Below are positions 1-64,000 of a DNA stretch of 64,000 nt, piece after piece. The DNA comes from Polyangiaceae bacterium (GTDB lineage Bacteria; Myxococcota_A; Polyangia; Polyangiales; Polyangiaceae). How positions within the stretch are numbered: the stretch's first letter is position 1; each line of letters opens with the position of its first letter. A program made the translations under genes and the position numbers. The notes below the pieces were generated by a model, which worked only from the letters and a program-made list of their open reading frames with translations, ran no database searches and was not told the DNA's origin. The stretch lies in NCBI GenBank assembly GCA_947475525.1, contig CANJMI010000022.1, positions 1-64,000 on the forward strand. Reading direction: 5' to 3'.

Positions 1-153
1 AAGCTCAAGGTCGTCGACATCGTCACCGAGAAGGCGAGCATGGTGAAGACGTTCCGCTCGCAGTTCTTGAAGGTCTTGAACAAAGACGGCTTCGAGGCGC
101 TCACGGCCAAAATGCAGAAGAAGCTCGATAAGCTGAACAAGAAGAAGAGCTGA
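1..153 (+). CDS. C-terminal end of an unknown lysine-rich protein (truncated by window edge)
   Basis: An open frame enters from the left edge and stops with TGA at 151-153, leaving the last 50 residues. The tail is rich in lysine and probably helical (it ends KKLDKLNKKKS). No motif is visible, so no function can be given. The next gene starts 40 bases later on the same strand and could be co-transcribed with it. Confidence 0.55.
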   Translation, partial: KLKVVDIVTEKASMVKTFRSQFLKVLNKDGFEALTAKMQKKLDKLNKKKS

Positions 154-193
154 AACTTCACGCGGTGGGCGCGCGGTTGCTACGCTGCAAGCC

Positions 194-2521
194 GTGGCCC
201 GTCTCGACACAGCGAACGCAGTCCGGGCTCCGTCCGCCCTGCGACGTCGTACGGAAAAAGGGGGGGCGGAGGCGGGAGACGGCGATGACGGCCGACCCCG
301 CTTTCGCCTCGTGGTTACCCGCGGCAAGTTGGGCGTCGAGCTCGAGCAGCCATTCGCGCTTGGAGCATTGACGGTAACCGAGCTCTCGCTGTCGCTACCG
401 AATGCGCGTTTCCCGGTCGACCTCTCGGGTGGCCTTGGTGCGTTTCGCCATCGACGTGGCGAGCTCGAGACGATCGCCGTGGAGCTCCGTGCGGCGGGCG
501 ACCTCTGGACCCGCCAGCTGCGCGGCTTGTTTGGCGATGAGCGTCCTGAGGTGCTGTTCGCTCCGACGTCGGACGGGTGGCTCGTCGGCATGCGCGCCGG
601 CGCGGCGGCGCTCGCATTCGAAGTCGTGGTGGTCGCGGCCGACGACGACCTGAGGCTCATCCCGATCGAGGCACGCGGACTCGGCCTGGCTGCGACCCCG
701 CACGCGGTGGCGCTCGCGGCGCTCGCGGAGGCAACAAAACCGTTCGGTAAGCGCATTGGCGGTACCGTCGTCATCGAGCGGGCGGCTCGCTTGATCGCGC
801 AGGAGCTCATGCCCATTGCGGGGATGCGCGCGCCAAGCACCGAGCGCGTGCGCTGGTCGGCGCCCGTGCCGCGGGTCGGTGCGCTCGCGATGTCGGCGAC
901 GAGTGACGTGGCGGCCGCGCCGAGCGAACGAGCGATACGCGCCGTCGAGGTCGCGGCTCTTGCGGCAGACGCCGACGATGCCCTTGCCCGCGGGAACATC
1001 GAGAATGCCCGCCGGCATTACCTCGAAGCGATCGAGCGCGCGCCCCGTCACCCCGAGCTGTCGCGCCGGCTCGCAGAACTCGACCGCTCACAGGGGCGCG
1101 CCGAAGTGGCGCTGGGTGTGCTCGCCGATCTCGGCCCCGTGGGTGACGTCGACGTTCTCTCCGCCGAGCTCTTCGCGCTGGTCGGTGACAACGATGCGGC
1201 ACGCGCGGCCTACGAGCGCGCAGCCGAAACAGAGGCCTACGGCGCGGTGGCGGCCGCCGCGTGGGAGAGGCTAGGGGCTCTCATGGACGGACCCTCCCGC
1301 CTCGGGGCGCTTGACCGCGCGGTGGCCCGCTGCCCGAGCTGGGCCGAGCTGCGGTGGAAGCGTTTCGACGCACGTTTGGCAGTCGGCGCGCTCGACCTCG
1401 GGCTCGCCGATGCGTTCGAACTCGAGGCTGCCGCACGCGGCGCGGACCGTCGTCATGCCATCGCTCAGCGCGTCGCGGAGACCTTGTTGCGGGAGCGCCA
1501 TCTCGAGCCCGCGGCGGTGTGGTTCGAGCGGGCGTTGCGCTACCGACCCGATGGCGCGGAAACGCTCGCCGGGCTCGCTCGAGCTCTCGGGACGTTGGGT
1601 CAAGGGCGGCGGGCGCTCGAGTTGCACGTGCGCGCGGTCGGTGTAGCGAAGAAGTCGCAGGGGGCGATGGCGCATCCGAACCCGAGCCTCGTCATCGGTC
1701 TCGCGTGCGCGTTGGTCGCGTACGCCGACGACCGCCCCGCGGCGATCGCGCATGTGCGGTCGCTGCCGGCGCTCCTCAACGAGTCGTTCGAGGCTCGCCT
1801 GCTCGAGGGGAGGTGGCGCGCCGAACTCGGGGATCTTGCAGGCGCCAGTGAGGCCTTTGCGCGACTCGGCGACGAGGCGGAGCGAGCGCTCGGCGCCCTG
1901 TGTGACGTGCCCGATGAGCATGGCGTCCCGTCCGGTCCGGACCGTTTTGGGCATGCCCGTCGCGATGTGGCGGCAGCGCTCGCGACTCACCTCGAAGAGG
2001 CGGCGCGCTTCGAAGAGTTCGAGCGTGCCGACAGCCTCGCCGCCAAGCGGTTTCTCGGTTTCGCGCTGCGCCTCGCACCGCGCAGGGGCTCTATCCAGGC
2101 GGCCTTCCGTCGCGTCGCAGCAGGCACCACATTGCCAATAAAATCGCTGGGATCCGATACGCATGAAGTTGACTCCAGTGCAACGGCGCACGTGGTCGCG
2201 AGCACGCCGGAGCTCGAACTTTCGCCCGACTACGATCCCGCAGATGACGAGCTGAAAGCCGAGCAACTGTCCGACAAGCTGCGGGGTGATCCGAGCGACG
2301 CGGCTGTCGTGTTCGCACTCGCCGACGTGCTCGAACGGCTTGGTCGCGAACATGACTTGCTGGCGCTCTTATCGGCCCGCATCGAGGAGGAGGGCGAGCC
2401 TATTCGCAGCCAGCTTGTGCCCAGGCGGCGGGCGGCCCTCGAGCGGCTGCGTGTGGCGGCGCTCGCCGAAGGGCGCGACGGCGAGGTCGACCTCTACGAG
2501 CTTCTACTCAGCCGCGACTGA
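194..2521 (+). CDS. TPR-repeat protein, 775 aa
   Basis: Long open frame from a GTG start. The first 40 or so residues are charged and low in complexity. A folded N-terminal domain of about 200 residues follows that I do not recognise. From about residue 255 onward there are helical repeats of tetratricopeptide type, for example ARGNIENARRHYLEAIERAP followed by HPELSRRLAEL, continuing with breaks to the C-terminus. Such repeats normally act as protein-protein scaffolds. There is no signal peptide or membrane segment, so it is probably cytoplasmic. The start is uncertain because no clear Shine-Dalgarno precedes the GTG. Codon use matches its neighbours. Confidence 0.75.
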   Translation: MARLDTANAVRAPSALRRRTEKGGAEAGDGDDGRPRFRLVVTRGKLGVELEQPFALGALTVTELSLSLPNARFPVDLSGGLGAFRHRRGELETIAVELRAAGDLWTRQLRGLFGDERPEVLFAPTSDGWLVGMRAGAAALAFEVVVVAADDDLRLIPIEARGLGLAATPHAVALAALAEATKPFGKRIGGTVVIERAARLIAQELMPIAGMRAPSTERVRWSAPVPRVGALAMSATSDVAAAPSERAIRAVEVAALAADADDALARGNIENARRHYLEAIERAPRHPELSRRLAELDRSQGRAEVALGVLADLGPVGDVDVLSAELFALVGDNDAARAAYERAAETEAYGAVAAAAWERLGALMDGPSRLGALDRAVARCPSWAELRWKRFDARLAVGALDLGLADAFELEAAARGADRRHAIAQRVAETLLRERHLEPAAVWFERALRYRPDGAETLAGLARALGTLGQGRRALELHVRAVGVAKKSQGAMAHPNPSLVIGLACALVAYADDRPAAIAHVRSLPALLNESFEARLLEGRWRAELGDLAGASEAFARLGDEAERALGALCDVPDEHGVPSGPDRFGHARRDVAAALATHLEEAARFEEFERADSLAAKRFLGFALRLAPRRGSIQAAFRRVAAGTTLPIKSLGSDTHEVDSSATAHVVASTPELELSPDYDPADDELKAEQLSDKLRGDPSDAAVVFALADVLERLGREHDLLALLSARIEEEGEPIRSQLVPRRRAALERLRVAALAEGRDGEVDLYELLLSRD

Positions 2522-2623
2522 GGCCCGACTGAGGCGCATAAACCAGGGTCGCCGAGGTCGGCCGGCCTCTCCGAAAGCTCGCCCCACGCCGCGTTCTCGT
2601 GTTAGCCCGTCACCACGATTGCC

Positions 2624-3850
2624 ATGTCGCAGCTCGGCTCGAACGCACCCTCGTCTCCCTCCACTCGCCGGCCGATCGTCGTCCAAAAATACGGCGGCTC
2701 GTCCGTCGCGGATGTCGAGCGCCTCGGCCGTGTCGCCGACCGCATCGTCGCCACGCGGCGGGCGGGCAATGACGTCGTTGCGGTCGTCAGCGCCATGGGA
2801 AAAACCACCGATGGGCTGCTCGCGCTTGCCCGCGAAGTGGCACTCTCGGGGGAGCCTCCGCGACGCGAACTCGACATGCTCGTGTCTACGGGCGAGCGCG
2901 TGGCGATGTCGCTCCTCTCGATCGCGATCCAGGCGCGCGGCGTCGAGTCGATAAGCTTCACAGGGTCGCAGTGCGGCATCATCACCAATGACCGTCACTT
3001 CGACGCGCGAATCATCGAAGTGCGGCCCCACCGAATCGAAGACGAGCTCGCGCGGGGTCGCGTCGTCATCGTTGCGGGGTACCAGGGCGTCAGCTATCGG
3101 CGCGAGATAACCACGCTCGGACGTGGTGGAAGTGACACGACCGCCGTCTCGCTCGCCGCCGCATTGTCGGCGGATCGCTGCGAGATCTACAGCGACGTCG
3201 ACGGCGTGTATTCGGCCGATCCGCGCGTCGTCCCGGATGCCCAGCACTTGCCGGAGATGACCTTCGACATGCTCCAGGAGATGGCGCACGCGGGAGCGAA
3301 GGTCGTCAATGCTCATGCGGTCGAGTGGGCCCGTCGGGCAGGCATCGCGATCTTCGCACGCTCGACATTCGACCCGATTTCCGACACGCCGAAGGAGACG
3401 GTCGTCCGCGCGAACGCTCCGAACGATGCGTTCGCGAGGTCCGTCAGCTGCGACCGTGACGTCGCCATGCTCGAGGTGCGCGGAGAGGATGCGCCGAATC
3501 GGTTGCTCGCCGCGCTCGAAGGAGCAGCGCTCCCATTGCTGGCGTTCGATGGAGCCGCGGGGCACGCTCGTGCGGTGGTTTCTCTCATCAGTGCACCCGA
3601 TTGGCCTGCTACACGCGCCGTTCTCGAGCACATCGCCTGCGTTCGCTGCGACGTGGCGTTCGTCAGCGTGGTCGGCCCCGCGATCGCGAGCGAACCGGCT
3701 CACTTCATGGCGTTGGGGCGCGCGCTCGCGCTTGCGGATGTCGTGCCTCTCGCGCAGTCCTTCGGCCCGCTGCGCCTCTCCATCGTCGTTGACGTGAAGG
3801 TTGCCGATGCGACCCAGCGCGCCATTCACGCGGCGTTCGTGAACGGCTGA
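2624..3850 (+). CDS. lysC: aspartate kinase
   Basis: Phosphorylates L-aspartate in the first step toward lysine, diaminopimelate, threonine and methionine. The amino-acid kinase signature is [19 protein letters not shown] at about residues 21-39. Further family motifs are [25 protein letters not shown], the nucleotide/substrate loop [12 protein letters not shown] near residue 168 and [13 protein letters not shown]. The C-terminal 120 residues are an ACT-type regulatory region that looks weaker than in textbook enzymes. The length of 408 aa is normal for the single-polypeptide type. The enzyme feeds dapD and dapE at 27.3-29.2 kb, although the genes are not adjacent. Confidence 0.95.
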
Positions 3851-3877
3851 ATCTTCCGCGGCTCGGGGCGTTTACGT

Positions 3878-4399
3878 TCAGCTTGGCATGTCAGCGAGCT
3901 CTGGCGCGAACGCCTCATCCGTGGCTTCGTCTTCATCGCTGTGACCATCGAGCGGCGGGAGCTCGTCCAATGCCTCGCCTTCGGGATCGCGCACGCCTTC
4001 GGCCCCGCCGTCGTCTTCGCCCGCCGGGAGTTGGTCATCGAGATCACCGTCGTCCACGTTCGCTTCGGGCTCTTCCGCGCCCAAAAACGATGGATCGCGC
4101 GAGGTCACATCGAGGCCGTCGTGCTCGCTGTCAGTCATCGGGCCGTCGGTCTCGTCACCGAGCACGCTGGGTTCCTCGGCCATCGTGTCCAAAAACGGCT
4201 CCGCGAGCTGGGGCTCCGCATCGTCACGCGACGCGGTCAGCCCGGCAGCCCGAACCGCAAACGCCTCATCGAGCAAACTCGCGCCATCGTCCTCATCCTC
4301 ATCCTCATCCTCCACCACCTCCCCCGAGGTCTCACCCACGGGCGGGAGTTCGAGGGCCGCAGGCTCATCGAGGATGTCGTCGCCTTCACTGTTGGACAT
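3878..4399 (-). CDS. very acidic protein of unknown function, 173 aa
   Basis: The protein is dominated by Asp and Glu, including a run EDEDEDEDD near residue 30, with repeated ELPP/DELPPLDG-like elements at both ends. No signal peptide, membrane segment or enzymatic motif can be seen, and it is probably intrinsically disordered. The ATG at 4399 (MSNSEGDD) was chosen over an in-frame GTG six bases upstream. It converges on the aspartate kinase gene with 27 bases between the stops. Function is not known. The consistent third-position GC and lack of stops support a real gene, but the low complexity lowers confidence. Confidence 0.6.
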   Translation of the reverse strand: MSNSEGDDILDEPAALELPPVGETSGEVVEDEDEDEDDGASLLDEAFAVRAAGLTASRDDAEPQLAEPFLDTMAEEPSVLGDETDGPMTDSEHDGLDVTSRDPSFLGAEEPEANVDDGDLDDQLPAGEDDGGAEGVRDPEGEALDELPPLDGHSDEDEATDEAFAPELADMPS

Positions 4400-4602
4400 G
4401 GGCACTCACAATTCACGAGCCGACGCGCAGGTTAGAAAACACGCGCCGGCAGTCAACCGTCCCGCCAGCGGCGCGGCGCGCGGCGGGGATGCCGTCAAGC
4501 GACCGCTGGACGCTGGCGGCTTCCCCGATACAAGCAGACACGCACCCTGCTAACATGCCACACGGTGCTCAAGCTACGCCGAATCGCTCACGGAGATTGG
4601 CG

Positions 4603-5274
4603 ATGAGTGGCGAGGACCGCCCGTCGGGCAGCGGTGTTCCAGGTGAGGGCGTTGAGGTCTCTGAAGTTGCCGACCACATCCGTGGGGCGTGGGAGTCGTG
4701 GCTCGTGTCGCTCGCGACGGATGCCACTGCGGCGACGGCGGCCGCGCACCTCTACGCGGAGTTGCCCGTTGAAGCGCGCGATGCCTGGCTTGTGGCGCTC
4801 GCCGAGGACGCGCCGAAGGTCGGTGTACCCACCGCCGCAATCTACGGACCGTTGCTGGCCGTCGAGGCCGATCCACAGCGGCGAGAACGCATCCAACGCG
4901 CCTCGAATACGACCATCGGCTCCATCACGGAGGTCAAGCTCGCGCTGCTCGGGACCGCGAGTGGTGGCGTTCGAATCGCGGTGCTCGTGATTCCGCTTTA
5001 TCTCGATTTCGTGCGCGTGCTCATGTGTCGCTTCGTTAAAGACCAGGGTTTCGATTGGGTACGGCAGATGCCGCTCGTGCGCGAAGGGGACGCCCCCGAC
5101 AAAGGCTCGGTGATAGACGACATCAAGCTCTACGCAAGCTCGCGCGATGCCGTGGTCGATGAGCTCGCCCACGCGGTCCTCGCGCAGCGGCGACATGGGG
5201 GCGAGCTACCGCAGGTGCTGCGAGATTGCGCGGATCTCTTCAGTACAGGATTGTTCGGCTCCGAGCTGCGATGA
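4603..5274 (+). CDS. unknown protein, 223 aa
   Basis: The start is ATG at 4603 after a GGAG-containing leader (CGGAGATTGG). The frame stays open well upstream, but that part overlaps the acidic gene antisense and is not credible coding. The protein is Ala/Val-rich and mostly helical. It has one hydrophobic stretch near residues 120-138 (GVRIAVLVIPLYLDFVRVL) that might be a membrane or buried helix. No family is recognised. Its stop overlaps the start of the next gene (ATGA), so the two are translationally coupled. Confidence 0.7.
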   Translation: MSGEDRPSGSGVPGEGVEVSEVADHIRGAWESWLVSLATDATAATAAAHLYAELPVEARDAWLVALAEDAPKVGVPTAAIYGPLLAVEADPQRRERIQRASNTTIGSITEVKLALLGTASGGVRIAVLVIPLYLDFVRVLMCRFVKDQGFDWVRQMPLVREGDAPDKGSVIDDIKLYASSRDAVVDELAHAVLAQRRHGGELPQVLRDCADLFSTGLFGSELR

Positions 5275-5813
5275 GGCTTGCTCGCGCTCCCGCCGCCGCG
5301 CTGTGGCTCGCGTCCTCTGTCTCCTGCGTCGAGGTCACAGCTCCTCCGGTCGAGTCGCCCGATTCGGCGGACGCGCGACCTGTCGCCTCGAGCCTCCCCG
5401 TTCAGTTCGAGCTCCCGGAGCTCCATTCGGGCGTGGTCAAAAGCTCCGAATTTCTCGGTCGCATGACGCTTGTCGTCTTCGGCGCGACGTACGACACGGC
5501 ATCGCAGGCGGCCGTCCCGATCGCCTCGGCCATCGTGCGGCGCCATCAGCCGCGCATCAACGGCCTGCTCGTCGTCTTCGAGCCCGCGGAGAACCGACCC
5601 CTCGCTCAGGCGTTCGCCTCCGTGCTCGACGTCCCATTTCCCGTCGCGCTTGCCGACGCGGAGACGCTGCAAGGCCGAGGCGCGTTTCCCGGTCTTCGTC
5701 ATGTGCCAAGCTTCGTCCTGCTCGACCGCGAAGGGCGCGAGGTTTGGCGACGCTATGGCCTCGCGACGATCGAGGTCATCGAGGCCGCCGTCCGCGCGCA
5801 CGAAGGGCGCTGA
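5271..5813 (+). CDS. thioredoxin-fold lipoprotein without a CxxC motif, 180 aa
   Basis: The start is ATG at 5271, overlapping the previous stop (ATGA). The N-terminus is a short lipoprotein-type signal ending LASSVSC at about residue 20. The rest reads like a TlpA/AhpC-type thioredoxin fold. A beta strand LVVFGATYDTASQ sits where a redox protein would carry WCxxC. A later strand, HVPSFVLLDREG, carries a cis-proline-like Pro. The active-site cysteines are absent, so a redox role is doubtful. The fold assignment is inference from these strand motifs. Confidence 0.65.
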   Translation: MRLARAPAAALWLASSVSCVEVTAPPVESPDSADARPVASSLPVQFELPELHSGVVKSSEFLGRMTLVVFGATYDTASQAAVPIASAIVRRHQPRINGLLVVFEPAENRPLAQAFASVLDVPFPVALADAETLQGRGAFPGLRHVPSFVLLDREGREVWRRYGLATIEVIEAAVRAHEGR

Positions 5814-5816
5814 ACG

Positions 5817-5954
5817 TCAGCCGCGAAGGAACCAAGCGAGAAACGCAACGGTTCCGAGGAGGGTCGCCACGGAGATGACGATGAGAGCGATGGTTGCCCC
5901 GCGCGGAACAGGTTCGGGTGGTGCACCTCCCCCGCGCGGAAACTCCTCACTCAT
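5817..5954 (-). CDS. small single-pass membrane protein, 45 aa
   Basis: This short frame runs from ATG at 5954 to TGA at 5817-5819. It has a Gly/Pro-rich N-terminus (MSEEFPRGGGAPPEPVPRGA), then a clean hydrophobic helix TIALIVISVATLLGTVAFLA and a WFLRG end. This is a typical layout for a small inner-membrane protein. It lies 25 bases downstream of the dehydratase-like gene on the same strand, so it may be the third gene of that operon. It ends 3 bases from the convergent thioredoxin-fold gene. No good Shine-Dalgarno is seen, which is the main doubt. Confidence 0.5.
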   Translation of the reverse strand: MSEEFPRGGGAPPEPVPRGATIALIVISVATLLGTVAFLAWFLRG

Positions 5955-5979
5955 CGGCCGAGTCTAACTCGAACGCGGT

Positions 5980-7995
5980 TCATTCGGCGGCCATCGGATC
6001 GACGAGGTGGGCGACTTCCGAGTTGTTCTCGAAGTAGGCCTTGCCCATCAGACGTCGAACGACCGGACCATAGTGCTCGGCGACCTTGCCTCGCACGACA
6101 TCGCGAACGATGGTCGCGTCGAGCGCGATGGCTTGCCGCACCTTGGGGTCCGACAGCCACGAGACGGTGCGCTTGACGGTGCTCGGTAGCGCCTTCGCGA
6201 CACTCACTAGGGTCGCGCTGCCCTTGCGGAGGCTCGCCGCTGCGCGCTCCGAACGCGTCATCTTGATAAGCGGCGCGACTTCGTAAACGAGGTTCGCAGC
6301 CTCTCCGGCGGCACGGGCGTGAGGGCTGTGGTGGAGAGCCGACGCGTACTCGGGGTTCTTCACAAGGAAGGCCTCGACCTCGGCGCGCGTGACGCCTGTC
6401 TCGCGGAAAGTCGCTTCCAACTCCTGCTCGGCGGCGATGCGCGCTTTGTAGAGGAACATCTGCACGCGCGAATAGAAGTTCGTCGCTCCGTCTCCGCTGG
6501 TCTCCACGGCGCAATAAATTGAGCCTGGAAACTTCGACGTGATGAGCGACTGGACGCCGTCCGAGACGCTGCTCGACGGCATGCAGCCAAACGGCTTCAC
6601 GCTGAGCGTCATGTGCGCCTTCTTGCCCACGACGTTGCAGATGAGCTTGCCAACTTCCATGTGGCCTTCGCCGCCGCGCAGATCGTTCGAGTAGTAGGCG
6701 TCTGCGACCTCGGCAATCGCGTCCATGTCGGGCAGGTGGTAGCCGTGCAGGCCCGGGGGCAACGCGAACATCTGGAAGCCGATGCGGAGCGCCCACTCGG
6801 CGACGTGCAGCGTGGCTTGGCGTTTGGCGACGTCGAACTCCCCTTGGAAGTCCGCAAGCCCGCTCTTGGCGGTGTCGGCGAGGCGCAGCGAGTCACGCTC
6901 GCGGGTGTCACGGGCGACCTCCCAAATGTTGTAGAGGATCCACGCCGTGGTCAGCTGGATGTCGCACTCCGCGCCTTCGCTCTCGAGGAAATGCTGGAGA
7001 TGGTAGTTGCCGTCGCCTTCGGTGGTCATGGCCCAGAACTCACCGATGATGCCAACCTTAGGCTTCGCCAGGAGCTTGTTGACCTTCACCGCCCCGAACA
7101 GACGGCGGCAGCGCAGGAGCGCGCCAAAGATGTTCGTCTTGTGCAGCAGCGCCTTGTAGAGGATCTTCTTTGCCTCCTCGGCCGCTCGGTTCGTCGCGCC
7201 TGGCTCGACCTCGTACGGGCGGATGCGGTAGGTGAGGGCGTTGACGACGTCACCACTGACGAGCGCCTTGATGATCGCACCGAAGAACTTCGGACTGAGC
7301 TCGATACCGACGTCGTCACCGGTGGCCTGCGAGAGGCCGCCCGTCTGCTGAAAGAGCATCACGCGGAAGCCGTCGAACCCGGCATCGCGCAGCGCCTTAC
7401 GGTACTCGGTGACGTACATTCCGAAGCGGCACGGCCCGCACGCGCCGGCCGTGAAGAACACGTAGTCTTTGATGATCGCCTCGGTCGTCAGGCCCTTCAC
7501 GTCGCGCAGAGTGATGAGGTGTTTTACCAGGTTGCCGACCGTGAAATAGGTCGGGTTGCACTGACCGCGGTTGCCGAATTCCTTGCCGAGTTGAAGCCCC
7601 TCCGTGTCCGGGCAGCCGATGTTCTCGACCTTGTAGCCGTTGCTCCGAATGCCGGCTTCGACGAGGAAATCCTGGGCTTTCGTGAGACCGCTTATCAGCA
7701 GCGTCACGTTCGCGCGTTCGGCGCGCTTCACCTGGGGGTTCACCATCGTGTCGGTCCACAGATGACGACCGCGCTTGATGCCAAGGCGCTCGGCCTCGGC
7801 TGACTCGAAGGCGCGAAGGTGCTCCTCGACTTCGGCATCGCTGAGGACGGGCTCCGAATGTTGAGGCGCGTCGGTCTTAACGATCGGCAGGCTTTTCTTG
7901 GTCGGGGTGGAGGAGGTGGTGCTTTCCATCGTCATAGGTCGTGCTTTCAGTTTGGGGCGTGCTGTCGGTTCGTGTCGTGCGGTACGCGAAGTCAC
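5980..7995 (-). CDS. 2-hydroxyacyl-CoA dehydratase-like iron-sulfur partner protein, 671 aa
   Basis: It resembles the dehydratase-like partners (HgdB/DUF2229-related) that pair with BadF/BcrA-type ATPases. Conserved-looking cysteines lie in GCPDTEGLQLG, RGQCNPTYFTVGN, TAGACGPCRFGMY and VKPFGCMPSSS, and these could ligate an Fe-S cluster. It probably receives low-potential electrons from the ATPase encoded just upstream. No specific substrate can be named, and no CoA-transferase or acyl-CoA gene lies beside it. The listed GTG start overlaps the upstream stop (GTGA). An ATG at 7935 would remove 20 residues and is an alternative. No signal peptide is present, so it is cytoplasmic. Confidence 0.8.
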   Translation of the reverse strand: MTSRTARHEPTARPKLKARPMTMESTTSSTPTKKSLPIVKTDAPQHSEPVLSDAEVEEHLRAFESAEAERLGIKRGRHLWTDTMVNPQVKRAERANVTLLISGLTKAQDFLVEAGIRSNGYKVENIGCPDTEGLQLGKEFGNRGQCNPTYFTVGNLVKHLITLRDVKGLTTEAIIKDYVFFTAGACGPCRFGMYVTEYRKALRDAGFDGFRVMLFQQTGGLSQATGDDVGIELSPKFFGAIIKALVSGDVVNALTYRIRPYEVEPGATNRAAEEAKKILYKALLHKTNIFGALLRCRRLFGAVKVNKLLAKPKVGIIGEFWAMTTEGDGNYHLQHFLESEGAECDIQLTTAWILYNIWEVARDTRERDSLRLADTAKSGLADFQGEFDVAKRQATLHVAEWALRIGFQMFALPPGLHGYHLPDMDAIAEVADAYYSNDLRGGEGHMEVGKLICNVVGKKAHMTLSVKPFGCMPSSSVSDGVQSLITSKFPGSIYCAVETSGDGATNFYSRVQMFLYKARIAAEQELEATFRETGVTRAEVEAFLVKNPEYASALHHSPHARAAGEAANLVYEVAPLIKMTRSERAAASLRKGSATLVSVAKALPSTVKRTVSWLSDPKVRQAIALDATIVRDVVRGKVAEHYGPVVRRLMGKAYFENNSEVAHLVDPMAAE

Positions 7996-10900
7996 TCCGC
8001 GGCGTCGATGGCGACGAGCGAGCCTTCTTGGTTCTTGCGTTTCAACTGGACGAGCGTGTTCTTCGGCACCTCAGGTGTCGCGTTACTCGGCTGGTAGCGG
8101 CTGATGCGGTCGGCGAGGGTGGCTATCGCTTGAGCGAGCTCCGTATCCGGCGTCTGGCGACCTTTGAGTTGCGCCTCCTTCGTGCGAAGCAAATCGAGGC
8201 GCTTCATGTCGAGGCTGAGGGCCATCTCCGCCTTCTTGGAGCCGACGTCTTCGAGTGCCTCCTCGTGCATCTTCAGGCTGTGCGCGTAGGTCTTCACGCG
8301 GATTTTGATAGAACCTATCGGCTTGTTCGCGTCGAGGTCGTGTTGCGCGGCATAGGGGACTTTGCCAGCCGAAACGATGTTGTCGACGATGCCGTAGGTC
8401 GGCGCGTCGTGGCCGCACTTGAAGCTCGATAGGTCGAGGATGGCCACGTTCGGGTGACGCGCGGCGTACTTCACGGCCCACACCTTCTGCGCGCTGTTCG
8501 CCGAGTAATTTTCCGGCCAGACGTCGTTGATGTCGAGCGGGTTCTCGTTCTCGTGGAAGTAGCGCTTCAGAAAGTCCTTATGGCGTGGAAGCGACCGGAC
8601 GCTCAAGATCGGGTAGCCGAGGAGTTGGTACTCATCCGGGATCCCGTGGTTCAAGCCGGGGTCCGAGTGATACGGGCGGCCGGTGACGAGCACCGCGATC
8701 CGATTCTCCGCTTCGACGGTCTCGAGGATAGCTCTCCCTTTTTCTTGAAGGTCGAGATCGAATTCCTCGAGGGCGCGCAGGCCTTCGCGGTGAGCGTGGT
8801 CGCTTTCATCTTGGGTGACGCCGAGCCGCGGGCCCCAGGTGTCGAACATGCGCTTCGCGGTCAAGTGCGTCTCGGAGAAGCTAACCCCCGGGTCGAGGTA
8901 TTCGATGCCGCGCAGCGCGAAGAAGTCGACCTCCTTCGTGAAGGCAGCCTTCATGACCTCCGGCGCACCTGCGACGATGGGGCAGCTCGTGGAGTCCATC
9001 GTGCTCTCGAGGAAGTTCGGCACGTTCATCATGATCGGGAAGAAGATGTAATTGAGCGCCTTCTCCTCGTGATGTTTGAACAGCAAATTGTGGATGTGTG
9101 CTTGGGCCACCTTGCTCGGGAAGCACGGATCGACGGAGCCGTATTTGCCGCCTTCGACCCACATCTCTTCGCTCGTCGGATCGCTGAAGACGACATTCTG
9201 TTTCGTCATCCCCACCGCTTCGAAGTAGGTCCGGAAGTACGGGGCCGTCGAGTACATGTTCAAGACTCGCGGTAGCCCGATTCGGATCTTGCGCAGCCGC
9301 TCGCGGCCGTCGGCGCTCATGCGCTGGAAGGGGCGAACGACCTTCTCGCGTTTGATCCCAAAAATCCCCCGACGCACAGCCACGTCCTCTATTGGCGTGC
9401 CATTCGGCGGCAGCGGGGCAGGCGCGTAGAAGTGCTTGAACGCGCGGCTCGCCTCGTACGAGATCATGTTCGGGAACTCTTTGGCGATGGCCTTGCGCTC
9501 CTTCACGAGGGCGAGCATCGCCTCTTCGCTCTCGACGGTGCCCTTCTCGCAGGAGAACCCAGAGATGTAGCGGGCAGTCGAGCCGTCCGGGCACTCCGTG
9601 TCGATGAACGTTCGTTTGCACAGGTTCGGACAGAAATGGCAGACCGTGCTCTCGTCGTTTTTCGTGGAGAACTCGATGTCGACGGCGGCGTTGAGACCGA
9701 TGAACGTCGACTTGCCACGTCGCTTGACGACGCGCAGCGCCTCGAAAGCCGCGCCGAGTGCTCCGGCCTCGCCCGTGTGGGGGTGCACGAACACTTCAGC
9801 GTTCGGGACGCGTTGTTTGATGTAGTCGACCTGCGCCTTTACCGCGGCGAGGTTGTACTGCGTTCCGCCTTGCAGCACGTAGCGGCGACCGAGGGCTGCC
9901 AGCCTCGGGATTTGCACGACGTATTGCCAGATGTTCTTCGGCAATACCTGCGCGAGTCCGGCGAGGAGCTCCTCCTTCGAGAAACCCTCTTTTTGGAAAT
10001 TCACGCGGTCGGTGTCGAGAAATACTGCGCAGCCGTAGCTGAACTTCGGCGCGAGCTCAGCCTGAAAGGCGGTCTCGGCGTAGGCCGTGACGGGCAGACC
10101 GAATTGATCGGCCATGGCCTGCAGCAGCATGCCGTTGCCAGCGGAGCATGAGTTCGAGAGGCGGAAGTTCGCGATGTCGCCGTTCTTGATGAAGAGGACC
10201 TTGATGTCCTGTCCGCCGATGTCGCAGACCACGTCGATGTCGCCGCAGTACTTCACGGCGCTCATCATGTGCGCGACGGTCTCGACGACGTTGACGTCCA
10301 CCTTCATGCTCGCTTCGAGCACGTCGGCGGCATAGCCGGTGGCCCCCATGCCGATGATCTCGAGCTCGGCACCAAGGTCGGTCACGTACGCCCGAAGCTG
10401 CGCGAGGAGCTCCTTCGTGTCCTGGATCGGATTGCCCTTGGAGAGCTGGTAAGCCTTGCAGATGATTTGCTCGTCCTCGTCGATGAGCACGGCTTTCGAC
10501 GAGGTCGAGCCGCCGTCGAGACCGATCACCGCGCGAACTTTTTGCCCGGCTTCGAGCTTCATCGGCACGAACTTCGGGATGCGGTAGAGCGCGGTGAACT
10601 CATCGACCTCGGCCGGGGACGCGACGAGCGGCGGTCCCGCGGTCTCGGCGAGGCGCGCCTTACGACCGTTCGTCATGTACTCGACGAGGGCTTCCGTGCC
10701 CGCGTAGCGGCCGACCGTAGTCGACTCTCCGAGACCGAAAGCGCAGGCGCCGTACGCGGCGTAATACTGCGCGTTCTCGGGGATGAAGACGAGCTCTTCA
10801 ATCGGTTGGTCCTCGGGCCAAATATGCCCGCGTTCTTTCCAGGTCTCCGGGATCCGCTTGCGCCAGCACTCTTGCAGGAAGGGCAGGTAGGTGTTGGGGC

Positions 10901-11597
10901 CACCGAGCAGAATCACGCGATGCTTCAGTGTGTTGCCGCGCGTGAGGACGCTCAGGTTCTGCAGGACGATGGCATCGGCGAGGGAGCACAAGATCTCGGA
11001 CGCAGGGATCCCGCTCTTCACGAGGTTCACGATGTCGGTCTCCGCGAACACGCCGCACTTCGCCGCAACGTGATGGAGCTTCGTGTCGTCAAAGTGGATC
11101 TTCACGACCTCCTCGGCCGGGAGGCCCACCTTGATCATGCACTTGTCGATCGTCGCGCCGGTGCCGGATGCGCACTTGTCGTTCATCGAGGGCACGGCGA
11201 TCTTCTCGCCGGACTCGCCGCTCGTGAACATGATGATCTTCGCGTCCTGGCCGCCGAGCTCGATGACGCTGCCTACGTCGGGGTGGAGCTTCTCGACGGC
11301 GAGGGTTACGGCGTTCACCTCTTGAACGAACTTCGCGCCTAAATGCGGAGCGAGAGGCGAGGCGCCGGAGCCCGTGACGAACAAGCGCCAATTCGAACGG
11401 TCGGATTCCGGGAAGGCGGCCTCGATGGCGAGCAGGAGCTCGTGCACCTTCTCGGGCTGCTTCGTGTTGTGCCGCTGGTAGTCACTCCAGAGAATCTCGA
11501 GCGACTGGGGGTCGAGCGCCACGGCCTTCACCGTGGTTGAGCCGACATCCATGCCGATGACAATGGGTTCCGTTCGGAGGCGCGTGTTTGAGGTCAT
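7992..11597 (-). CDS. BadF/BcrA-type double ATPase (dehydratase activase-like) fused to DUF2229-like domain, 1201 aa
   Basis: Two ASKHA-fold ATPase modules lie in tandem. The first (about residues 12-290) has VIGMDVGSTTVKAV, LGGQDAKIIMF and the Fe-S loop region KCASGTGATID. The second (about 350-630) has VIGLDGGSTSSKAVLID, DIGGQDIKVLF and SNSCSAGNGML. A Cys-rich segment follows near 655-690 (CHFCPNLCKRTF, then TECPDG). The C-terminal half, from about 770, has the DUF2229-like pattern (GLPRVLNMYSTAPYF, DPCFPSKVAQAHIHNLL). Family members use ATP hydrolysis to push electrons to very low potential for a partner dehydratase or reductase. The partner here is the overlapping downstream gene. Regulation is probably by the divergent TetR protein. 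Confidence 0.9.
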   Translation of the reverse strand: MTSNTRLRTEPIVIGMDVGSTTVKAVALDPQSLEILWSDYQRHNTKQPEKVHELLLAIEAAFPESDRSNWRLFVTGSGASPLAPHLGAKFVQEVNAVTLAVEKLHPDVGSVIELGGQDAKIIMFTSGESGEKIAVPSMNDKCASGTGATIDKCMIKVGLPAEEVVKIHFDDTKLHHVAAKCGVFAETDIVNLVKSGIPASEILCSLADAIVLQNLSVLTRGNTLKHRVILLGGPNTYLPFLQECWRKRIPETWKERGHIWPEDQPIEELVFIPENAQYYAAYGACAFGLGESTTVGRYAGTEALVEYMTNGRKARLAETAGPPLVASPAEVDEFTALYRIPKFVPMKLEAGQKVRAVIGLDGGSTSSKAVLIDEDEQIICKAYQLSKGNPIQDTKELLAQLRAYVTDLGAELEIIGMGATGYAADVLEASMKVDVNVVETVAHMMSAVKYCGDIDVVCDIGGQDIKVLFIKNGDIANFRLSNSCSAGNGMLLQAMADQFGLPVTAYAETAFQAELAPKFSYGCAVFLDTDRVNFQKEGFSKEELLAGLAQVLPKNIWQYVVQIPRLAALGRRYVLQGGTQYNLAAVKAQVDYIKQRVPNAEVFVHPHTGEAGALGAAFEALRVVKRRGKSTFIGLNAAVDIEFSTKNDESTVCHFCPNLCKRTFIDTECPDGSTARYISGFSCEKGTVESEEAMLALVKERKAIAKEFPNMISYEASRAFKHFYAPAPLPPNGTPIEDVAVRRGIFGIKREKVVRPFQRMSADGRERLRKIRIGLPRVLNMYSTAPYFRTYFEAVGMTKQNVVFSDPTSEEMWVEGGKYGSVDPCFPSKVAQAHIHNLLFKHHEEKALNYIFFPIMMNVPNFLESTMDSTSCPIVAGAPEVMKAAFTKEVDFFALRGIEYLDPGVSFSETHLTAKRMFDTWGPRLGVTQDESDHAHREGLRALEEFDLDLQEKGRAILETVEAENRIAVLVTGRPYHSDPGLNHGIPDEYQLLGYPILSVRSLPRHKDFLKRYFHENENPLDINDVWPENYSANSAQKVWAVKYAARHPNVAILDLSSFKCGHDAPTYGIVDNIVSAGKVPYAAQHDLDANKPIGSIKIRVKTYAHSLKMHEEALEDVGSKKAEMALSLDMKRLDLLRTKEAQLKGRQTPDTELAQAIATLADRISRYQPSNATPEVPKNTLVQLKRKNQEGSLVAIDAAE

Positions 11598-11615
11598 GCG
11601 GCGGTTCTCGGGTGG

Positions 11616-11633
11616 TGACTGACCCGTCAGTCA
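11616..11633. promoter_or_regulatory. 18-bp palindrome, probable TetR operator
   Basis: TGACTGAC-CC-GTCAGTCA is a perfect inverted repeat with 8-bp arms and a 2-base centre. It lies 19 bases upstream of the ATPase start codon and 125 bases upstream of the divergent tetR start. Size and position fit a TetR-family operator controlling the ATPase operon. Binding is inferred, not shown. Confidence 0.65.
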
Positions 11634-11677
11634 GTGAGGCTGCGTAGCACGATTGGCTGTGAGGCGGAAGGAACGCA

Positions 11678-11689
11678 CGGGCATGCCCG
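11678..11689. promoter_or_regulatory. 12-bp perfect palindrome in the divergent promoter region
   Basis: CGGGCATGCCCG lies between the ATPase gene and tetR, 69 bases before the tetR start. It could be a second regulatory site or chance in GC-rich DNA. Confidence 0.25.
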
Positions 11690-11757
11690 AAACGTGGGGC
11701 GGCTCGGGGGATCCGACTCGCGGAGCCTCGCCCGAACTGGTGTAGGGTCCGGCGGCC

Positions 11758-12432
11758 GTGACGACGAAGAAACAGGACCGTCGGGAGCAGCTCCTGCACG
11801 TGGCGAGTGACGTGTTCGCGACCAAGGGCTACCACGAGGCGAAGATGGACGACATCGCCGCTGCCGCGGATGTCGCCAAAGGCACGATCTACCTCTATTT
11901 CAAGGACAAACGGGCCATCTTCACCGAGCTCATCGACGGTCTGTCGGCGCAGCTGACGGGGGCCATCATTCCGGTGGATACGGAGGCTGACGTCGTCGCC
12001 CAGGTCAAGCACAACATCCGCGCGGTGATAGGTGTGCTCGCTCAGCAGCCGCGGGTGACGAGCCTGCTTTTTGACCAGGCGAGCGGGGTCGACGAAAATT
12101 TTCGCCTGAAGACCGATTCCTTCTACCGCGCGCTAAAAGAGCTCCTCGCGTCGAGCCTCGGGGAGGGGCAGCGCCTCGGCATCGTCCGTGAGGGTGACCC
12201 TAAGCTCTACGCGAGCATGACGATCGGCGCGATCCGCGAAGTGCTCGTCGAGACCCGGCAGAAGACCGGTAGCAAACGCACGCGAGAGCAGGTCGTGGAA
12301 GCGTTTTTCGCGGTCTTGGAGGGCGGATACTTGCGCCTCAAGTCCGATCCTAAGGGGCCGAAGCGGCGGGTTTACGCGACGATTGGACCGGCACCCAGCA
12401 AGCGGCGTAAGGCGCCAGCCACCCGAGAGTGA
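11758..12432 (+). CDS. TetR-family transcriptional regulator, 224 aa
   Basis: The N-terminal DNA-binding domain is typical of the family. Helix 1 is RREQLLHVASDVFATKGY, and the helix-turn-helix reads MDDIAAAADVAKGTIYLYFKDK at about residues 31-52. The C-terminal ligand/dimer domain is variable, as usual. It starts with GTG at 11758. It is transcribed divergently from the BadF-type ATPase operon, with a perfect 18-bp palindrome in the 160-bp gap. It therefore most likely represses that operon and itself in response to an unknown small ligand. The last 30 residues are basic (KRRKAPATRE). Confidence 0.9.
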   Translation: MTTKKQDRREQLLHVASDVFATKGYHEAKMDDIAAAADVAKGTIYLYFKDKRAIFTELIDGLSAQLTGAIIPVDTEADVVAQVKHNIRAVIGVLAQQPRVTSLLFDQASGVDENFRLKTDSFYRALKELLASSLGEGQRLGIVREGDPKLYASMTIGAIREVLVETRQKTGSKRTREQVVEAFFAVLEGGYLRLKSDPKGPKRRVYATIGPAPSKRRKAPATRE

Positions 12433-12447
12433 GCGGCGCCTTTGGGT

Positions 12448-12465
12448 GCTGACCGACGGGTCAGC
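12448..12465. other. 18-bp inverted repeat between tetR and the VWA gene
   Basis: GCTGACC-GACG-GGTCAGC has 7-bp arms and a 4-base loop and sits between two convergent stops. It could be a weak terminator hairpin, although no T-tract follows. It could also be a second TetR site, since it shares the TGAC[CT]GAC core with the palindrome at 11616-11633. Confidence 0.35.
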
Positions 12466-12483
12466 GATGGCCGACGACGGGCC

Positions 12484-14049
12484 TCACTGAGCGAGGACCA
12501 TGCGCTCGTCGCAGGGCTTTGCGTTCTCGTCCCGGTGGAGTCCGGCGATGCGCAGTGGGTCGAGGTCCAAGAGGCGCTGGGTGAGCTCGAGCTTCGCGAG
12601 AATGAGCTTGTCGAGATTTCCGCTGGCGTAGTTCGCCTGGGTGCCGCCGCAGCTCGAGGTAGGCTCGCCCGCTCCGGTGGATTGGGGGCCGGCGCCGCCG
12701 CGGAGCACGAACAGGTTGGTGCCCCCCGTGAACTGCGCGATCTGACGCCACACGGCTTGTCCTAGCGCGTCCATGCCCGACGCGGCGACCGTGTAGAGCT
12801 GGATGCCGCGGGCGGCGGCGCGTTTGATCGAAGGGCTGTAACCGGCGTCGCCCGGGTAGTCCAGGTGCGGCGGGGCGTCGCCGATCAGGAACGCGAGGCG
12901 GGCGCTCGCCGCGTCGTTCCAATCGAGGTTATCGATGGCGACGCGCAGGCCCTCGTTTGCGTGCTCGGGGGTGTCGCCGCCGCCGCCCGCTTGAATCGAG
13001 TCGATGCGTCGCGAGAAGTCCGCGATGTCGGTGCTGAAGGGGTGGATGCGCGTGACGAACTGGTCGCCTTGGTCCTTGTATTCGACGACCGCGACGCGGA
13101 GGCCTGCCTGTCCGCGCGCCGCTTCGCTCGCGACCTTGGCGAGCGTATCTTTGACGGCGTCTATCTCCTCGGACATCGAGCCTGTCGTGTCGAGCACGAA
13201 GACGAGGTCGATCGTGCGGGACATCGCGGGGCGGGCGACTGGCATGCGGAATTCGACGACGCCATCGTTGTCTGTGGTGTCGAACGCCACCGCTTGGTGC
13301 TGCCCGTAGCAATCGGCTGACCCCGAGAGCTGCGTGCCCACGAGGCCAAGGGCACGCGGGAAGAGGAGGGCGCGGCCGGATGCGGTCGTCGTGAGCACGG
13401 CTTGGTGCTGGGCTTCGTCCCGCACGGTGACGCGGCAGTTGACGACACCTTTGCCGTTCACGTCGCGGACGACGAGGAAGCGGCGCAGGCTTAGGTCGAG
13501 TTTCTCGAACGGCAGTTGGGAGGCCGACGCGAGGTACTTTTGATACTCGCCGTAGTTCGCGTTGTCATCCCATTCGCCTGCTCGCACGCTCGCGCCCGTT
13601 CGCGCCAAAACCGGAGCTTTCGCGGCGCTCGGGCGTCCTCCCTCCGGGGCACGGCCAGCGTCAGTGGTGGATGCTCCGGAACTCCGTTTTGGCGCCGATG
13701 GCGAATCCTCCGACCTCGACTCTTCGCGCCCAAACAAACCCGTAGGTGACCTCGTCACTTTGGTGTCCGCTAGCACGCCAGAGGGAGCCGCGTCGGCCGA
13801 GGCAGAGGCTTCGGCGTCGGCAGAAGCCTTGGCAGAAGCCTTGGCAGAAGCAGAGGCAGAGGCTTCGTGCGCGGATACACGATCGAGTTCGCTTGGCACG
13901 GCAATGGGGGCGGCGCTCGCGGCGGCCGTGGGGGCAATCGCTTCCATCGGGGGCGGCGTGACGTTCGCGCTGCGAGCTTCCGGCGTGCTGGCAGTGCCGC
14001 AACCTGTCGCTGCAAGAATCAGCGCAATCGCAGTCTTTTCGTGTCGCAT
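12484..14049 (-). CDS. von Willebrand factor A-domain lipoprotein, 521 aa
   Basis: The N-terminus MRHEKTAIALILAATGCG is a lipoprotein signal with Cys at about 17. A long low-complexity Ala/Ser/Lys/Glu linker follows (about 50-90), with an imperfect DNA repeat under it. The VWA domain begins near residue 260 (TIDLVFVLDTTGSMSEEID) and carries the MIDAS metal-binding motif DxTGS. Such surface VWA domains bind protein partners through a divalent metal. The gene lies 98 bases downstream of the SprT-like gene on the same strand and converges on tetR. Partners are unknown. Confidence 0.85.
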   Translation of the reverse strand: MRHEKTAIALILAATGCGTASTPEARSANVTPPPMEAIAPTAAASAAPIAVPSELDRVSAHEASASASAKASAKASADAEASASADAAPSGVLADTKVTRSPTGLFGREESRSEDSPSAPKRSSGASTTDAGRAPEGGRPSAAKAPVLARTGASVRAGEWDDNANYGEYQKYLASASQLPFEKLDLSLRRFLVVRDVNGKGVVNCRVTVRDEAQHQAVLTTTASGRALLFPRALGLVGTQLSGSADCYGQHQAVAFDTTDNDGVVEFRMPVARPAMSRTIDLVFVLDTTGSMSEEIDAVKDTLAKVASEAARGQAGLRVAVVEYKDQGDQFVTRIHPFSTDIADFSRRIDSIQAGGGGDTPEHANEGLRVAIDNLDWNDAASARLAFLIGDAPPHLDYPGDAGYSPSIKRAAARGIQLYTVAASGMDALGQAVWRQIAQFTGGTNLFVLRGGAGPQSTGAGEPTSSCGGTQANYASGNLDKLILAKLELTQRLLDLDPLRIAGLHRDENAKPCDERMVLAQ

Positions 14050-14147
14050 CGTTCGTTCTCTCCTGTCGGTTGACGTGGAAAGAACGCCGCTGTCGTTGTC
14101 ACCTTACAGGGCGTCTTGGAAACCGAGGCTGCGCGTGCTCGGTCGAC

Positions 14148-15302
14148 TCAGCTGCGCTTCGGCGGGAGGGCCGCACGTGGGCCGCTCGAGGCGCCTTGCT
14201 TCACCCCGCGGCTGAGTACGATGTTGCGCCCGGCTTCGCGCCCCTGAGCGCGCGCTTCGCTGGGCTCCTTGCGGTTTAATTGAACGCTGCGCACGTGCGG
14301 GTGGCGCTGCTTGTAGAAGTGGCGCAAATCGGCATCGCCTACCCACACGAGGCCGAGCTCCGCGCTCTTTCGTTTTTCGGCGGCGAGGCGTTCGCGGAAG
14401 CCTTCCATGACCCCCGCGAGGTAGGTGCGGCGTTCGCGGTTCGAGCGCTCGCGGAGGGTGCTTGCGTGCTCGGTCCACAGCCGTTCGCTCGTGTCGCGCA
14501 TGAAGGCGTGCACGTAGCCCGCGATGTCGAGGTTCTCGGGTGAGCCGCAGAGCTCGAGCACGCTGCCGCGTTTGCCATCTTCGGGGCGGTAGGCCGAAAC
14601 CCAGATCGCTTCGACGAAGAAGTGTTGTCCCATGATCGACGCGAGAATGTGCTCGTGTTCCTGAAGCCGGCCTTTGGGTTCTCCGAGTTGCCGGTAGCCG
14701 TAGCGGCGTCGCTCCGGGCGCTCCGCCATCGCGATGTTGTGTTTCAACATCAGCTTTTGTGCGAGTGAGGCGGCGTTTTCCGACTCGTAACGATTCGAGC
14801 TCCTCGCGAGCGCGAGCAGATCCGCGACGCGCTGTCGGGTGCGATCCCGCTCGGGATCGGGTTCGACTTCATTGGGCACGCCGCTGGCCGCGCTGTCGAT
14901 CGCGAGGCGTTCGCACACTTGCTGAAAGGCCGGTCCGTGCGGCGTCTCGTCTACGATCCCGAGGACCTCGTGGACGAATTGATGCGCCATCTCGTGCTTC
15001 ATCACCTCGACGACCGAGCCCCACGGGCGAACCGCAACAAACGTGCGCGACAGCTCGATGGTGCGGCAGTTGCGGTCCCAGCGACCGAGCAGGCTCGGTA
15101 CGTCGACGAGTAAAAACACTGGGGGCGTAAGCTCGTTGCGAAAGTGGGAGCTATTGAGCTGACGCCACGTGTTCGCGAGCTCGCGAACGAGCAGCGATTC
15201 GAGCTCCGCGCTGAGTCGCTCCGCCGAATCGTGGCGGGTACGCGCTGCATCGCCATCGCCTGCCGACGATGCGGGTGCGAAGGGGCCCGTTGCTGCCGTC
15301 AT
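14148..15302 (-). CDS. SprT-like zinc metallopeptidase with DUF2786, 384 aa
   Basis: The SprT-like zinc site HEMAHQFVHE, an HExxH motif, lies near residue 101, with TPHGPAFQQVC downstream as expected for the third ligand region. Residues from about 155 onward (RVADLLALARSSNRYESENAASLAQ) match the short helical DUF2786 domain often paired with SprT in bacteria. The C-terminal tail is basic. The start ATG overlaps the stop of the phosphatase gene (ATGA). Bacterial SprT-like proteins are poorly characterised. Cleavage of DNA-bound proteins is known only for the eukaryotic Spartan relatives. Confidence 0.85.
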   Translation of the reverse strand: MTAATGPFAPASSAGDGDAARTRHDSAERLSAELESLLVRELANTWRQLNSSHFRNELTPPVFLLVDVPSLLGRWDRNCRTIELSRTFVAVRPWGSVVEVMKHEMAHQFVHEVLGIVDETPHGPAFQQVCERLAIDSAASGVPNEVEPDPERDRTRQRVADLLALARSSNRYESENAASLAQKLMLKHNIAMAERPERRRYGYRQLGEPKGRLQEHEHILASIMGQHFFVEAIWVSAYRPEDGKRGSVLELCGSPENLDIAGYVHAFMRDTSERLWTEHASTLRERSNRERRTYLAGVMEGFRERLAAEKRKSAELGLVWVGDADLRHFYKQRHPHVRSVQLNRKEPSEARAQGREAGRNIVLSRGVKQGASSGPRAALPPKRS

Positions 15303-16066
15303 TTGATCGCCTGATAGGGACGCCGCGCCTTCACGCTGACCAGGAGTTTTCTTCGCGCCTCGACGCTGCGAGGCACCTTGCGCGCCTCCGGTAGCACCAG
15401 GGCGGTCAGGCGCCCGCCGTAAACGCAGCCCGTGTCGATCCCGGTCGCGAAGGGGTGGAGCTGCGGTGTCGCCCGCGCGTTGTGGCCAAAGACGACGTGC
15501 ATGGGGCCCTCGTACTTTTTCCCCCAGAGGACGCCAGCTCCACGTTTTTCCGTGGGTTTGCCATCGCTCGTGATGCCGCGCATGTAGAGCAGATTGCGCT
15601 CCGTCTGCTTTTTCAAGCGCACTCCAGGGACGAGGCCCGCGTGAACGATGAGGAGTTCGTGCTCCGGGACTTCAACCCACAGCGGCAGTCGCTCGAGCTG
15701 CTCCCACCCTTCGTCATCGATGTCAGCGGCGGTGCTGCGCAGCATCTTGCTGGCGAGCAGGCGTTCATCCACCTCGGAGAGCGCCGGCTTCGCCTTGGGG
15801 CGTCGGCTATCAAGCTCGCGCCACTTCAGCAAACGCCACTCGTGGTTGCCACACACGGCAACGCCGCCGACTTCGCGCACGAGTTGCAGCACGCGGTTCG
15901 GACTCGGCCCGCGCACGACCAGATCGCCAACCAAGAACAGGCGATCGCCGCGCTTGAGCGCGAGTTTGTCGAGCAACGCCTCGAGCTCGTCCGCGCAGCC
16001 GTGAACGTCACCGACCACGATGGTGCGGCCACCTTTTGCTGACGAGCCCGAAGCCGCGCGGGTCAT
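15299..16066 (-). CDS. metallophosphatase (calcineurin-like; Ser/Thr phosphatase or ApaH type), 255 aa
   Basis: The three metal-binding blocks of the PPP/ApaH superfamily are present: GDVHGC near residue 18, FLVGDLVVRGP near 44 and VCGNHEWRLL near 71. Histidines follow further on in IVHAGLVPG and VFGHNARA. ApaH and bacterial protein phosphatases share these motifs, so the substrate (Ap4A or a phosphoprotein) cannot be decided from the sequence. It starts one base into the glgC stop (TGATG) and ends overlapping the SprT-like gene. The three are clearly co-transcribed. Confidence 0.88.
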   Translation of the reverse strand: MTRAASGSSAKGGRTIVVGDVHGCADELEALLDKLALKRGDRLFLVGDLVVRGPSPNRVLQLVREVGGVAVCGNHEWRLLKWRELDSRRPKAKPALSEVDERLLASKMLRSTAADIDDEGWEQLERLPLWVEVPEHELLIVHAGLVPGVRLKKQTERNLLYMRGITSDGKPTEKRGAGVLWGKKYEGPMHVVFGHNARATPQLHPFATGIDTGCVYGGRLTALVLPEARKVPRSVEARRKLLVSVKARRPYQAIK

Positions 16067-17331
16067 CAGCCCTCGGATTCGATGACCGCGCGTTTCGGGA
16101 TGACGACGATGCCCGTTTCGCTGACATACCAGCGCCGACGGTCACGCTCGAGATCGTAGCCGATGCGCGCTCCAGCCGGGATCTCGACGTCCTTGTCGAT
16201 GATCGCCCGCCGGATCTTGGCGTGGCGGCCTACGGTCACGTTGTCGAGCAGGATGCTGTCTTCGACTTCGCTGAACGAGTTCACCCGGCAACCGCTGCCG
16301 AGCACGGTGCGGTGAATGCGCCCACCCGAGATGATGCAGCCGAGCGAGACGATGCTCTCGGTCGCCGTACCAACGCGGTCCTGGGTCGCGTCGCGGAAGA
16401 CGAACTTCGCGGGCGGGTCATGCGTGATGCCGGTGCGAATTGGCCAGTGACGGTTGTAGAGGTTGAACTGCGGCTTGGTCTCGACAAGATCCATGTGCGC
16501 CGCGAAGTACGATTCGACGGTGCCGATGTCGCGCCAGTAACTGTTCGCAACCTCGCCTTTGACCTCGTTGGTCTGGAAGTCGTAGACGAAGACGCGCTGC
16601 CCGGTTGCGACCATGCGCGGCAAGATGTCGTGGCCGAAATCGTGGCGGCTGCCTTCGATCGCGGCGTCTTCTTCGAGGCACTTCACGAGCGCGTCCGTGC
16701 GGAACACGTAGTTGCCCATCGACGCGAGCGCCATGTCCGGGCGGCCCGGCATCGGAGGCGGGTTTTGCACCTTTTCGTGGAAGGCGACAATGCGACCATC
16801 CGTGTCGACCTCGAGCACGCCAAACTCGCGCGCTTCCTCGAGCGGCACGGGCACACCGGCGATCGTGACGTCCGCGTTGCGAGCGACGTGCATCGCCATC
16901 ATCTGACGCACATCCATCTTGTAGATGTGGTCGCCGCCGAAGATCGCAACGTACTCCGGTTCTTCGTCCGTGATCACGTGGAGGCACTGGAACACGGCAT
17001 CGGCCGAGCCTTTGAACCAGCTCTTTCCGGTGCGTTGCTGCGCCGGGATGGTCTCGATGAAGCTGTCGAGCATCGGCGATAGCCGCCAGGCACGGGCGAT
17101 GTGTTCTTCGAGTGACGCACTCTTGTACTGCGTCAGAACCTTGATGCGCGAGTAGCCTGAGTTGACGAAGTTCGAGAGGACGACGTCGGCGATCCGGTAG
17201 CGGCCGCCAAAAGGCACCGCGGGCTTCGCGCGGTCGAGGGTGAGCGGCCCAAGGCGACGGCCTTCGCCGCCGGCGAGCACCATCACCAAGACTTGCGACG
17301 AATCAACGGGTCGGGTCGGTGCTGCCACCAT
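16066..17331 (-). CDS. glgC: glucose-1-phosphate adenylyltransferase
   Basis: Makes ADP-glucose from glucose 1-phosphate and ATP for glycogen synthesis. The nucleotidyltransferase signature VMVLAGGEGRRLGPLTLDRA lies at about residues 15-34, followed by FGGRYRIADVVLSN. GSADAVFQ, FGGDHIYKMD and SMGNYVFR match the catalytic core. The last 110 residues form the left-handed beta-helix. ATG 17331 was chosen because AAGGAG lies upstream, about 13 bases away, and it gives the usual short N-terminus. A GTG at 17373 would add 14 residues. The length of 421 aa is normal. No other glycogen gene lies nearby. Confidence 0.95.
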   Translation of the reverse strand: MVAAPTRPVDSSQVLVMVLAGGEGRRLGPLTLDRAKPAVPFGGRYRIADVVLSNFVNSGYSRIKVLTQYKSASLEEHIARAWRLSPMLDSFIETIPAQQRTGKSWFKGSADAVFQCLHVITDEEPEYVAIFGGDHIYKMDVRQMMAMHVARNADVTIAGVPVPLEEAREFGVLEVDTDGRIVAFHEKVQNPPPMPGRPDMALASMGNYVFRTDALVKCLEEDAAIEGSRHDFGHDILPRMVATGQRVFVYDFQTNEVKGEVANSYWRDIGTVESYFAAHMDLVETKPQFNLYNRHWPIRTGITHDPPAKFVFRDATQDRVGTATESIVSLGCIISGGRIHRTVLGSGCRVNSFSEVEDSILLDNVTVGRHAKIRRAIIDKDVEIPAGARIGYDLERDRRRWYVSETGIVVIPKRAVIESEG

Positions 17332-17394
17332 CGGTACGACGTTACTCCTTCGGCTCGAAAGGTTCGAATGCACTCACACCCCGAGTGAGGTGCA

Positions 17395-18153
17395 TCATTT
17401 TTTCACATCGGGGGTACGCAGTGTCTGCCCCGGCAAGAACGCGTGCAGCTTCGGCGGCTCGACGTACTCGAGCTTCGTCACCTTGAAGATGCCGGTGCGC
17501 GGGTTCGACTCGCTGCCGCGGCTCGAGGTGGCACCGGTGACCCCATAATTGCCTGTGATCCGCACTTTTGCGCCGACGTTGGGCAGGGGGTTGGGCAGTT
17601 TATTCTGGGTGAAGGTGTCGACGAGCTCAGCTTTCTCGGCCTTCGCGTCGATCTCCTCGACCATGCTGAAAAGCGAGGCGGGATTCGAGGCCCAGCCCTT
17701 TGCGGGGATCGCCTTCGTCTTGAAGTCCTTCTCGTCGGGCGATTCGGCGACCCAGAACGCCGGAATCGGCGCGGTGCATCCCTCGGGGTCGGCTTTGCCC
17801 GTCTTGTGGATGGCGCACTTCGGAACGCAGGGGTCTTCGCGCTCGCCTTGGGCCTTGTCGTCTTGGCAGGCGACCGCGTAGTTGGTCTTCACGATGTAGC
17901 CGACGATCGTGACCTCTTTGCCTTCGAAGTCCTTCGAGTGGACCTCATTTCGGAGATCGTGGATCGCGCCCCACACCGTGTACGCGTCGCCCTCCTTCTT
18001 TGCCTTGTTAGGCAGCGAGGGCACGGCCGGCAGATTCGCCTTCTTGCCGCTGTAGACCGGTTTTGGCGCGTACGGCTTTTCCTCGGCCTTGCAGGCGCTG
18101 AAGGACGAGAGGCCAACGACGGCGAGGAACGCGAGTGCGATGCGGTTCTTCAT
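17395..18153 (-). CDS. lipoprotein of unknown function, 252 aa
   Basis: The start ATG at 18153 gives MKNRIALAFLAVVGLSSFSACKAE, a lipoprotein signal with Cys at about 21. The mature part contains a strand-rich region, EVTIVGYIVKTNYAV, then a four-cysteine segment near residue 105-127 (ACQDD, DPCVPKCAIH, GCTAP). A later AKVRITGNYGVTGA stretch suggests an OB-type beta barrel. No family is named with confidence. It lies between the cytochrome bc genes and glgC on the same strand, 63 bases before glgC, so it may belong to either unit. Confidence 0.7.
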   Translation of the reverse strand: MKNRIALAFLAVVGLSSFSACKAEEKPYAPKPVYSGKKANLPAVPSLPNKAKKEGDAYTVWGAIHDLRNEVHSKDFEGKEVTIVGYIVKTNYAVACQDDKAQGEREDPCVPKCAIHKTGKADPEGCTAPIPAFWVAESPDEKDFKTKAIPAKGWASNPASLFSMVEEIDAKAEKAELVDTFTQNKLPNPLPNVGAKVRITGNYGVTGATSSRGSESNPRTGIFKVTKLEYVEPPKLHAFLPGQTLRTPDVKK

Positions 18154-18231
18154 GGCAACGGTCCCGGACGTTAGTCTCTCGATCGCGTCCCGTAAACCCT
18201 CAACGGTCACTCGTTTTCGGCGAGGGACGGC

Positions 18232-20019
18232 CTACGGTTTTGCGGACGTCACGGCGACGGGGAGCTTTCGTGCGGTCTCGGTGAGCCAGTGCGCCATCAA
18301 GTCGAGGTCGCTGGGTTCGAGCTCTTTGCCGAAGGCCGGCATGTGTCCCTCGAGCTTCTCGTCCATCGAGGCTGCCGTGTAGGTTTTACCCGCGCCCGGA
18401 TTGACCAGCTGGTGCCGCGTCCACGCGACGGATGCCCAGCCCCTGAGCTCGGGAGCGAGCGACTCGGGGTCGAGGGGCTCCTCCCCGTCGAGGCGATGGC
18501 AGGTCGTGCAGCGCTGCTTTATCTGCTTTTCACCTGCTGTGCCTTTCGCGTCGTCGCCCCGTGCTTGCGCTTCGAGGAAGTCGGTCACCGCGCTCTCATC
18601 GGCCTCCGAGAGGGGCTTGAATCCGGCGGCCTCCGTTGGATCGGCGGGCGCGTGTTTGAAGGAAGGCATCATGCCCTTGAAGGCCGTGGCGCCGAACATG
18701 TGCAGCGCGTCGGGCTTGTCGAGGAGTGCCGCCACCCAAGCGCGTGTTCCCCAGCCCGACAGGTCGGTCGCCGTCGCTTTATCGGCCGGCGGACCGAGCT
18801 CACCCAAGCGATGGCAACCGGCGCAGTGCTTCTGAAAAAGAAGTGGCCCTTGAGTCGCGGGATCGGCGGCGAGCATCGCGAGGGGGCCCGACGGTGGCAC
18901 GCCTTTCGTGGCGAGCTCCGAGGCCTGCGCGGCGCTTTTTTCTGCGGTGGCGCGCGCGGCAAGGAAGGCTGGGTCCGCCGCGTCGTTGGCCCGCGAACGC
19001 CAGGTCAGCGCGGCCGCACCGACCAAAACGGCGCCGATTGGAGCGAGCCACCGGACGCGCGCGCGCACCGCTCTCGACGCGCCGCGGTCGAGAAAGGGAA
19101 GCAGCACGAGGTATCCCCCGAGCACGAATGGCAAGCCGACCGCTGCCACCCATTCGATGCGCCCCGGCACGAACTTCAAGAGCTCGAAGAGCGCGAGAAA
19201 GTACCACTCCGGTCGCGCGGGGTAATTGCTCGCGGGATCGGCGGGCGCATCGAGGGGGGCACCGTGCTCGCGCAGCGTGAGCGCGAAGAGGATGCCGAGG
19301 ACCGCGAGTCCGACGAGCAAATCTTTGCCGAGTTGCTTCGGGTAGAACGGCTCGACTTTCGTCGCGTCGGCGTCTTCCGGCGGCGTCACGCCGTGTTTGC
19401 GAAAGAGCGCAAGGTGCAGCGCAAACACCACCACGACTGCCGCCGGCAGCATGAACACGTGCAGGCTGTAGAAGCGCGACAGCGTGAGATGGCCGTACTC
19501 GCTCCCGCCGACGAGCAACCGCTGCATCGCGTGCCCGACGACCGGAATGCTGCCCGCGATGTTGGTCGCGACGCGCGTCGCCCAGTAACCTTTTTGGTCC
19601 CAAGGCAGCAAATAACCAGTCAAGGCGAACGCGAGCGTCAGCCCCATCAGTACGAGGCCGAAGAGCCAGTTCATCTCGCGCGGCTTCTTGTAAGCGCCGA
19701 AGATCGCGGTTTGGCCGAGATGTGCGAAGAGCAGCACCACCATCGCTTGCGCGCCGAAGTGATGGAGTCCGCGCACCACCCAGCCCCAACTTACGCGATG
19801 TTGGATGTACCAGACGCTCGACCAGGCGGTCGTCGCGCTCGGCTGGTACACGGTCATCAGCAGCCAGCCCGTGACCGCTTGGACGAGGAACGACAACGTC
19901 AATGCGCTGCCCCAAACGTAGGCCCAGCGCGCCCCGCCTGGCAGAGGCTCGTCGAGAGCTTCGGCCAGTAATTTACGGTGCCCGGTGCGTTCGTCGAGCC
20001 AATCTCCGAGCCGACTCAC
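18232..20019 (-). CDS. cytochrome b (b/subunit IV) fused to two cytochrome c domains, 595 aa
   Basis: Membrane core of a cytochrome bc complex that moves electrons from quinol to c-type haem. Haem-b ligand regions are RGLHHFGAQAMVVLLFAHL and SLHVFMLPA...ALHLALF. The PEWY quinol-site motif is present as RPEWYFLALFELLKF, so the subunit IV part is in the same chain. After the last membrane helix there are two c-type haem motifs, CAGCH near residue 400 and CTTCH near 500, each followed by a Met-containing segment. The GTG start at 20019 overlaps the Rieske stop (GTGA). The fused dihaem tail replaces a separate cytochrome c1 or f. Confidence 0.93.
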   Translation of the reverse strand: MSRLGDWLDERTGHRKLLAEALDEPLPGGARWAYVWGSALTLSFLVQAVTGWLLMTVYQPSATTAWSSVWYIQHRVSWGWVVRGLHHFGAQAMVVLLFAHLGQTAIFGAYKKPREMNWLFGLVLMGLTLAFALTGYLLPWDQKGYWATRVATNIAGSIPVVGHAMQRLLVGGSEYGHLTLSRFYSLHVFMLPAAVVVVFALHLALFRKHGVTPPEDADATKVEPFYPKQLGKDLLVGLAVLGILFALTLREHGAPLDAPADPASNYPARPEWYFLALFELLKFVPGRIEWVAAVGLPFVLGGYLVLLPFLDRGASRAVRARVRWLAPIGAVLVGAAALTWRSRANDAADPAFLAARATAEKSAAQASELATKGVPPSGPLAMLAADPATQGPLLFQKHCAGCHRLGELGPPADKATATDLSGWGTRAWVAALLDKPDALHMFGATAFKGMMPSFKHAPADPTEAAGFKPLSEADESAVTDFLEAQARGDDAKGTAGEKQIKQRCTTCHRLDGEEPLDPESLAPELRGWASVAWTRHQLVNPGAGKTYTAASMDEKLEGHMPAFGKELEPSDLDLMAHWLTETARKLPVAVTSAKP

Positions 20020-20591
20020 GTGGTCACCTCGACGCGCTCGACACTGCCCTGGCGGTACCGGCGAAACTCGACTTCGATCCAGCCGTCGGTCACGCGCGTG
20101 ACGAGGGTATCCATCCCGCGCGGGGAGGGCCCGGACTCGGCATGGCCATCGAGCCCGAAACGCGACGTGTGGCAAGGACAGCTGAAGCTCGTGCCTGCCG
20201 CCACGAGGTCGACCGCGCACCCGAGGTGCGGACACTCGGCGCTGAAGGCTTGTAGTTCGCTTCCCTTGCGAGTCAGCCACACCGAGCCGAGCGTCACCTC
20301 GGGCGTCACCGTGAACGCGTCGCGTTGAGCCCCGCGCACCTGGACCCGGGTCGGCACCCCTTCGCTCAGCGAGTCGAGCTTCGCAAGCCTGAGCCAGCGC
20401 GGTTGCTCAGCGCTGCCTTCGGGCGTCGTCAGAAACTGCGAGGCCGGCACGACGAGCGAACACGTGTAGACCGCGCTGCCCGCGGCGACCAAGAGCTCGA
20501 GCGCGCGGCGTCGGGTCGGCGCAGGTGTGGTGTCCGTATCGACTTCGTTGGGTGCGGCGTCTTCCTTCGGTGAGCCCATGGCGAGAAGCAT
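20016..20591 (-). CDS. Rieske iron-sulfur protein of the cytochrome bc complex, 191 aa
   Basis: A twin-Arg-like stretch, TRRRALELLVAAGSAVYTCS, precedes a hydrophobic anchor, as in Rieske proteins exported folded by Tat. The [2Fe-2S] ligands lie in ECPHLGC and CPCHTSRF, about 25 residues apart, with the GPSPRGMD loop behind them. It supplies the high-potential centre to the fused cytochrome b-c protein downstream. The start is ATG 20591, but ATG 20579 is also possible. Only 22 bases separate it from the divergent Omp85-type gene. Confidence 0.93.
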   Translation of the reverse strand: MLLAMGSPKEDAAPNEVDTDTTPAPTRRRALELLVAAGSAVYTCSLVVPASQFLTTPEGSAEQPRWLRLAKLDSLSEGVPTRVQVRGAQRDAFTVTPEVTLGSVWLTRKGSELQAFSAECPHLGCAVDLVAAGTSFSCPCHTSRFGLDGHAESGPSPRGMDTLVTRVTDGWIEVEFRRYRQGSVERVEVTT

Positions 20592-20613
20592 GGTAGTACA
20601 CGCCACGGGCTGA

Positions 20614-22872
20614 ATGGTTCGACAACGTCGGCAGCGCGAGTGCGCGTTTATCCTTTGCGTTTTCCTCGGAGGAGCGGGCTGCGCCTTCAAGGTGATTCCG
20701 CCGAAGTCGCAGCTCGTCGACGAGGTCGTGGTTCGGGCCGGTGAGTCGCCACGCATCGCTCCGGCGGACGTCGAGGCGCGCATCGCGACCGAGGCGACGA
20801 GCCATTTTCCGGTGTTCGAGTGGCTCGCGGGCGTTCCGGTCGCGGGGGTATTCGATGCCGTAACCGTCGAGTACCAAGTGCTCGATCGCTTTGTGCTCCA
20901 GCGCGACCTCGAGCGCGTCGAGCGTTATTATCGCGCGCGCGGTTTCGTCGAGGTTCAGGTGACGGCGGGGCGTGTGATCACGACTGCGCCCGGTCGGGTC
21001 CGTGTCGAGATCATCGTCCGAGAGGGCCAGCCGGTCTTGCTCGTTGCCGCGGAGCCCCCGACGGAGTTGCTCACGCGCGCCCTCGAGCGCGGGGCCGAAC
21101 GCGAGGCGTTGCTCGAGGCGAGCGTGGCCGTCGGTAAGTTGGTGGCCGATTACGGGTCGACACCGATCGTCGAGTTGCCGCGCTGCAGCGACACCACGAA
21201 TCCCGCGTGCACGCCCAAGCCGCGTTTCGACGAAGATCGCTACGACGAGGTAAAACGCTCGCTCGTGCGAGTGCTCGCCGATGGTGGGTTCGCTCATGCG
21301 CGGGTAGACGGGCGCGCGACGATCGACCTCGAACGCCATGAGGCTCGCGTGCGATTTCAAGTCGAGCCCGGACCGCTTTGCACCTTCGGTGATGTGACGA
21401 TCGTGGGCAACGGCGAGGTCCCGGCAGCGGCCGTGCGCGCGCGTCTTGGCTTCAAGTCGGGCGATCGCTACTCGAGCGTGAAGTTGGAATCGGCTCACGA
21501 TGAACTCGCCGAGCTGGGAGTCTTCGGCTCGGTGGACGTGCGCGCAGAGATCGGTGCCGCCGACGCCACGCCTCGAAGCGACGTACCCATCACCGTCAGC
21601 CTTCAACCCGTGAAGCTCCGCACGATGAAGCTCGGCGTCGGCGGGCTGATGGGCAGTCAGGTCGAGGCGCACGGCATCGCTGGTTGGGAAGACCGGAACA
21701 TCCTAGGCGGATTGCGGCACCTGGCCGTCGAACTGCGACCGGGCCTCGTGTTCTTTCCGGCTCGCGCCGAAACGCTGTTCTCGCAGCTCCCGACCGCCGT
21801 TGTTCCTCAATCGGCCCTGCTCGCCGCGTTCAAACAGCCGAGCTTCCTCGAGCAGCGAACCGATCTCAAAGTCGAGCTTAGCGGCCGCGTGTACGCCCCG
21901 CAAATTGCGCCGGCCCCCGCTCCCGTTCCCGATGGTTTCAACATCGTCGGGTACTACGAATTGATCGCGGCCGTTGGGCTCGAACGCCGCTTCCGTTTTC
22001 CGCGTCTTGGCGCAACGTTGGACGCGAACGCGTTTATTCGTACTCAGCTGGATTTTCCGTTTTCGTACAATCTCGACGCGCTGCCGCCTGAGTACGCGCG
22101 CGTCGTCATCCCTTACGTCGAGGCGTTCGCCTCATGGGACCAACGCAAGGACGTTCGCGGCCGGCCGACTCGAACCGATTCGAACCGTGGCGGCTACGCG
22201 GCGCTCGATGCGCAGGTGGCATTCGGTGATGCACGGGATGTACGCCTCCAACCGGAATTGCGTCTCTATCGCCCCGTCGCCAAGCGGCTCGTCGTGGCGC
22301 TGCGCTGGAGTGTCGGACTTCTCTTCCCATTCAATTACGGAGACTCGCTGCGGGCCGAGCGTCTCTCGGCGTGCAACGATGTCGTACCGGCGCCGACCGA
22401 GTGCTCGCGCGACCTCCAGCTCTTGAGCTTTCGCGCCTTTTACAGCGGCGGTCCGTTTTCAAATCGCGGCTACGGTTTTCGTCAGGTGGGGCCGCACGGG
22501 CAGCTCCAGTTCGCGACGCAGCGCGGGCAGCTCACGGAGTTCTTGCCGACCGGCGGAATGGGTTCGTGGGAGCTCTCGGCGGAGGTGCGCATCGCGGTCG
22601 CGCAGAGCCTCTCGTGGGTGCTCTTCCTCGACTCGAGCGACGTCGTTCGCACCATCGACGACTTTCGACTCGACTACCCGCATCTTGCTCCGGGGACCGG
22701 CTTGCGCGTCGCGACCCCGGTGGGTGCGCTGCGACTCGACGTAGGCTTCCGTCCGCCTTATTTGCAGCGCCTCGGCCACGCGTCGCTGGCGGTCAACGAA
22801 GGTGGAGATGTTCCAGGCCAGAGCCGTGTGTTCCCGTGGGCGTGGGCGCTTGCGATCGGCGAAGCGTTCTAG
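20614..22872 (+). CDS. Omp85/BamA-type outer-membrane protein with POTRA domains, 752 aa
   Basis: A signal sequence with a lipobox-like FLGGAGCAF is followed by POTRA-like repeats (LERVERYYRARGFVEVQV, then VKRSLVRVLADGGFAHARV and GPLCTFGDVTIVGNGEV). From about residue 340 to the end it has the 16-strand D15/bacterial surface antigen barrel pattern. The barrel includes FSNRGYGFRQVGPHG (the RGY/F region of the family) and a last strand with regular alternation. The role would be outer-membrane protein insertion or translocation; it is probably an accessory paralogue rather than the main BamA. The neighbours do not include Bam partners. Confidence 0.85.
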   Translation: MVRQRRQRECAFILCVFLGGAGCAFKVIPPKSQLVDEVVVRAGESPRIAPADVEARIATEATSHFPVFEWLAGVPVAGVFDAVTVEYQVLDRFVLQRDLERVERYYRARGFVEVQVTAGRVITTAPGRVRVEIIVREGQPVLLVAAEPPTELLTRALERGAEREALLEASVAVGKLVADYGSTPIVELPRCSDTTNPACTPKPRFDEDRYDEVKRSLVRVLADGGFAHARVDGRATIDLERHEARVRFQVEPGPLCTFGDVTIVGNGEVPAAAVRARLGFKSGDRYSSVKLESAHDELAELGVFGSVDVRAEIGAADATPRSDVPITVSLQPVKLRTMKLGVGGLMGSQVEAHGIAGWEDRNILGGLRHLAVELRPGLVFFPARAETLFSQLPTAVVPQSALLAAFKQPSFLEQRTDLKVELSGRVYAPQIAPAPAPVPDGFNIVGYYELIAAVGLERRFRFPRLGATLDANAFIRTQLDFPFSYNLDALPPEYARVVIPYVEAFASWDQRKDVRGRPTRTDSNRGGYAALDAQVAFGDARDVRLQPELRLYRPVAKRLVVALRWSVGLLFPFNYGDSLRAERLSACNDVVPAPTECSRDLQLLSFRAFYSGGPFSNRGYGFRQVGPHGQLQFATQRGQLTEFLPTGGMGSWELSAEVRIAVAQSLSWVLFLDSSDVVRTIDDFRLDYPHLAPGTGLRVATPVGALRLDVGFRPPYLQRLGHASLAVNEGGDVPGQSRVFPWAWALAIGEAF

Positions 22873-22907
22873 TGCCCCCCGCGCGAGGTGCTCGCACGCC
22901 CTCCGCT

Positions 22908-22955
22908 CGTTGTGAGCGTGGCTCGTTGCGAGCGTGGCTCGTTGCGAGCGTGGCT
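22908..22955. repeat. three tandem 16-bp repeats
   Basis: The unit CGTTGCGAGCGTGGCT occurs at 22908-22923 (one mismatch), 22924-22939 and 22940-22955, with a partial fourth copy after. It lies between the convergent Omp85-type and MoxR genes and touches the MoxR stop codon. There are no spacers, so it is not a CRISPR array. Confidence 0.8.
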
Positions 22956-23775
22956 AGTTGCGAAAACCGCCTCGCATCGCCTCGTGGTCCTGCTCTTTTT
23001 TGAGCAAAACACCGAGGAATGGCAGTTCGCGGAGGATGCGCTCGCCCGGTACACCTGCGCGCGAGAGGACGAGCAACCAATCGATGAACTCGCTCGTGCT
23101 GGGACGTTTTCGCAAGCGGTCGGTGTTGCGCAATCGGTAAAACGCCGCGAGGGCGTGCTCGACCAGCTGCTCGTCGACGTTCGGGTGATGGACACGCACG
23201 ATGCGCTTCATGCGCTCTTGGTCCGGAAAATCGATGAAGTGAAATACGCAGCGGCGGAGGAAAGCGTCGGGCAGCTCTTTCTCGTTGTTGCTCGTCAGAA
23301 TCACGACCGGACGTTGCTGGGCTATCACCTCGTCGTCGGTCTCGAGCACGCGAAATCGCATGCGGTCGAGCTCGTCGAGGAGATCATTCGGAAACTCGAT
23401 GTCCGCCTTGTCGATCTCGTCGATAAGCAGCACCTTTCGCTCGGCAGACGAGAACGCGCGTCCGAGCGGGCCGTGCTTGATGTAGCGGCGAATGTCCTTC
23501 ACGTCGCCGTCGCCGAAGCGGGCATCGTAGAGTCGCTGCACGGTGTCGTAGATGTAGAGGCCTTCTTGCGCCTTCGTCGACGATTTGACCGACCAGCGCA
23601 CGAGGTCGAGGGACAAAGCTTCAGCCACCGCGGTCGCGAGGAGGGTCTTGCCGGTGCCGGGCTCTCCCTTGATCAGCAGCGGCCGCTCGAGCACGAGCGC
23701 GCAGTTGACCGCCGCCTCGAGCGCTGGATCCGTGAGGTAGCGACTGGTCCCGTTGAAGCGGCGAAACTCGGTCAT
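22954..23775 (-). CDS. MoxR-family AAA+ ATPase, 273 aa
   Basis: Walker A is GEPGTGKTLLATAVAEAL near residue 38 and Walker B is VLLIDEIDKADIEFPNDLL near residue 116. The sensor region ILTSNNEKELPDAFLRR matches the MoxR branch. MoxR ATPases act as chaperones for maturation of VWA-domain partners or enzyme complexes. No VWA gene is directly beside it; one lies at 12.5-14.0 kb, too far to imply linkage. The start is ATG 23775, preceded by an in-frame GTG. Confidence 0.92.
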   Translation of the reverse strand: MTEFRRFNGTSRYLTDPALEAAVNCALVLERPLLIKGEPGTGKTLLATAVAEALSLDLVRWSVKSSTKAQEGLYIYDTVQRLYDARFGDGDVKDIRRYIKHGPLGRAFSSAERKVLLIDEIDKADIEFPNDLLDELDRMRFRVLETDDEVIAQQRPVVILTSNNEKELPDAFLRRCVFHFIDFPDQERMKRIVRVHHPNVDEQLVEHALAAFYRLRNTDRLRKRPSTSEFIDWLLVLSRAGVPGERILRELPFLGVLLKKEQDHEAMRGGFRN

Positions 23776-23826
23776 CACGCGAGGCAGTTAGCACGGATCG
23801 CCCTTGGCAGCGCGGGCCCGGCTCCG

Positions 23827-25596
23827 TTACTTCGGCGTCGGAAGGATCACGACGTTGTTGATCGGGGCGACGCTGCCGCCGGCCGGGTAGCCGTACGATG
23901 ACGCGTTGTCGAGGCCCCACACCATCACTCCGAAGCGTCCTTCGCTTTCGGCGACGTGGGGTCCATTGTTGCAATTGCCGTTTGGCTGCCCGTTGCGAAT
24001 GAGGTCGATGTTGGTGAGCTCGTAGTTGCCGCTAAGGCCGACCGGCTTCCAGTTCGAGAGTTTGCCCGCGCAGTCGAGGAGCACGTCCTTGAAGCCGTTG
24101 TCCTTGACGCGAACGACGACGAGGTTCGTGGTCGGGTAGGTCGGATCGGTGAAAAACACGTATTTTCGAAGAAATTGAGCCGGAGGGAGCAAATTCACGA
24201 ACTCTTCGTCGCCGAGGCATTCGCTTCCGCCCGCGAAGCAGCCGGTCATCATCTGTCCGAGGTAAAAGGGATGGTCTTTGTCCTGGCTCTTCACGCCGAA
24301 GGCGCCGACCGCTTCGAAGTCGAACTTCTGGCCTTGCGCGAGCGAGGTTGGCGCACCCGGCGGTGCCACGGGGTCGTAGGACAAGGCCGTGCCGCCGACC
24401 GCGCCGACGATTCGGTAGGGGATCGACTCGGGGATCGGACCGCGATCGGTGAACGGCATCATGACGTAGTCGCTCCCCATCGCAGCGATCGGCGGGATCA
24501 TCTGGTGGGCCGAGTCGCAGCCTCCGCCGCTCGAGGTCGCCGAGGTGTAGCAGATGTAAGCATTGCCGCCGGTGAACGAGACGGGCTTGTCGCTCTTGAT
24601 GATGCTGCCCGTCATGTCGGCCGGGAGCTGCCACTGCACGTACTCACCTGCGTTCAGCGTGAACGCGATCGTACCGTTTGGATTGGCCCCGGGTACTTGA
24701 CCGGCTTGAGGGAGCGCGGTCGTCGCGAGGAGCTCGATCGCCGTGTTGTTCTCGGCGGCCACGAGTTGGCCCCACGGCGGCCCCTGCGAATCCTTCGGCA
24801 GCACGGCGATGTAGTTCGTTCCCCAAGCGGTCGTCGGCAACACGACCTCGGCGCTCGGCAAGTACGACTTCGCGCCGCCATATGGCAGGATGTCGTAGAG
24901 GCTTATCGGGGTGTCGCTGACGATCTTCCAGGCCTGGCCGATCCCGCTGCCCGCGACCGCCGAGCCGCCATCTTGGCTGAGCGCCGGAGCGACGGGGCAG
25001 GTGAGTGGGCCGCCGTTGACCGACGACGGATCGTGCGAGAGAAAGAGGACGCCGACTTTGCTCTCCGGCACGCCGGTGGCTGGAATCGTGGCCCAGCCGG
25101 CCACGTTCGGATCGGCCTGGGCAATGCGGCCGAATTGCGTCGCGTCGTAGCTCTGACCGGCGCGTGATACCGCGAGTTTCGCGCTGCGCGGCCACGCGTT
25201 CGCCACGAAGGCGGTAAAGCAAGGTGGCTGAATACCGACGTAAAAATGAGGCGTGCTCAACACGAACTCGCAGCCGATGTTGCCTTTGCTGTCGGCCGCG
25301 GCCTGGCACGGGTCGACGCACTCGCCCGCCGAGCAGCCTTGATTCGGCCAGCAGTCTTTCGCGACGCCGCCCTCGCCGTCGACGACATAGCGGAGGTCGG
25401 CACTGCAGCCGAAGGTCTCCTCACCGCCGCCGGCTCCGGTCGAAAAATTTCCGCCAAGCGACGTGCCGGTGGAGTCGTCGGTCGTGACGCTCGCCGACGC
25501 GTTCCCCCCCGAGCCGTTCGAGAAGGTGTTCTTCTCCGCGGAGCAGGCGACGACGACCGCGGTGATGAGGAGTGCAGTGATTCGAAGGGTTCGCAT
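23827..25596 (-). CDS. IgGFc-binding-type secreted lipoprotein, 589 aa
   Basis: The N-terminus MRTLRITALLITAVVVACSAE is a lipoprotein signal, chosen with GGAG eight bases upstream. A Gly/Ser/Thr-rich linker and a Cys-rich stretch (GCSADLRY, DCWPNQGCSAGECVDPC) follow. The rest reads like the beta-rich domain found in myxobacterial IgGFc-binding-like proteins. Examples are SYDATQFGRIAQ, SDTPISLYDILPYGG, LLATTALP and KSDKPVSFTGGNA. The likely location is the cell surface. Despite the family name, ligand binding in soil bacteria is unknown. Confidence 0.75.
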   Translation of the reverse strand: MRTLRITALLITAVVVACSAEKNTFSNGSGGNASASVTTDDSTGTSLGGNFSTGAGGGEETFGCSADLRYVVDGEGGVAKDCWPNQGCSAGECVDPCQAAADSKGNIGCEFVLSTPHFYVGIQPPCFTAFVANAWPRSAKLAVSRAGQSYDATQFGRIAQADPNVAGWATIPATGVPESKVGVLFLSHDPSSVNGGPLTCPVAPALSQDGGSAVAGSGIGQAWKIVSDTPISLYDILPYGGAKSYLPSAEVVLPTTAWGTNYIAVLPKDSQGPPWGQLVAAENNTAIELLATTALPQAGQVPGANPNGTIAFTLNAGEYVQWQLPADMTGSIIKSDKPVSFTGGNAYICYTSATSSGGGCDSAHQMIPPIAAMGSDYVMMPFTDRGPIPESIPYRIVGAVGGTALSYDPVAPPGAPTSLAQGQKFDFEAVGAFGVKSQDKDHPFYLGQMMTGCFAGGSECLGDEEFVNLLPPAQFLRKYVFFTDPTYPTTNLVVVRVKDNGFKDVLLDCAGKLSNWKPVGLSGNYELTNIDLIRNGQPNGNCNNGPHVAESEGRFGVMVWGLDNASSYGYPAGGSVAPINNVVILPTPK

Positions 25597-25664
25597 AGGA
25601 GGACTCCACGGCGCGCCGACGGATGCGCGCCTCGATATCGAAGAGTACCGCATTTTGCGGTCCG

Positions 25665-26714
25665 TTATCTCGCGACGACGTCGATAGCCCCGCGCTCGGC
25701 GCCCGTGACCACGCCGATCTCGGCGGCGTCGTCGATGCCGGCCTCGCGAAGGCGTCGCACGAGGCCATCGGCGCGCTCGGCGGGGAGCACGAGCAAGAGC
25801 CCTCCCGAGGTTTGTGCGTCGGCGAGGATGAGGCGCGTCGGCTCATCGACGGCGTCGTCGAAGGTCGTGACGGCGAGCGCGTAGTCGAGATTGCGCCTCG
25901 ACCCGCCCGGGATGCAGCCGCTCACCGCAAGCGCGCGTGCGGTGGGAAGAAAAGGCACGGCGCTCGCCCGCAAGGAGACGGTGACGTTCGATGCTTCGAC
26001 GAGGTTTCGGAGATGACCGAGCAGGCCGAAACCTGTCACGTCGGTGCAGGCGTGCACTCCGAATGTTCGCCCGACTTCGCAGGCGACGTCGTTCAGTTGC
26101 GTCATGACGTGGATGGCTGCGGCGAGTGCGGCTTCGTCGACGACGCCGTTGCGAACCGCCTGTCCGATAAGTCCCGTTCCCACCGCCTTGGTCAGCACGA
26201 GCGCGTCTCCGGCGCGCGCGAAACGCTGCGACCAAACCCGATCCGGCTCGATGCTGCCGACGACCGAAAGGCCGCATTTGGGCTCGCTATCTTTCATCGT
26301 GTGGCCCCCAACGATCGGGCATCGCGCTCGGGCGCAGACGTCGTGCAACCCCGCGAGAACCTCACGCACGACATCGAGGCCGAGTACGTCGCTCGGCAGT
26401 CCGAGGAAGCTCAACGCGAGCTCGGGACGGCCGCCCATCGCGTAAACGTCGCTGAGCGCATTGCATGCGGCGATAGCGCCGAATGTTCGCGGATCGTCGA
26501 CGATTGGCGTGATGACGTCCATCGTCAACACGAGGGAGCGCGTGGCTCCGTCAGGGCGCACCACGGCCGCATCGTCGAGCAACCCTGTGCGCTCGTCGAT
26601 CCAGGGGTGCGAGGGCATCCCAAACGGTTTCAGAACCTGAACCAGGTCCTCAGCGGGGAGCTTGCGGGCTCACCCACCGCCGAGCACGAGAGTCGTGAGG
26701 CGCGGTGCGGTCAT
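25665..26714 (-). CDS. selD: selenide, water dikinase containing selenocysteine (TGA at codon 15), 349 aa
   Basis: Makes selenophosphate from selenide and ATP, the donor for selenocysteine and selenouridine. Family motifs are [54 protein letters not shown] and [11 protein letters not shown] call from the internal ATG at 26618 would lack the catalytic N-terminus. Upstream in frame, ATG 26714 follows a perfect AAGGAGG and encodes [14 protein letters not shown]. Then comes TGA at 26670-26672 and [17 protein letters not shown]. The TGA falls where other SelD proteins have Cys or Sec (GGGC/U-x-x-K-L). A hairpin 27 nt downstream fits a bacterial SECIS element. Sec incorporation is inference, but strong. 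It is divergent from ndk. Confidence 0.92.
26632..26650 (-). promoter_or_regulatory. bacterial SECIS-like hairpin in selD mRNA
   Basis: On the minus strand AGGACCTG-GTT-CAGGTTCT forms an 8-bp stem with one G-U pair and a 3-nt loop starting with G. The loop begins 27 nt after the TGA codon. Published bacterial SECIS models expect a G early in the loop and a UGA-to-loop distance of roughly 16-37 nt, and both hold here. Confidence 0.8.
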
Positions 26715-26717
26715 GTT

Positions 26718-26724
26718 CCTCCTT
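26718..26724 (-). promoter_or_regulatory. perfect Shine-Dalgarno that fixes the selD start
   Basis: AAGGAGG on the minus strand is followed by AAC and ATG at 26714. No comparable site precedes the internal ATG at 26618. This supports translation beginning upstream of the in-frame TGA. Confidence 0.8.
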
Positions 26725-26785
26725 TCATCGGTCTTCGCACCCTAGCACTTGCGCACGGAGGCTGGCTTCGGGTACATGGCGCGCC

Positions 26786-27214
26786 ATGGCACTTCAGCGC
26801 ACCCTCTCGATCGTCAAACCAGATGCAACCGAAGCCGGTAACGCCGGCGCCATCATCGCCCGCCTCCAGCAGGAAGGCTTCGCCGTCAAGGCGCTCCGCC
26901 AGCTGCACCTCACCCGCGAGCAGGCCGAAGGTTTCTACCACGTGCATGCCGCCCGCTCGTTCTTCGGCGAGCTCGTCGAGTTCATGTCGCGCGGCCCGAT
27001 TGTCGTCATGGCGCTCGAGCGCGAAGACGCGATCGCGAAATACCGCGACGTGATCGGCGCGACCGATCCGGCCAAGGCCGCCGACGGAACGATCCGCAAG
27101 CTCTACGGCAAAAACGTCGGCGAGAATGCCGTTCATGGCTCGGACGCCGTCGAGACGGCTGCCGTCGAGATCGCGTACTTCTTCGCGGGACTCGACGTTC
27201 GCCCGATGGCGTGA
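26786..27214 (+). CDS. ndk: nucleoside diphosphate kinase
   Basis: Transfers the gamma phosphate between nucleoside tri- and diphosphates via a phospho-His. The protein begins [18 protein letters not shown], with the family [25 protein letters not shown] matches the conserved middle. The active-site His is in [13 protein letters not shown] near residue 117. The length of 142 aa is standard. It is transcribed divergently from selD, with 71 bases between the start codons, and is followed by dapD at 47 bases. Confidence 0.97.
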
Positions 27215-27261
27215 AACCCTACCCAAAGAATCTCTTGGGCAGCCGTGCTAACAGGTTCGCG

Positions 27262-28086
27262 ATGAGCGACCTGACGACGCTGCCCGAGAGGATCGATGCT
27301 GCCTTCGCCGACCGGGCCCTCTTGGTCGAGTCGGCTTACCGTGACGCGGTCGAGTCTGCGATCGCGTTGCTCGATGAAGGCGAGCTCCGCGCCGCTTCTT
27401 TGGTCGATGGCGAGTGGACCGCTCACGCGTGGGTGATGCGTGCGATTTTGCTGTATTTTGCCGTGCAAAAGCTCGAAGTGCACGAAGTCGGTCCGTTCGA
27501 GTTTCACGACAAAATCCCGCTGAAGCGTGGGCTTGCCGCCGCGAAGGTTCGCGTGGTGCCGCCAGGAACGGTGCGGCGTGGCGCGTTCCTCGAGCCGGGG
27601 GTCGTCGTGATGCCGAGCTACATCAACATCGGTGCGCGCGTGGGTTCCGGCACGATGGTCGACACATGGGCGACCGTTGGCAGCTGCGCGCAGATCGGGC
27701 GCGACTGTCACTTGTCGGGTGGCGTCGGGATTGGTGGCGTGCTCGAGCCGCCGGGAGCGCGTCCGGTGATCATCGAGGACGGCTGTTTCGTCGGGTCGCG
27801 AGCGATCGTTGTCGAGGGGGTGCTCGTGGAGCGTGAAGCCGTCATCGGCGCGGGCGTCGTGCTGACGAGCTCCACGCCGATCATCGACGTGACGGGGCCC
27901 GAGCCCGTGGAGCTTCGGGGTCGCGTTCCGGCCCGCAGTGTCGTCATTCCTGGAACGAAGCCGAAGCGGTTCGCCGCGGGAGAGTACGGCGTGCCTTGCG
28001 CGCTTATCATCGGTCAGCGCAAGGAGTCGACGGACCGCAAGGTTTCGCTCAATGGCGCGCTCCGTGACTTCGGGGTGCCGGTGTGA
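27262..28086 (+). CDS. dapD: tetrahydrodipicolinate N-succinyltransferase
   Basis: Succinylates tetrahydrodipicolinate in the succinylase branch of diaminopimelate/lysine synthesis. The left-handed beta-helix hexapeptide region spans roughly residues 105-235. It includes VVMPSYINIGARVGSGTMVD, SCAQIGRDCHLSGGVGIGG and EDGCFVGSRAIVVEGV. The length of 274 aa is typical of DapD. ATG 27262 (MSDLTTLPERIDAAF) was chosen over a longer in-frame extension. Its stop overlaps the GTG start of dapE (GTGA), so the two steps of the pathway are translationally coupled. Confidence 0.96.
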   Translation: MSDLTTLPERIDAAFADRALLVESAYRDAVESAIALLDEGELRAASLVDGEWTAHAWVMRAILLYFAVQKLEVHEVGPFEFHDKIPLKRGLAAAKVRVVPPGTVRRGAFLEPGVVVMPSYINIGARVGSGTMVDTWATVGSCAQIGRDCHLSGGVGIGGVLEPPGARPVIIEDGCFVGSRAIVVEGVLVEREAVIGAGVVLTSSTPIIDVTGPEPVELRGRVPARSVVIPGTKPKRFAAGEYGVPCALIIGQRKESTDRKVSLNGALRDFGVPV

Positions 28087-29171
28087 ACCACCCGTTGAAA
28101 CTGGCCGAACGCCTCGCGGACACGCTGCGTTGGCTGTGCGAAATTCCGTCGTTCACAGGCGAAGAAGGCCCCATCGCCGATGCCCTGGCGGCGCGCCTCG
28201 CGAGGTCGACGCTGGCGAGCCCCGTGCGGCGCTATGGCCACTCGCTCGTCGTGCCCGTTTCTCGCGGTTCGGGAGGGCCTCGCGTCGCGCTGGTCGGCCA
28301 CACGGACGTCGTTCGCACGGAACACGACGGCGCGGTGCGCATCGAAGGCGATAAGCTGTTCGGCCCGGGCGCTTCCGACATGAAGTCCGGTCTCGCCGTG
28401 ATGCTCGAGCTCTTGGAGCACGACCGCGACCTGTGCAAGAAGGTCGACCTCACGCTGGTTTTCTACGCGCGTGAAGAAGGCCCCTACATCGAGAACGAGC
28501 TGGGTGCGGTACTCGAGCAAGATGACGAGCTGCGCGGTGTCGACCTCGCGATATGCCTCGAGCCGAGCGACAACCGCATGAGCCTCGGCGCATCCGGCTC
28601 GATTCACGCCATCCTGCAATTTGATGGGCGAACGGCGCACTCGGCGCGTCCATGGCAGGGTGAAAACGCCATTCACAAGGCGGGACCGTTCCTGACGGAG
28701 CTTGGCGAGCGGGCTCCGCGCGAGTCGGTCCTGGACGGCCTCACCTACCGGACGGTGACGAGCGTCACGCTTGCGGACGGCGGCCGCGGTCGCAACGTCG
28801 TTCCGGACCGATTTACGCTCAATTTGAATCATCGTTTCGCGCCCGATACCTCGCTTGCCGAGGCGCAAGCCGAGATTGCGAGCCTCGTCGCCGGCCGCGC
28901 GGCGATCGAATGGCGTGACCTCAGCCCGGCGGCGAAGCCCCACGCGAGTCATCCGTTGGTCGTTGCCCTCGCGGAGTCGGGCGTAGCGGGGGTCGAGCCG
29001 AAGCAGGCGTGGACCGATGTGGCTCGGTTCGCCGCGCTTGGCATTGCGGCGGTAAACTTTGGACCGGGTGTGAACGCCCAAGCGCACCAGCGCAACGAGT
29101 GGACGAGCTTGACCCAGTTGGTGGACGGGCGAATGATTCTGGCTCGCTGGCTTGCGCGCATCGGCGCTTGA
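28083..29171 (+). CDS. dapE: succinyl-diaminopimelate desuccinylase
   Basis: M20-family di-zinc hydrolase that removes succinate from N-succinyl-LL-diaminopimelate. Metal-site motifs are LVGHTDVVRTE (His/Asp), LFGPGASDMKSGLAV and FYAREEGPY (catalytic Glu pair). The dimerisation region SGSIHAILQFDGRTAHSARP carries the conserved His. The GTG start overlaps the dapD stop. M20 enzymes are hard to tell apart by sequence alone, but the dapD context settles the call. The length of 362 aa is normal. Confidence 0.92.
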   Translation: MNHPLKLAERLADTLRWLCEIPSFTGEEGPIADALAARLARSTLASPVRRYGHSLVVPVSRGSGGPRVALVGHTDVVRTEHDGAVRIEGDKLFGPGASDMKSGLAVMLELLEHDRDLCKKVDLTLVFYAREEGPYIENELGAVLEQDDELRGVDLAICLEPSDNRMSLGASGSIHAILQFDGRTAHSARPWQGENAIHKAGPFLTELGERAPRESVLDGLTYRTVTSVTLADGGRGRNVVPDRFTLNLNHRFAPDTSLAEAQAEIASLVAGRAAIEWRDLSPAAKPHASHPLVVALAESGVAGVEPKQAWTDVARFAALGIAAVNFGPGVNAQAHQRNEWTSLTQLVDGRMILARWLARIGA

Positions 29172-29189
29172 GTCCGCACGAGGCTCGCC

Positions 29190-30584
29190 ATGGATTCATT
29201 CTGCTCCGTGCTCGTCGATCGCGGGCTCGTGTCACTGGACGCGCTCGACGCCGCGCTGTGGCTGCAATTGCTCGGCGGCGGAGACGTCGTGTCGAACGTC
29301 CTCGCGGCGGGCGGTCTGAAAGAAAACACGCTGCAGCGCCTGCTCGCCGAACACTTCGAACTTCCTGCTGGGCCGAGGGGGCAACTGCCGCTGCCGCCGA
29401 GTGACGTGGCGAGGCTCGTGTCCACCGAGGTGATGCGTCGGCTCCGAGTTTTTCCTTACAAACGAGCGTTTCGGACATTGAACATCGCCGTCGACGCGCC
29501 GCTTGGATCGGACGCAGAGCGGGAACTGCGGGCGCTCGTTCCGCTGCAGCTTCGGCCGACGATCGTCAACTCGGTCCGGCTCGACGAGGCCTTGTGGCGT
29601 CACTCGGGCATCGAACCTGTGCCGCACCTCAAGCGGCTCATCGAGTCCCTCGCCGAAAGCGCGCCGCGCGGTCCCGATGTGCTTGTCGTCGAAGTTCGCA
29701 AGTACCGCCGCATGAGCGAGTTCCCCGGGGGAGTTCGCGTCTCGCAGACCCGGTCCGTCGATTCGTCGGCATCGTCCCGGGATGCGCCGATGCCCAGCGA
29801 GGGACCGGCCCCTGATTCACAAGGCCTCTGGCTCGACCGCTTGGTGCAAGCCCGGCGCGACGCCCACGATGCAAGTCCTTCGCCGCCGAGCGAGCCCCCC
29901 ACGACGCCGCTCGACTCGATCCGCGCCGGGATGGCCGCGAGTTTTCGTCATGGCACGCGCCCACCTTTGTCGGTGACGATTCCCGCCGCCAGCTTTGACC
30001 CGCCCGTTGACGCGCCCGCTGTGGCGATCAGCATGAGCGAGGCGCTCGCGGGTCTCAGGGCCCTGAGTCCACCTGGCCTCGGGTTCCGGCATCGCGGTCC
30101 GCTCGACGCAACGGTGGCGCTCGCTTTTGCCCGAGAAGCCAAAGACTGTGGCGTCGTTCTTCAAATCGTCGCGCGTTTTACGCAGCAGTACTTCGAGCGC
30201 GTCCTCGTTTTCGTCGTCGCGGGCGAGGTCGCGGAGGTAAGGCTCAGTCACGGCACCGGCGACCGCACGTCCGGGCTGCTCGTTCCGCTCAGCCGCGGGA
30301 GTCTGCTCGGCAGGGCCCGCTTCGCTGGTGTTCCGTTGACCGGCCGGCTCGGGGATGAAGCCAACGACGAGCTGTTGCGGGTCGCGCTAGGCGAAGGCGA
30401 CGCTCCTCCTGCCGCGGCGGTCGTGCCGATTGCGTTCGGTGGACGCGTCGTTGCGCTCGTCTACGGCGACGACCTCGATGTGCCGGTCACGGGAGCCGCC
30501 GTCGGTGATGTGCAGCGATTTTGCAGCCTCGCTGCCACGGAGATGGCCCGGATCGTCACGGCTCAAAAGTCGGTTAATGTCTGA
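29190..30584 (+). CDS. protein with MshEN-like N-terminus and GAF-like C-terminus, 464 aa
   Basis: The first 150 residues look like the N-terminal domain of type II secretion/pilus ATPases (MshEN). The pattern is LVDRGLVSLDALDAALWLQ, LLAEHFELPAG, then VMRRLRVFPYKRAFRTLNIAV. In that family the domain can bind cyclic di-GMP. A Pro/Ser-rich linker (about 175-260) follows. The last 170 residues resemble a GAF domain (VALAFAREAKDCGVVLQIVA, IAFGGRVVALVYGDD). No ATPase domain is present. It lies 18 bases after dapE and 40 bases before the tandem kinase. A signalling role is inference. Confidence 0.7.
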   Translation: MDSFCSVLVDRGLVSLDALDAALWLQLLGGGDVVSNVLAAGGLKENTLQRLLAEHFELPAGPRGQLPLPPSDVARLVSTEVMRRLRVFPYKRAFRTLNIAVDAPLGSDAERELRALVPLQLRPTIVNSVRLDEALWRHSGIEPVPHLKRLIESLAESAPRGPDVLVVEVRKYRRMSEFPGGVRVSQTRSVDSSASSRDAPMPSEGPAPDSQGLWLDRLVQARRDAHDASPSPPSEPPTTPLDSIRAGMAASFRHGTRPPLSVTIPAASFDPPVDAPAVAISMSEALAGLRALSPPGLGFRHRGPLDATVALAFAREAKDCGVVLQIVARFTQQYFERVLVFVVAGEVAEVRLSHGTGDRTSGLLVPLSRGSLLGRARFAGVPLTGRLGDEANDELLRVALGEGDAPPAAAVVPIAFGGRVVALVYGDDLDVPVTGAAVGDVQRFCSLAATEMARIVTAQKSVNV

Positions 30585-30624
30585 AAGTTGACTACATTGT
30601 GCGACATCGGCACCATGAGGCCCG

Positions 30625-32901
30625 ATGGAGAGCGATCGACATGCCGAGGGTAGCTCGCGGCGCACCTTGTTTGGCGGTGTCAGCGGTGGGGCTGAGTCGT
30701 CGAACTCGAAGGCCGCTGCCGACGCACCGGCCGAGCAGGATTGCTTCTCGCAGACCGGACTGCCGCGTCGTTTTGGTCGCTACCAGGTCCTGAAGCTCGT
30801 CGCGCGTGGCGGCATGGGGCAGGTGTACCTGGCCTCGACAACCGGCGTCGAAGGAGCCGAGCGCCCCGTGATCATCAAGGTCATTCGGCGCGAGCATGCC
30901 CGAGATCCGAACTTTCTCGCGCGCTTCCTCGACGAAGCTCGCGTGCAGTCGCAGCTCCAGCACCCCGGCATCGCACAGGTGCTGGAGGCGGCGATTCACG
31001 AGCCGACCGGCGACCCCTTCGTGGTGATCGAGCACGTCGAGGGGCGCAGCCTTGGCAACATTCGGCGACGCCTCGCCGAGGTTGGGCAACGCCTTCGTTG
31101 GGAGGACGCGGTCGCATTGGGCACGCTCGTGTGCGAAGGCCTCGCGCACATCCATGAGCGCACCGATGCCGCGGGCCGTCCGCTCAAGATCGTGCATCGC
31201 GATCTCTCGCCGCACAACGTGATGGTCGGCTACGCCGGCGAGGTTAAAATTATCGATTTCGGGACGGCTCGCGGCCAGAACCGGCGTTGCCACACCGTTG
31301 CCGGGGTGGTGTTTGCTAAGCCTGGCTACGTGGCTCCCGAAGTCGCGAACGGTGACTCGGGCGACTACCGCGTGGACATGTACGCCGCGGGCGTCATGCT
31401 TTGGGAACTCTGCTCTGGCCGTCGCTTTCTTCAAGGTGAAGCCCAAGCGCACACCGCGCGCGTGGCGTCGGGCACGATGCCCCTGCCAGCGATCGCCGCG
31501 CAGATCGGCGCTCCCGAGGAGCTCGACCGGGTGATCGCGAGGATGACGGCGCACGTCCGCGACGAGCGGTACGCGACCACTCATAAGGCAGCCGTCGATC
31601 TTGGGAGCTTGTTGCGTTTCGCCGAGGCGTTGCCGACGGGTGAGCGCAGCGTGCGAGCGCGCATCGGGCAGCTGATGTACTCGCTCTATCCCACCCAGCC
31701 GGGGCGAGCGCGTCGCGAGTTCGTCAAGCTCATCGAGGAGGCCCGAGACAAGGAGCCTGAAGAGTGGGTGAGCCCGCTCGACCCGAGTGAACTATCCGAC
31801 GATCCCGCAATGCTCGCGGGTACGCACTACCGCATCTGCCGCGAGATCGGCCGTGGCGCGACGAGCATCGTCTACGAGGCGGAGCACGTGGGACTCGGTC
31901 GCCGCGTGGCGCTGAAAGTCCTCGACGCGGAGCGGACGCACTCGCGTGAGTTCTCCGCCCGTTTCCGCCGTGAGGCGCGCGCGCTTTCGCGGTTGCATCA
32001 TCCGAATCTCGTTCGCGTTTACGACTTCGGTCAGGCGACCGACGGTCGCATGTATTCCGCGATGGAGCTCGTCGAGGGCGAGACGCTCCGCGCGCTGCTC
32101 GAGCGTGGCGAGCTCCTCGGTTATCGCTCGGTTATGCGCATCGGCATGCAAGCGGCTCGGGCGCTGTCGGCGGCGCACCGTGCGGGCATCGTGCACCGGG
32201 ACATCAAGCCCGAGAACGTGATCGTGACCCCACGCGGCGAAGTGAAATTGCTCGATTTCGGCATCGCGAAGACCGCGGACGAACACGGAGAATCGGTTCT
32301 CGGCGAGAGCGACCCCGAAGCGGGCAGCCTCGGCGCGTTGACGCTCTTCGGCACGCCCGAATACATGGCGCCGGAGCAAGCGACGGGCGGCCGCGTCGAT
32401 GGTCGCGCGGACCTCTACGCTCTTGGCTGCGTGCTCTACGAGCTCCTCTCGGGGAGGCTGCCGTTCACCGAGAGCTCGGACGCTCTGGTGCTCGACGCGA
32501 AGCTTCGCGGCAGCCCCGAGTCCGTCCGTCGTCAGGCGCCGACGCGCGACATCCCGCGCGTGGTCGAGCACTTGGTGATGAAGGCGATCGCTCGGCACGC
32601 GACCCGTCGCTACGAAAGCGCGGCTCAAATGGCGGCCGCGATAGCCGAGGTCCTCGACGAGCCCACACGATCTCGGAGTCGGCGCCGCGCGCTCGGCGCG
32701 TCGATGGTCGCCGCCGTTATGGGGTTCGCCCTGGTGCTCCTCGTCGGCCAGCTTCGCCCGTACTTCGTGCGTCTCCCGGACTACGTCCCGTGGCTGCGGG
32801 AGCGCGCAGTTCAGGCGCCGCCTGCTCCGGATGAGGGGCGCCGGCGCGTGCCGCCAACCACCGCGCTTCCCTCGCGGGCGCTCGCCGAGTCCACGCGCTA
32901 A
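30625..32901 (+). CDS. Ser/Thr protein kinase with two kinase domains and a C-terminal membrane anchor, 758 aa
   Basis: Two complete-looking Hanks-type kinase domains lie in one chain. Domain 1 (about 52-325) has the glycine loop VARGGMGQVYLA, a lysine in VIIKVIRR, HRDLSPHNVMV and KIIDFGTARG. Domain 2 (about 402-675) has IGRGATSIVYEA, VALKVLD, HRDIKPENVIV, KLLDFGIAK and GTPEYMAPEQ. One hydrophobic helix near 690-712 (GASMVAAVMGFALVLLVGQL) leaves a short C-terminal tail outside. Both domains keep the catalytic Asp, Lys and DFG. The ATG follows TGAGGCCCG. The domains may act in series or regulate each other. Confidence 0.93.
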   Translation: MESDRHAEGSSRRTLFGGVSGGAESSNSKAAADAPAEQDCFSQTGLPRRFGRYQVLKLVARGGMGQVYLASTTGVEGAERPVIIKVIRREHARDPNFLARFLDEARVQSQLQHPGIAQVLEAAIHEPTGDPFVVIEHVEGRSLGNIRRRLAEVGQRLRWEDAVALGTLVCEGLAHIHERTDAAGRPLKIVHRDLSPHNVMVGYAGEVKIIDFGTARGQNRRCHTVAGVVFAKPGYVAPEVANGDSGDYRVDMYAAGVMLWELCSGRRFLQGEAQAHTARVASGTMPLPAIAAQIGAPEELDRVIARMTAHVRDERYATTHKAAVDLGSLLRFAEALPTGERSVRARIGQLMYSLYPTQPGRARREFVKLIEEARDKEPEEWVSPLDPSELSDDPAMLAGTHYRICREIGRGATSIVYEAEHVGLGRRVALKVLDAERTHSREFSARFRREARALSRLHHPNLVRVYDFGQATDGRMYSAMELVEGETLRALLERGELLGYRSVMRIGMQAARALSAAHRAGIVHRDIKPENVIVTPRGEVKLLDFGIAKTADEHGESVLGESDPEAGSLGALTLFGTPEYMAPEQATGGRVDGRADLYALGCVLYELLSGRLPFTESSDALVLDAKLRGSPESVRRQAPTRDIPRVVEHLVMKAIARHATRRYESAAQMAAAIAEVLDEPTRSRSRRRALGASMVAAVMGFALVLLVGQLRPYFVRLPDYVPWLRERAVQAPPAPDEGRRRVPPTTALPSRALAESTR

Positions 32902-32960
32902 GCCCACGGCGGCTTCGGCATGTTGGTCGCGGCCTCGGCATTCTGTTAAACCAGAGCGCC

Positions 32961-34391
32961 TTGGCTCACTCAGGACAGAACGCCGTCACCTCCGGTACGC
33001 CCACCAGGGCCGTGCTGCGGCTCGCTTTGCCGACACTCGCGGCGATGCTCGCGCAGAGCGTCGTCAACGAGGTCGACATCGTGTTTCTCGGGCGCCTGCC
33101 TTGCCCCGAGTCCTCGACGACGCAGGCGGCGCTGCTGCCGTCGCTGCTGATTCTATGGGCCCTCGGCGGGTCGCTCAGCGCGATCTCAGTCGGTACCCAG
33201 GCGTACACGGGACGCAGGTTCGCCGAGGGGAAGTTCGAAGGCGCGGGGGCGGTACTCGCGAATGCGATGTTCTTCGCGTTGACGGCGGGCGTGGTGATGA
33301 CCGTTGCAGGTTATCTCTTCATGAATCCGATCATCCGGCTCGCGGCGCCTTCGCTCGAGGTCCGAGAGGCTGCCCAGGCCTACTTGAAGTGGCGACTGCT
33401 CGGCATCACCTCGATGGCGGCCACCTTCGCGATGAAGGCGTTCTTCGACGGGATCGGCAAGACCCACATCCACCTCGTCGCGTCGATCGTGATGAACGTG
33501 CTGAACATCGTTCTATGCGTTTTGCTGATCTTTGGTAACCCCGCGCTCGGCATCCCGAAGATGGGCATCGAAGGCGCGGGAATCGCCGGTGTCGTCTCGA
33601 CCTACGTCGGCTTGCTGGTGATGGTCGCGTACGCGCTTAGCCCCGATTATCGGCTTAAATTCTCGCCATTCCGCCGCGGCAATCTCAGTCGCGGACTCTT
33701 GTGGGACATCGTTCGGCTCTCGCTGCCATCCGGCGGCGCGACGATCGTGATCATGACTGGCGTGATGATGTTCGTTGGCATCGCGTACCACCTCGACACG
33801 GTTCTCCCGCTCGGCGTCGTGTCCTCCCTGTGCCCCGGAGGCGCCGCGGAACCGGTCAACGGCGCGGCCACCACGGTGATCATCGGCGTGATGAAGCTCA
33901 CGTTCTCCGGGTGCCTCGCGTTCGGGACGTCGACGGCCACCCTGGTTTCCCAGAGCCTCGGCGAGGGCAAACCCGAACGAGCCGAGCTGTTCGGCTGGAC
34001 TTCGGTCAAGCTCGGCCTCCTTTTCTTCGGCATCCTCGGGCTGGTGGAGCTCGTCTTCGCGAGACCGATCCTTGGCTTCATGACGCAGAGCGCCCTCGTT
34101 CAGGAGCACGCGCTCATCCCCATGCGCATCATGGGCGTCTGCACGCCGATCGTGGCGGTAGGCATGATCGTCGTCGAAGCGTTGTTTGGTGCGGGCAACA
34201 GCCGCTACGTGATGATCGTCCAGACGCTGCTGCACTTCGGCATTTTGGTGCCGTTCGCGTACGTGCTCGGCGTCGTCTTTCACCTCGGTTTGCCAGGGAT
34301 TTGGCTCTCCGCGCTCGCGTATGCGACCGCGCTTGCCGTGGTGATGTGTCGCAAGTTTCGAAGTGGGGATTGGAAGTCCATCAATCTCTGA
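32961..34391 (+). CDS. MATE-family multidrug/metabolite efflux transporter, 476 aa
   Basis: A polytopic membrane protein with the two-fold repeat of MATE transporters and about 12 helices. The N-half starts AVLRLALPTLAAMLAQSVVNEVD, and the C-half begins near residue 235 with RGLLWDIVRLSLPSGGA. AFGTSTATLVSQSLGEGKPERAE is the typical MATE motif after helix 8. It exports cationic or aromatic compounds using a Na+ or H+ gradient. The start is a TTG at 32961, as no ATG gives the full first helix. The loop between helices 7 and 8 (SSLCPGGAAEPVNGA) is longer than usual. Confidence 0.9.
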   Translation: MAHSGQNAVTSGTPTRAVLRLALPTLAAMLAQSVVNEVDIVFLGRLPCPESSTTQAALLPSLLILWALGGSLSAISVGTQAYTGRRFAEGKFEGAGAVLANAMFFALTAGVVMTVAGYLFMNPIIRLAAPSLEVREAAQAYLKWRLLGITSMAATFAMKAFFDGIGKTHIHLVASIVMNVLNIVLCVLLIFGNPALGIPKMGIEGAGIAGVVSTYVGLLVMVAYALSPDYRLKFSPFRRGNLSRGLLWDIVRLSLPSGGATIVIMTGVMMFVGIAYHLDTVLPLGVVSSLCPGGAAEPVNGAATTVIIGVMKLTFSGCLAFGTSTATLVSQSLGEGKPERAELFGWTSVKLGLLFFGILGLVELVFARPILGFMTQSALVQEHALIPMRIMGVCTPIVAVGMIVVEALFGAGNSRYVMIVQTLLHFGILVPFAYVLGVVFHLGLPGIWLSALAYATALAVVMCRKFRSGDWKSINL

Positions 34392-34417
34392 GGTCGCGTG
34401 ATACCGTTCCGCCCCGA

Positions 34418-35848
34418 ATGGCGAAGCGTTCCAACGGAAAATCGGCAGCACGACCAGGCGCGATGACGCGCCATGACACCGCCGCGAAGCGCAAGCGGCG
34501 CTCCGACAAGACGAAAGAAGCAAGCACCATGGGCGACGGTCAAGGAGCCGAGGACGCAGGTTCTGACGAGGCGCCAAGCGCGTCGGGAAGTGCCGCTTCG
34601 ACACCGATCGCGGTGTCCCCGCGCCGGCTGGAGAAAGCGAAGCCCTCCACGGGGCAGCCCTCCACGGGGCAGAAAGCCGCCCGGCAGATCGTCGCCGCGA
34701 TGGACGACGGAGTCGCAGGCGATGGCGACGAGCCCGACGCGGACGAGCCCGAGACTCACCATCTCGCCGGCGCCGACTGGGCCCGGCCGCTCGCCAAGCT
34801 CGACGAGATGTGGACCTGGTTCGAGACGCGGATGATGTTCGTCACGCTGATTGCGTTGATTTGCGTGCTCTGCGTGTGGATCGGCCTTCGCGGCATGCAG
34901 GACCGCAACTCCATCGCGGGCACTTACTTCCGCGTGCTCTTCGGGATGGGCGCACTCGGCTCGGTGGCTCGCTTCGCCACGAACAATCGCGGTCTAAGCG
35001 AAAAGCAGCGCACCTTCGCCACGCTCGGAGCGATGGCCGTCGGAGCCTTCTTCGCAAAGTCGTGGACGCATGTCGGAAATGATTACTTTCAAGGCGTACT
35101 CGACTGGCTCCAGCAGGGTTCGAGCATTGCGCTCTTCGGTGGGCTTCGCGGCATCAGCACGCGCCTCACGATGCTCGTCGCGCTCATCGGCGGTTCGCTC
35201 GCCTGCGCCTCGGGGACGCACATCAACGTCGACGTGATCGTGCGGTTCGCACCCAAGCCGATGCGAAAATTGGCGCATGTGATTGCGATGGTCGGCGCCT
35301 CGCTCGTCTGCCTCTCGGCGTCGTACGGCTTCTTCGATTTTATCGCGATAAGCGGCTTTCACGCGGCTCCGGAGGCGAGCTTGGCGACGAAGGTAGCGGC
35401 GGTCGGCGAAGAGCTCGGCGGTGACTTCTTCGTGTTGCGCAAACAGCTGTCCCTCGACGTCGGGGCGGTGTCCTACGTGGTGAGCGGAAAGCGCTGGAAC
35501 TCGGACGAGCGCATGAACGGCCGCCAGTGGAATGAATTCGTCGACACCGGTGGCTTCGCGGAGCGCTACGGCGCAGAGAAAACCGCCGGCATCAAAGCCA
35601 CTGCCGCCGAGCTCGAGTTGCCGCGTCGGCCCTTCGTCATCGTTCCCGATGGCAGCGCGGCGGGCTCGCTGCTCGAGGGCTTGAACCTCGTATTTCCGAT
35701 GGGATTTTTGATGCTCGGCTTGAGGCTCCTGCTGCGCGTCGCGTTGGTGTTCGGTGGTTTCCTCGAACCGCACCTCGAAGGTGAAGGCAGCGGGGATGAC
35801 GAGGAGGGCGATCCCGATGCGACGCCCGTCGACGGGGAGGCTGCCTGA
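34418..35848 (+). CDS. TRAP transporter small permease (DctQ type) with extra soluble regions, 476 aa
   Basis: Small membrane subunit of a tripartite ATP-independent periplasmic transporter, assigned mainly from its overlap with dctM (TGATG). It is much longer than the usual 160-200 aa. A basic then acidic N-terminal extension of about 130 residues comes first, and the first helix is near 138-158 (MMFVTLIALICVLCVWIGL). Helices continue to about 312. A soluble insert of roughly 100 residues follows before the last helix near 421-448. The GGSLACASGTHINVDVIVRF segment matches the DctQ pattern. The N-terminal start is uncertain because later ATGs exist. Confidence 0.82.
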   Translation: MAKRSNGKSAARPGAMTRHDTAAKRKRRSDKTKEASTMGDGQGAEDAGSDEAPSASGSAASTPIAVSPRRLEKAKPSTGQPSTGQKAARQIVAAMDDGVAGDGDEPDADEPETHHLAGADWARPLAKLDEMWTWFETRMMFVTLIALICVLCVWIGLRGMQDRNSIAGTYFRVLFGMGALGSVARFATNNRGLSEKQRTFATLGAMAVGAFFAKSWTHVGNDYFQGVLDWLQQGSSIALFGGLRGISTRLTMLVALIGGSLACASGTHINVDVIVRFAPKPMRKLAHVIAMVGASLVCLSASYGFFDFIAISGFHAAPEASLATKVAAVGEELGGDFFVLRKQLSLDVGAVSYVVSGKRWNSDERMNGRQWNEFVDTGGFAERYGAEKTAGIKATAAELELPRRPFVIVPDGSAAGSLLEGLNLVFPMGFLMLGLRLLLRVALVFGGFLEPHLEGEGSGDDEEGDPDATPVDGEAA

Positions 35849-37446
35849 TGTACGCGCTACTCGCTCTCTTGCTCGGTGTGCTCGCGATCGCGGGAATGCC
35901 GCTTTTCGCCGTACTCGGCGCAGTTTCGGTCCTGTGTTGGTGGAGCCAGGACGGAGCGCTCCGCAACCTTGCGCCGAACGTGCTGGACGATAAATTCGCC
36001 GGCTCGTCGATCCTCGTCACAATTCCGCTCTTCGTCTTCGTGGGCTACTTGATGGCCGAGTCGAAGACCCCGAAGCGCATCGTGCGCGCCGCGTCGGCGA
36101 CTCTCGGGTGGATGCCCGGCGGGCTCGCCATCGTGTGCATCGTCGCGACCGCGATGTTCACGATGCTGACCGGCGGCAGCGGCGTGACGATCGTCGCGAT
36201 CGGCGGTTTGCTCTACCCCGTCTTGGTTCAGCGCGGCTACTCCAAGGAGTTCTCGCTCGGTCTCGTGACGACCTCGGGCGCCGTTGGCCTCTTGCTCCCG
36301 CCGAGCCCCCTCGTACTCATTTATTGTTACGTCACGGGCGTCGATGTTGGCCGTGCGTACAAGGCGACGCTGTGGCCCGGTCTCGTGCTCGTGGGCATCC
36401 TCGCGGCGTACTCCATCTTCGTCAGCGTCAAGAACAAGGTCCCGACCCAGAAGTTCGACGCGCGTGAATTTGCGCGCTCGATTTGGGACGTCAAATGGGA
36501 AGCCTTAGCTCCGGTGCTCGTCCTCTCGGGCCTCGCGACCGCACTGATGGAACTGCACGAGAGCGCGGCCGCCGCTGCGCTCTATACCCTCGTCGTCGAG
36601 GTCTACATCCACAAGGACCTCTCGTGGAAGAAGGTCCTCAAGGTCGCGAAGGACGCGATCTCGCTCTCCGGCGCGATCATCGCGATCCTCGCGATGGCCG
36701 CCGCGCTCACGAACTACATCATCCAAGCCGGCATTCCGAATGCCGTTTTGGAATGGTGCGTGCAGAAGGGCATGCGCGAGACCTGGCAGTTTCTCATCGT
36801 GATGAACGTGTTCTTGTTCGTCATGGGCGCGCTGATGGATGCGTTCAGCGTGCTTCTCGTCGGGCTGCCGCTGCTCGTGCCACTCGCTGCGAGCTTCGGC
36901 CTGCACCCGTTCTACCTCGCGTCGATGTTCCTCCTTCACCTCGAGATCGCCTACGTCACGCCGCCTATCGGCTTGAACCTGTTCATCGCGAGCTTCCGCT
37001 TCAAGCGGCCGGTGGTCGAGGTCTACCGCGTGGTCATGCCGTTCTTCGGGCTGCTCGTGCTCGGATTCATGATCATCTGCTTTGTGCCGTCGCTATCGAC
37101 CTTCACCGTCAAAGATGAAGTCGCGGGCCTGCGCGCAAAGGCGGAGTTGGCCGGGGTTGCACCGACCGATGCGTGGAAAATCGAGTGTATTCTCGAGGAT
37201 TACAACAATCCAAAGCCTTGTTCCGACGCCGACATCGCGCGTTGGGGTAAGGATGGCACGGGCATCAAGGCGGCCTCGCTTGACGATGACGCCGACGACA
37301 AAGACGAAGACGATTTCGATGACGACGAGGACGACACGAAATCGGCGGCGGCGCCTTCTTCGTCCGCAGCCCCTGGCTCATCCGCGGCGCCTGCGGGCAG
37401 CGCGAAGCCCGACGACGACGACGATGACGACGATGACGACGACTGA
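35848..37446 (+). CDS. TRAP transporter large permease (DctM type) with acidic C-terminal tail, 532 aa
   Basis: Large, substrate-translocating TRAP subunit with about 12 helices. Family stretches are FAGSSILVTIPLFVFVGYLM, TGGSGVTIVAIGGLLYPVL, TSGAVGLLLPPSPLVLIY and EIAYVTPPIGLNLF. After the last helix (about 415) it carries an unusual 100-residue tail. The tail has Asp-rich blocks separated by an Ala/Ser/Pro linker and ends in eleven Asp in a row, encoded by GAC/GAT repeats. The tail is not needed in normal DctM proteins. The solute-binding subunit gene is not in this window. Confidence 0.92.
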   Translation: MYALLALLLGVLAIAGMPLFAVLGAVSVLCWWSQDGALRNLAPNVLDDKFAGSSILVTIPLFVFVGYLMAESKTPKRIVRAASATLGWMPGGLAIVCIVATAMFTMLTGGSGVTIVAIGGLLYPVLVQRGYSKEFSLGLVTTSGAVGLLLPPSPLVLIYCYVTGVDVGRAYKATLWPGLVLVGILAAYSIFVSVKNKVPTQKFDAREFARSIWDVKWEALAPVLVLSGLATALMELHESAAAAALYTLVVEVYIHKDLSWKKVLKVAKDAISLSGAIIAILAMAAALTNYIIQAGIPNAVLEWCVQKGMRETWQFLIVMNVFLFVMGALMDAFSVLLVGLPLLVPLAASFGLHPFYLASMFLLHLEIAYVTPPIGLNLFIASFRFKRPVVEVYRVVMPFFGLLVLGFMIICFVPSLSTFTVKDEVAGLRAKAELAGVAPTDAWKIECILEDYNNPKPCSDADIARWGKDGTGIKAASLDDDADDKDEDDFDDDEDDTKSAAAPSSSAAPGSSAAPAGSAKPDDDDDDDDDDD

Positions 37447-37477
37447 CCCGCGCGGGGGGTGACCGCGTCACCCTGTG

Positions 37478-37497
37478 AAGCCCGCCGGACCGGGCTT
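37478..37497. terminator. GC-rich hairpin after the TRAP permease gene
   Basis: AAGCCCG-CCGGAC-CGGGCTT has 7-bp arms and starts 32 bases after the dctM-type stop. It is followed by GCTC rather than a T-run, so it is a weak intrinsic terminator or the upper part of a double terminator. Confidence 0.45.
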
Positions 37498-37523
37498 GCT
37501 CAACCACTGCACGCCGAAACGCA

Positions 37524-37557
37524 AACGAGGCGCTCGCCCAACGGCCAGCGCCTCGTT
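37524..37557. terminator. strong bidirectional terminator hairpin between convergent TRAP genes
   Basis: AACGAGGCGCT (37524-37534) and AGCGCCTCGTT (37547-37557) are perfect 11-bp arms around a 12-base loop. CTTTGT follows on the plus strand and TTGCGTTT on the minus strand. It lies between the convergent permease and TatT genes. Confidence 0.8.
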
Positions 37558-37591
37558 CTTTGTCGTGCGCCCAAGTGAGGGGCGCGCGCGT

Positions 37592-38623
37592 TCACTCGTC
37601 GCCGTCGTCGTCCGTCTCGCTCGCCTTTGCATCGGATGCGGCGGGGGCCACGGTCGCGGCCACTGAACCCGGCGCCGCAGCCACCGCATTGAACGCGCAC
37701 TCCTTCATGCGGCGCTCCGAGAGGTAGCGACGCGCCTTGCGCTTGGCGATGGTGCCGGGAAGGCGCTGCTCGGGTTGAACGTCGCCCGCGCTGACGACCT
37801 CATTGAGCAGCTTTTCGAAGTTCGCCTTGTCCTGCATCGTGCAGTAGTACTTCGCGCCGAAGTTGAAACGCGCGAGCAGGGACTTTCCGTCGCTGAGAGC
37901 GAGAGCACGCTCGAAATGCTCCTTCGACGCGGGCAGCTCGGTCTCGGCGGTCTTCGAGCGGGCGTGATACGAGGCGAGCACGACGTGGCCCGTTGCGTTG
38001 TTGTAGGTCTCGTCGAGCTCGATCGAGCGCGTAACCAAGGCTACGCCAACGTGCAGGGTGCCGGCGGCCTGGATGTCATCGGTCACGACGAGGTTGACGC
38101 GGCTGAGCCACGCTTGAGCGAGCCAAAGGAGCGGCTCGGCGTCTTGTTTGTGGGTGAACAGCGCGGTGTACTCGGCCATCGTCTGGGGAGTCTTCTGGGC
38201 TGCTTCGAAGCCGGCGTGCTTCGCTTCGAGGAGCTTCGAGCCGTAATGGATCGCGCGGGCGTAGGCGGTGATCGCGCGGGCGCGGTGGTAGTTGGCAAGC
38301 TCGCTGTCTTCGCCGTAGAGATCTTCGGCTTGCTCCATCTCGTCTTCGATGAAGCCGAACGAGGACGCCGCCCAGCTGCGCAGCAGGAGGAACATTGCGT
38401 CTTGGTTCGCGGGGGCGAGGTAGTGCATCCCTTCGAACTGCGCGAGGCCGGCGAACGCTGCGCCCTTGGCGACTTCGTAATCGCTGACGCTGTTGAGTGC
38501 GCTCGATGCGGTGCGGGTCGAGTTAATCTGCCCCTCGAGGAGCATCTTCCTGATGCAGCCCGTGCTTCCGAAAGCGAGGCTGCCGGCAACGAGGAAAGGA
38601 CCGAGTTTGCTGAGGTTCCGCAT
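37592..38623 (-). CDS. TRAP-associated TatT-type lipoprotein, 343 aa
   Basis: The N-terminus MRNLSKLGPFLVAGSLAFGSTGCIRK is a lipoprotein signal with Cys at about 23. The pattern that follows matches the helical TatT component of TRAP-T systems: TASSALNSVSDYEVAKGAAF, LAQFEGMHYLAPANQDAMFLL and AASSFGFIEDEMEQAEDLY. TatT forms a ring of TPR-like helices that binds the solute-binding protein TatP, known from Treponema. It faces the TRAP permease genes across a shared terminator, which supports one functional unit. The C-terminal 30 residues are Ala-rich then acidic. Confidence 0.85.
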   Translation of the reverse strand: MRNLSKLGPFLVAGSLAFGSTGCIRKMLLEGQINSTRTASSALNSVSDYEVAKGAAFAGLAQFEGMHYLAPANQDAMFLLLRSWAASSFGFIEDEMEQAEDLYGEDSELANYHRARAITAYARAIHYGSKLLEAKHAGFEAAQKTPQTMAEYTALFTHKQDAEPLLWLAQAWLSRVNLVVTDDIQAAGTLHVGVALVTRSIELDETYNNATGHVVLASYHARSKTAETELPASKEHFERALALSDGKSLLARFNFGAKYYCTMQDKANFEKLLNEVVSAGDVQPEQRLPGTIAKRKARRYLSERRMKECAFNAVAAAPGSVAATVAPAASDAKASETDDDGDE

Positions 38624-38680
38624 GGCGGCTTTCTTATCCGGCTCTCACCCGGGCTTCAATCGTCCTTGGGGGTAGCGGGT

Positions 38681-38724
38681 ACAAAACCAAACGGCCGGCG
38701 CGCTCTTTGATGAGTGGCCGGCCG
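38681..38724 (-). terminator. intrinsic terminator downstream of ahcY
   Basis: On the minus strand CGGCCGGC (38724-38717) pairs with GCCGGCCG (38699-38692), with a 17-base loop. TTTGGTTTTG follows directly. It lies about 70 bases after the ahcY stop and before the TatT gene on the same strand. Confidence 0.65.
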
Positions 38725-38796
38725 CTTCGCGCCTGAGGGCTGCGAGTCCCGCTATCGCCTATGGATCAAGGCGACGCGTGACCGCATAGGTGAGCT

Positions 38797-40245
<1,449 letters not shown>

Positions 40246-40282
40246 GGTCTCGGCGGTGGTGTATTCCGTTTTGCGGAGACGT

Positions 40283-40311
40283 GCAAACACGTTCGGGTGC
40301 ACGATGTTTGC
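40283..40311. promoter_or_regulatory. inverted repeat between ahcY and the divergent methyltransferase gene
   Basis: GCAAACA (40283-40289) and TGTTTGC (40305-40311) are perfect 7-bp arms with a 15-base spacer. They sit in the 126-bp divergent gap, 38 bases upstream of the ahcY start. It could be an operator or part of the ahcY leader; there is no other evidence. Confidence 0.3.
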
Positions 40312-40371
40312 TGGTAGTGTCGCCGGCCGAGACGTGGCCACCGAGATGCCGGGAGCGCGGGAGCAGGGTAA

Positions 40372-42525
40372 TTGACCGAGCCGATTTGGGACCCCGAAGC
40401 CGAGGTGCGCTGCATTCACGTCAGCGAATGCGGCGCCTGTCCCTTGATGCCGCTCGGCTATGCGCGTCAACGAGCCGCGAAGCTTGACCGACTCGCGGTT
40501 TCCCTCGGACGTTACGGCATTGCCCCGGGCACCACCGTGGCCGAGCTGCGTCGGCCTGAGTTGCTCGCTGCCTATCGCCGCCGCGCCAAGCTCGTCGTCG
40601 CCCGCATCGCGCCTGATCAGGCGGCTATCGGGCTTTTTCGACGCCATGACAGCCAGGTCGTGATCGACATTCCTGGCTGCCAGGTACTGAGCCCGACATT
40701 GCTCGAGTTCGTGGCCAACCTCCGGCCGCTTATTGCGTTGCCGCCGCCATCGCTCCAGGCGCTGCTCACCGGCCGCAGCTCAGACGGCACCGGGGTGCTG
40801 TCGGGCCTCGACGTACGTGAGCTGCGCCGCGCGGTCGGGAACGCCCCTCCGTCGCTCTTGGTGACGCTGACCTTGGCGGCCGAGCACGCGGCTCCAGTGG
40901 AGGAGCTGCGTGATGCTGCGCGCGCGCTTCGCCAGCATTTTCCCTCGCTTGTTGGTGTGGCGGTCGAGCTCCGTGTCGGCGGGCGGGGCGCGTCGTCGGC
41001 CTCGGAGTTCGTCGTGCTTTCGGGCGAAAGTGAAGTCGAGGATGCCGTTGATGATGGCGGTCACGAGCCGACCTATCAGCTCGTGTCCCATACGTCGTTC
41101 TTGCGGGTGCATCGCGAACAAGCGTCGATGATGCATCGCTTGCTGCGGGAACTCGTAGCGGGGCCGCTGCCCGTCGCGCCTGCTGCTGCCCCGCGACAGA
41201 CGCGCGTGCTCGACCTTTACGGCGGCACCGGCGCACTTTCGTTGGCGCTTGCCCGGGCCGGCCACGCGATGACGCTCGTCGAATCTCACCCTTCTTCCGT
41301 CGCACTCGCGCTCCGTGCGGCAAGCGCCCAGCGGCTTAAGGTTGAGGTGATCTCCGGCGAAGTCGCCTCAGTGACCAAAGTGCTCGCGGCGGCCGGTGCG
41401 ACGTTCGACGTCGTCATTGCGAACCCCCCGCGCCGAGGCATGTCCCCGGCGGCGCGTGAAGCGGTCGCCTCGCTCCGCGCGGATCGTGTCGTCTACGTTG
41501 CGTGCGAGGTCGACAACTTGAGCCGCGACCTCGAACACTTTGCGCGGCTCGGCTACCAGGCGCGTGTGTTTCACCCGCTCGACACGCTGCCGCTAACCGA
41601 TGAAGTCGAAGTCGTCGCTGTGCTCGACCGCGGTCCAAGCGCCACGCCAGCCCTGCTGTTCGCCGGGGAAGGGTTGCTCGGTTTTGCGAAGCCCGCGCAC
41701 GAGCCACTCTCCCCGCGGCCCGAGTACCCATCGAGCGTGGTCGAGCGCGCTCGCGGCGAGTTCGATGGTGGCGCGTGGGAGCCGGTAGTCGGGGACGACG
41801 CGGGGATAAGCGGCGTCTGCTTGTTCGCCCGTGACGCGGCATCGGCCGAGCGGTGGCGGGCCTCGCTTGAGCGGACGGGGAGGCTTATCTACCTCGCGGC
41901 GGCTCGTGGCGTCGCTCCGGTGAAGGGGTCGATCACGAGGGATTTGCACGGCGAGCACGAGTCGCTTCAGGCGCGCACGCGTTATCGGCGACTCGCCATC
42001 GGCGGAGGTCACTCGGTGTTGCGACTCGTGCCCGAGCGGCCCGTGCCTCACCAAGTACGGCGCCACCTCGCGGCGATGGGGCACCCGGTGCTTGGCGATA
42101 TGCGTTATGGCCATGCCCCGACGAACCGCTATTTCGAGGAAAAATACGGGCTGGATCGCAGTTTTCTGCACCTCGTTCGCGTCGAAGTCGATCACCCGGA
42201 CACAGGCGAGCGGCTCCAGGTTGAAGCGCCTCTGCCAGCGGATCTGCGCGCGGCGCTCGCGCGGGCGTCGGATGAATCGGTGCTGCGCTTCCTCGACCAA
42301 AAGGGAGCACTCGGCATCGCCGGGGGACGCCTCGATGCGCGTGAGGACGAGCCGCAGAGCGAGACCGGTCCCGCGAGCATGCGGGAGTTTCCTGCGGAGA
42401 GTGCGCGCGCCACGTACGGGCTCGCCCCGATTTCGGTGCCCGGTCGGAGTCCACTCGAGTTCGACGAAGCCCCGAGAACCATTCGCGGCGAGCTCCTCCG
42501 AATTGAGGAAACCGACGACCTATGA
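40372..42525 (+). CDS. fusion of TrmA-type RNA uracil-C5 methyltransferase and RluA-type pseudouridine synthase, 717 aa
   Basis: The N-terminal half (to about 410) resembles RlmD/TrmA enzymes. Fe-S type cysteines are C14, C20 and C23 ([11 protein letters not shown]) plus the Cys in IPGCQ. The SAM site is [28 protein letters not shown] is followed by the catalytic-Cys motif [13 protein letters not shown] (Cys about 378). The C-terminal half (about 420-650) resembles RluA synthases ([25 protein letters not shown]). Its catalytic block is altered to VGDDAGISG instead of RLDxxTSG; Asp 476 would be the nucleophile. The start is TTG after GCAGGGTAA. The stop overlaps the next gene (ATGA). Confidence 0.85.
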
Positions 42526-44036
42526 TCCCCTCGCTTCTCGCTGAGACTTCTTCGCCGCGGACCGAGCGCGCGCGGGTCCTTGTCGTCGACGATGAATCGA
42601 TGATCCGCGAAATGCTCGCGGACTTTCTCGAGCTCGAGGGCTACAGCGTCACCACCGCGAGCGATGGCATGGCGGCGCTCGACGCGACGGGCGCGCGACC
42701 CTACGACCTCGTGCTGACCGACATGAAGATGCCGCGCCTCGGTGGCATTGCGCTCCTCGACCGCTTGCGTGAGCAAGCCCCGACGACGATGGTCGTGATG
42801 ATGACCGGCTTTGGCACGGTCGAGACCGCGATCGACGCGATGAAACGTGGCGCTCACGACTACGTGTTAAAGCCTTTCAAGCTCGACGAAGTCTCGCATG
42901 TCGTCGAGCGCGCGCTCGCGAAGCGCCGCGTGGAGGCGGAGAACATTCGGCTTCGACAATCGGTGTCGCTCTACAAGGTAAGCGAGGCGCTCAACCTCAG
43001 CCTCTCGCTCGACCAAGTACTGGATACCGTCGTGACGACGACGCTAAGCGAGCTCGGCGCGGACTTCGTGGCGGTCTGGTTCTGCGGTTCGGAGGGGGAC
43101 TTCTTCGAGCGGCATCGCGGTGTCGGGTCCGCGCCGGATGGCTCGGCGGCGCTCGAGGGTGTGGTCGATGCGAACACGCTCGGGGCAGCCCTCGCGGCAG
43201 GTCGTCCGGTCCTCGTTCACGGTGAGGAGAGTCGGCCTTACTTTACGCCTGCGATGCGTGATGCCGCCTCGTCGTTCGTCGCCGTGCCGCTGACGGTTAA
43301 AGGTAAAATGCTGGGTTTTATCGCAGCGGTGGCGAGCGCGCCTTCGACTCGTTTCGAAGAGGGGCAGCGCAAATTGCTGAGCATCATCGCGTCGCGCGCG
43401 GCGGCCTCGATCGAAAACGCACGCCTCTACGGTGATCTTCAGGCCACGTTTCAGCAGACGATCGAGGGCCTCGCCAGCGCCATTGACAAGATGGATCGCT
43501 ACACCGCCGGGCACTCGGTTCGCGTTGCCGAATACGCCATGTTGCTCGCTCGTCGTCTCGGGCTCACGGAGGCCGAGATCGCGCTCGCACGGCACAGCGC
43601 TTTGATGCACGACATCGGAAAAATCGGCTGCGCCCTCAACTTGAACAAGCCTGGCAAGCTCACCTCCGACGAGTACGAGGTCTTCAAGCAGCACCCTGCC
43701 CACGGTCGCGACATCCTCTCGCCGATCAAATTCTTAAACCCGCTCATCCCGGGTGTGCACCTGCACCACGAGCGTTTCGACGGGCGCGGCTATCCACTTG
43801 GGCTCGAAGGCCGCGGCATTCCGATCATCGCGCGGATCATCACCGTCGCGGACACCTACGACGCGATGACGAGCGATCGCAGCTACCGTCGCGCGTTGCC
43901 CCACGCTGTCGCGGTGGCCGAAGTCGAGCGCTGCAGCGGGACTCAATTCGACCCCGAGATCGCCGCGAGCTTCCTCGAAGGGCTTGACGCTTTCCGCGAC
44001 GAGTTGCTCGCGAACGGCGCACAGGTCCCTGCGTGA
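42522..44036 (+). CDS. HD-GYP response regulator (REC-GAF-HD-GYP), 504 aa
   Basis: The receiver domain (about 18-132) has the acidic pair DD23-24, phospho-acceptor Asp 67 in LTDMKMP and Lys in VLKPF. A GAF-like domain follows (about 150-310). The HD-GYP phosphodiesterase (about 315-495) has LMHDIGKIG, FKQHPAHG and HHERFDGRGYP with all metal ligands and the GYP triplet. It is expected to degrade cyclic di-GMP under control of an unlinked sensor kinase. The ATG overlaps the previous stop and its own stop overlaps lipB. Confidence 0.94.
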   Translation: MIPSLLAETSSPRTERARVLVVDDESMIREMLADFLELEGYSVTTASDGMAALDATGARPYDLVLTDMKMPRLGGIALLDRLREQAPTTMVVMMTGFGTVETAIDAMKRGAHDYVLKPFKLDEVSHVVERALAKRRVEAENIRLRQSVSLYKVSEALNLSLSLDQVLDTVVTTTLSELGADFVAVWFCGSEGDFFERHRGVGSAPDGSAALEGVVDANTLGAALAAGRPVLVHGEESRPYFTPAMRDAASSFVAVPLTVKGKMLGFIAAVASAPSTRFEEGQRKLLSIIASRAAASIENARLYGDLQATFQQTIEGLASAIDKMDRYTAGHSVRVAEYAMLLARRLGLTEAEIALARHSALMHDIGKIGCALNLNKPGKLTSDEYEVFKQHPAHGRDILSPIKFLNPLIPGVHLHHERFDGRGYPLGLEGRGIPIIARIITVADTYDAMTSDRSYRRALPHAVAVAEVERCSGTQFDPEIAASFLEGLDAFRDELLANGAQVPA

Positions 44037-44797
44037 CGAGGCGACACGCGCGCGCGCTGTGGCTCGGGCGCCGGCCGTACGAGCCGGTTCACGAGTTGCA
44101 GAAGTTCGTTCATGCGGCGCGTGGTGACGGACTCGGCCGGGATGTCGTGCTCCTCGTTGAACACGAGCCGGTAATCACGCTTGGCAGAGGCGCCGACACG
44201 CAGAACGTCTTGCTCGCAGCGGAGGCGTTGCGTGAGCGTGGCGTCGAGCTCGTGCACACCGGGCGCGGCGGTGACGTCACTTATCACGGCCCCGGGCAGC
44301 TCGTGGGTTACCCGATCTTCGACCTGCGACCGGACCGCTGCGACGTGCGTCGTTACGTGCGTCAGCTCGCCGAAGTGATGATTCTGCTCGCACGCGAGCA
44401 CGGGGTCGAGGCGGGAGTCGTCGACGGCATGATCGGCGTGTGGGCTGATGCGCTCGAGCCAAACGCGTGGGCCGGGCAGGCGTGGTCGCGTCGCCTCGAG
44501 AAGCTCGGGGCGATCGGCGTGAGGCTCTCTCGGTGGGTGACGATGCACGGCTTCGCGCTGAACGTAACGACGAGCCTCGACGCGTTCTCGATGATCGTGC
44601 CTTGCGGGATCCGTGACTACGGCGTCACGTCCGTGGCGGCGCTTACCGGCAACGAGCCTTCGCTGGCGTCGGTCGCGCTCGCTTCCCGGGCTTCCCTCGC
44701 CCGTGCGCTTGATTACGAGGTCTCCGCAGTCGAAGACGCGTCGATGGTCTCGCTGGAGGAGCTGCGCCAAGAACTCGTGCACTCGGCGCCCACGTGA
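44033..44797 (+). CDS. lipB: octanoyltransferase (lipoate biosynthesis)
   Basis: Transfers octanoyl from acyl carrier protein to the lipoyl domains of dehydrogenase complexes. Motifs are VLLVEHEPVITLGRG, TGRGGDVTYHGPGQLVGYPI, EKLGAIGVRLSRWVTMHGFALNV (active-site Lys and His) and the catalytic Cys in IVPCGIRDYGVTS. The GTG start overlaps the HD-GYP stop. There is an insert, EPNAWAGQAWSRR, before the active-site Lys that is slightly longer than usual. lipA is not in the window. Confidence 0.95.
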   Translation: MTRRHARALWLGRRPYEPVHELQKFVHAARGDGLGRDVVLLVEHEPVITLGRGADTQNVLLAAEALRERGVELVHTGRGGDVTYHGPGQLVGYPIFDLRPDRCDVRRYVRQLAEVMILLAREHGVEAGVVDGMIGVWADALEPNAWAGQAWSRRLEKLGAIGVRLSRWVTMHGFALNVTTSLDAFSMIVPCGIRDYGVTSVAALTGNEPSLASVALASRASLARALDYEVSAVEDASMVSLEELRQELVHSAPT

Positions 44798-44841
44798 CGC
44801 AGGCGTCTCGTCGACCTCCGCGCTGTGCTAAAGCTGTGCGC

Positions 44842-46860
44842 ATGCGTGGCGTGACGGCATTCGTCCTCGCGGGTGTGTGCCTTTATTCGGGCGCCGCGCG
44901 GGCCGGTGAGTTCGACCCATTGGGCGGCTTTTCGTTCGCCGCGGGCGCGGCAGTGACGCTCGATTTCGAGTCGTCGCAATTGCCTCCGCCGGCCGAACCG
45001 CTAGCGAGCGAACCCAAGCGAAAAGCCGCCGCCGACGCGCTCTCTGGTGGGTGGGTCCTCGAGCTCGGTCCCTACGAGGAGGCGGCGTTCGGTGTCGCGC
45101 TTCCGGCGGTCTTGGCGAGCTACCGGGTGAGCGTGTGGATCCGTGGCGGCGAGGCCGTAGGTTCGATCGCGACCACGTACGATGGGGCGCGGCGCGATGA
45201 AGTGGCGACACTCTTTCCAACCGGGCGAATGACCAGCGACGGATGGCTCGAGCTCGCAAACGAGCACGTCGTCATCGATGGCGCGCGCGGGGTCGCGCAC
45301 GTTTCGGTTTTCGCGGCGGATGCTTGCGAGGTCGACGCGTTCGAGCTCGTCGTTGATGGAACCGCAACGACCGCGCCGGGGAGGGCGTGCAGCGGGCTCG
45401 CCGAGTCGGCCGTGTGCGGCGTCGGTGAAGTCTGCACCTGGGGCGCGTGCCGCCGAGTGAGCGGGTGGGTTCCGCCGATTCCGAGCGACCGCGAAAAAGT
45501 GACCGATTATCTGGGCAATCGCATCAAGTTCTTCTTCGGGCCCTACCAGAACCGCACGGTTGATCTGCCCGCGGCCGAGGTGGCGATCGAAGCGATGCGC
45601 AACGCGCACGATCCATGGTCCTACTGGAACGGGTTCTTGCTTGCGCTGCGACGTCTCCACGACAGCCACACGAGCTCGGGTTGGTCGCCGGCCGACTATG
45701 CGGTGCGGAACCCGAATCCGATCGACGTGTGCTTCGTCGAGGGCGACGCCGATTGGTCGCAGAATTCGGCGCCGAGCGTCGAAGGCTACCGTGACGTGCT
45801 TGTGTCCCACGCCGGGGCGATGCGAACTCTTGGCCTGCGTGCGGGCGACAGGCTCGTTCGCGTGGATGGCCGCCACCCGATCGACTGGGCGCGCTCGCTT
45901 ATCGAGGTAAGCTGGTCCCTTCTGCCGGCGTCGAACCACTCGACGTTTGCGTCGCTCGCGGCGTCGCTTCGTAGCCTCGTCTCGCGCTACGCTCACACGA
46001 TCGAGGTGGTGCGCTGCGACGCGAGCGGCTGCGGCAGCATCGAGAGCATCGACATTACGGCTGCCGCCATGCTTGCTCCGCAAGAGGACTACCAGACCGG
46101 TTTATGCGACAGCCGTCCGTCGCGCCACGTGCCCGGCGCGCCGGTGGACCATCACGGTGAAGACGACGTGTTCGCCGGTTTCCTCGAAGGCCTCCCGACT
46201 GAGGAGCGGCTCTTCGGTGTCGAGTGGGACTCCCTCTACACGACGACGGGGCAAGACGGCATTGGGCCCGCCCTGACGGAGGCGGTTGCGCGCATCACGA
46301 ACGAAGGCGCAACCGGCGTCCTCCTCGACCATCGTCGCGGCACGGGGGGGACACTCGCGGGGCCGCAAATCATTTGGGATTATGCTGTCGAGCGGCATCC
46401 GCTGACGTTTTTCCAGACGCGCGTACGGGCCGAGGATGAGCAGCCGAGCCTCGCTTCGGGCAAGGCACTTTTCTCCGCGGCGCTCGCCAAGTTCGAGGTC
46501 GACGAAGCCGGCAAGAACGGCGCGGCTCCGGTGCCCACGGCGTTGCTGATCACGGACGACGTGTCGGCGAGCGACTGGCTTCCTCTCGGTATGAAAGGCG
46601 CGCCGAAGGTTCGCATCTTCGGTCCTTATGAAACGAGCGGCGCGTTCTCCACGAGGCTCACTTTCGGTTACTGGCTCGGCTTGAACTACACGCTCGCGTC
46701 AGGAGACAGCTTCGTCGCCGACGGTCGCACGCTGAACGGGTTCGGTGTCCCACCCGATCAGGTTGTCATGCCGAAGCAGTCGGATCTCGCACAAGGCAAA
46801 GACACCGTCTACGAGGCCGCGCTCGCGTGGCTTCGCTCGCAAAAGGGGGACTCGCCTTGA
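44842..46860 (+). CDS. secreted S41-peptidase-like protein, copy 1, 672 aa
   Basis: The Sec signal peptide MRGVTAFVLAGVCLYSGAARA is followed by GEFD. An N-terminal beta-sandwich-like domain (about 25-180) looks like a carbohydrate-binding jelly roll (FPTGRMTSDGWLELANEHV). A short Cys-rich linker and a PDZ-like segment (LGLRAGDRLVRVDGRHPIDW) follow. The C-terminal S41 fold has TGVLLDHRRGTGGTL, ITDDVSASDWLPLGMKGAPK (Ser 575) and the family ending GFGVPPDQVV...AQGKDTVYEAALAWL. The Lys expected in classical C-terminal processing proteases is not evident. It is paralogous to the gene at 47669 and coupled to the next gene by a TTGA overlap. Confidence 0.8.
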   Translation: MRGVTAFVLAGVCLYSGAARAGEFDPLGGFSFAAGAAVTLDFESSQLPPPAEPLASEPKRKAAADALSGGWVLELGPYEEAAFGVALPAVLASYRVSVWIRGGEAVGSIATTYDGARRDEVATLFPTGRMTSDGWLELANEHVVIDGARGVAHVSVFAADACEVDAFELVVDGTATTAPGRACSGLAESAVCGVGEVCTWGACRRVSGWVPPIPSDREKVTDYLGNRIKFFFGPYQNRTVDLPAAEVAIEAMRNAHDPWSYWNGFLLALRRLHDSHTSSGWSPADYAVRNPNPIDVCFVEGDADWSQNSAPSVEGYRDVLVSHAGAMRTLGLRAGDRLVRVDGRHPIDWARSLIEVSWSLLPASNHSTFASLAASLRSLVSRYAHTIEVVRCDASGCGSIESIDITAAAMLAPQEDYQTGLCDSRPSRHVPGAPVDHHGEDDVFAGFLEGLPTEERLFGVEWDSLYTTTGQDGIGPALTEAVARITNEGATGVLLDHRRGTGGTLAGPQIIWDYAVERHPLTFFQTRVRAEDEQPSLASGKALFSAALAKFEVDEAGKNGAAPVPTALLITDDVSASDWLPLGMKGAPKVRIFGPYETSGAFSTRLTFGYWLGLNYTLASGDSFVADGRTLNGFGVPPDQVVMPKQSDLAQGKDTVYEAALAWLRSQKGDSP

Positions 46861-47672
46861 GCCATTTGGGCTGGCTTCGCGTGGCGGTTCTTGCTGGGCT
46901 CTCGGCGGCATTGGCCGGGAGCGCGTGCGCGACCGAGGTCGTGTCGAGAGCGCCTTTCGGCGAAGGTGGCGCGAGCTCAGGCACAGCTTCGGGTGGCCAT
47001 GGCGGCGGTGGTGGGGGCACGCCTCCGCGCCGTACCGTCGTCACTCGGAGTCCGTTCGGAAATGTCGCCGCGAGCGATAATTTGCTCTGGGACGGTGATT
47101 TCGAGTGGCTGTCTTCGTTCTCGGATCAATACGGTTGGCTCGTCGGCGCGAACCCCAATTCGCTCGGTTACGAACTGCCGAAGCAAGCCTTCGGTGCGTC
47201 CTGCAAGAGCGGCGTGAAGTGCATCGAACTCAAGAAGGGGGCGATCGCCGTGGGGATCGGCGTGGCGTCGGCGGGGCACGCGCTTGAAGCGAGCGTGCAC
47301 GCGATGGTCGAGGGTAACTGCGCGGCCGTGGAGGTCGCCCTTGTCAGTTTTGGAGACGGGGACCTCGACGTGGCGCTCGAGTCTTCGGGCCGCGTCGATG
47401 GCTGGTGTCGCTTCGACGGCGCTGTTGCCGAACGGAAGCACGCCGTGGCGCTGTACGTTCGCAACGGCACTGGCGCCACGATTCGCGTCGACGACGCCGT
47501 GATCCACCGCGCTCCGCAATCCGGTGCTTCGGCTGCAGCAGCGACGCCGTCACCGAGAGAGTTCTCGGAGCTGAAGCGCGAGCTGCGGCGCCGGGCTAGA
47601 CCCGCTCCACGGCCACGGGGCGAACGCGAAGAAGTGTGGATGCGCGAGCTTCAACGTCGGAGGGCCAATTGA
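46857..47672 (+). CDS. lipoprotein with sandwich domain, copy 1 of the cassette, 271 aa
   Basis: The TTG start at 46857 overlaps the previous stop (TTGA) and follows GGGGGA. The signal is MSHLGWLRVAVLAGLSAALA, then the lipobox Cys in GSAC. A Gly/Ser linker leads to a conserved core, RSPFGNVAASDNLLWDGDFEW, which resembles the start of carbohydrate-binding-like sandwich domains. It is shared with the lipoprotein at 49732. The C-terminal 40 residues are strongly basic (ELRRRARPAPRPRGEREEV). The function is unknown. It is likely an outer-membrane-anchored partner of the secreted S41-like protein. Confidence 0.75.
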   Translation: MSHLGWLRVAVLAGLSAALAGSACATEVVSRAPFGEGGASSGTASGGHGGGGGGTPPRRTVVTRSPFGNVAASDNLLWDGDFEWLSSFSDQYGWLVGANPNSLGYELPKQAFGASCKSGVKCIELKKGAIAVGIGVASAGHALEASVHAMVEGNCAAVEVALVSFGDGDLDVALESSGRVDGWCRFDGAVAERKHAVALYVRNGTGATIRVDDAVIHRAPQSGASAAAATPSPREFSELKRELRRRARPAPRPRGEREEVWMRELQRRRAN

Positions 47673-49735
47673 CCGTGCGGTTCGCAGCCTTGACCGTGTT
47701 TGCGCTGACGCTCGGTGCCGCCGCGCCTGCAATCGCGGGAGAGTTCGACGCGCGTGGTGTCTACCACCCGAGTCCAAACGCGGTCGCTTCGATCGAGTTT
47801 GGTGCGGATTTTGACGTCGTGGCTGACTATTTTACGCCAGCGCAAGCCCCCGCCGAATGCAAGCCGGGCTCGACGGTCGTAACCCCCGCGGACCCGTTTT
47901 CCGGCAGCGAAGTTCTCCACGTTGCCTTGAAAGGCTTCGGCTGCGCGGACCGCTTCATCGTGTACGGGTTGCCCGCCACGAAGGCCGCCTACCGCGCCAC
48001 GCTGTGGATGCGTCACGGCGGGATCGATGCGCAGCTGACCGCGACCCATCGGCCCGAGTCCGCCAAGCCGACAAGCTACGCGAAGCTCTCGGCCACTGGG
48101 CGCACGACGAGCGACGGTTGGGTCGAGCTTGCGTCGAATGACTTTTCAATCGATGGCGAGGCCCTGTCGAGCCTCTACTTGAAGCTCGCCGACTTCGACG
48201 CGCGCGGCACCGAGGTCGACGCGTTCGAGCTCGTTCAGTCGGGCGATTACATCGAGCCCGCGGTCTGCAAAGGCTCGGCGGATCCGGTATGCGGCACCGA
48301 GGCCGTGTGCCAATTCGGACGTTGCGAGGCTGGCGGGCTTCACGTGCCGCCGCTGCCCGACGCGGCCGTTCGCGATGAGGTCGTCGATCGAATGGCCGGC
48401 CTGCTGACGATCTTTTTCGGTGGCCGCAAGACGCGCCTCGCGGATATGCCCCGCGCCCTCGAGCGCATCGAGACGCTCCGCAAAGCGCCGTCAGCCTGGA
48501 CGTTTTGGAATGGCTTCGCCACCGCGATCCGTGAACTCCACGATTGGCACACTCACGCGGACGGTGACATTCAGTCCGCTGGGTCGGGGCGCAGCTTCAA
48601 TGCCTGCTTCATCGGGGGCGTAGGGGATACGTCCTCGGCGAGCTGGCCACGCCACCCGCTCTACGAGGACGTTCTCGTCTCTCACGTCGGAGAATCCAAG
48701 GTTGGTTTGCACGCCGGGGACCGGCTCCTCGCCGTCGACGGCAAGCATCCAATCGAATGGGCACTCGGCCTACGTGGAGTCGATTGGGGTTACTGGCAGG
48801 CGTGTGACGATCGCGTTTACGCTGAAGCCCTCGAGCGGCTCGGTGGTCTCATCCCCGAGTACGCCTCGACCATCACCGTTCTGACGTGCAGCTCCGCTAC
48901 CAAGACCTGCGAGCTTACGCCGAAGACCATCAGCGTCGCGACGATCGACGACGAAGGTTCCGGTTACGTCGCTTGCGACAACCGGCCAGTTTATTACCTC
49001 ACCGCGAACAATCCCGGTCCGCGTCACGACGTCGGTTACAAATTCTATGAGGGCCAGGTCGTGGGGACCACGCCGGATGAAAAAATCCGGGCGCTCATTT
49101 GGGACACGCTTTATGGCGGCGGTGATCCCCAAGGCTTCGTGAACACGAGCCTGAAGTCGCTCTACACCTCGTTCAAAAGCAACGCTCGCGGGGTGCTGCT
49201 CGATCATCGCGCCGGCAACGGTGGCACGCTGGACGCCGCCGAGACGGCCACGACGCTGATGTGTCCGCCTTCGACCGCGCTCGTGTTCCGGTCGCCTATC
49301 GACACGGCCGGCTTCAACGGTCCGGCGGACAACGCGGCGGGCCTGGCGCTCTTCGCTACCGCAAAGTCATCGAGCCCGTACCGAGTGGGTTCCGTCGACT
49401 ACGATCCGCTCTTGCCGGTCGCGCTCCTCTTGCATCGAGATGGCTCAGCGAGTGACTTCTTCCCGTTCGGCGTGAAGGGCGCGCCGAAGGTCCGCATCTT
49501 CGGGCCCGGTCCTACCGCTGGAGCGTTTTCGACCTTTTTCACGTTCGATCCGCCCGGTCCAATATCCTTCCAGCTCGCCTCCGGTGACAGCATCAGCGCA
49601 GCAGGGGCGCCGCTTATTGGGCACGGGGTCGAGCCGGACGAGGTCGTGTTGCAGCGGCAGTCGGACCTCCTCGCGGGCAAGGATTCGCTCGTTGAAAGCG
49701 CGGTCGCGTGGTTGCGTGCGGAGTTGAAACCATGA
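47669..49735 (+). CDS. secreted S41-peptidase-like protein, copy 2, 688 aa
   Basis: TTG at 47669 overlaps the previous stop (TTGA) with GGAGGG upstream. The signal peptide ends GAAAPAIA before GEFD. The layout is the same as copy 1. It has an N-terminal sandwich domain, a linker with SADPVCGTEAVCQFGRCE, a PDZ-like GLHAGDRLLAVDGKHPIEW and S41-type RGVLLDHRAGNGGTL. Ser 593 lies in HRDGSASDFFPFGVKGAPKV, and the end is GHGVEPDEVVLQRQSDLLAGKD. The residues between the two copies have diverged widely, so the duplication is old. It is coupled to the next gene (ATGA). Confidence 0.8.
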   Translation: MTVRFAALTVFALTLGAAAPAIAGEFDARGVYHPSPNAVASIEFGADFDVVADYFTPAQAPAECKPGSTVVTPADPFSGSEVLHVALKGFGCADRFIVYGLPATKAAYRATLWMRHGGIDAQLTATHRPESAKPTSYAKLSATGRTTSDGWVELASNDFSIDGEALSSLYLKLADFDARGTEVDAFELVQSGDYIEPAVCKGSADPVCGTEAVCQFGRCEAGGLHVPPLPDAAVRDEVVDRMAGLLTIFFGGRKTRLADMPRALERIETLRKAPSAWTFWNGFATAIRELHDWHTHADGDIQSAGSGRSFNACFIGGVGDTSSASWPRHPLYEDVLVSHVGESKVGLHAGDRLLAVDGKHPIEWALGLRGVDWGYWQACDDRVYAEALERLGGLIPEYASTITVLTCSSATKTCELTPKTISVATIDDEGSGYVACDNRPVYYLTANNPGPRHDVGYKFYEGQVVGTTPDEKIRALIWDTLYGGGDPQGFVNTSLKSLYTSFKSNARGVLLDHRAGNGGTLDAAETATTLMCPPSTALVFRSPIDTAGFNGPADNAAGLALFATAKSSSPYRVGSVDYDPLLPVALLLHRDGSASDFFPFGVKGAPKVRIFGPGPTAGAFSTFFTFDPPGPISFQLASGDSISAAGAPLIGHGVEPDEVVLQRQSDLLAGKDSLVESAVAWLRAELKP

Positions 49736-50526
49736 GGCTCAGCTCGTGTTTGTTGCTCTCACAGGTCGCCCTTTCAGCGTGCCATGTCGATGAGGTGATC
49801 GAACCTGCTCCGAAGTCGGGCTCGTCCACCAGCGCGAGCTCGTCCTCGAGCGGCGGGTCGGGGGGTGGCGGCGCCGTCGTGCGCACGGTGTCGGTTCGGA
49901 GCCCATGGGGTGGGCCCGCGCAGAACCTGCTCGCTGACGGTGACTTCGAACTCTCGATTTCGTTCGACGGCCACGCTGGCCCTAATTCTTGGTACGCCTT
50001 CGACACGATGACCGACGGCTCGCGCTACCTGCGCGGCGAAACGGGCGGACTCTGCCGCACAGGTCTCCGCTGCGCCGTACTCGAAGCGAACATGGTGTTG
50101 TTTGGTCGTGGGACAGGCGGGCCTGATGGGGGCGGCGTGGATGCGTCCGCTTGGGCCAAGCCGCCGACGGGTAAGTCGTGCGATGTCGTCTCGGTGTCGC
50201 TCCTCGACTGCGATCAGACGGTATTCTCGGTCAAGCTCAAGCCCACTGCCGCGACGCCCGATGACTCCGGGTGGTGCTCGTACGCGGCCAGCATCGCGAA
50301 GGCCCCGACGAAGCGCTGCATGTACGTCGACTCGAATCTTGGTCCGGGCGAGGTCGCGCTCTTCGACTCAGCGGTGGTCGTCGCGAGTCCGAAGCCGCGG
50401 ATGGACGTTGCAAGCTCTCCGCTCTCTGGGGAGTCGGCCGCGCGGGCGAGCCGGCTCATGCGCCGCGTGCGCGATCTCACGCCGCTCGGTGGGCGCGCGC
50501 CGCTCGTGCCGCCTGCTGTCCCTTGA
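49732..50526 (+). CDS. lipoprotein with sandwich domain, copy 2 of the cassette, 264 aa
   Basis: ATG at 49732 overlaps the previous stop. The signal MRLSSCLLLSQVALSACHVDE has its lipobox at LSAC. A Ser/Gly linker precedes VRSPWGGPAQNLLADGDFELS, which matches the core of the first lipoprotein. Eight or more cysteines in the mature part suggest disulfides (CRTGLRCAVLE, GKSCDVVSVSLLDCD). It is anchored on the periplasmic or surface side of a membrane. The partner is probably the preceding S41-like protein. Confidence 0.75.
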   Translation: MRLSSCLLLSQVALSACHVDEVIEPAPKSGSSTSASSSSSGGSGGGGAVVRTVSVRSPWGGPAQNLLADGDFELSISFDGHAGPNSWYAFDTMTDGSRYLRGETGGLCRTGLRCAVLEANMVLFGRGTGGPDGGGVDASAWAKPPTGKSCDVVSVSLLDCDQTVFSVKLKPTAATPDDSGWCSYAASIAKAPTKRCMYVDSNLGPGEVALFDSAVVVASPKPRMDVASSPLSGESAARASRLMRRVRDLTPLGGRAPLVPPAVP

Positions 50527-50582
50527 GGTTGTGCGTGAATTTGTTTTTCGACGGCATCGCGCCCGTGCGACAAACGATCCCC

Positions 50583-51194
50583 ATGACGTTCCCCGCGCAA
50601 TCGATCGGCATTCTCGGCGTTGCCGGGCTTGCGACCGCCGCACTCCTCGCTTGCAAGTCGGCTCCGGCCGCGTACCCCGATGCCGCGAAGCTCGCTTCAT
50701 CGGAGCACAGTTGGTGCGGCGCGCTCGCGAAGTACGAGGCCCCGCAAGACCAATCCTGGCGCCACATCGCCGCGTGCAACGCCGCGATCCCCACCGGCTC
50801 GGCGCCGTTCGTTGCGCAGATGGCCGAGTGCTACCGCAAGCACCATGAAGATCAAGGCGATGACGCCATGGACCTCGGCGGCCTCGTCGCGCGCTGTGCC
50901 GACGTCGTCCTCGCTGCGGCCGAGCCCGTCGGCTTCGAGGTGGCTGCGCCCGTGCGTGCACGGTGCGCGCGGATGGAGCGCTGCGCCAAGGTTTCGCAGC
51001 CAACATGCCTCGCGGCTATTGAGCAACTCGACCCTATGCAGAAGGTCGGCCTGACGAGCGCCTACAACCTCGCGGCTCAGCACGCGATAGCCGAGTGTCT
51101 CGAGGACTCGGCCTGCTCCCCCGATGAAGATGCCGTGCAAGCGGCGTGTTACGCGGCGGCTCAAAAGCTGCGCGTTTGGCTGCCGCTCGACTGA
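50583..51194 (+). CDS. Cys-rich lipoprotein of unknown function, 203 aa
   Basis: MTFPAQSIGILGVAGLATAALLACKSAP is a lipoprotein signal with lipobox LLAC. The mature part has about ten cysteines in helix-like spacing (SWCGALAKY, AACNAAI, ARCARMERCAKV, SACSPDEDAVQAACY). This suggests a small disulfide-stabilised helical domain. No family is recognised. It lies 56 bases after the S41/lipoprotein cassette on the same strand, so it could be the last gene of that unit. Confidence 0.7.
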   Translation: MTFPAQSIGILGVAGLATAALLACKSAPAAYPDAAKLASSEHSWCGALAKYEAPQDQSWRHIAACNAAIPTGSAPFVAQMAECYRKHHEDQGDDAMDLGGLVARCADVVLAAAEPVGFEVAAPVRARCARMERCAKVSQPTCLAAIEQLDPMQKVGLTSAYNLAAQHAIAECLEDSACSPDEDAVQAACYAAAQKLRVWLPLD

Positions 51195-51288
51195 GTGGCG
51201 GGTTTTGGATCGGGCGACGAGGCCGGGCTTCGCTCCTCTGACAGATTCTCGCTTGCCCCAAGCGGCGCGAATCTCCAGAATCGCGCGC

Positions 51289-52095
51289 ATGACGTCGCTT
51301 CGCGCCAGGGTCGCGCTCCTCTTCGGTTTGTGTTCACTCTTCGCGTGCCTGTTTGCGTCGCCCGCGTGGGCGCGCGGAGTCAAGATCGACAAAGCGACGA
51401 TCGAGGAGGACCCTTCCGCTCACAATTGGAAGCTCAAGCTCTCGATCGACTTCGGGTCCGCGCCCGACCGCGACATCGTCCCGATGGTCTTCAGCTTCAA
51501 GCAGACCGCCACGTACGAACGCTCGCTCACCGATGAGACCGGAGACAAGCCGGTGCTGCACACGCTGCCGATGAGCAACCAAGTGCCGAACAACTCCGAA
51601 CAGGATGTCGGCTTCAGCGATCCTGGCACCGGTAAGCGTTTCCCCGTGACGAAGTTTCCGATCACCATTCGTCGAAAAGACGACTTCGAAGCGGGCGAGT
51701 ACGAGCTCACCATCAAGGTCGTCGGTGGCCCGTCGCTGGGCACGGTGCGGTTGCAGTTGAAGGGCGACAACAAGGTCATCGACCGCCGCAGTATGAATTT
51801 CACCGGGAGCCTCAGTCCTGCGAAAAAGCAAGCCGACCCCGCCGCAAAGGGCGCCACCGAGGCGCGCAAAGCCGGCGCGGCCGAAGACCAAGGGCCCGAT
51901 CTGTCGAACATCCCTGACCGTGCGGCGTCCGCGGCGGCTCCGGACTCGTCCGATGACCACGCGCCTCCGAGCGTCGGCCCGAAGCAAGGCGGTTGCGGCT
52001 GCGAGCTCGCCTCCGCGTCGCCGCCTTTGCCTGGGTCATGGGCCGCCGCTTTGGCGCTTGGTTTGGCGGTGCTCGCTCGTCGCCGGCGCAACTGA
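51289..52095 (+). CDS. secreted protein with MYXO-CTERM-type sorting signal, 268 aa
   Basis: The signal peptide MTSLRARVALLFGLCSLFACLFASPAWA is followed by a beta-rich domain (KATIEEDPSAHNWKLKLSIDFG, EYELTIKVVGGPSLGTVRLQL). A Lys/Ala/Asp-rich linker then leads to GGCGCELASASPPLPGS, a hydrophobic helix and RRRRN. GGCGC-TM-Arg cluster is the myxobacterial C-terminal sorting signal thought to be processed by a rhombosortase-like system for surface display. The function of the beta domain is unknown. Confidence 0.85.
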   Translation: MTSLRARVALLFGLCSLFACLFASPAWARGVKIDKATIEEDPSAHNWKLKLSIDFGSAPDRDIVPMVFSFKQTATYERSLTDETGDKPVLHTLPMSNQVPNNSEQDVGFSDPGTGKRFPVTKFPITIRRKDDFEAGEYELTIKVVGGPSLGTVRLQLKGDNKVIDRRSMNFTGSLSPAKKQADPAAKGATEARKAGAAEDQGPDLSNIPDRAASAAAPDSSDDHAPPSVGPKQGGCGCELASASPPLPGSWAAALALGLAVLARRRRN

Positions 52096-52144
52096 AACCT
52101 GTTCTATCGAGCAAATTCGGGCCGCGCGGCTCAGTGACGGGAGG

Positions 52145-52789
52145 CTACTTGTCGGCCTCTTTCTCCTCGTAGGCGCGGCGCACCGCGCGATGAACCTGCT
52201 CCGCGACGTCGTCGGGTAAGCGCAGTTCCGCGGGCCGCACGTGGTCCGCTTGTTCGAGGCGGCCGAGCTCACGCGCGCCATGTGCAAGTTGCCGACGTCG
52301 GCGCAGGGTGGCGCGTCGTCTGCGCCAGAGACCAGGCAGACGCCACGCTTCGCTGCCATCGAGCGGAGGCACCGGGATCAAGTTCAAGAGAAGAATCCAG
52401 AGGCTGGGGCTGCCGAAACTCGCCAGGAGCTGCCGTAAGAAACTGTTCTCAACGTGCGGCGCCAACCAGAAACCAACGGGCAAGAGAAGCGCCTGCGCGA
52501 GCACGCCCCCCCACGCGATGACCGCCGTTTGCCACCCGTTCGCGAGGCCACTGTAACGGCACTCGCCGCCGAGCCCGTGGAGATCGATGCTCTCGACGGT
52601 CAGACGGTAACGCCGCACGAGGACTGCGTGGCCGACCTCGTGCGCGAGCACGACGAGGACGATCCCCAACCAGCCTGCAGGATCCAGCCGAACGCCACCG
52701 AGAACGAGCGCCGACAACGCGAGCGACCAGTGAACGCGAACGGGCGCGCCGCGCCATCGCATGACCGTCCAATAGCCTCGGTCGAACAT
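52145..52789 (-). CDS. M50-family membrane metalloprotease (site-2 protease type), 214 aa
   Basis: Zinc-binding HEVGH lies at residues 50-54 inside a membrane helix (GIVLVVLAHEVGHAVLV). The third ligand motif, LLNLIPVPPLDGSEAW, is near residues 136-151, as in minimal site-2 proteases. It has about four membrane helices and no PDZ domain. The C-terminal 60 residues are charged and cytoplasmic. Relatives cleave membrane-bound regulators, such as anti-sigma factors, or signal peptides; the substrate here is unknown. It is divergent from the M2 peptidase gene and convergent with the MYXO-CTERM gene. Confidence 0.9.
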   Translation of the reverse strand: MFDRGYWTVMRWRGAPVRVHWSLALSALVLGGVRLDPAGWLGIVLVVLAHEVGHAVLVRRYRLTVESIDLHGLGGECRYSGLANGWQTAVIAWGGVLAQALLLPVGFWLAPHVENSFLRQLLASFGSPSLWILLLNLIPVPPLDGSEAWRLPGLWRRRRATLRRRRQLAHGARELGRLEQADHVRPAELRLPDDVAEQVHRAVRRAYEEKEADK

Positions 52790-52935
52790 CGAACTCTACC
52801 TGCCCCGCGTCGGAACCGTAGCTTGCACGGCCCTTCGCCGCCACGACCGCCGGCGGCGCGGCGTCGGCGCATCGGTTGTTCGCGGCCATCAGCCGAAGCT
52901 GGTGTACCATCTCGCCCCGTTTGAGGGAGCACACC

Positions 52936-54891
52936 GTGAAAATCAGCATCTCCGCTTTGGGCGCATTGGCATCGATTGGCTTATTGGGCTGTGGCGGTTC
53001 GGCGTGGCAGGCGCCCCCCTGCGCGAATTGCGGCGTCCTCGTGGCGCCCCTCGCCGGGGGTTCTGATTCCCCGCGCGGCGTGAAGCCAAACGCCGCCGAG
53101 GCACGTGCGTTCATCGATCGCGTCGAGCAAGAACTCTTCGTGCTGCAGGTGGCCGACGACCGTGCGAGTTGGGTCAGCGCGAACTTCATCACGCTCGACA
53201 CGAAGGAGATTGCGGCGAAGGCCTCCGAGGACCGCCTCGTGTTTCTCGCTCGTGCGGTGGCGGACTCTGCGCGGTTTGATGGCCTCGCGCTTGACCCCGT
53301 ATCCACGCGCAAATTCTCGCTTTTGAAGCGCAGCGCTACGCTTCCGGCCCCCCGCGACGTGCGCAAAGCCTCGGAGCTCGCGACCTTGAGCGCTGAGCTT
53401 GGTGCCACGTACGGCACGGGAAAATACTGTCCTACGAAGGATGGCAATTTGCGGCGAGCCCTCGCGAAGGACAAGGCCAACTCCAAGGCCCTCGCGTGCG
53501 ATCCCCAAAAGCCCAACGAAGCGGGCCTCGCGCTCGACGTGCTCGGAAAGTACATGGGCGATGGTCGCGATGAAGAGGCCCTGCGAGAGGCATGGCTCGG
53601 TTGGCACTCGATTTCGCGACCGATGCGGGACGGTTACGCACGCCTCGTGGCGCTCGGCAATGAAGGCGCGCGCGAGATCGGCTTCGACGACGTCGGCGCG
53701 CTTTGGCGCTCGGGTTACGACATGTCCCCGGAGGACTTCCGCTCCGAGGCCTCGCGGCTCTTCCATCAGGTGGAGCCGATCTACAAAGAGCTTCATTGCT
53801 ATGCCCGCAAGCAGCTGCGCAAGCGCTACGGCGAGAAGCTCATCCCCGCGAAGGGAGCGATCCCGGCCCACCTCCTCGGCAACATGTGGTCGCAGACGTG
53901 GAGCAACATCTATCCCGAGCTCGAGCCCTTTCCAGGTCAGGGAGCCGTCGACGTCACGAAGGCCCTCGCCTCGAAAAACGTCGACGAGCTGAAGATGGCG
54001 CACATGGCGGAAGGCTTCTTCACGTCACTCGGTCTCGATCCGCTGCCGGCGAGCTTCTGGAAGAGGTCGCTCTTTTTGCGGCCCCAGGACCGCGAGGTCG
54101 AGTGCCACGCGAGCGCGTGGGACGTGCACTACAACGACGACCTCCGCATCAAGATGTGCATCCAGCGCACCGACGAGGACTTCTACACGCTCCACCATGA
54201 GCTCGGACACAACTACTACTTCCACTACTACGTAAAGCAGCCGTTCCTGTTCGAGTCCGGCGCGAACGATGGCTTTCACGAGGCGATCGGCGACACGATC
54301 GCGCTCAGCGTCACCCCCAAGTACCTCGAGACGATCAAGCTCATCGACAAGGCGCCCTCGAACGACAAAGCCGACCTCAACTACTTGATGAAGATGGCGC
54401 TCGACAAGATCGCGTTCTTGCCTTTCGGTAAACTCATCGACGAATGGCGCTGGGACGTCTTCGCGGGGAAGGTCGCGCCCGCCGATTACAATGCCGCGTG
54501 GTGGAAGCTTCGCACGGCGTATCAAGGCATCGCCCCGCCGTCCGTGCGCACCGAGGCGGACTTCGATCCCGGCGCGAAGTACCACGTACCGGGCAGCGTG
54601 CCTTACACCCGCTACTTCTTGTCGTTCCTCTACCAGTTCCAATTTTACCGCGCCCTGTGCCGCGAGGCCGGGCACACCGGGCCGCTCCACACGTGCTCCT
54701 TCTTCAACAACAAGAAGGCCGGCGATAAGTTGAAGAACATGCTCGCGCTTGGTGCGAGCAAGCCATGGCAGGAGGCGCTTCACGCGCTCTCGGGTGAGGA
54801 CACGGCGGACGCGAATGCGCTGATGGAATACTTTGCGCCGCTCCGCGCTTGGATGCAGAACGAAATCAAGAACGAGACATGCGGCTGGTGA
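52936..54891 (+). CDS. M2-family (ACE-like) peptidyl-dipeptidase lipoprotein, 651 aa
   Basis: The GTG start follows GAGGGAG. The signal VKISISALGALASIGLLGCGGSA carries a lipobox Cys. The large helical metallopeptidase domain has HHELGH (zinc motif, residues 420-425) and the downstream Glu in ANDGFHEAIGD (about 449), as in angiotensin-converting enzyme. PLPASFWKRSLFLRP and CAWDVHYNDDLRIKMC-like segments are also typical of family M2. It would cut dipeptides from peptide C-termini in the periplasm or outside the cell, perhaps for nutrition from prey peptides. Confidence 0.92.
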   Translation: MKISISALGALASIGLLGCGGSAWQAPPCANCGVLVAPLAGGSDSPRGVKPNAAEARAFIDRVEQELFVLQVADDRASWVSANFITLDTKEIAAKASEDRLVFLARAVADSARFDGLALDPVSTRKFSLLKRSATLPAPRDVRKASELATLSAELGATYGTGKYCPTKDGNLRRALAKDKANSKALACDPQKPNEAGLALDVLGKYMGDGRDEEALREAWLGWHSISRPMRDGYARLVALGNEGAREIGFDDVGALWRSGYDMSPEDFRSEASRLFHQVEPIYKELHCYARKQLRKRYGEKLIPAKGAIPAHLLGNMWSQTWSNIYPELEPFPGQGAVDVTKALASKNVDELKMAHMAEGFFTSLGLDPLPASFWKRSLFLRPQDREVECHASAWDVHYNDDLRIKMCIQRTDEDFYTLHHELGHNYYFHYYVKQPFLFESGANDGFHEAIGDTIALSVTPKYLETIKLIDKAPSNDKADLNYLMKMALDKIAFLPFGKLIDEWRWDVFAGKVAPADYNAAWWKLRTAYQGIAPPSVRTEADFDPGAKYHVPGSVPYTRYFLSFLYQFQFYRALCREAGHTGPLHTCSFFNNKKAGDKLKNMLALGASKPWQEALHALSGEDTADANALMEYFAPLRAWMQNEIKNETCGW

Positions 54892-54939
54892 TGTGGCAGA
54901 CACTTCGCCACCGATTCGCCCCGACCATTTGAGGAACCG

Positions 54940-55404
54940 ATGAAGCTCCCCGACCCAGGACTCTACCGAACCCACAAGCCCTACCCCGGTCACGAGGAAG
55001 CCATCCCGGCCGGCGTGCTCGTCTATGTTGGCGTGCCGAGCAACGGGGGCCTTCCATTCGTCGTGCGCCCTGGCTCCAACCGCAACAATCGTTGGTATTG
55101 GGGTGACCCGACCATCCCACTTCGCGCGCAGAGCTGGGCGGATGGGCTTATCAAGCTCCCCTCCGAAGGCTTCTACACGCTCCCGCGCGACATCGTGTTC
55201 GAGGCGGGCGGAAAATGGCTACAAAACGCCATCGTGCAGCTCGGCTACAACGGCGAGGGCCGTGGCATCCTGTTCGTCGGCGAGCAGCGCGAGAGTGAGG
55301 ACCGCAACATCCTCACGTTCAGTGAGCGCGGTCGCATGTGCGAAGAGGAACTGCTGCACAAATTGCGCTGGGCGCCGATCCTGCCCGTCGCGAAAGAAGA
55401 CTGA
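54940..55404 (+). CDS. unknown protein, 154 aa
   Basis: A compact globular protein without signal or membrane segment. It is rich in aromatic residues and glycine (LVYVGVPSNGGLPFVVRPGS, NRNNRWYWGDPTIPLRAQ), with beta-strand patterns up to about residue 115 and a helical end. No family is recognised. A leader TTTGAGGAACCG ahead of the ATG gives a fair Shine-Dalgarno. The stop codon lies inside the first unit of the tandem repeats that follow. Confidence 0.7.
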   Translation: MKLPDPGLYRTHKPYPGHEEAIPAGVLVYVGVPSNGGLPFVVRPGSNRNNRWYWGDPTIPLRAQSWADGLIKLPSEGFYTLPRDIVFEAGGKWLQNAIVQLGYNGEGRGILFVGEQRESEDRNILTFSERGRMCEEELLHKLRWAPILPVAKED

Positions 55405-55446
55405 GTCGCGCGGCTCTCTTGTACTGAGTCGCGCCGGTCTCTTGTA
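55401..55446. repeat. two tandem 23-bp repeats
   Basis: CTGAGTCGCGCGGCTCTCTTGTA at 55401-55423 is followed at 55424-55446 by a copy differing at three bases. The first copy includes the stop of the upstream gene. It passes directly into a second repeat family. Confidence 0.8.
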
Positions 55447-55512
55447 GCGGCTCTGCCAGTTGTAGCGGCTCTGCCAGTTGCAGCGGCTCTGCCAGTTGCA
55501 GCGGATCTGTCA
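55441..55512. repeat. four tandem 18-bp repeats
   Basis: The unit GTTGYAGCGGCTCTGCCA occurs at 55441-55458, 55459-55476, 55477-55494 and 55495-55512 with few mismatches. GCGTTTTT follows. It lies in the gap between convergent genes and has no spacers, so it is not a CRISPR array. A minus-strand frame through it reads LAEPLQ repeats but has no gene features. Confidence 0.85.
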
Positions 55513-55545
55513 GCGTTTTTGCTGGGGATTCGCGCATTGGCCAGG

Positions 55546-56016
55546 CTAGCGGCAAGTTCCGGGCGCGTCATCGAGCAGCGAGAGCCGTACGGCGTTCAGT
55601 GCCTGACCGCGGGTCACCTTGCCTTGCTCGAGCTGGATGCGCTGCGTCTCGCAAGAGTTTGCTGCGGCGGCCAAGCCTGACTTCGAGGCTGGGTTGGTCG
55701 CGGCGGCCTTCGCGGCATGAAGGCTCGCGCAGCAGGCGGAGATGCTATCGGTGCGCGGGCGCGCTTGACCCAGTGGGGCCTCGCCGCCGGTGGGGGTGAG
55801 GGAGGACGGCCCCGTCGATCGAGACCCCGCCGTCGCCGCAGAATTGAGAGCCGCTGGATCGGCGGTTTTTTGTTTGATGGGCAGGTCCACTCCATCGAAG
55901 GGGACCTCGACGGTGGTGGGCTCGGCCTTGCACGCAGACAGCGCCGTGCATGCAAAAACCCACGTGAGCACGACCGCGAGCGTCGCGAGGCTGTTGGGGC
56001 GTTGGCTTCGTTGCAT
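55546..56016 (-). CDS. small lipoprotein of unknown function, 156 aa
   Basis: The start ATG 56016 gives MQRSQRPNSLATLAVVLTWVFA, then TALSAC, a clear lipobox. A Thr/Ser/Pro-rich linker is followed by a short helical domain with four cysteines (SISACCASLHAAKAAATN, NSCETQRIQLEQG, APGTCR). No family is recognised. It lies 50 bases downstream of the membrane-anchored kinase gene on the same strand and may be co-transcribed with it. Confidence 0.65.
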   Translation of the reverse strand: MQRSQRPNSLATLAVVLTWVFACTALSACKAEPTTVEVPFDGVDLPIKQKTADPAALNSAATAGSRSTGPSSLTPTGGEAPLGQARPRTDSISACCASLHAAKAAATNPASKSGLAAAANSCETQRIQLEQGKVTRGQALNAVRLSLLDDAPGTCR

Positions 56017-56066
56017 GCGTCGGTAGAGTGAAGCTTGCCCCGTCGCGGGGCCCGAGGCGAGATCGA

Positions 56067-57335
56067 TCACCATCGGATCACGCGAAACCAAGCGAGCGCG
56101 CACAGGATCACGAACGTCACCACGAAAGCCGCCAGCGCTACCGAGCCCCCGCGCGCTCCCAGCGAACGCGGCGCGTCCGCGCTTGTGGTTTTTCCCTCGG
56201 AAGACGGCGGTTCGGATGGACTGCTCGACGGGCTCGGTGCTTGCGCTGCAGCCGGTCCGGACAGGCGCCCTGCGGAGGGGGTGTCGCTCGGGTAAGAGTG
56301 GCGCAGTCCGGCGTCCGAACGTGCACCAGCCGAGCTCGCAATCGCCTCGATCACGAGCGGCGGGCCGAGCTCGAGCGCGGTCAGTGCCCGCTCGCGGGAA
56401 CGCCGCCGAGCCACCTTCTCTTTTGCGAAATGGGACGAGAGCCACTCCCCAAATCGCAGCGCGCTCGCCATCTGTTTGGTTGCGATGCAATAGCCGGTCA
56501 ACTCATCCAACATGGCGCTCGCGCTCGGGTAGCGATTCTCGACGTCGGGCGCGAGGGCCTTCGTCACGATTGACCGCAGGGTGTCCTCCTCCGGCAGGCC
56601 GAGACGCCGCAGCGCCGGGATGTTCGCGGCGCACGCAACGTCGATGAGGGGTATCGCCTCGGTCGCCTTGTACATGCGTCGCCCCGAGAGCAACTCCCAC
56701 AGAATGATGCCGAGCGAGAACAGGTCGGTCCGCTCGTCGACGACGTCACCCCGCGCGTGCTCGGGGCTCATGTAGCCGGCCTTGCCCTCGATGGTTTCGC
56801 TCGGAGCAAGGTCGAGACTGACAACATGCGCGATCCCAAAATCGCAGAGTTTTACCTCGCCGTCGAAGCTGAGGAGCACGTTGGACGGCGTCACGTCGCG
56901 GTGAATGATGCCGACGCCGTCTTCGAGGCGGAAGCGGTGGGCGTAGTCGAGTGCGCGCAGCACCTCGCGCACGGCGTAGAGCCGGTACTCCATCGGAAGC
57001 GCGAGCTTGCGCTGTGTGCACGCTTTCAAAAGATCCCGCAGATCGAGCCCCTCGACGTGCTCCATCGCAATGTAGAGCGAGCCTTCATGACGGCCGAGCT
57101 CTTCGACCCGAGCGATGTTCGCGTGGGAGAGCTGTGCAACGAGTTTCGCTTCGTCGATCAGCATGTCGCTCCACCGCTCTTCGCGAATGCGTTGCGGCAG
57201 CATCTCCTTGATCACGAGGAGTCGCGTTCCACCGAGCTCGGTCTTCACGCGCGCAAGGTAGATGTCCGCCATCCCTCCGCTCGCGATGTGATCGAAGAGC
57301 GTGAAGCGCCCGAGCCGAAACGGTAAGGTGCGCAT
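56067..57335 (-). CDS. membrane-anchored Ser/Thr protein kinase, 422 aa
   Basis: The Hanks-type kinase domain (about 10-275) has the glycine loop IASGGMADIYLA, Lys in LLVIKEML, the catalytic loop HRDVTPSNVLL, KLCDFGIAHV and AGYMSPEHARG. A Pro/Ser-rich linker leads to one membrane helix close to the C-terminus (GGSVALAAFVVTFVILCALAWF), leaving almost nothing outside. It therefore cannot sense external ligands by itself. ATG 57335 was chosen; it is divergent from the helicase gene with a 56-base gap. Confidence 0.93.
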   Translation of the reverse strand: MRTLPFRLGRFTLFDHIASGGMADIYLARVKTELGGTRLLVIKEMLPQRIREERWSDMLIDEAKLVAQLSHANIARVEELGRHEGSLYIAMEHVEGLDLRDLLKACTQRKLALPMEYRLYAVREVLRALDYAHRFRLEDGVGIIHRDVTPSNVLLSFDGEVKLCDFGIAHVVSLDLAPSETIEGKAGYMSPEHARGDVVDERTDLFSLGIILWELLSGRRMYKATEAIPLIDVACAANIPALRRLGLPEEDTLRSIVTKALAPDVENRYPSASAMLDELTGYCIATKQMASALRFGEWLSSHFAKEKVARRRSRERALTALELGPPLVIEAIASSAGARSDAGLRHSYPSDTPSAGRLSGPAAAQAPSPSSSPSEPPSSEGKTTSADAPRSLGARGGSVALAAFVVTFVILCALAWFRVIRW

Positions 57336-57391
57336 GACTCCAACAGGTCTCAAATCCCTGAGCCACCGTCAACTTTCCTTCTGAGCTACCC

Positions 57392-59932
57392 ATGGAGAAC
57401 ACCGACCATCCGCTACTCAGCCGACTGCCTCCGATCGGGCAAACCCTCGACACGAATGGCGTGTTCGACCGGTTCCTCGACTACGCGACGGCGCGCGGCG
57501 TCGAGCTCTACGCGGCTCAAGAGGAAGCGTTGCTCGAGATCTGCGCCGACAAGAATGTGATCCTCGGCACGCCGACGGGTTCGGGAAAATCGCTCGTCGC
57601 CGAAGCGATGCATTTTCTCGCGATGGCTCGCGGTCAGCGGTCGGTCTACACAAGCCCGATCAAGGCGCTCGTCAACGAGAAGTTCTTCGCGCTCTGCAAC
57701 CTATTTCACCCCGACAACGTCGGCCTTCTAACGGGCGACGCGACGGTCAATCGCGACGCGCCGATTCTATGTTGCACCGCCGAAGTGCTCGCGAACTGGT
57801 CCCTGACCGAGGGTAAAAAGACCGACGTCTCCTTCGCCATCTTGGATGAGTTTCACTACTACTCGGACCGCGATCGGGGCGTGGCGTGGCAGGTCCCGCT
57901 CTTGACGCTGCCGAACACGACCTTCCTCTTGATGTCGGCGACGCTCGGCGATCCCAAGGTTTTTGCTGAGAAACTGACCGAGCTTAACGGCAAGCCGACG
58001 GCGATGGTGCTCTCCGACGTGCGTCCGGTACCCCTCGACTACACCTACGCGGAGGTCCCGCTCCAAGAGTCGATTCTCGGTCTCGTCGAGGACGGCAAGG
58101 CGCCTGTCTACGTCGTCAGCTTCACCCAGCGGAGTTGCCACGATCAGGCCCAAAACTTAATGAGCCTCAACGTCTGCACCAAGGAGGAGAAGCTCGCGAT
58201 TGCAGCGGAGCTCGTCGGCCATCGCTTCGATACGCCGTACGGTCGCGTGCTGCACCGCTTCGTCAAGCATGGGATTGGCGTGCATCACGGCGGCATGCTC
58301 CCGAAGCACCGGCGGCTCGTCGAGCGATTGGCCCAGAAGGGGATGCTCAAGGTGATAAGCGGCACCGATACCCTCGGCGTCGGCGTCAACATCCCGATTC
58401 GGACCGTCCTCCTCACGCAGCTCTGTAAGTTTGACGGCGAGAAGACCCGCATCCTCGGCGCCCGCGAGTTCCACCAGCTCTGCGGTCGCGCGGGTCGCAA
58501 GGGCTTCGATGACCGCGGGAGCGTTGTGGCTCAGGCGCCTGAGCACGCGATCGAGAACCTGCGACTCGAAGCGAAAGTCACCAAAGGCAAGAAGGTCGTC
58601 AAGCGAAAGCCGCCGACGAAAGGCTACGTGCACTACGCGCGTGAGACCTTCGAGCAGTTGATGGTTTCGCGTCCGGAGCCGCTCGAGTCGAGGTTCCAGG
58701 TCACTCACGCCATGCTGCTCGCCGTGCTCGGTCGCGAGTCAGGCGGCTGCGAGGCCATGAAAGCCCTCGTCCGGACGAGTCATGACCGGGCCGCGGTCAA
58801 ACGGCTACACGGGCGTACGGCCATGCAGCTCTTGCGCTCGCTCGTCGAGTCGGAGGTCGTCACGTTCGCGGCGGATCCCGAGCACCCTCGGCGCCGGCGA
58901 TTGCGCATCAACGTGGAGCTTCAGCGCGAGTTTTCCCTGCATCATGCGCTCTCGCTCTACCTCGTCGACGCGCTGCAAGTGCTGTCCCCCGAGGCCGAAA
59001 CCTATCCGCTCGATGTGCTCGCGTTCGTCGAGTCGATCCTCGAAGATCCAAGACCGATCCTGCTAAAGCAGCTCGACCGCGTGAAAGGTGAATTGATCGC
59101 GAAGTGGAAGTCGGAAGGGGTCGAGTACGAGGAGCGCATGGCTCGCCTCGACGGCATTCAGCATCCGAAGCCGAACGCGGAGCTCATCTACGGCACGTTC
59201 GACGCCTTCCGCAGTCAGCATCCTTGGGTTGGCAATCAGAACGTTCGTCCGAAGGGTGTCGCCCGCGAAATATTTGAGCGCTGCCTCGATTTTCACGGCT
59301 TCGTTCTCGACCATCAGCTCGAGCGCGGCGAGGGGCTCGTCCTCCGGTACCTCACGGACGTCTACGAAGCGCTCGTTAAAAATGTCCCGGAAAGTGCGCG
59401 CACACCCGAGCTCGACGAGCTCATCGAGTTTTTCGGCTCGCTCGTGCGCGGGGTCGACTCGAGTCTGCTCGACGAGTGGGAGAAGCTGCGTGATCCGAAC
59501 TACCTTGCGCGTCCGCAGGGGGCCGAAGATGAGCTTCCAAAGGAACGTCCGCTCGTGGCCGATCGCCGCGCCTTCACGGTGCTCGTGCGCAACGCCGTCT
59601 TCGGCCTCGTGCGCGCCTTGTCGCTCGGTGATGTGCTCGGTGCAGCTGCTCGGGTCGATGCACCAACCGGCGAGCTGCCGTGGTCGCCGGAGGCCATCGC
59701 GGAGAAGATGCGTCCGTACTTCGCCGAGCACCAGGCGCTGCTGATAGACCCGCGGGCACGCGGCGCTCGCATGGTGGAGATAGACGAGTCGAGTGCGGTC
59801 TCCTGGGGCGTGCGCCAACGACTTTGCGATCCCGAAGAACACGACGACTGGTTCATCGAAGCGCGCATCGACCTCGCGCGCTCGAACGATGAAGGCCGCC
59901 CCGTTGTGACGCTGCTTTCCATCGGCCCGTAA
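57392..59932 (+). CDS. Ski2-like DExH helicase (DUF3516 type), 846 aa
   Basis: Superfamily 2 motifs appear in order: LGTPTGSGKSLVAEAM (Walker A), YTSPIKALVNEKF (Ia), LDEFHYYSD (DExH), LLMSATLGDP (III), VISGTDTLGVGVNIPIRTV (V) and QLCGRAGRKGFDDRG (VI). These match the Mtr4/Ski2 group of RNA helicases. The long C-terminal part from about residue 480 is the helical region found in bacterial DUF3516 proteins. A role in RNA turnover is likely by homology but not shown in bacteria. Confidence 0.92.
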   Translation: MENTDHPLLSRLPPIGQTLDTNGVFDRFLDYATARGVELYAAQEEALLEICADKNVILGTPTGSGKSLVAEAMHFLAMARGQRSVYTSPIKALVNEKFFALCNLFHPDNVGLLTGDATVNRDAPILCCTAEVLANWSLTEGKKTDVSFAILDEFHYYSDRDRGVAWQVPLLTLPNTTFLLMSATLGDPKVFAEKLTELNGKPTAMVLSDVRPVPLDYTYAEVPLQESILGLVEDGKAPVYVVSFTQRSCHDQAQNLMSLNVCTKEEKLAIAAELVGHRFDTPYGRVLHRFVKHGIGVHHGGMLPKHRRLVERLAQKGMLKVISGTDTLGVGVNIPIRTVLLTQLCKFDGEKTRILGAREFHQLCGRAGRKGFDDRGSVVAQAPEHAIENLRLEAKVTKGKKVVKRKPPTKGYVHYARETFEQLMVSRPEPLESRFQVTHAMLLAVLGRESGGCEAMKALVRTSHDRAAVKRLHGRTAMQLLRSLVESEVVTFAADPEHPRRRRLRINVELQREFSLHHALSLYLVDALQVLSPEAETYPLDVLAFVESILEDPRPILLKQLDRVKGELIAKWKSEGVEYEERMARLDGIQHPKPNAELIYGTFDAFRSQHPWVGNQNVRPKGVAREIFERCLDFHGFVLDHQLERGEGLVLRYLTDVYEALVKNVPESARTPELDELIEFFGSLVRGVDSSLLDEWEKLRDPNYLARPQGAEDELPKERPLVADRRAFTVLVRNAVFGLVRALSLGDVLGAAARVDAPTGELPWSPEAIAEKMRPYFAEHQALLIDPRARGARMVEIDESSAVSWGVRQRLCDPEEHDDWFIEARIDLARSNDEGRPVVTLLSIGP

Positions 59933-59988
59933 GGTCGCGCCATTTCGTCCTGAACCTCCGGGCGGGATCGCGCTATGACGCACGCTCG

Positions 59989-61023
59989 ATGGCGTTCGAG
60001 CACGTGTTCGGGCAACCTTCCGCGGTAGCGACGCTCTCGCGCTCGCTTGCGCGAGGACGGGTGCATCACGCCTACCGTTTCGAAGGGCCGGATGGCGTCG
60101 GCAAGGAGCTGCTCGCGCTCGCTTTCGCCCAGGCGCTGGTTTGCACGGCCGGGGTGGTCCTTGGCTGCGAACGTTGTGACGCGTGCCGTCGCGCGACGAC
60201 AAAGAGCACGCGTCCTCCCGAAGTGCCGCTGCACCCCGACGTCATTTTCGTTGGCCGAGCGCTGTACCCGGCGGAGCTGATTGGCGGAAAAAAGGAAGCG
60301 AGTGAAATCTCGGTCGAGCAAATTCGCCGCGTGGTGCTTTCGCGCGCGGCCTATCCTCCCCACGAAGCGCGTCATCAAGTGGTCATCATTCGCGGCGCCG
60401 AGGAGCTGAGTTCCAACGCCGCCAACGCACTCTTGAAGACGCTGGAGGAGCCGCGCTCCGGGATGCATTTCGTGCTGCTCACTTCGCAGCCCGAAGTGCT
60501 GCTCGATACCATCAAGTCGCGCACGCTACCGGTGCGTTTCGGCCCGCTGCCGGATGACGTTTTGCGAACGATTTTGCTCGCACGCGGTGTGCCCGAGGAG
60601 CGCGTGGCTGAACTCTCTGCGCTCGCGGGAGGGCGCGCCTCGCTCGCACTTGAGCTCGCGGATCCAGAGCGAAGTGCCGCGCGTGAGGCGTTCGTGCAAG
60701 GACTGCTCGAGGCGATGCGGCGGCCCGGGCTCGGCGCCGCTGTCGCGTTTGCTGAAGGCGGCGAACGGGAGCGCACATGGTTGGTCGAGAGCCTTGGCGC
60801 GTTCGCGCAGGTCTTCGTCGAGCAGGCGCGTGAGCATGCGGCTCGAGGCTCATCTCGCGCGCTTCAAGCGGCAGTACGCCACGCGCTCGTCATCGACGCC
60901 ATCGACGCCATCGAGCGAAATGGTCAGGCGACGCTCGTGATGAGCGGGCTTGTCGCTTCGCTGAAGGCCGCGCGGCAGCTGCGTCCGGGCAAGCCGCCAT
61001 CCATTCCGATTGCGCGCCGCTGA
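59989..61023 (+). CDS. holB: DNA polymerase III delta-prime subunit (clamp loader)
   Basis: Clamp-loader AAA+ protein with GPDGVGKELLALAFAQAL (P-loop) near residue 33. The zinc-type cluster is CERCDACRR, and VVIIRGAEELSSNAANALLKTLEEP forms Walker B to sensor 1. Then LLTSQPEVLLDTIKSRTLPVRF follows, typical of delta-prime. The insert VGRALYPAELIGGKKEASEISVE is normal in deltaproteobacterial versions. It converges on thiE with only four bases between the stops. Confidence 0.93.
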   Translation: MAFEHVFGQPSAVATLSRSLARGRVHHAYRFEGPDGVGKELLALAFAQALVCTAGVVLGCERCDACRRATTKSTRPPEVPLHPDVIFVGRALYPAELIGGKKEASEISVEQIRRVVLSRAAYPPHEARHQVVIIRGAEELSSNAANALLKTLEEPRSGMHFVLLTSQPEVLLDTIKSRTLPVRFGPLPDDVLRTILLARGVPEERVAELSALAGGRASLALELADPERSAAREAFVQGLLEAMRRPGLGAAVAFAEGGERERTWLVESLGAFAQVFVEQAREHAARGSSRALQAAVRHALVIDAIDAIERNGQATLVMSGLVASLKAARQLRPGKPPSIPIARR

Positions 61024-61027
61024 GGGC

Positions 61028-61684
61028 CTACGCGAGTGGCCCCAAGAGCGCGGCCTGGAGCTCCCGAGCGAGCTTTGCGACGTGCTCGTAGCCTTCGTTT
61101 GTCACGAGCGCCCCGATCACCGCGGAGCACGGGCAGAGCGCGGCCGTGCTTGCTGCGCGTGCGATGTCGATGCCGCCTATCGCGACCGACGGCAGGCCCG
61201 CCTCATGGACACGCGCCGCGAGCCTCGCGAGGCCATCGAGGCCGATCGTAGGTTCGGGATTCTCCTTGCTGACGGTTCCGAACACCGGGCCGAGACCGAT
61301 GTAGTCGGGCCGCTCTGCAAGCGCGAGCTCGACGTCGGCATCGTTGTGCGCCGAGATACCGACGAGGCCCAGCCGCCCTCGCGCAAGGAGGGTACGAGCG
61401 AGGCTGCCTGGAAGGTCGCGTTGGCCGACGTGCACGCCGTCACACCCAGCGATTTGTGCTAGGTCCGCGCGGTCGTTCGCGAACAGTGGGACGCCGTGTC
61501 TGCGGCACATCGGGACCAGCTCTCGAAGCAACGCGAGCATGTCTGCGCCGCCCCGCCGACTCGATTTGTCACGCAGCTGAAGCGCGGCTGGTCGCGCGCT
61601 CAAGACCGCTTCGGCAAACGGTAACGGCGAGAGTCCCGCGCGCGTGAGCGTCGCAACGTCGACGATGGCGTACAGCCCGCGCAT
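61028..61684 (-). CDS. thiE: thiamine-phosphate synthase
   Basis: Joins the thiazole and pyrimidine parts of thiamine. The TIM-barrel signatures are ALQLRDKSS, LFANDRADLA, GCDGVHVGQRDLPG, IGLGPVFGTVSKEN and SVAIGGIDIA. ATG 61684 (MRGLYAIVDVATL) was chosen because the first beta strand starts there. The length of 218 aa is standard. Only 18 bases separate it from the divergent secreted-protein gene. No THI-box riboswitch fits in that space. Confidence 0.95.
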   Translation of the reverse strand: MRGLYAIVDVATLTRAGLSPLPFAEAVLSARPAALQLRDKSSRRGGADMLALLRELVPMCRRHGVPLFANDRADLAQIAGCDGVHVGQRDLPGSLARTLLARGRLGLVGISAHNDADVELALAERPDYIGLGPVFGTVSKENPEPTIGLDGLARLAARVHEAGLPSVAIGGIDIARAASTAALCPCSAVIGALVTNEGYEHVAKLARELQAALLGPLA

Positions 61685-61702
61685 GAGGTAACCGTTCTTA
61701 TC

Positions 61703-62944
61703 ATGAAGTGCGGGCTCGCGCTGCCAACCGCCATCGTCCTCTTCGCGCGTGTCGCCTCCGGCCATGAAGGCGCGCTGCCGGCGCCTGGTCCGCCGCCTCC
61801 CGTCGCGGTGTCACTCCAGGTGCTCGCCCCTTCTGCAAAGGGCCAGTGGCTCTTGCGACTCGACAACGGCGCCGATGGGGCCGTGCTCGTGTCCGCCGAC
61901 GTGCGCCTCTTGCGGTTGGAGTTTCGCAAGTGGGATGTGAAGAAGGGCGCGTATGCAAAGACGGGCGAGGTCTGCGACGGGCCGGCCGCGTTCGGGGTCG
62001 AGCAACGCACGCCGTTCGGTCGCGAGCTCGTGCTCGAACGAGGGCAATCGTACGTTGAAGCGTTCGACCCGCGGCTCCTTTGTTTCGGAAAACAGGCGGC
62101 GCTCCTCGAGCCTGGCGTGATGGTGATGGCGTCGTACGGATTCACGCCTCGACCGCAATTCGCGTGGAAAAAGACGCGAGATCCGGAAGTGGCGCCGTTC
62201 GTTGCCGACACGGCAGTAGCGCCTCGCGCGGCCTCGCCGCAAAAGCAGTTGCTCGCCGAGAGCTTCGTCCTCAGCGATGCAAAAGGGTCCGTGTTCCCGC
62301 CGTATGATCAGACCGCTCCGTCCAAGCGCGTCTCGCCGAAGACCGCGGAGGCTGCGAGCCGCGCGGTCCCGATGGTCGCATCGGCGCCCTACCAAACACC
62401 GAAGGATGCCCTCTCGGCGGCGATGTCGCTCACCACGGACCGCTTCGCCGATGCCGCATCCTGGCAAGACGTCTCCTTCGAGGTCGAGGCTCACAATGTC
62501 GGACAGCGTCCCGTCTGGGCGGCTCTGCGCGCCCGTCAATTGTCGTTCATGGTTTATGGCAGCGCCGGCGAGGCGACCTATTGCCCGCGCGTGTCGCAAG
62601 ATCACGAAATTCCGCGTGACATGTACGAGCCGCTCCCAGCCGGCCGGCATCGACACATTGCGGTCAGCCTCACCGAACCGTGCGACGGCGCCACGTTCCG
62701 ACGTCCCGGCATCTACGCCGTCGTGCCGACCCTCCACGCCGACGAACCCGGCGGCGGTGACGGACTTCCGGTGCTAAGCGGTACGGTGACCACGCGCGAT
62801 CCCGGCCAAGTCGGTGGGACGCACGAGGTCGGGGACGACGCGACGCTCGTTCGCGTGCGCTCCGGTTCGATGTCATTTTACCTCGCGCCGCCGCATGCGA
62901 TTCCAACGAAGGACGCGGCGGTCGTTCCGCCGTTACCTCGCTGA
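61703..62944 (+). CDS. secreted protein of unknown function, 413 aa
   Basis: MKCGLALPTAIVLFARVASG is a signal peptide. Two beta-sandwich-like halves follow, each with strands typical of Ig-type folds: SLQVLAPSAKGQWLLRLDNG near 37, and DVSFEVEAHNVGQRPVWAAL then MVYGSAGEATYCPRVSQDHE near 255-300. No enzymatic motif is seen. A Pro/Ser-rich middle segment links the halves. It is followed after 12 bases by a small lipoprotein gene, probably in one operon. Confidence 0.7.
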   Translation: MKCGLALPTAIVLFARVASGHEGALPAPGPPPPVAVSLQVLAPSAKGQWLLRLDNGADGAVLVSADVRLLRLEFRKWDVKKGAYAKTGEVCDGPAAFGVEQRTPFGRELVLERGQSYVEAFDPRLLCFGKQAALLEPGVMVMASYGFTPRPQFAWKKTRDPEVAPFVADTAVAPRAASPQKQLLAESFVLSDAKGSVFPPYDQTAPSKRVSPKTAEAASRAVPMVASAPYQTPKDALSAAMSLTTDRFADAASWQDVSFEVEAHNVGQRPVWAALRARQLSFMVYGSAGEATYCPRVSQDHEIPRDMYEPLPAGRHRHIAVSLTEPCDGATFRRPGIYAVVPTLHADEPGGGDGLPVLSGTVTTRDPGQVGGTHEVGDDATLVRVRSGSMSFYLAPPHAIPTKDAAVVPPLPR

Positions 62945-62956
62945 AAGGAACTCCTC

Positions 62957-63184
62957 ATGCGCACTCTCTTGCTCGTCGTTGCGGTGCTCTGCGGTTGCGC
63001 CGGTACGACTCGACCCGCGACGCGTTCGGCGTCGATGCGAATGCAAGGCCCGAACTGCCGCATGGCGTGCCTGGCTCAGGCGCATCCCGGTGAAGTGCTG
63101 ATCGATTGCACGCCGCCACTCGACTTCGACCCGGGCCGGCGTGATCCGTCGATGACCGTCTGCTTTTACGGACCGACACCGTAG
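62957..63184 (+). CDS. small lipoprotein, 75 aa
   Basis: ATG is preceded by GAAAGGAACTCCTC, a good Shine-Dalgarno. MRTLLLVVAVLCGCAGTTRPA is a lipoprotein signal with Cys at 12 or 14. The short mature part has four more cysteines (PNCRMACLAQ, LIDCTPPLDF, TVCFYGPTP), which could form two disulfides. It is unknown. Its position suggests a partner of the preceding secreted protein. Confidence 0.7.
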   Translation: MRTLLLVVAVLCGCAGTTRPATRSASMRMQGPNCRMACLAQAHPGEVLIDCTPPLDFDPGRRDPSMTVCFYGPTP

Positions 63185-63206
63185 CGGCTCGCTCACGCCA
63201 CGCGCA

Positions 63207-63998
63207 TCAGGTGCCGCGCCACACGGGCTTGCGCTTCTCGAGGAAGGCCATCAATCCTTCGCGGGCATCATCGGTTACGAGGCACGCCGCGAGGCGATCG
63301 CGCAAGAAGGGCAGGGCGTCTTCGAGCGCGAGATCGTTTTGCGCCGCCAAGGCTTCGAGACCGAGTCTCACGGTCAGGGGACTCTTCTCGAAAATCCGCG
63401 CCGCGACGTCATCGACTGCACCGTCGAGTTCCTCCGCCGCGACGGCCCGGTTCAGCAGGCCTACGGAGACGGCCTCGGTGGCGGTGAGCTTCTCGCCGAA
63501 CAGCATCATTTGAACGAGTCGTCGGCGTGGCACGTGGCGCCGGAGCACCGCCATGATCATCATCGGAAAGAGCCCAACGTCGATTTCGGGCGTCCCAAGT
63601 TTCGCGTCGAGCGACCCCACGGCGAAGTGCGCCGCGGCGACAAGGCCAAGCCCGCCACCCATCGCCGCTCCGTTCACCCGCGCGATAATGGGCTTTGGCG
63701 ACGCATCCATCGCGAGCATCAAGTCGGCGTAATCTCCACGGTGCGTCAGCGCCTCGGCCTCGTCTTTGGCCGCCAATTGCGCGAAGTCTCCGCCCGCGCA
63801 AAACGCATTGCCCGCCCCCGTCAGAACCAGCGTGCGTACCGCGTCGTCCTCGGCGGCATCGGCGAGCACATGCAAGAGCTCGTTCACCATACGCGGGCCT
63901 ATCGCGTTGCGACGCGCAGGGTTCGACAGCGTGACGAGCAGCGCGCCAACTCGGCTCGGAGGCGCGAGCACCACCGTTTGATACGCTCGCTCGATCAC
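63207..63998 (-). CDS. enoyl-CoA hydratase/isomerase family protein, 263 aa (start close to window edge)
   Basis: Crotonase-fold signatures are NPARRNAIGPRMVNELL, TGAGNAFCAGGDFAQL (first oxyanion-hole NH) and NGAAMGGGLGLVAAAHFAVG (second). LGTPEIDVGLFP includes the usual catalytic Glu region. Such enzymes hydrate trans-2-enoyl-CoA in fatty acid or amino acid breakdown, but the family is broad and the substrate is open. The start is a GTG two bases from the window end, so a longer N-terminus outside the window cannot be ruled out. The length is already typical. Confidence 0.9.
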   Translation of the reverse strand: MIERAYQTVVLAPPSRVGALLVTLSNPARRNAIGPRMVNELLHVLADAAEDDAVRTLVLTGAGNAFCAGGDFAQLAAKDEAEALTHRGDYADLMLAMDASPKPIIARVNGAAMGGGLGLVAAAHFAVGSLDAKLGTPEIDVGLFPMMIMAVLRRHVPRRRLVQMMLFGEKLTATEAVSVGLLNRAVAAEELDGAVDDVAARIFEKSPLTVRLGLEALAAQNDLALEDALPFLRDRLAACLVTDDAREGLMAFLEKRKPVWRGT

Positions 63999-64000
63999 CG

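Follow-up and report, generated by a model that had tools for sequence, protein, structure and literature searches.

The window analyzed here, a stretch of 64,000 nucleotides from a Polyangiaceae genome, carries on its minus strand a selD gene that is split by a single in-frame TGA (Table 1). The frame opens with an ATG at 26714-26712 and closes with a TAA at 25667-25665, and the TGA at 26672-26670 is the sole stop within it. When the TGA is read through, the deduced protein scores 326.9 bits on the NCBIfam selD equivalog (TIGR00476), whose cut-off is 125, and contains both the AIRS (PF00586, 89.6 bits) and AIRS_C (PF02769, 71.2 bits) domains. Homology to Escherichia coli SelD (PDB 3u0o) extends over nearly the whole length of the protein (178 bits). 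In this alignment, U15 and K18 of the window SelD are matched with Cys17 and Lys20 of the E. coli enzyme, while the residues that follow the Sec position are A-R-K in the window SelD and G-C-K in E. coli. Catalysis by SelD, as known from E. coli, needs the Sec or Cys and the Lys. A first-pass annotation, made from the letters of the window, had described this order of Shine-Dalgarno sequence, start codon, TGA and SelD core exactly, and its claim that the TGA sits at the position of the catalytic Cys or Sec was borne out when the alignment was run. At 26714-26790, selD is divergent from a plus-strand gene that, judged by eye, likely codes for a nucleoside diphosphate kinase, and the two genes have a short upstream region in common.

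Table 1. Features of the selD locus and selenocysteine-related genes elsewhere in the same genome
Feature	Location	Strand	Remarks
selD, full-length CDS, predicted selenoprotein	25665..26714	minus	349 aa, Sec15, TAA stop
Shine-Dalgarno sequence AAAGGAGG	26718..26725	minus	3 nt ahead of the selD ATG
In-frame TGA, predicted Sec codon	26670..26672	minus	Sec15 = Cys17 of E. coli SelD; alignment and conservation
Predicted bacterial SECIS hairpin	26632..26650	minus	AGGACCUG (26650-26643), loop GUU (26642-26640), CAGGUUCU (26639-26632)
Truncated selD ORF	25665..26618	minus	standard-code ORF finder; 317 aa, lacks the active-site segment
selA	C15:65932-67278		481 bits
selB	C3:22833-24197		303 bits; ORF of 635 aa
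tRNA-Sec (selC)	C3:25395-25488		71.6 bits; TCA anticodon by ARAGORN; close to selB
SelW-like (Rdx family) gene, second predicted selenoprotein	G000:C4:303066-303281 (L096:1067-1282)		PF10262, 57 bits; 71 codons

The genome to which the window belongs is a draft of 5.15 Mb in 59 contigs and is 98.9% complete. It contains selA, selB and a gene for tRNA-Sec, all three of which the first-pass annotation had predicted to lie elsewhere in the genome. Across the order, selA was found in 56 of the 61 genomes that possess SelD, vs. 1 of the 123 that do not (Fisher P 4e-40, relatedness uncorrected). Moreover, 43 of the 44 genomes with a Sec-type SelD gave a selA match, which in a few cases was a fragment; the one exception (G053) is a draft.

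A check for a bacterial SECIS element downstream of the UGA, which had likewise been proposed, led to a hairpin with an 8-bp stem, a 3-nt loop and 27 nt between the UGA and the loop, with an energy of -8.7 kcal/mol when folded alone. In the bacterial SECIS model, the loop has 3-9 nt, the stem 4-16 bp, the spacing is 16-37 nt and the energy is <= -7.5 kcal/mol, and one of the first two positions of the loop is a G, which as a rule precedes a G or U (PMC13188914). The selD hairpin fits every point of this model; its loop has a G first and a U second, and its size, spacing and energy are within range. Counting that of the window, 20 distinct Sec-SelD genes from the family keep the hairpin, and 98.1% of their pair cells are paired. 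Of its eight pairs, three show changes in both partners (A-U/G-C, A-U/G-C and C-G/U-A), the covariation score was reached by none of 500 shuffles, and slid pairings were at most 50% paired. RNAalifold chose the same stem with its topmost pair open. Part of the stem variation tracks amino-acid changes (Asp/Ser, Val/Ala and Val/Ile), which the pairing survives, and some stem positions are also constrained by the protein sequence. The RNA evidence for a SECIS is therefore comparative, since, with the gene of the window taken by itself, the RNA after the UGA was no stabler than its codon-shuffled versions (P 0.64 for energy and 0.15 for stem pairs). A search of Rfam with 26500-26800 gave no family match. 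In a TGC-type relative with 61% identity (L025, in genome G071), one of the stem pairs is disrupted, and the predicted fold lacks the hairpin. Families f3 and f5 mostly have another hairpin, with a G-U-N loop, farther downstream. A second candidate in the window, GGUUCAG-GUU-CUGAAACC (26643-26626), was spotted by eye, and was set aside in favor of the 26650-26632 stem, as preferred by both the predicted fold and the alignment.

Because the inserted residue is not readable from sequence alone, it might be argued that a near-cognate tRNA, for instance, decodes the UGA as a standard amino acid instead of selenocysteine. However, selA, selB and a tRNA-Sec with a UCA anticodon are present in the same genome, the UGA is followed by a covarying SECIS-like hairpin, and among the relatives this codon is exchanged only with TGC (Cys). 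Decoding as a standard amino acid hence appears very improbable, and selenocysteine is by far the better candidate for residue 15.

Alternatively, translation could begin farther downstream, at 26618 or some other start codon, and yield a truncated protein of 317 amino acids. The ORF at 26618 is a regular standard-code ORF, and, as the first-pass annotation had foreseen, the longest that can be called here, leaving out the active site. This reading is slightly less probable still; all close relatives preserve the upstream segment at the protein level, 26714 is preceded by a strong Shine-Dalgarno sequence, and the short form would be devoid of the catalytic Sec/Cys and Lys. Over the ten codons that lead up to the TGA, 19 relatives showed 90 synonymous vs. 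35 non-synonymous codon differences, where random single changes would be expected to give 30 to 60. As the changes are mostly synonymous, these ten codons must be translated, in agreement with a start at 26714.

Within the same order, 61 of 184 genomes have a SelD (two as fragments). Among the 57 genes in which the Sec site could be read, the codon is TGA in 44 and TGC in the other 13, a distribution that excludes a chance origin of the TGA. That the TGA arose in a Cys-type selD through faulty sequencing or assembly, for which the draft state of the genome and the occurrence of TGC versions in the order might speak, is refuted by this conservation, since the same TGA recurs in 44 genes from separate assemblies, including 4 of 4 same-genus genomes with identities of 69-83%; the probability of such an error is negligible. 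One draft (G093) has two selD genes (L071 and L058), of which one is TGA-type and the other TGC-type; a contamination of 8% may account for this. The nearest named records are metagenome-assembled genomes labelled Deltaproteobacteria, Myxococcales or Polyangiaceae bacterium, and one of these originates from Lake Baikal.

The same genome harbors a second predicted selenoprotein gene, coding for a small SelW-like protein. This gene contains a single in-frame TGA within a CxxU motif (C-V-M-U), and is invisible to standard-code ORF calling. A hairpin, GGCCUCGA-GUC-UCGGGGCU, is located 22 nt after its UGA; in 17 such genes, this hairpin is 97.1% paired, four pairs are changed on both sides and none of 500 shuffles reached its score. 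A Sec-SelW gene was found in 28 of 37 family genomes with selA, vs. 1 of 71 without selA. The G-U-Y triloop common to the selD and selW hairpins may be what a single SelB would need to serve both genes.

Further selenoproteins were sought by family, with four families besides SelD being covered. In the window's genome, Fdh-alpha (TIGR01591) gave six matches, none with an internal stop and hence no Sec formate dehydrogenase, and AhpC-TSA (PF00578) gave 14 matches, all without stops. CMD (PF02627), the selenouridine synthase (TIGR03167) and the Se-cofactor gene yqeB (TIGR03309) had no match in this genome. It is conceivable, yet somewhat doubtful, that the whole Sec system of the genome serves only SelD and the small SelW-like protein, with no role for formate dehydrogenase, selenouridine or a Se cofactor, as far as the four families searched besides SelD can tell. 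If so, the SelW-like protein, not FdhA, would maintain the Sec trait in much of the family.

Several lineages with a Cys-type SelD retain selA; among them, genus g44 also retains a Sec-SelW. Genomes G071 and G078 each contain an Fdh-alpha-like molybdopterin oxidoreductase gene (L124, G071:C1:8159968-8160717; L125, G078:C25:82420-83157) with an in-frame TGA in NQARI-U-HSS. The R-I-U-H-S motif of the G071 gene is known from Sec formate dehydrogenases. Since G071 has a Cys-SelD and no SelW-like match was found in it, the Fdh-alpha-like gene may be what maintains selA in this genome. The hairpins that follow the UGA contain GGUCU in their loop in the Fdh-alpha-like genes of G071, G078 and G008, and have a GUC or GUU loop in the selD genes of the family. 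Another genome (G144) combines a Cys-SelD (L055, C246) with a TGA-containing SelW-like gene (C330:20018-20218), and no selA was found in it, which is probably due to a gap in the draft.

With the reading frame and its homology established, the TGA conserved, the machinery genes present and the hairpin covarying, we consider it highly probable that the window selD, the predicted gene for selenophosphate synthetase (selenide, water dikinase), encodes a selenoprotein. From these data we infer the actual insertion of selenocysteine, the binding of SelB and the enzyme activity of SelD. Ribosomes would initiate at ATG 26714, the hairpin at 26650-26632 would recruit the SelB-GTP-Sec-tRNA(Sec) complex to UGA 26672-26670, and selenocysteine would be incorporated at residue 15, with translation continuing to TAA 25667. 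The resulting SelD would convert ATP and selenide to selenophosphate, which SelA would use for making Sec-tRNA(Sec). As SelD makes the selenophosphate needed for Sec and is predicted to contain Sec itself, it would be both a supplier and a consumer of selenocysteine. This reading puts right a gene that is miscalled by a standard-code ORF finder, and assigns Sec use, in the form of two predicted selenoproteins (SelD and the SelW-like protein), to the Polyangiaceae and allied families within the Myxococcota. It also offers a natural comparison between close SelD relatives with Sec or Cys, and with the hairpin intact or not.

Sec-containing SelD (SPS2) has been described in bacteria (Zhang et al. 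2006, PMC1794560; Mariotti et al. 2015, PMC4561486), and SelD is the second most widespread selenoprotein family of prokaryotes (PMC13188914). Of prokaryotic SelD proteins, 19% carry Sec, and its position is invariant (Mariotti et al. 2015, PMC4561486); Anaeromyxobacter dehalogenans, also a myxobacterium, was on the list of Sec-SelD organisms already in 2006 (Zhang et al., PMC1794560). Because Sec-SelD is known in many bacteria, the present finding is ordinary in kind; our literature search found no paper dedicated to the selenoproteins of Polyangiaceae, or to selenocysteine use in this and allied families. The window selD resembles known Sec-SelD/SPS2 (TIGR00476) in its family, in the position of the predicted Sec within the N-terminal selenium-binding loop, in having a UGA with a downstream SECIS-like hairpin, and in the presence of selA, selB and selC in the genome. 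It differs in its motif, GGG-U-A-R-K, with an Arg where E. coli has a second Cys (Cys19), and otherwise adds only a new lineage. E. coli SelD, on the contrary, has Cys17 and no UGA, where the window SelD has a predicted Sec. The SECIS of E. coli fdhF contains a bulged U in its 5' arm, which is not seen in the selD stem; nonetheless, the selD hairpin and the SECIS elements of formate dehydrogenase genes are alike in their short stem and apical GU.
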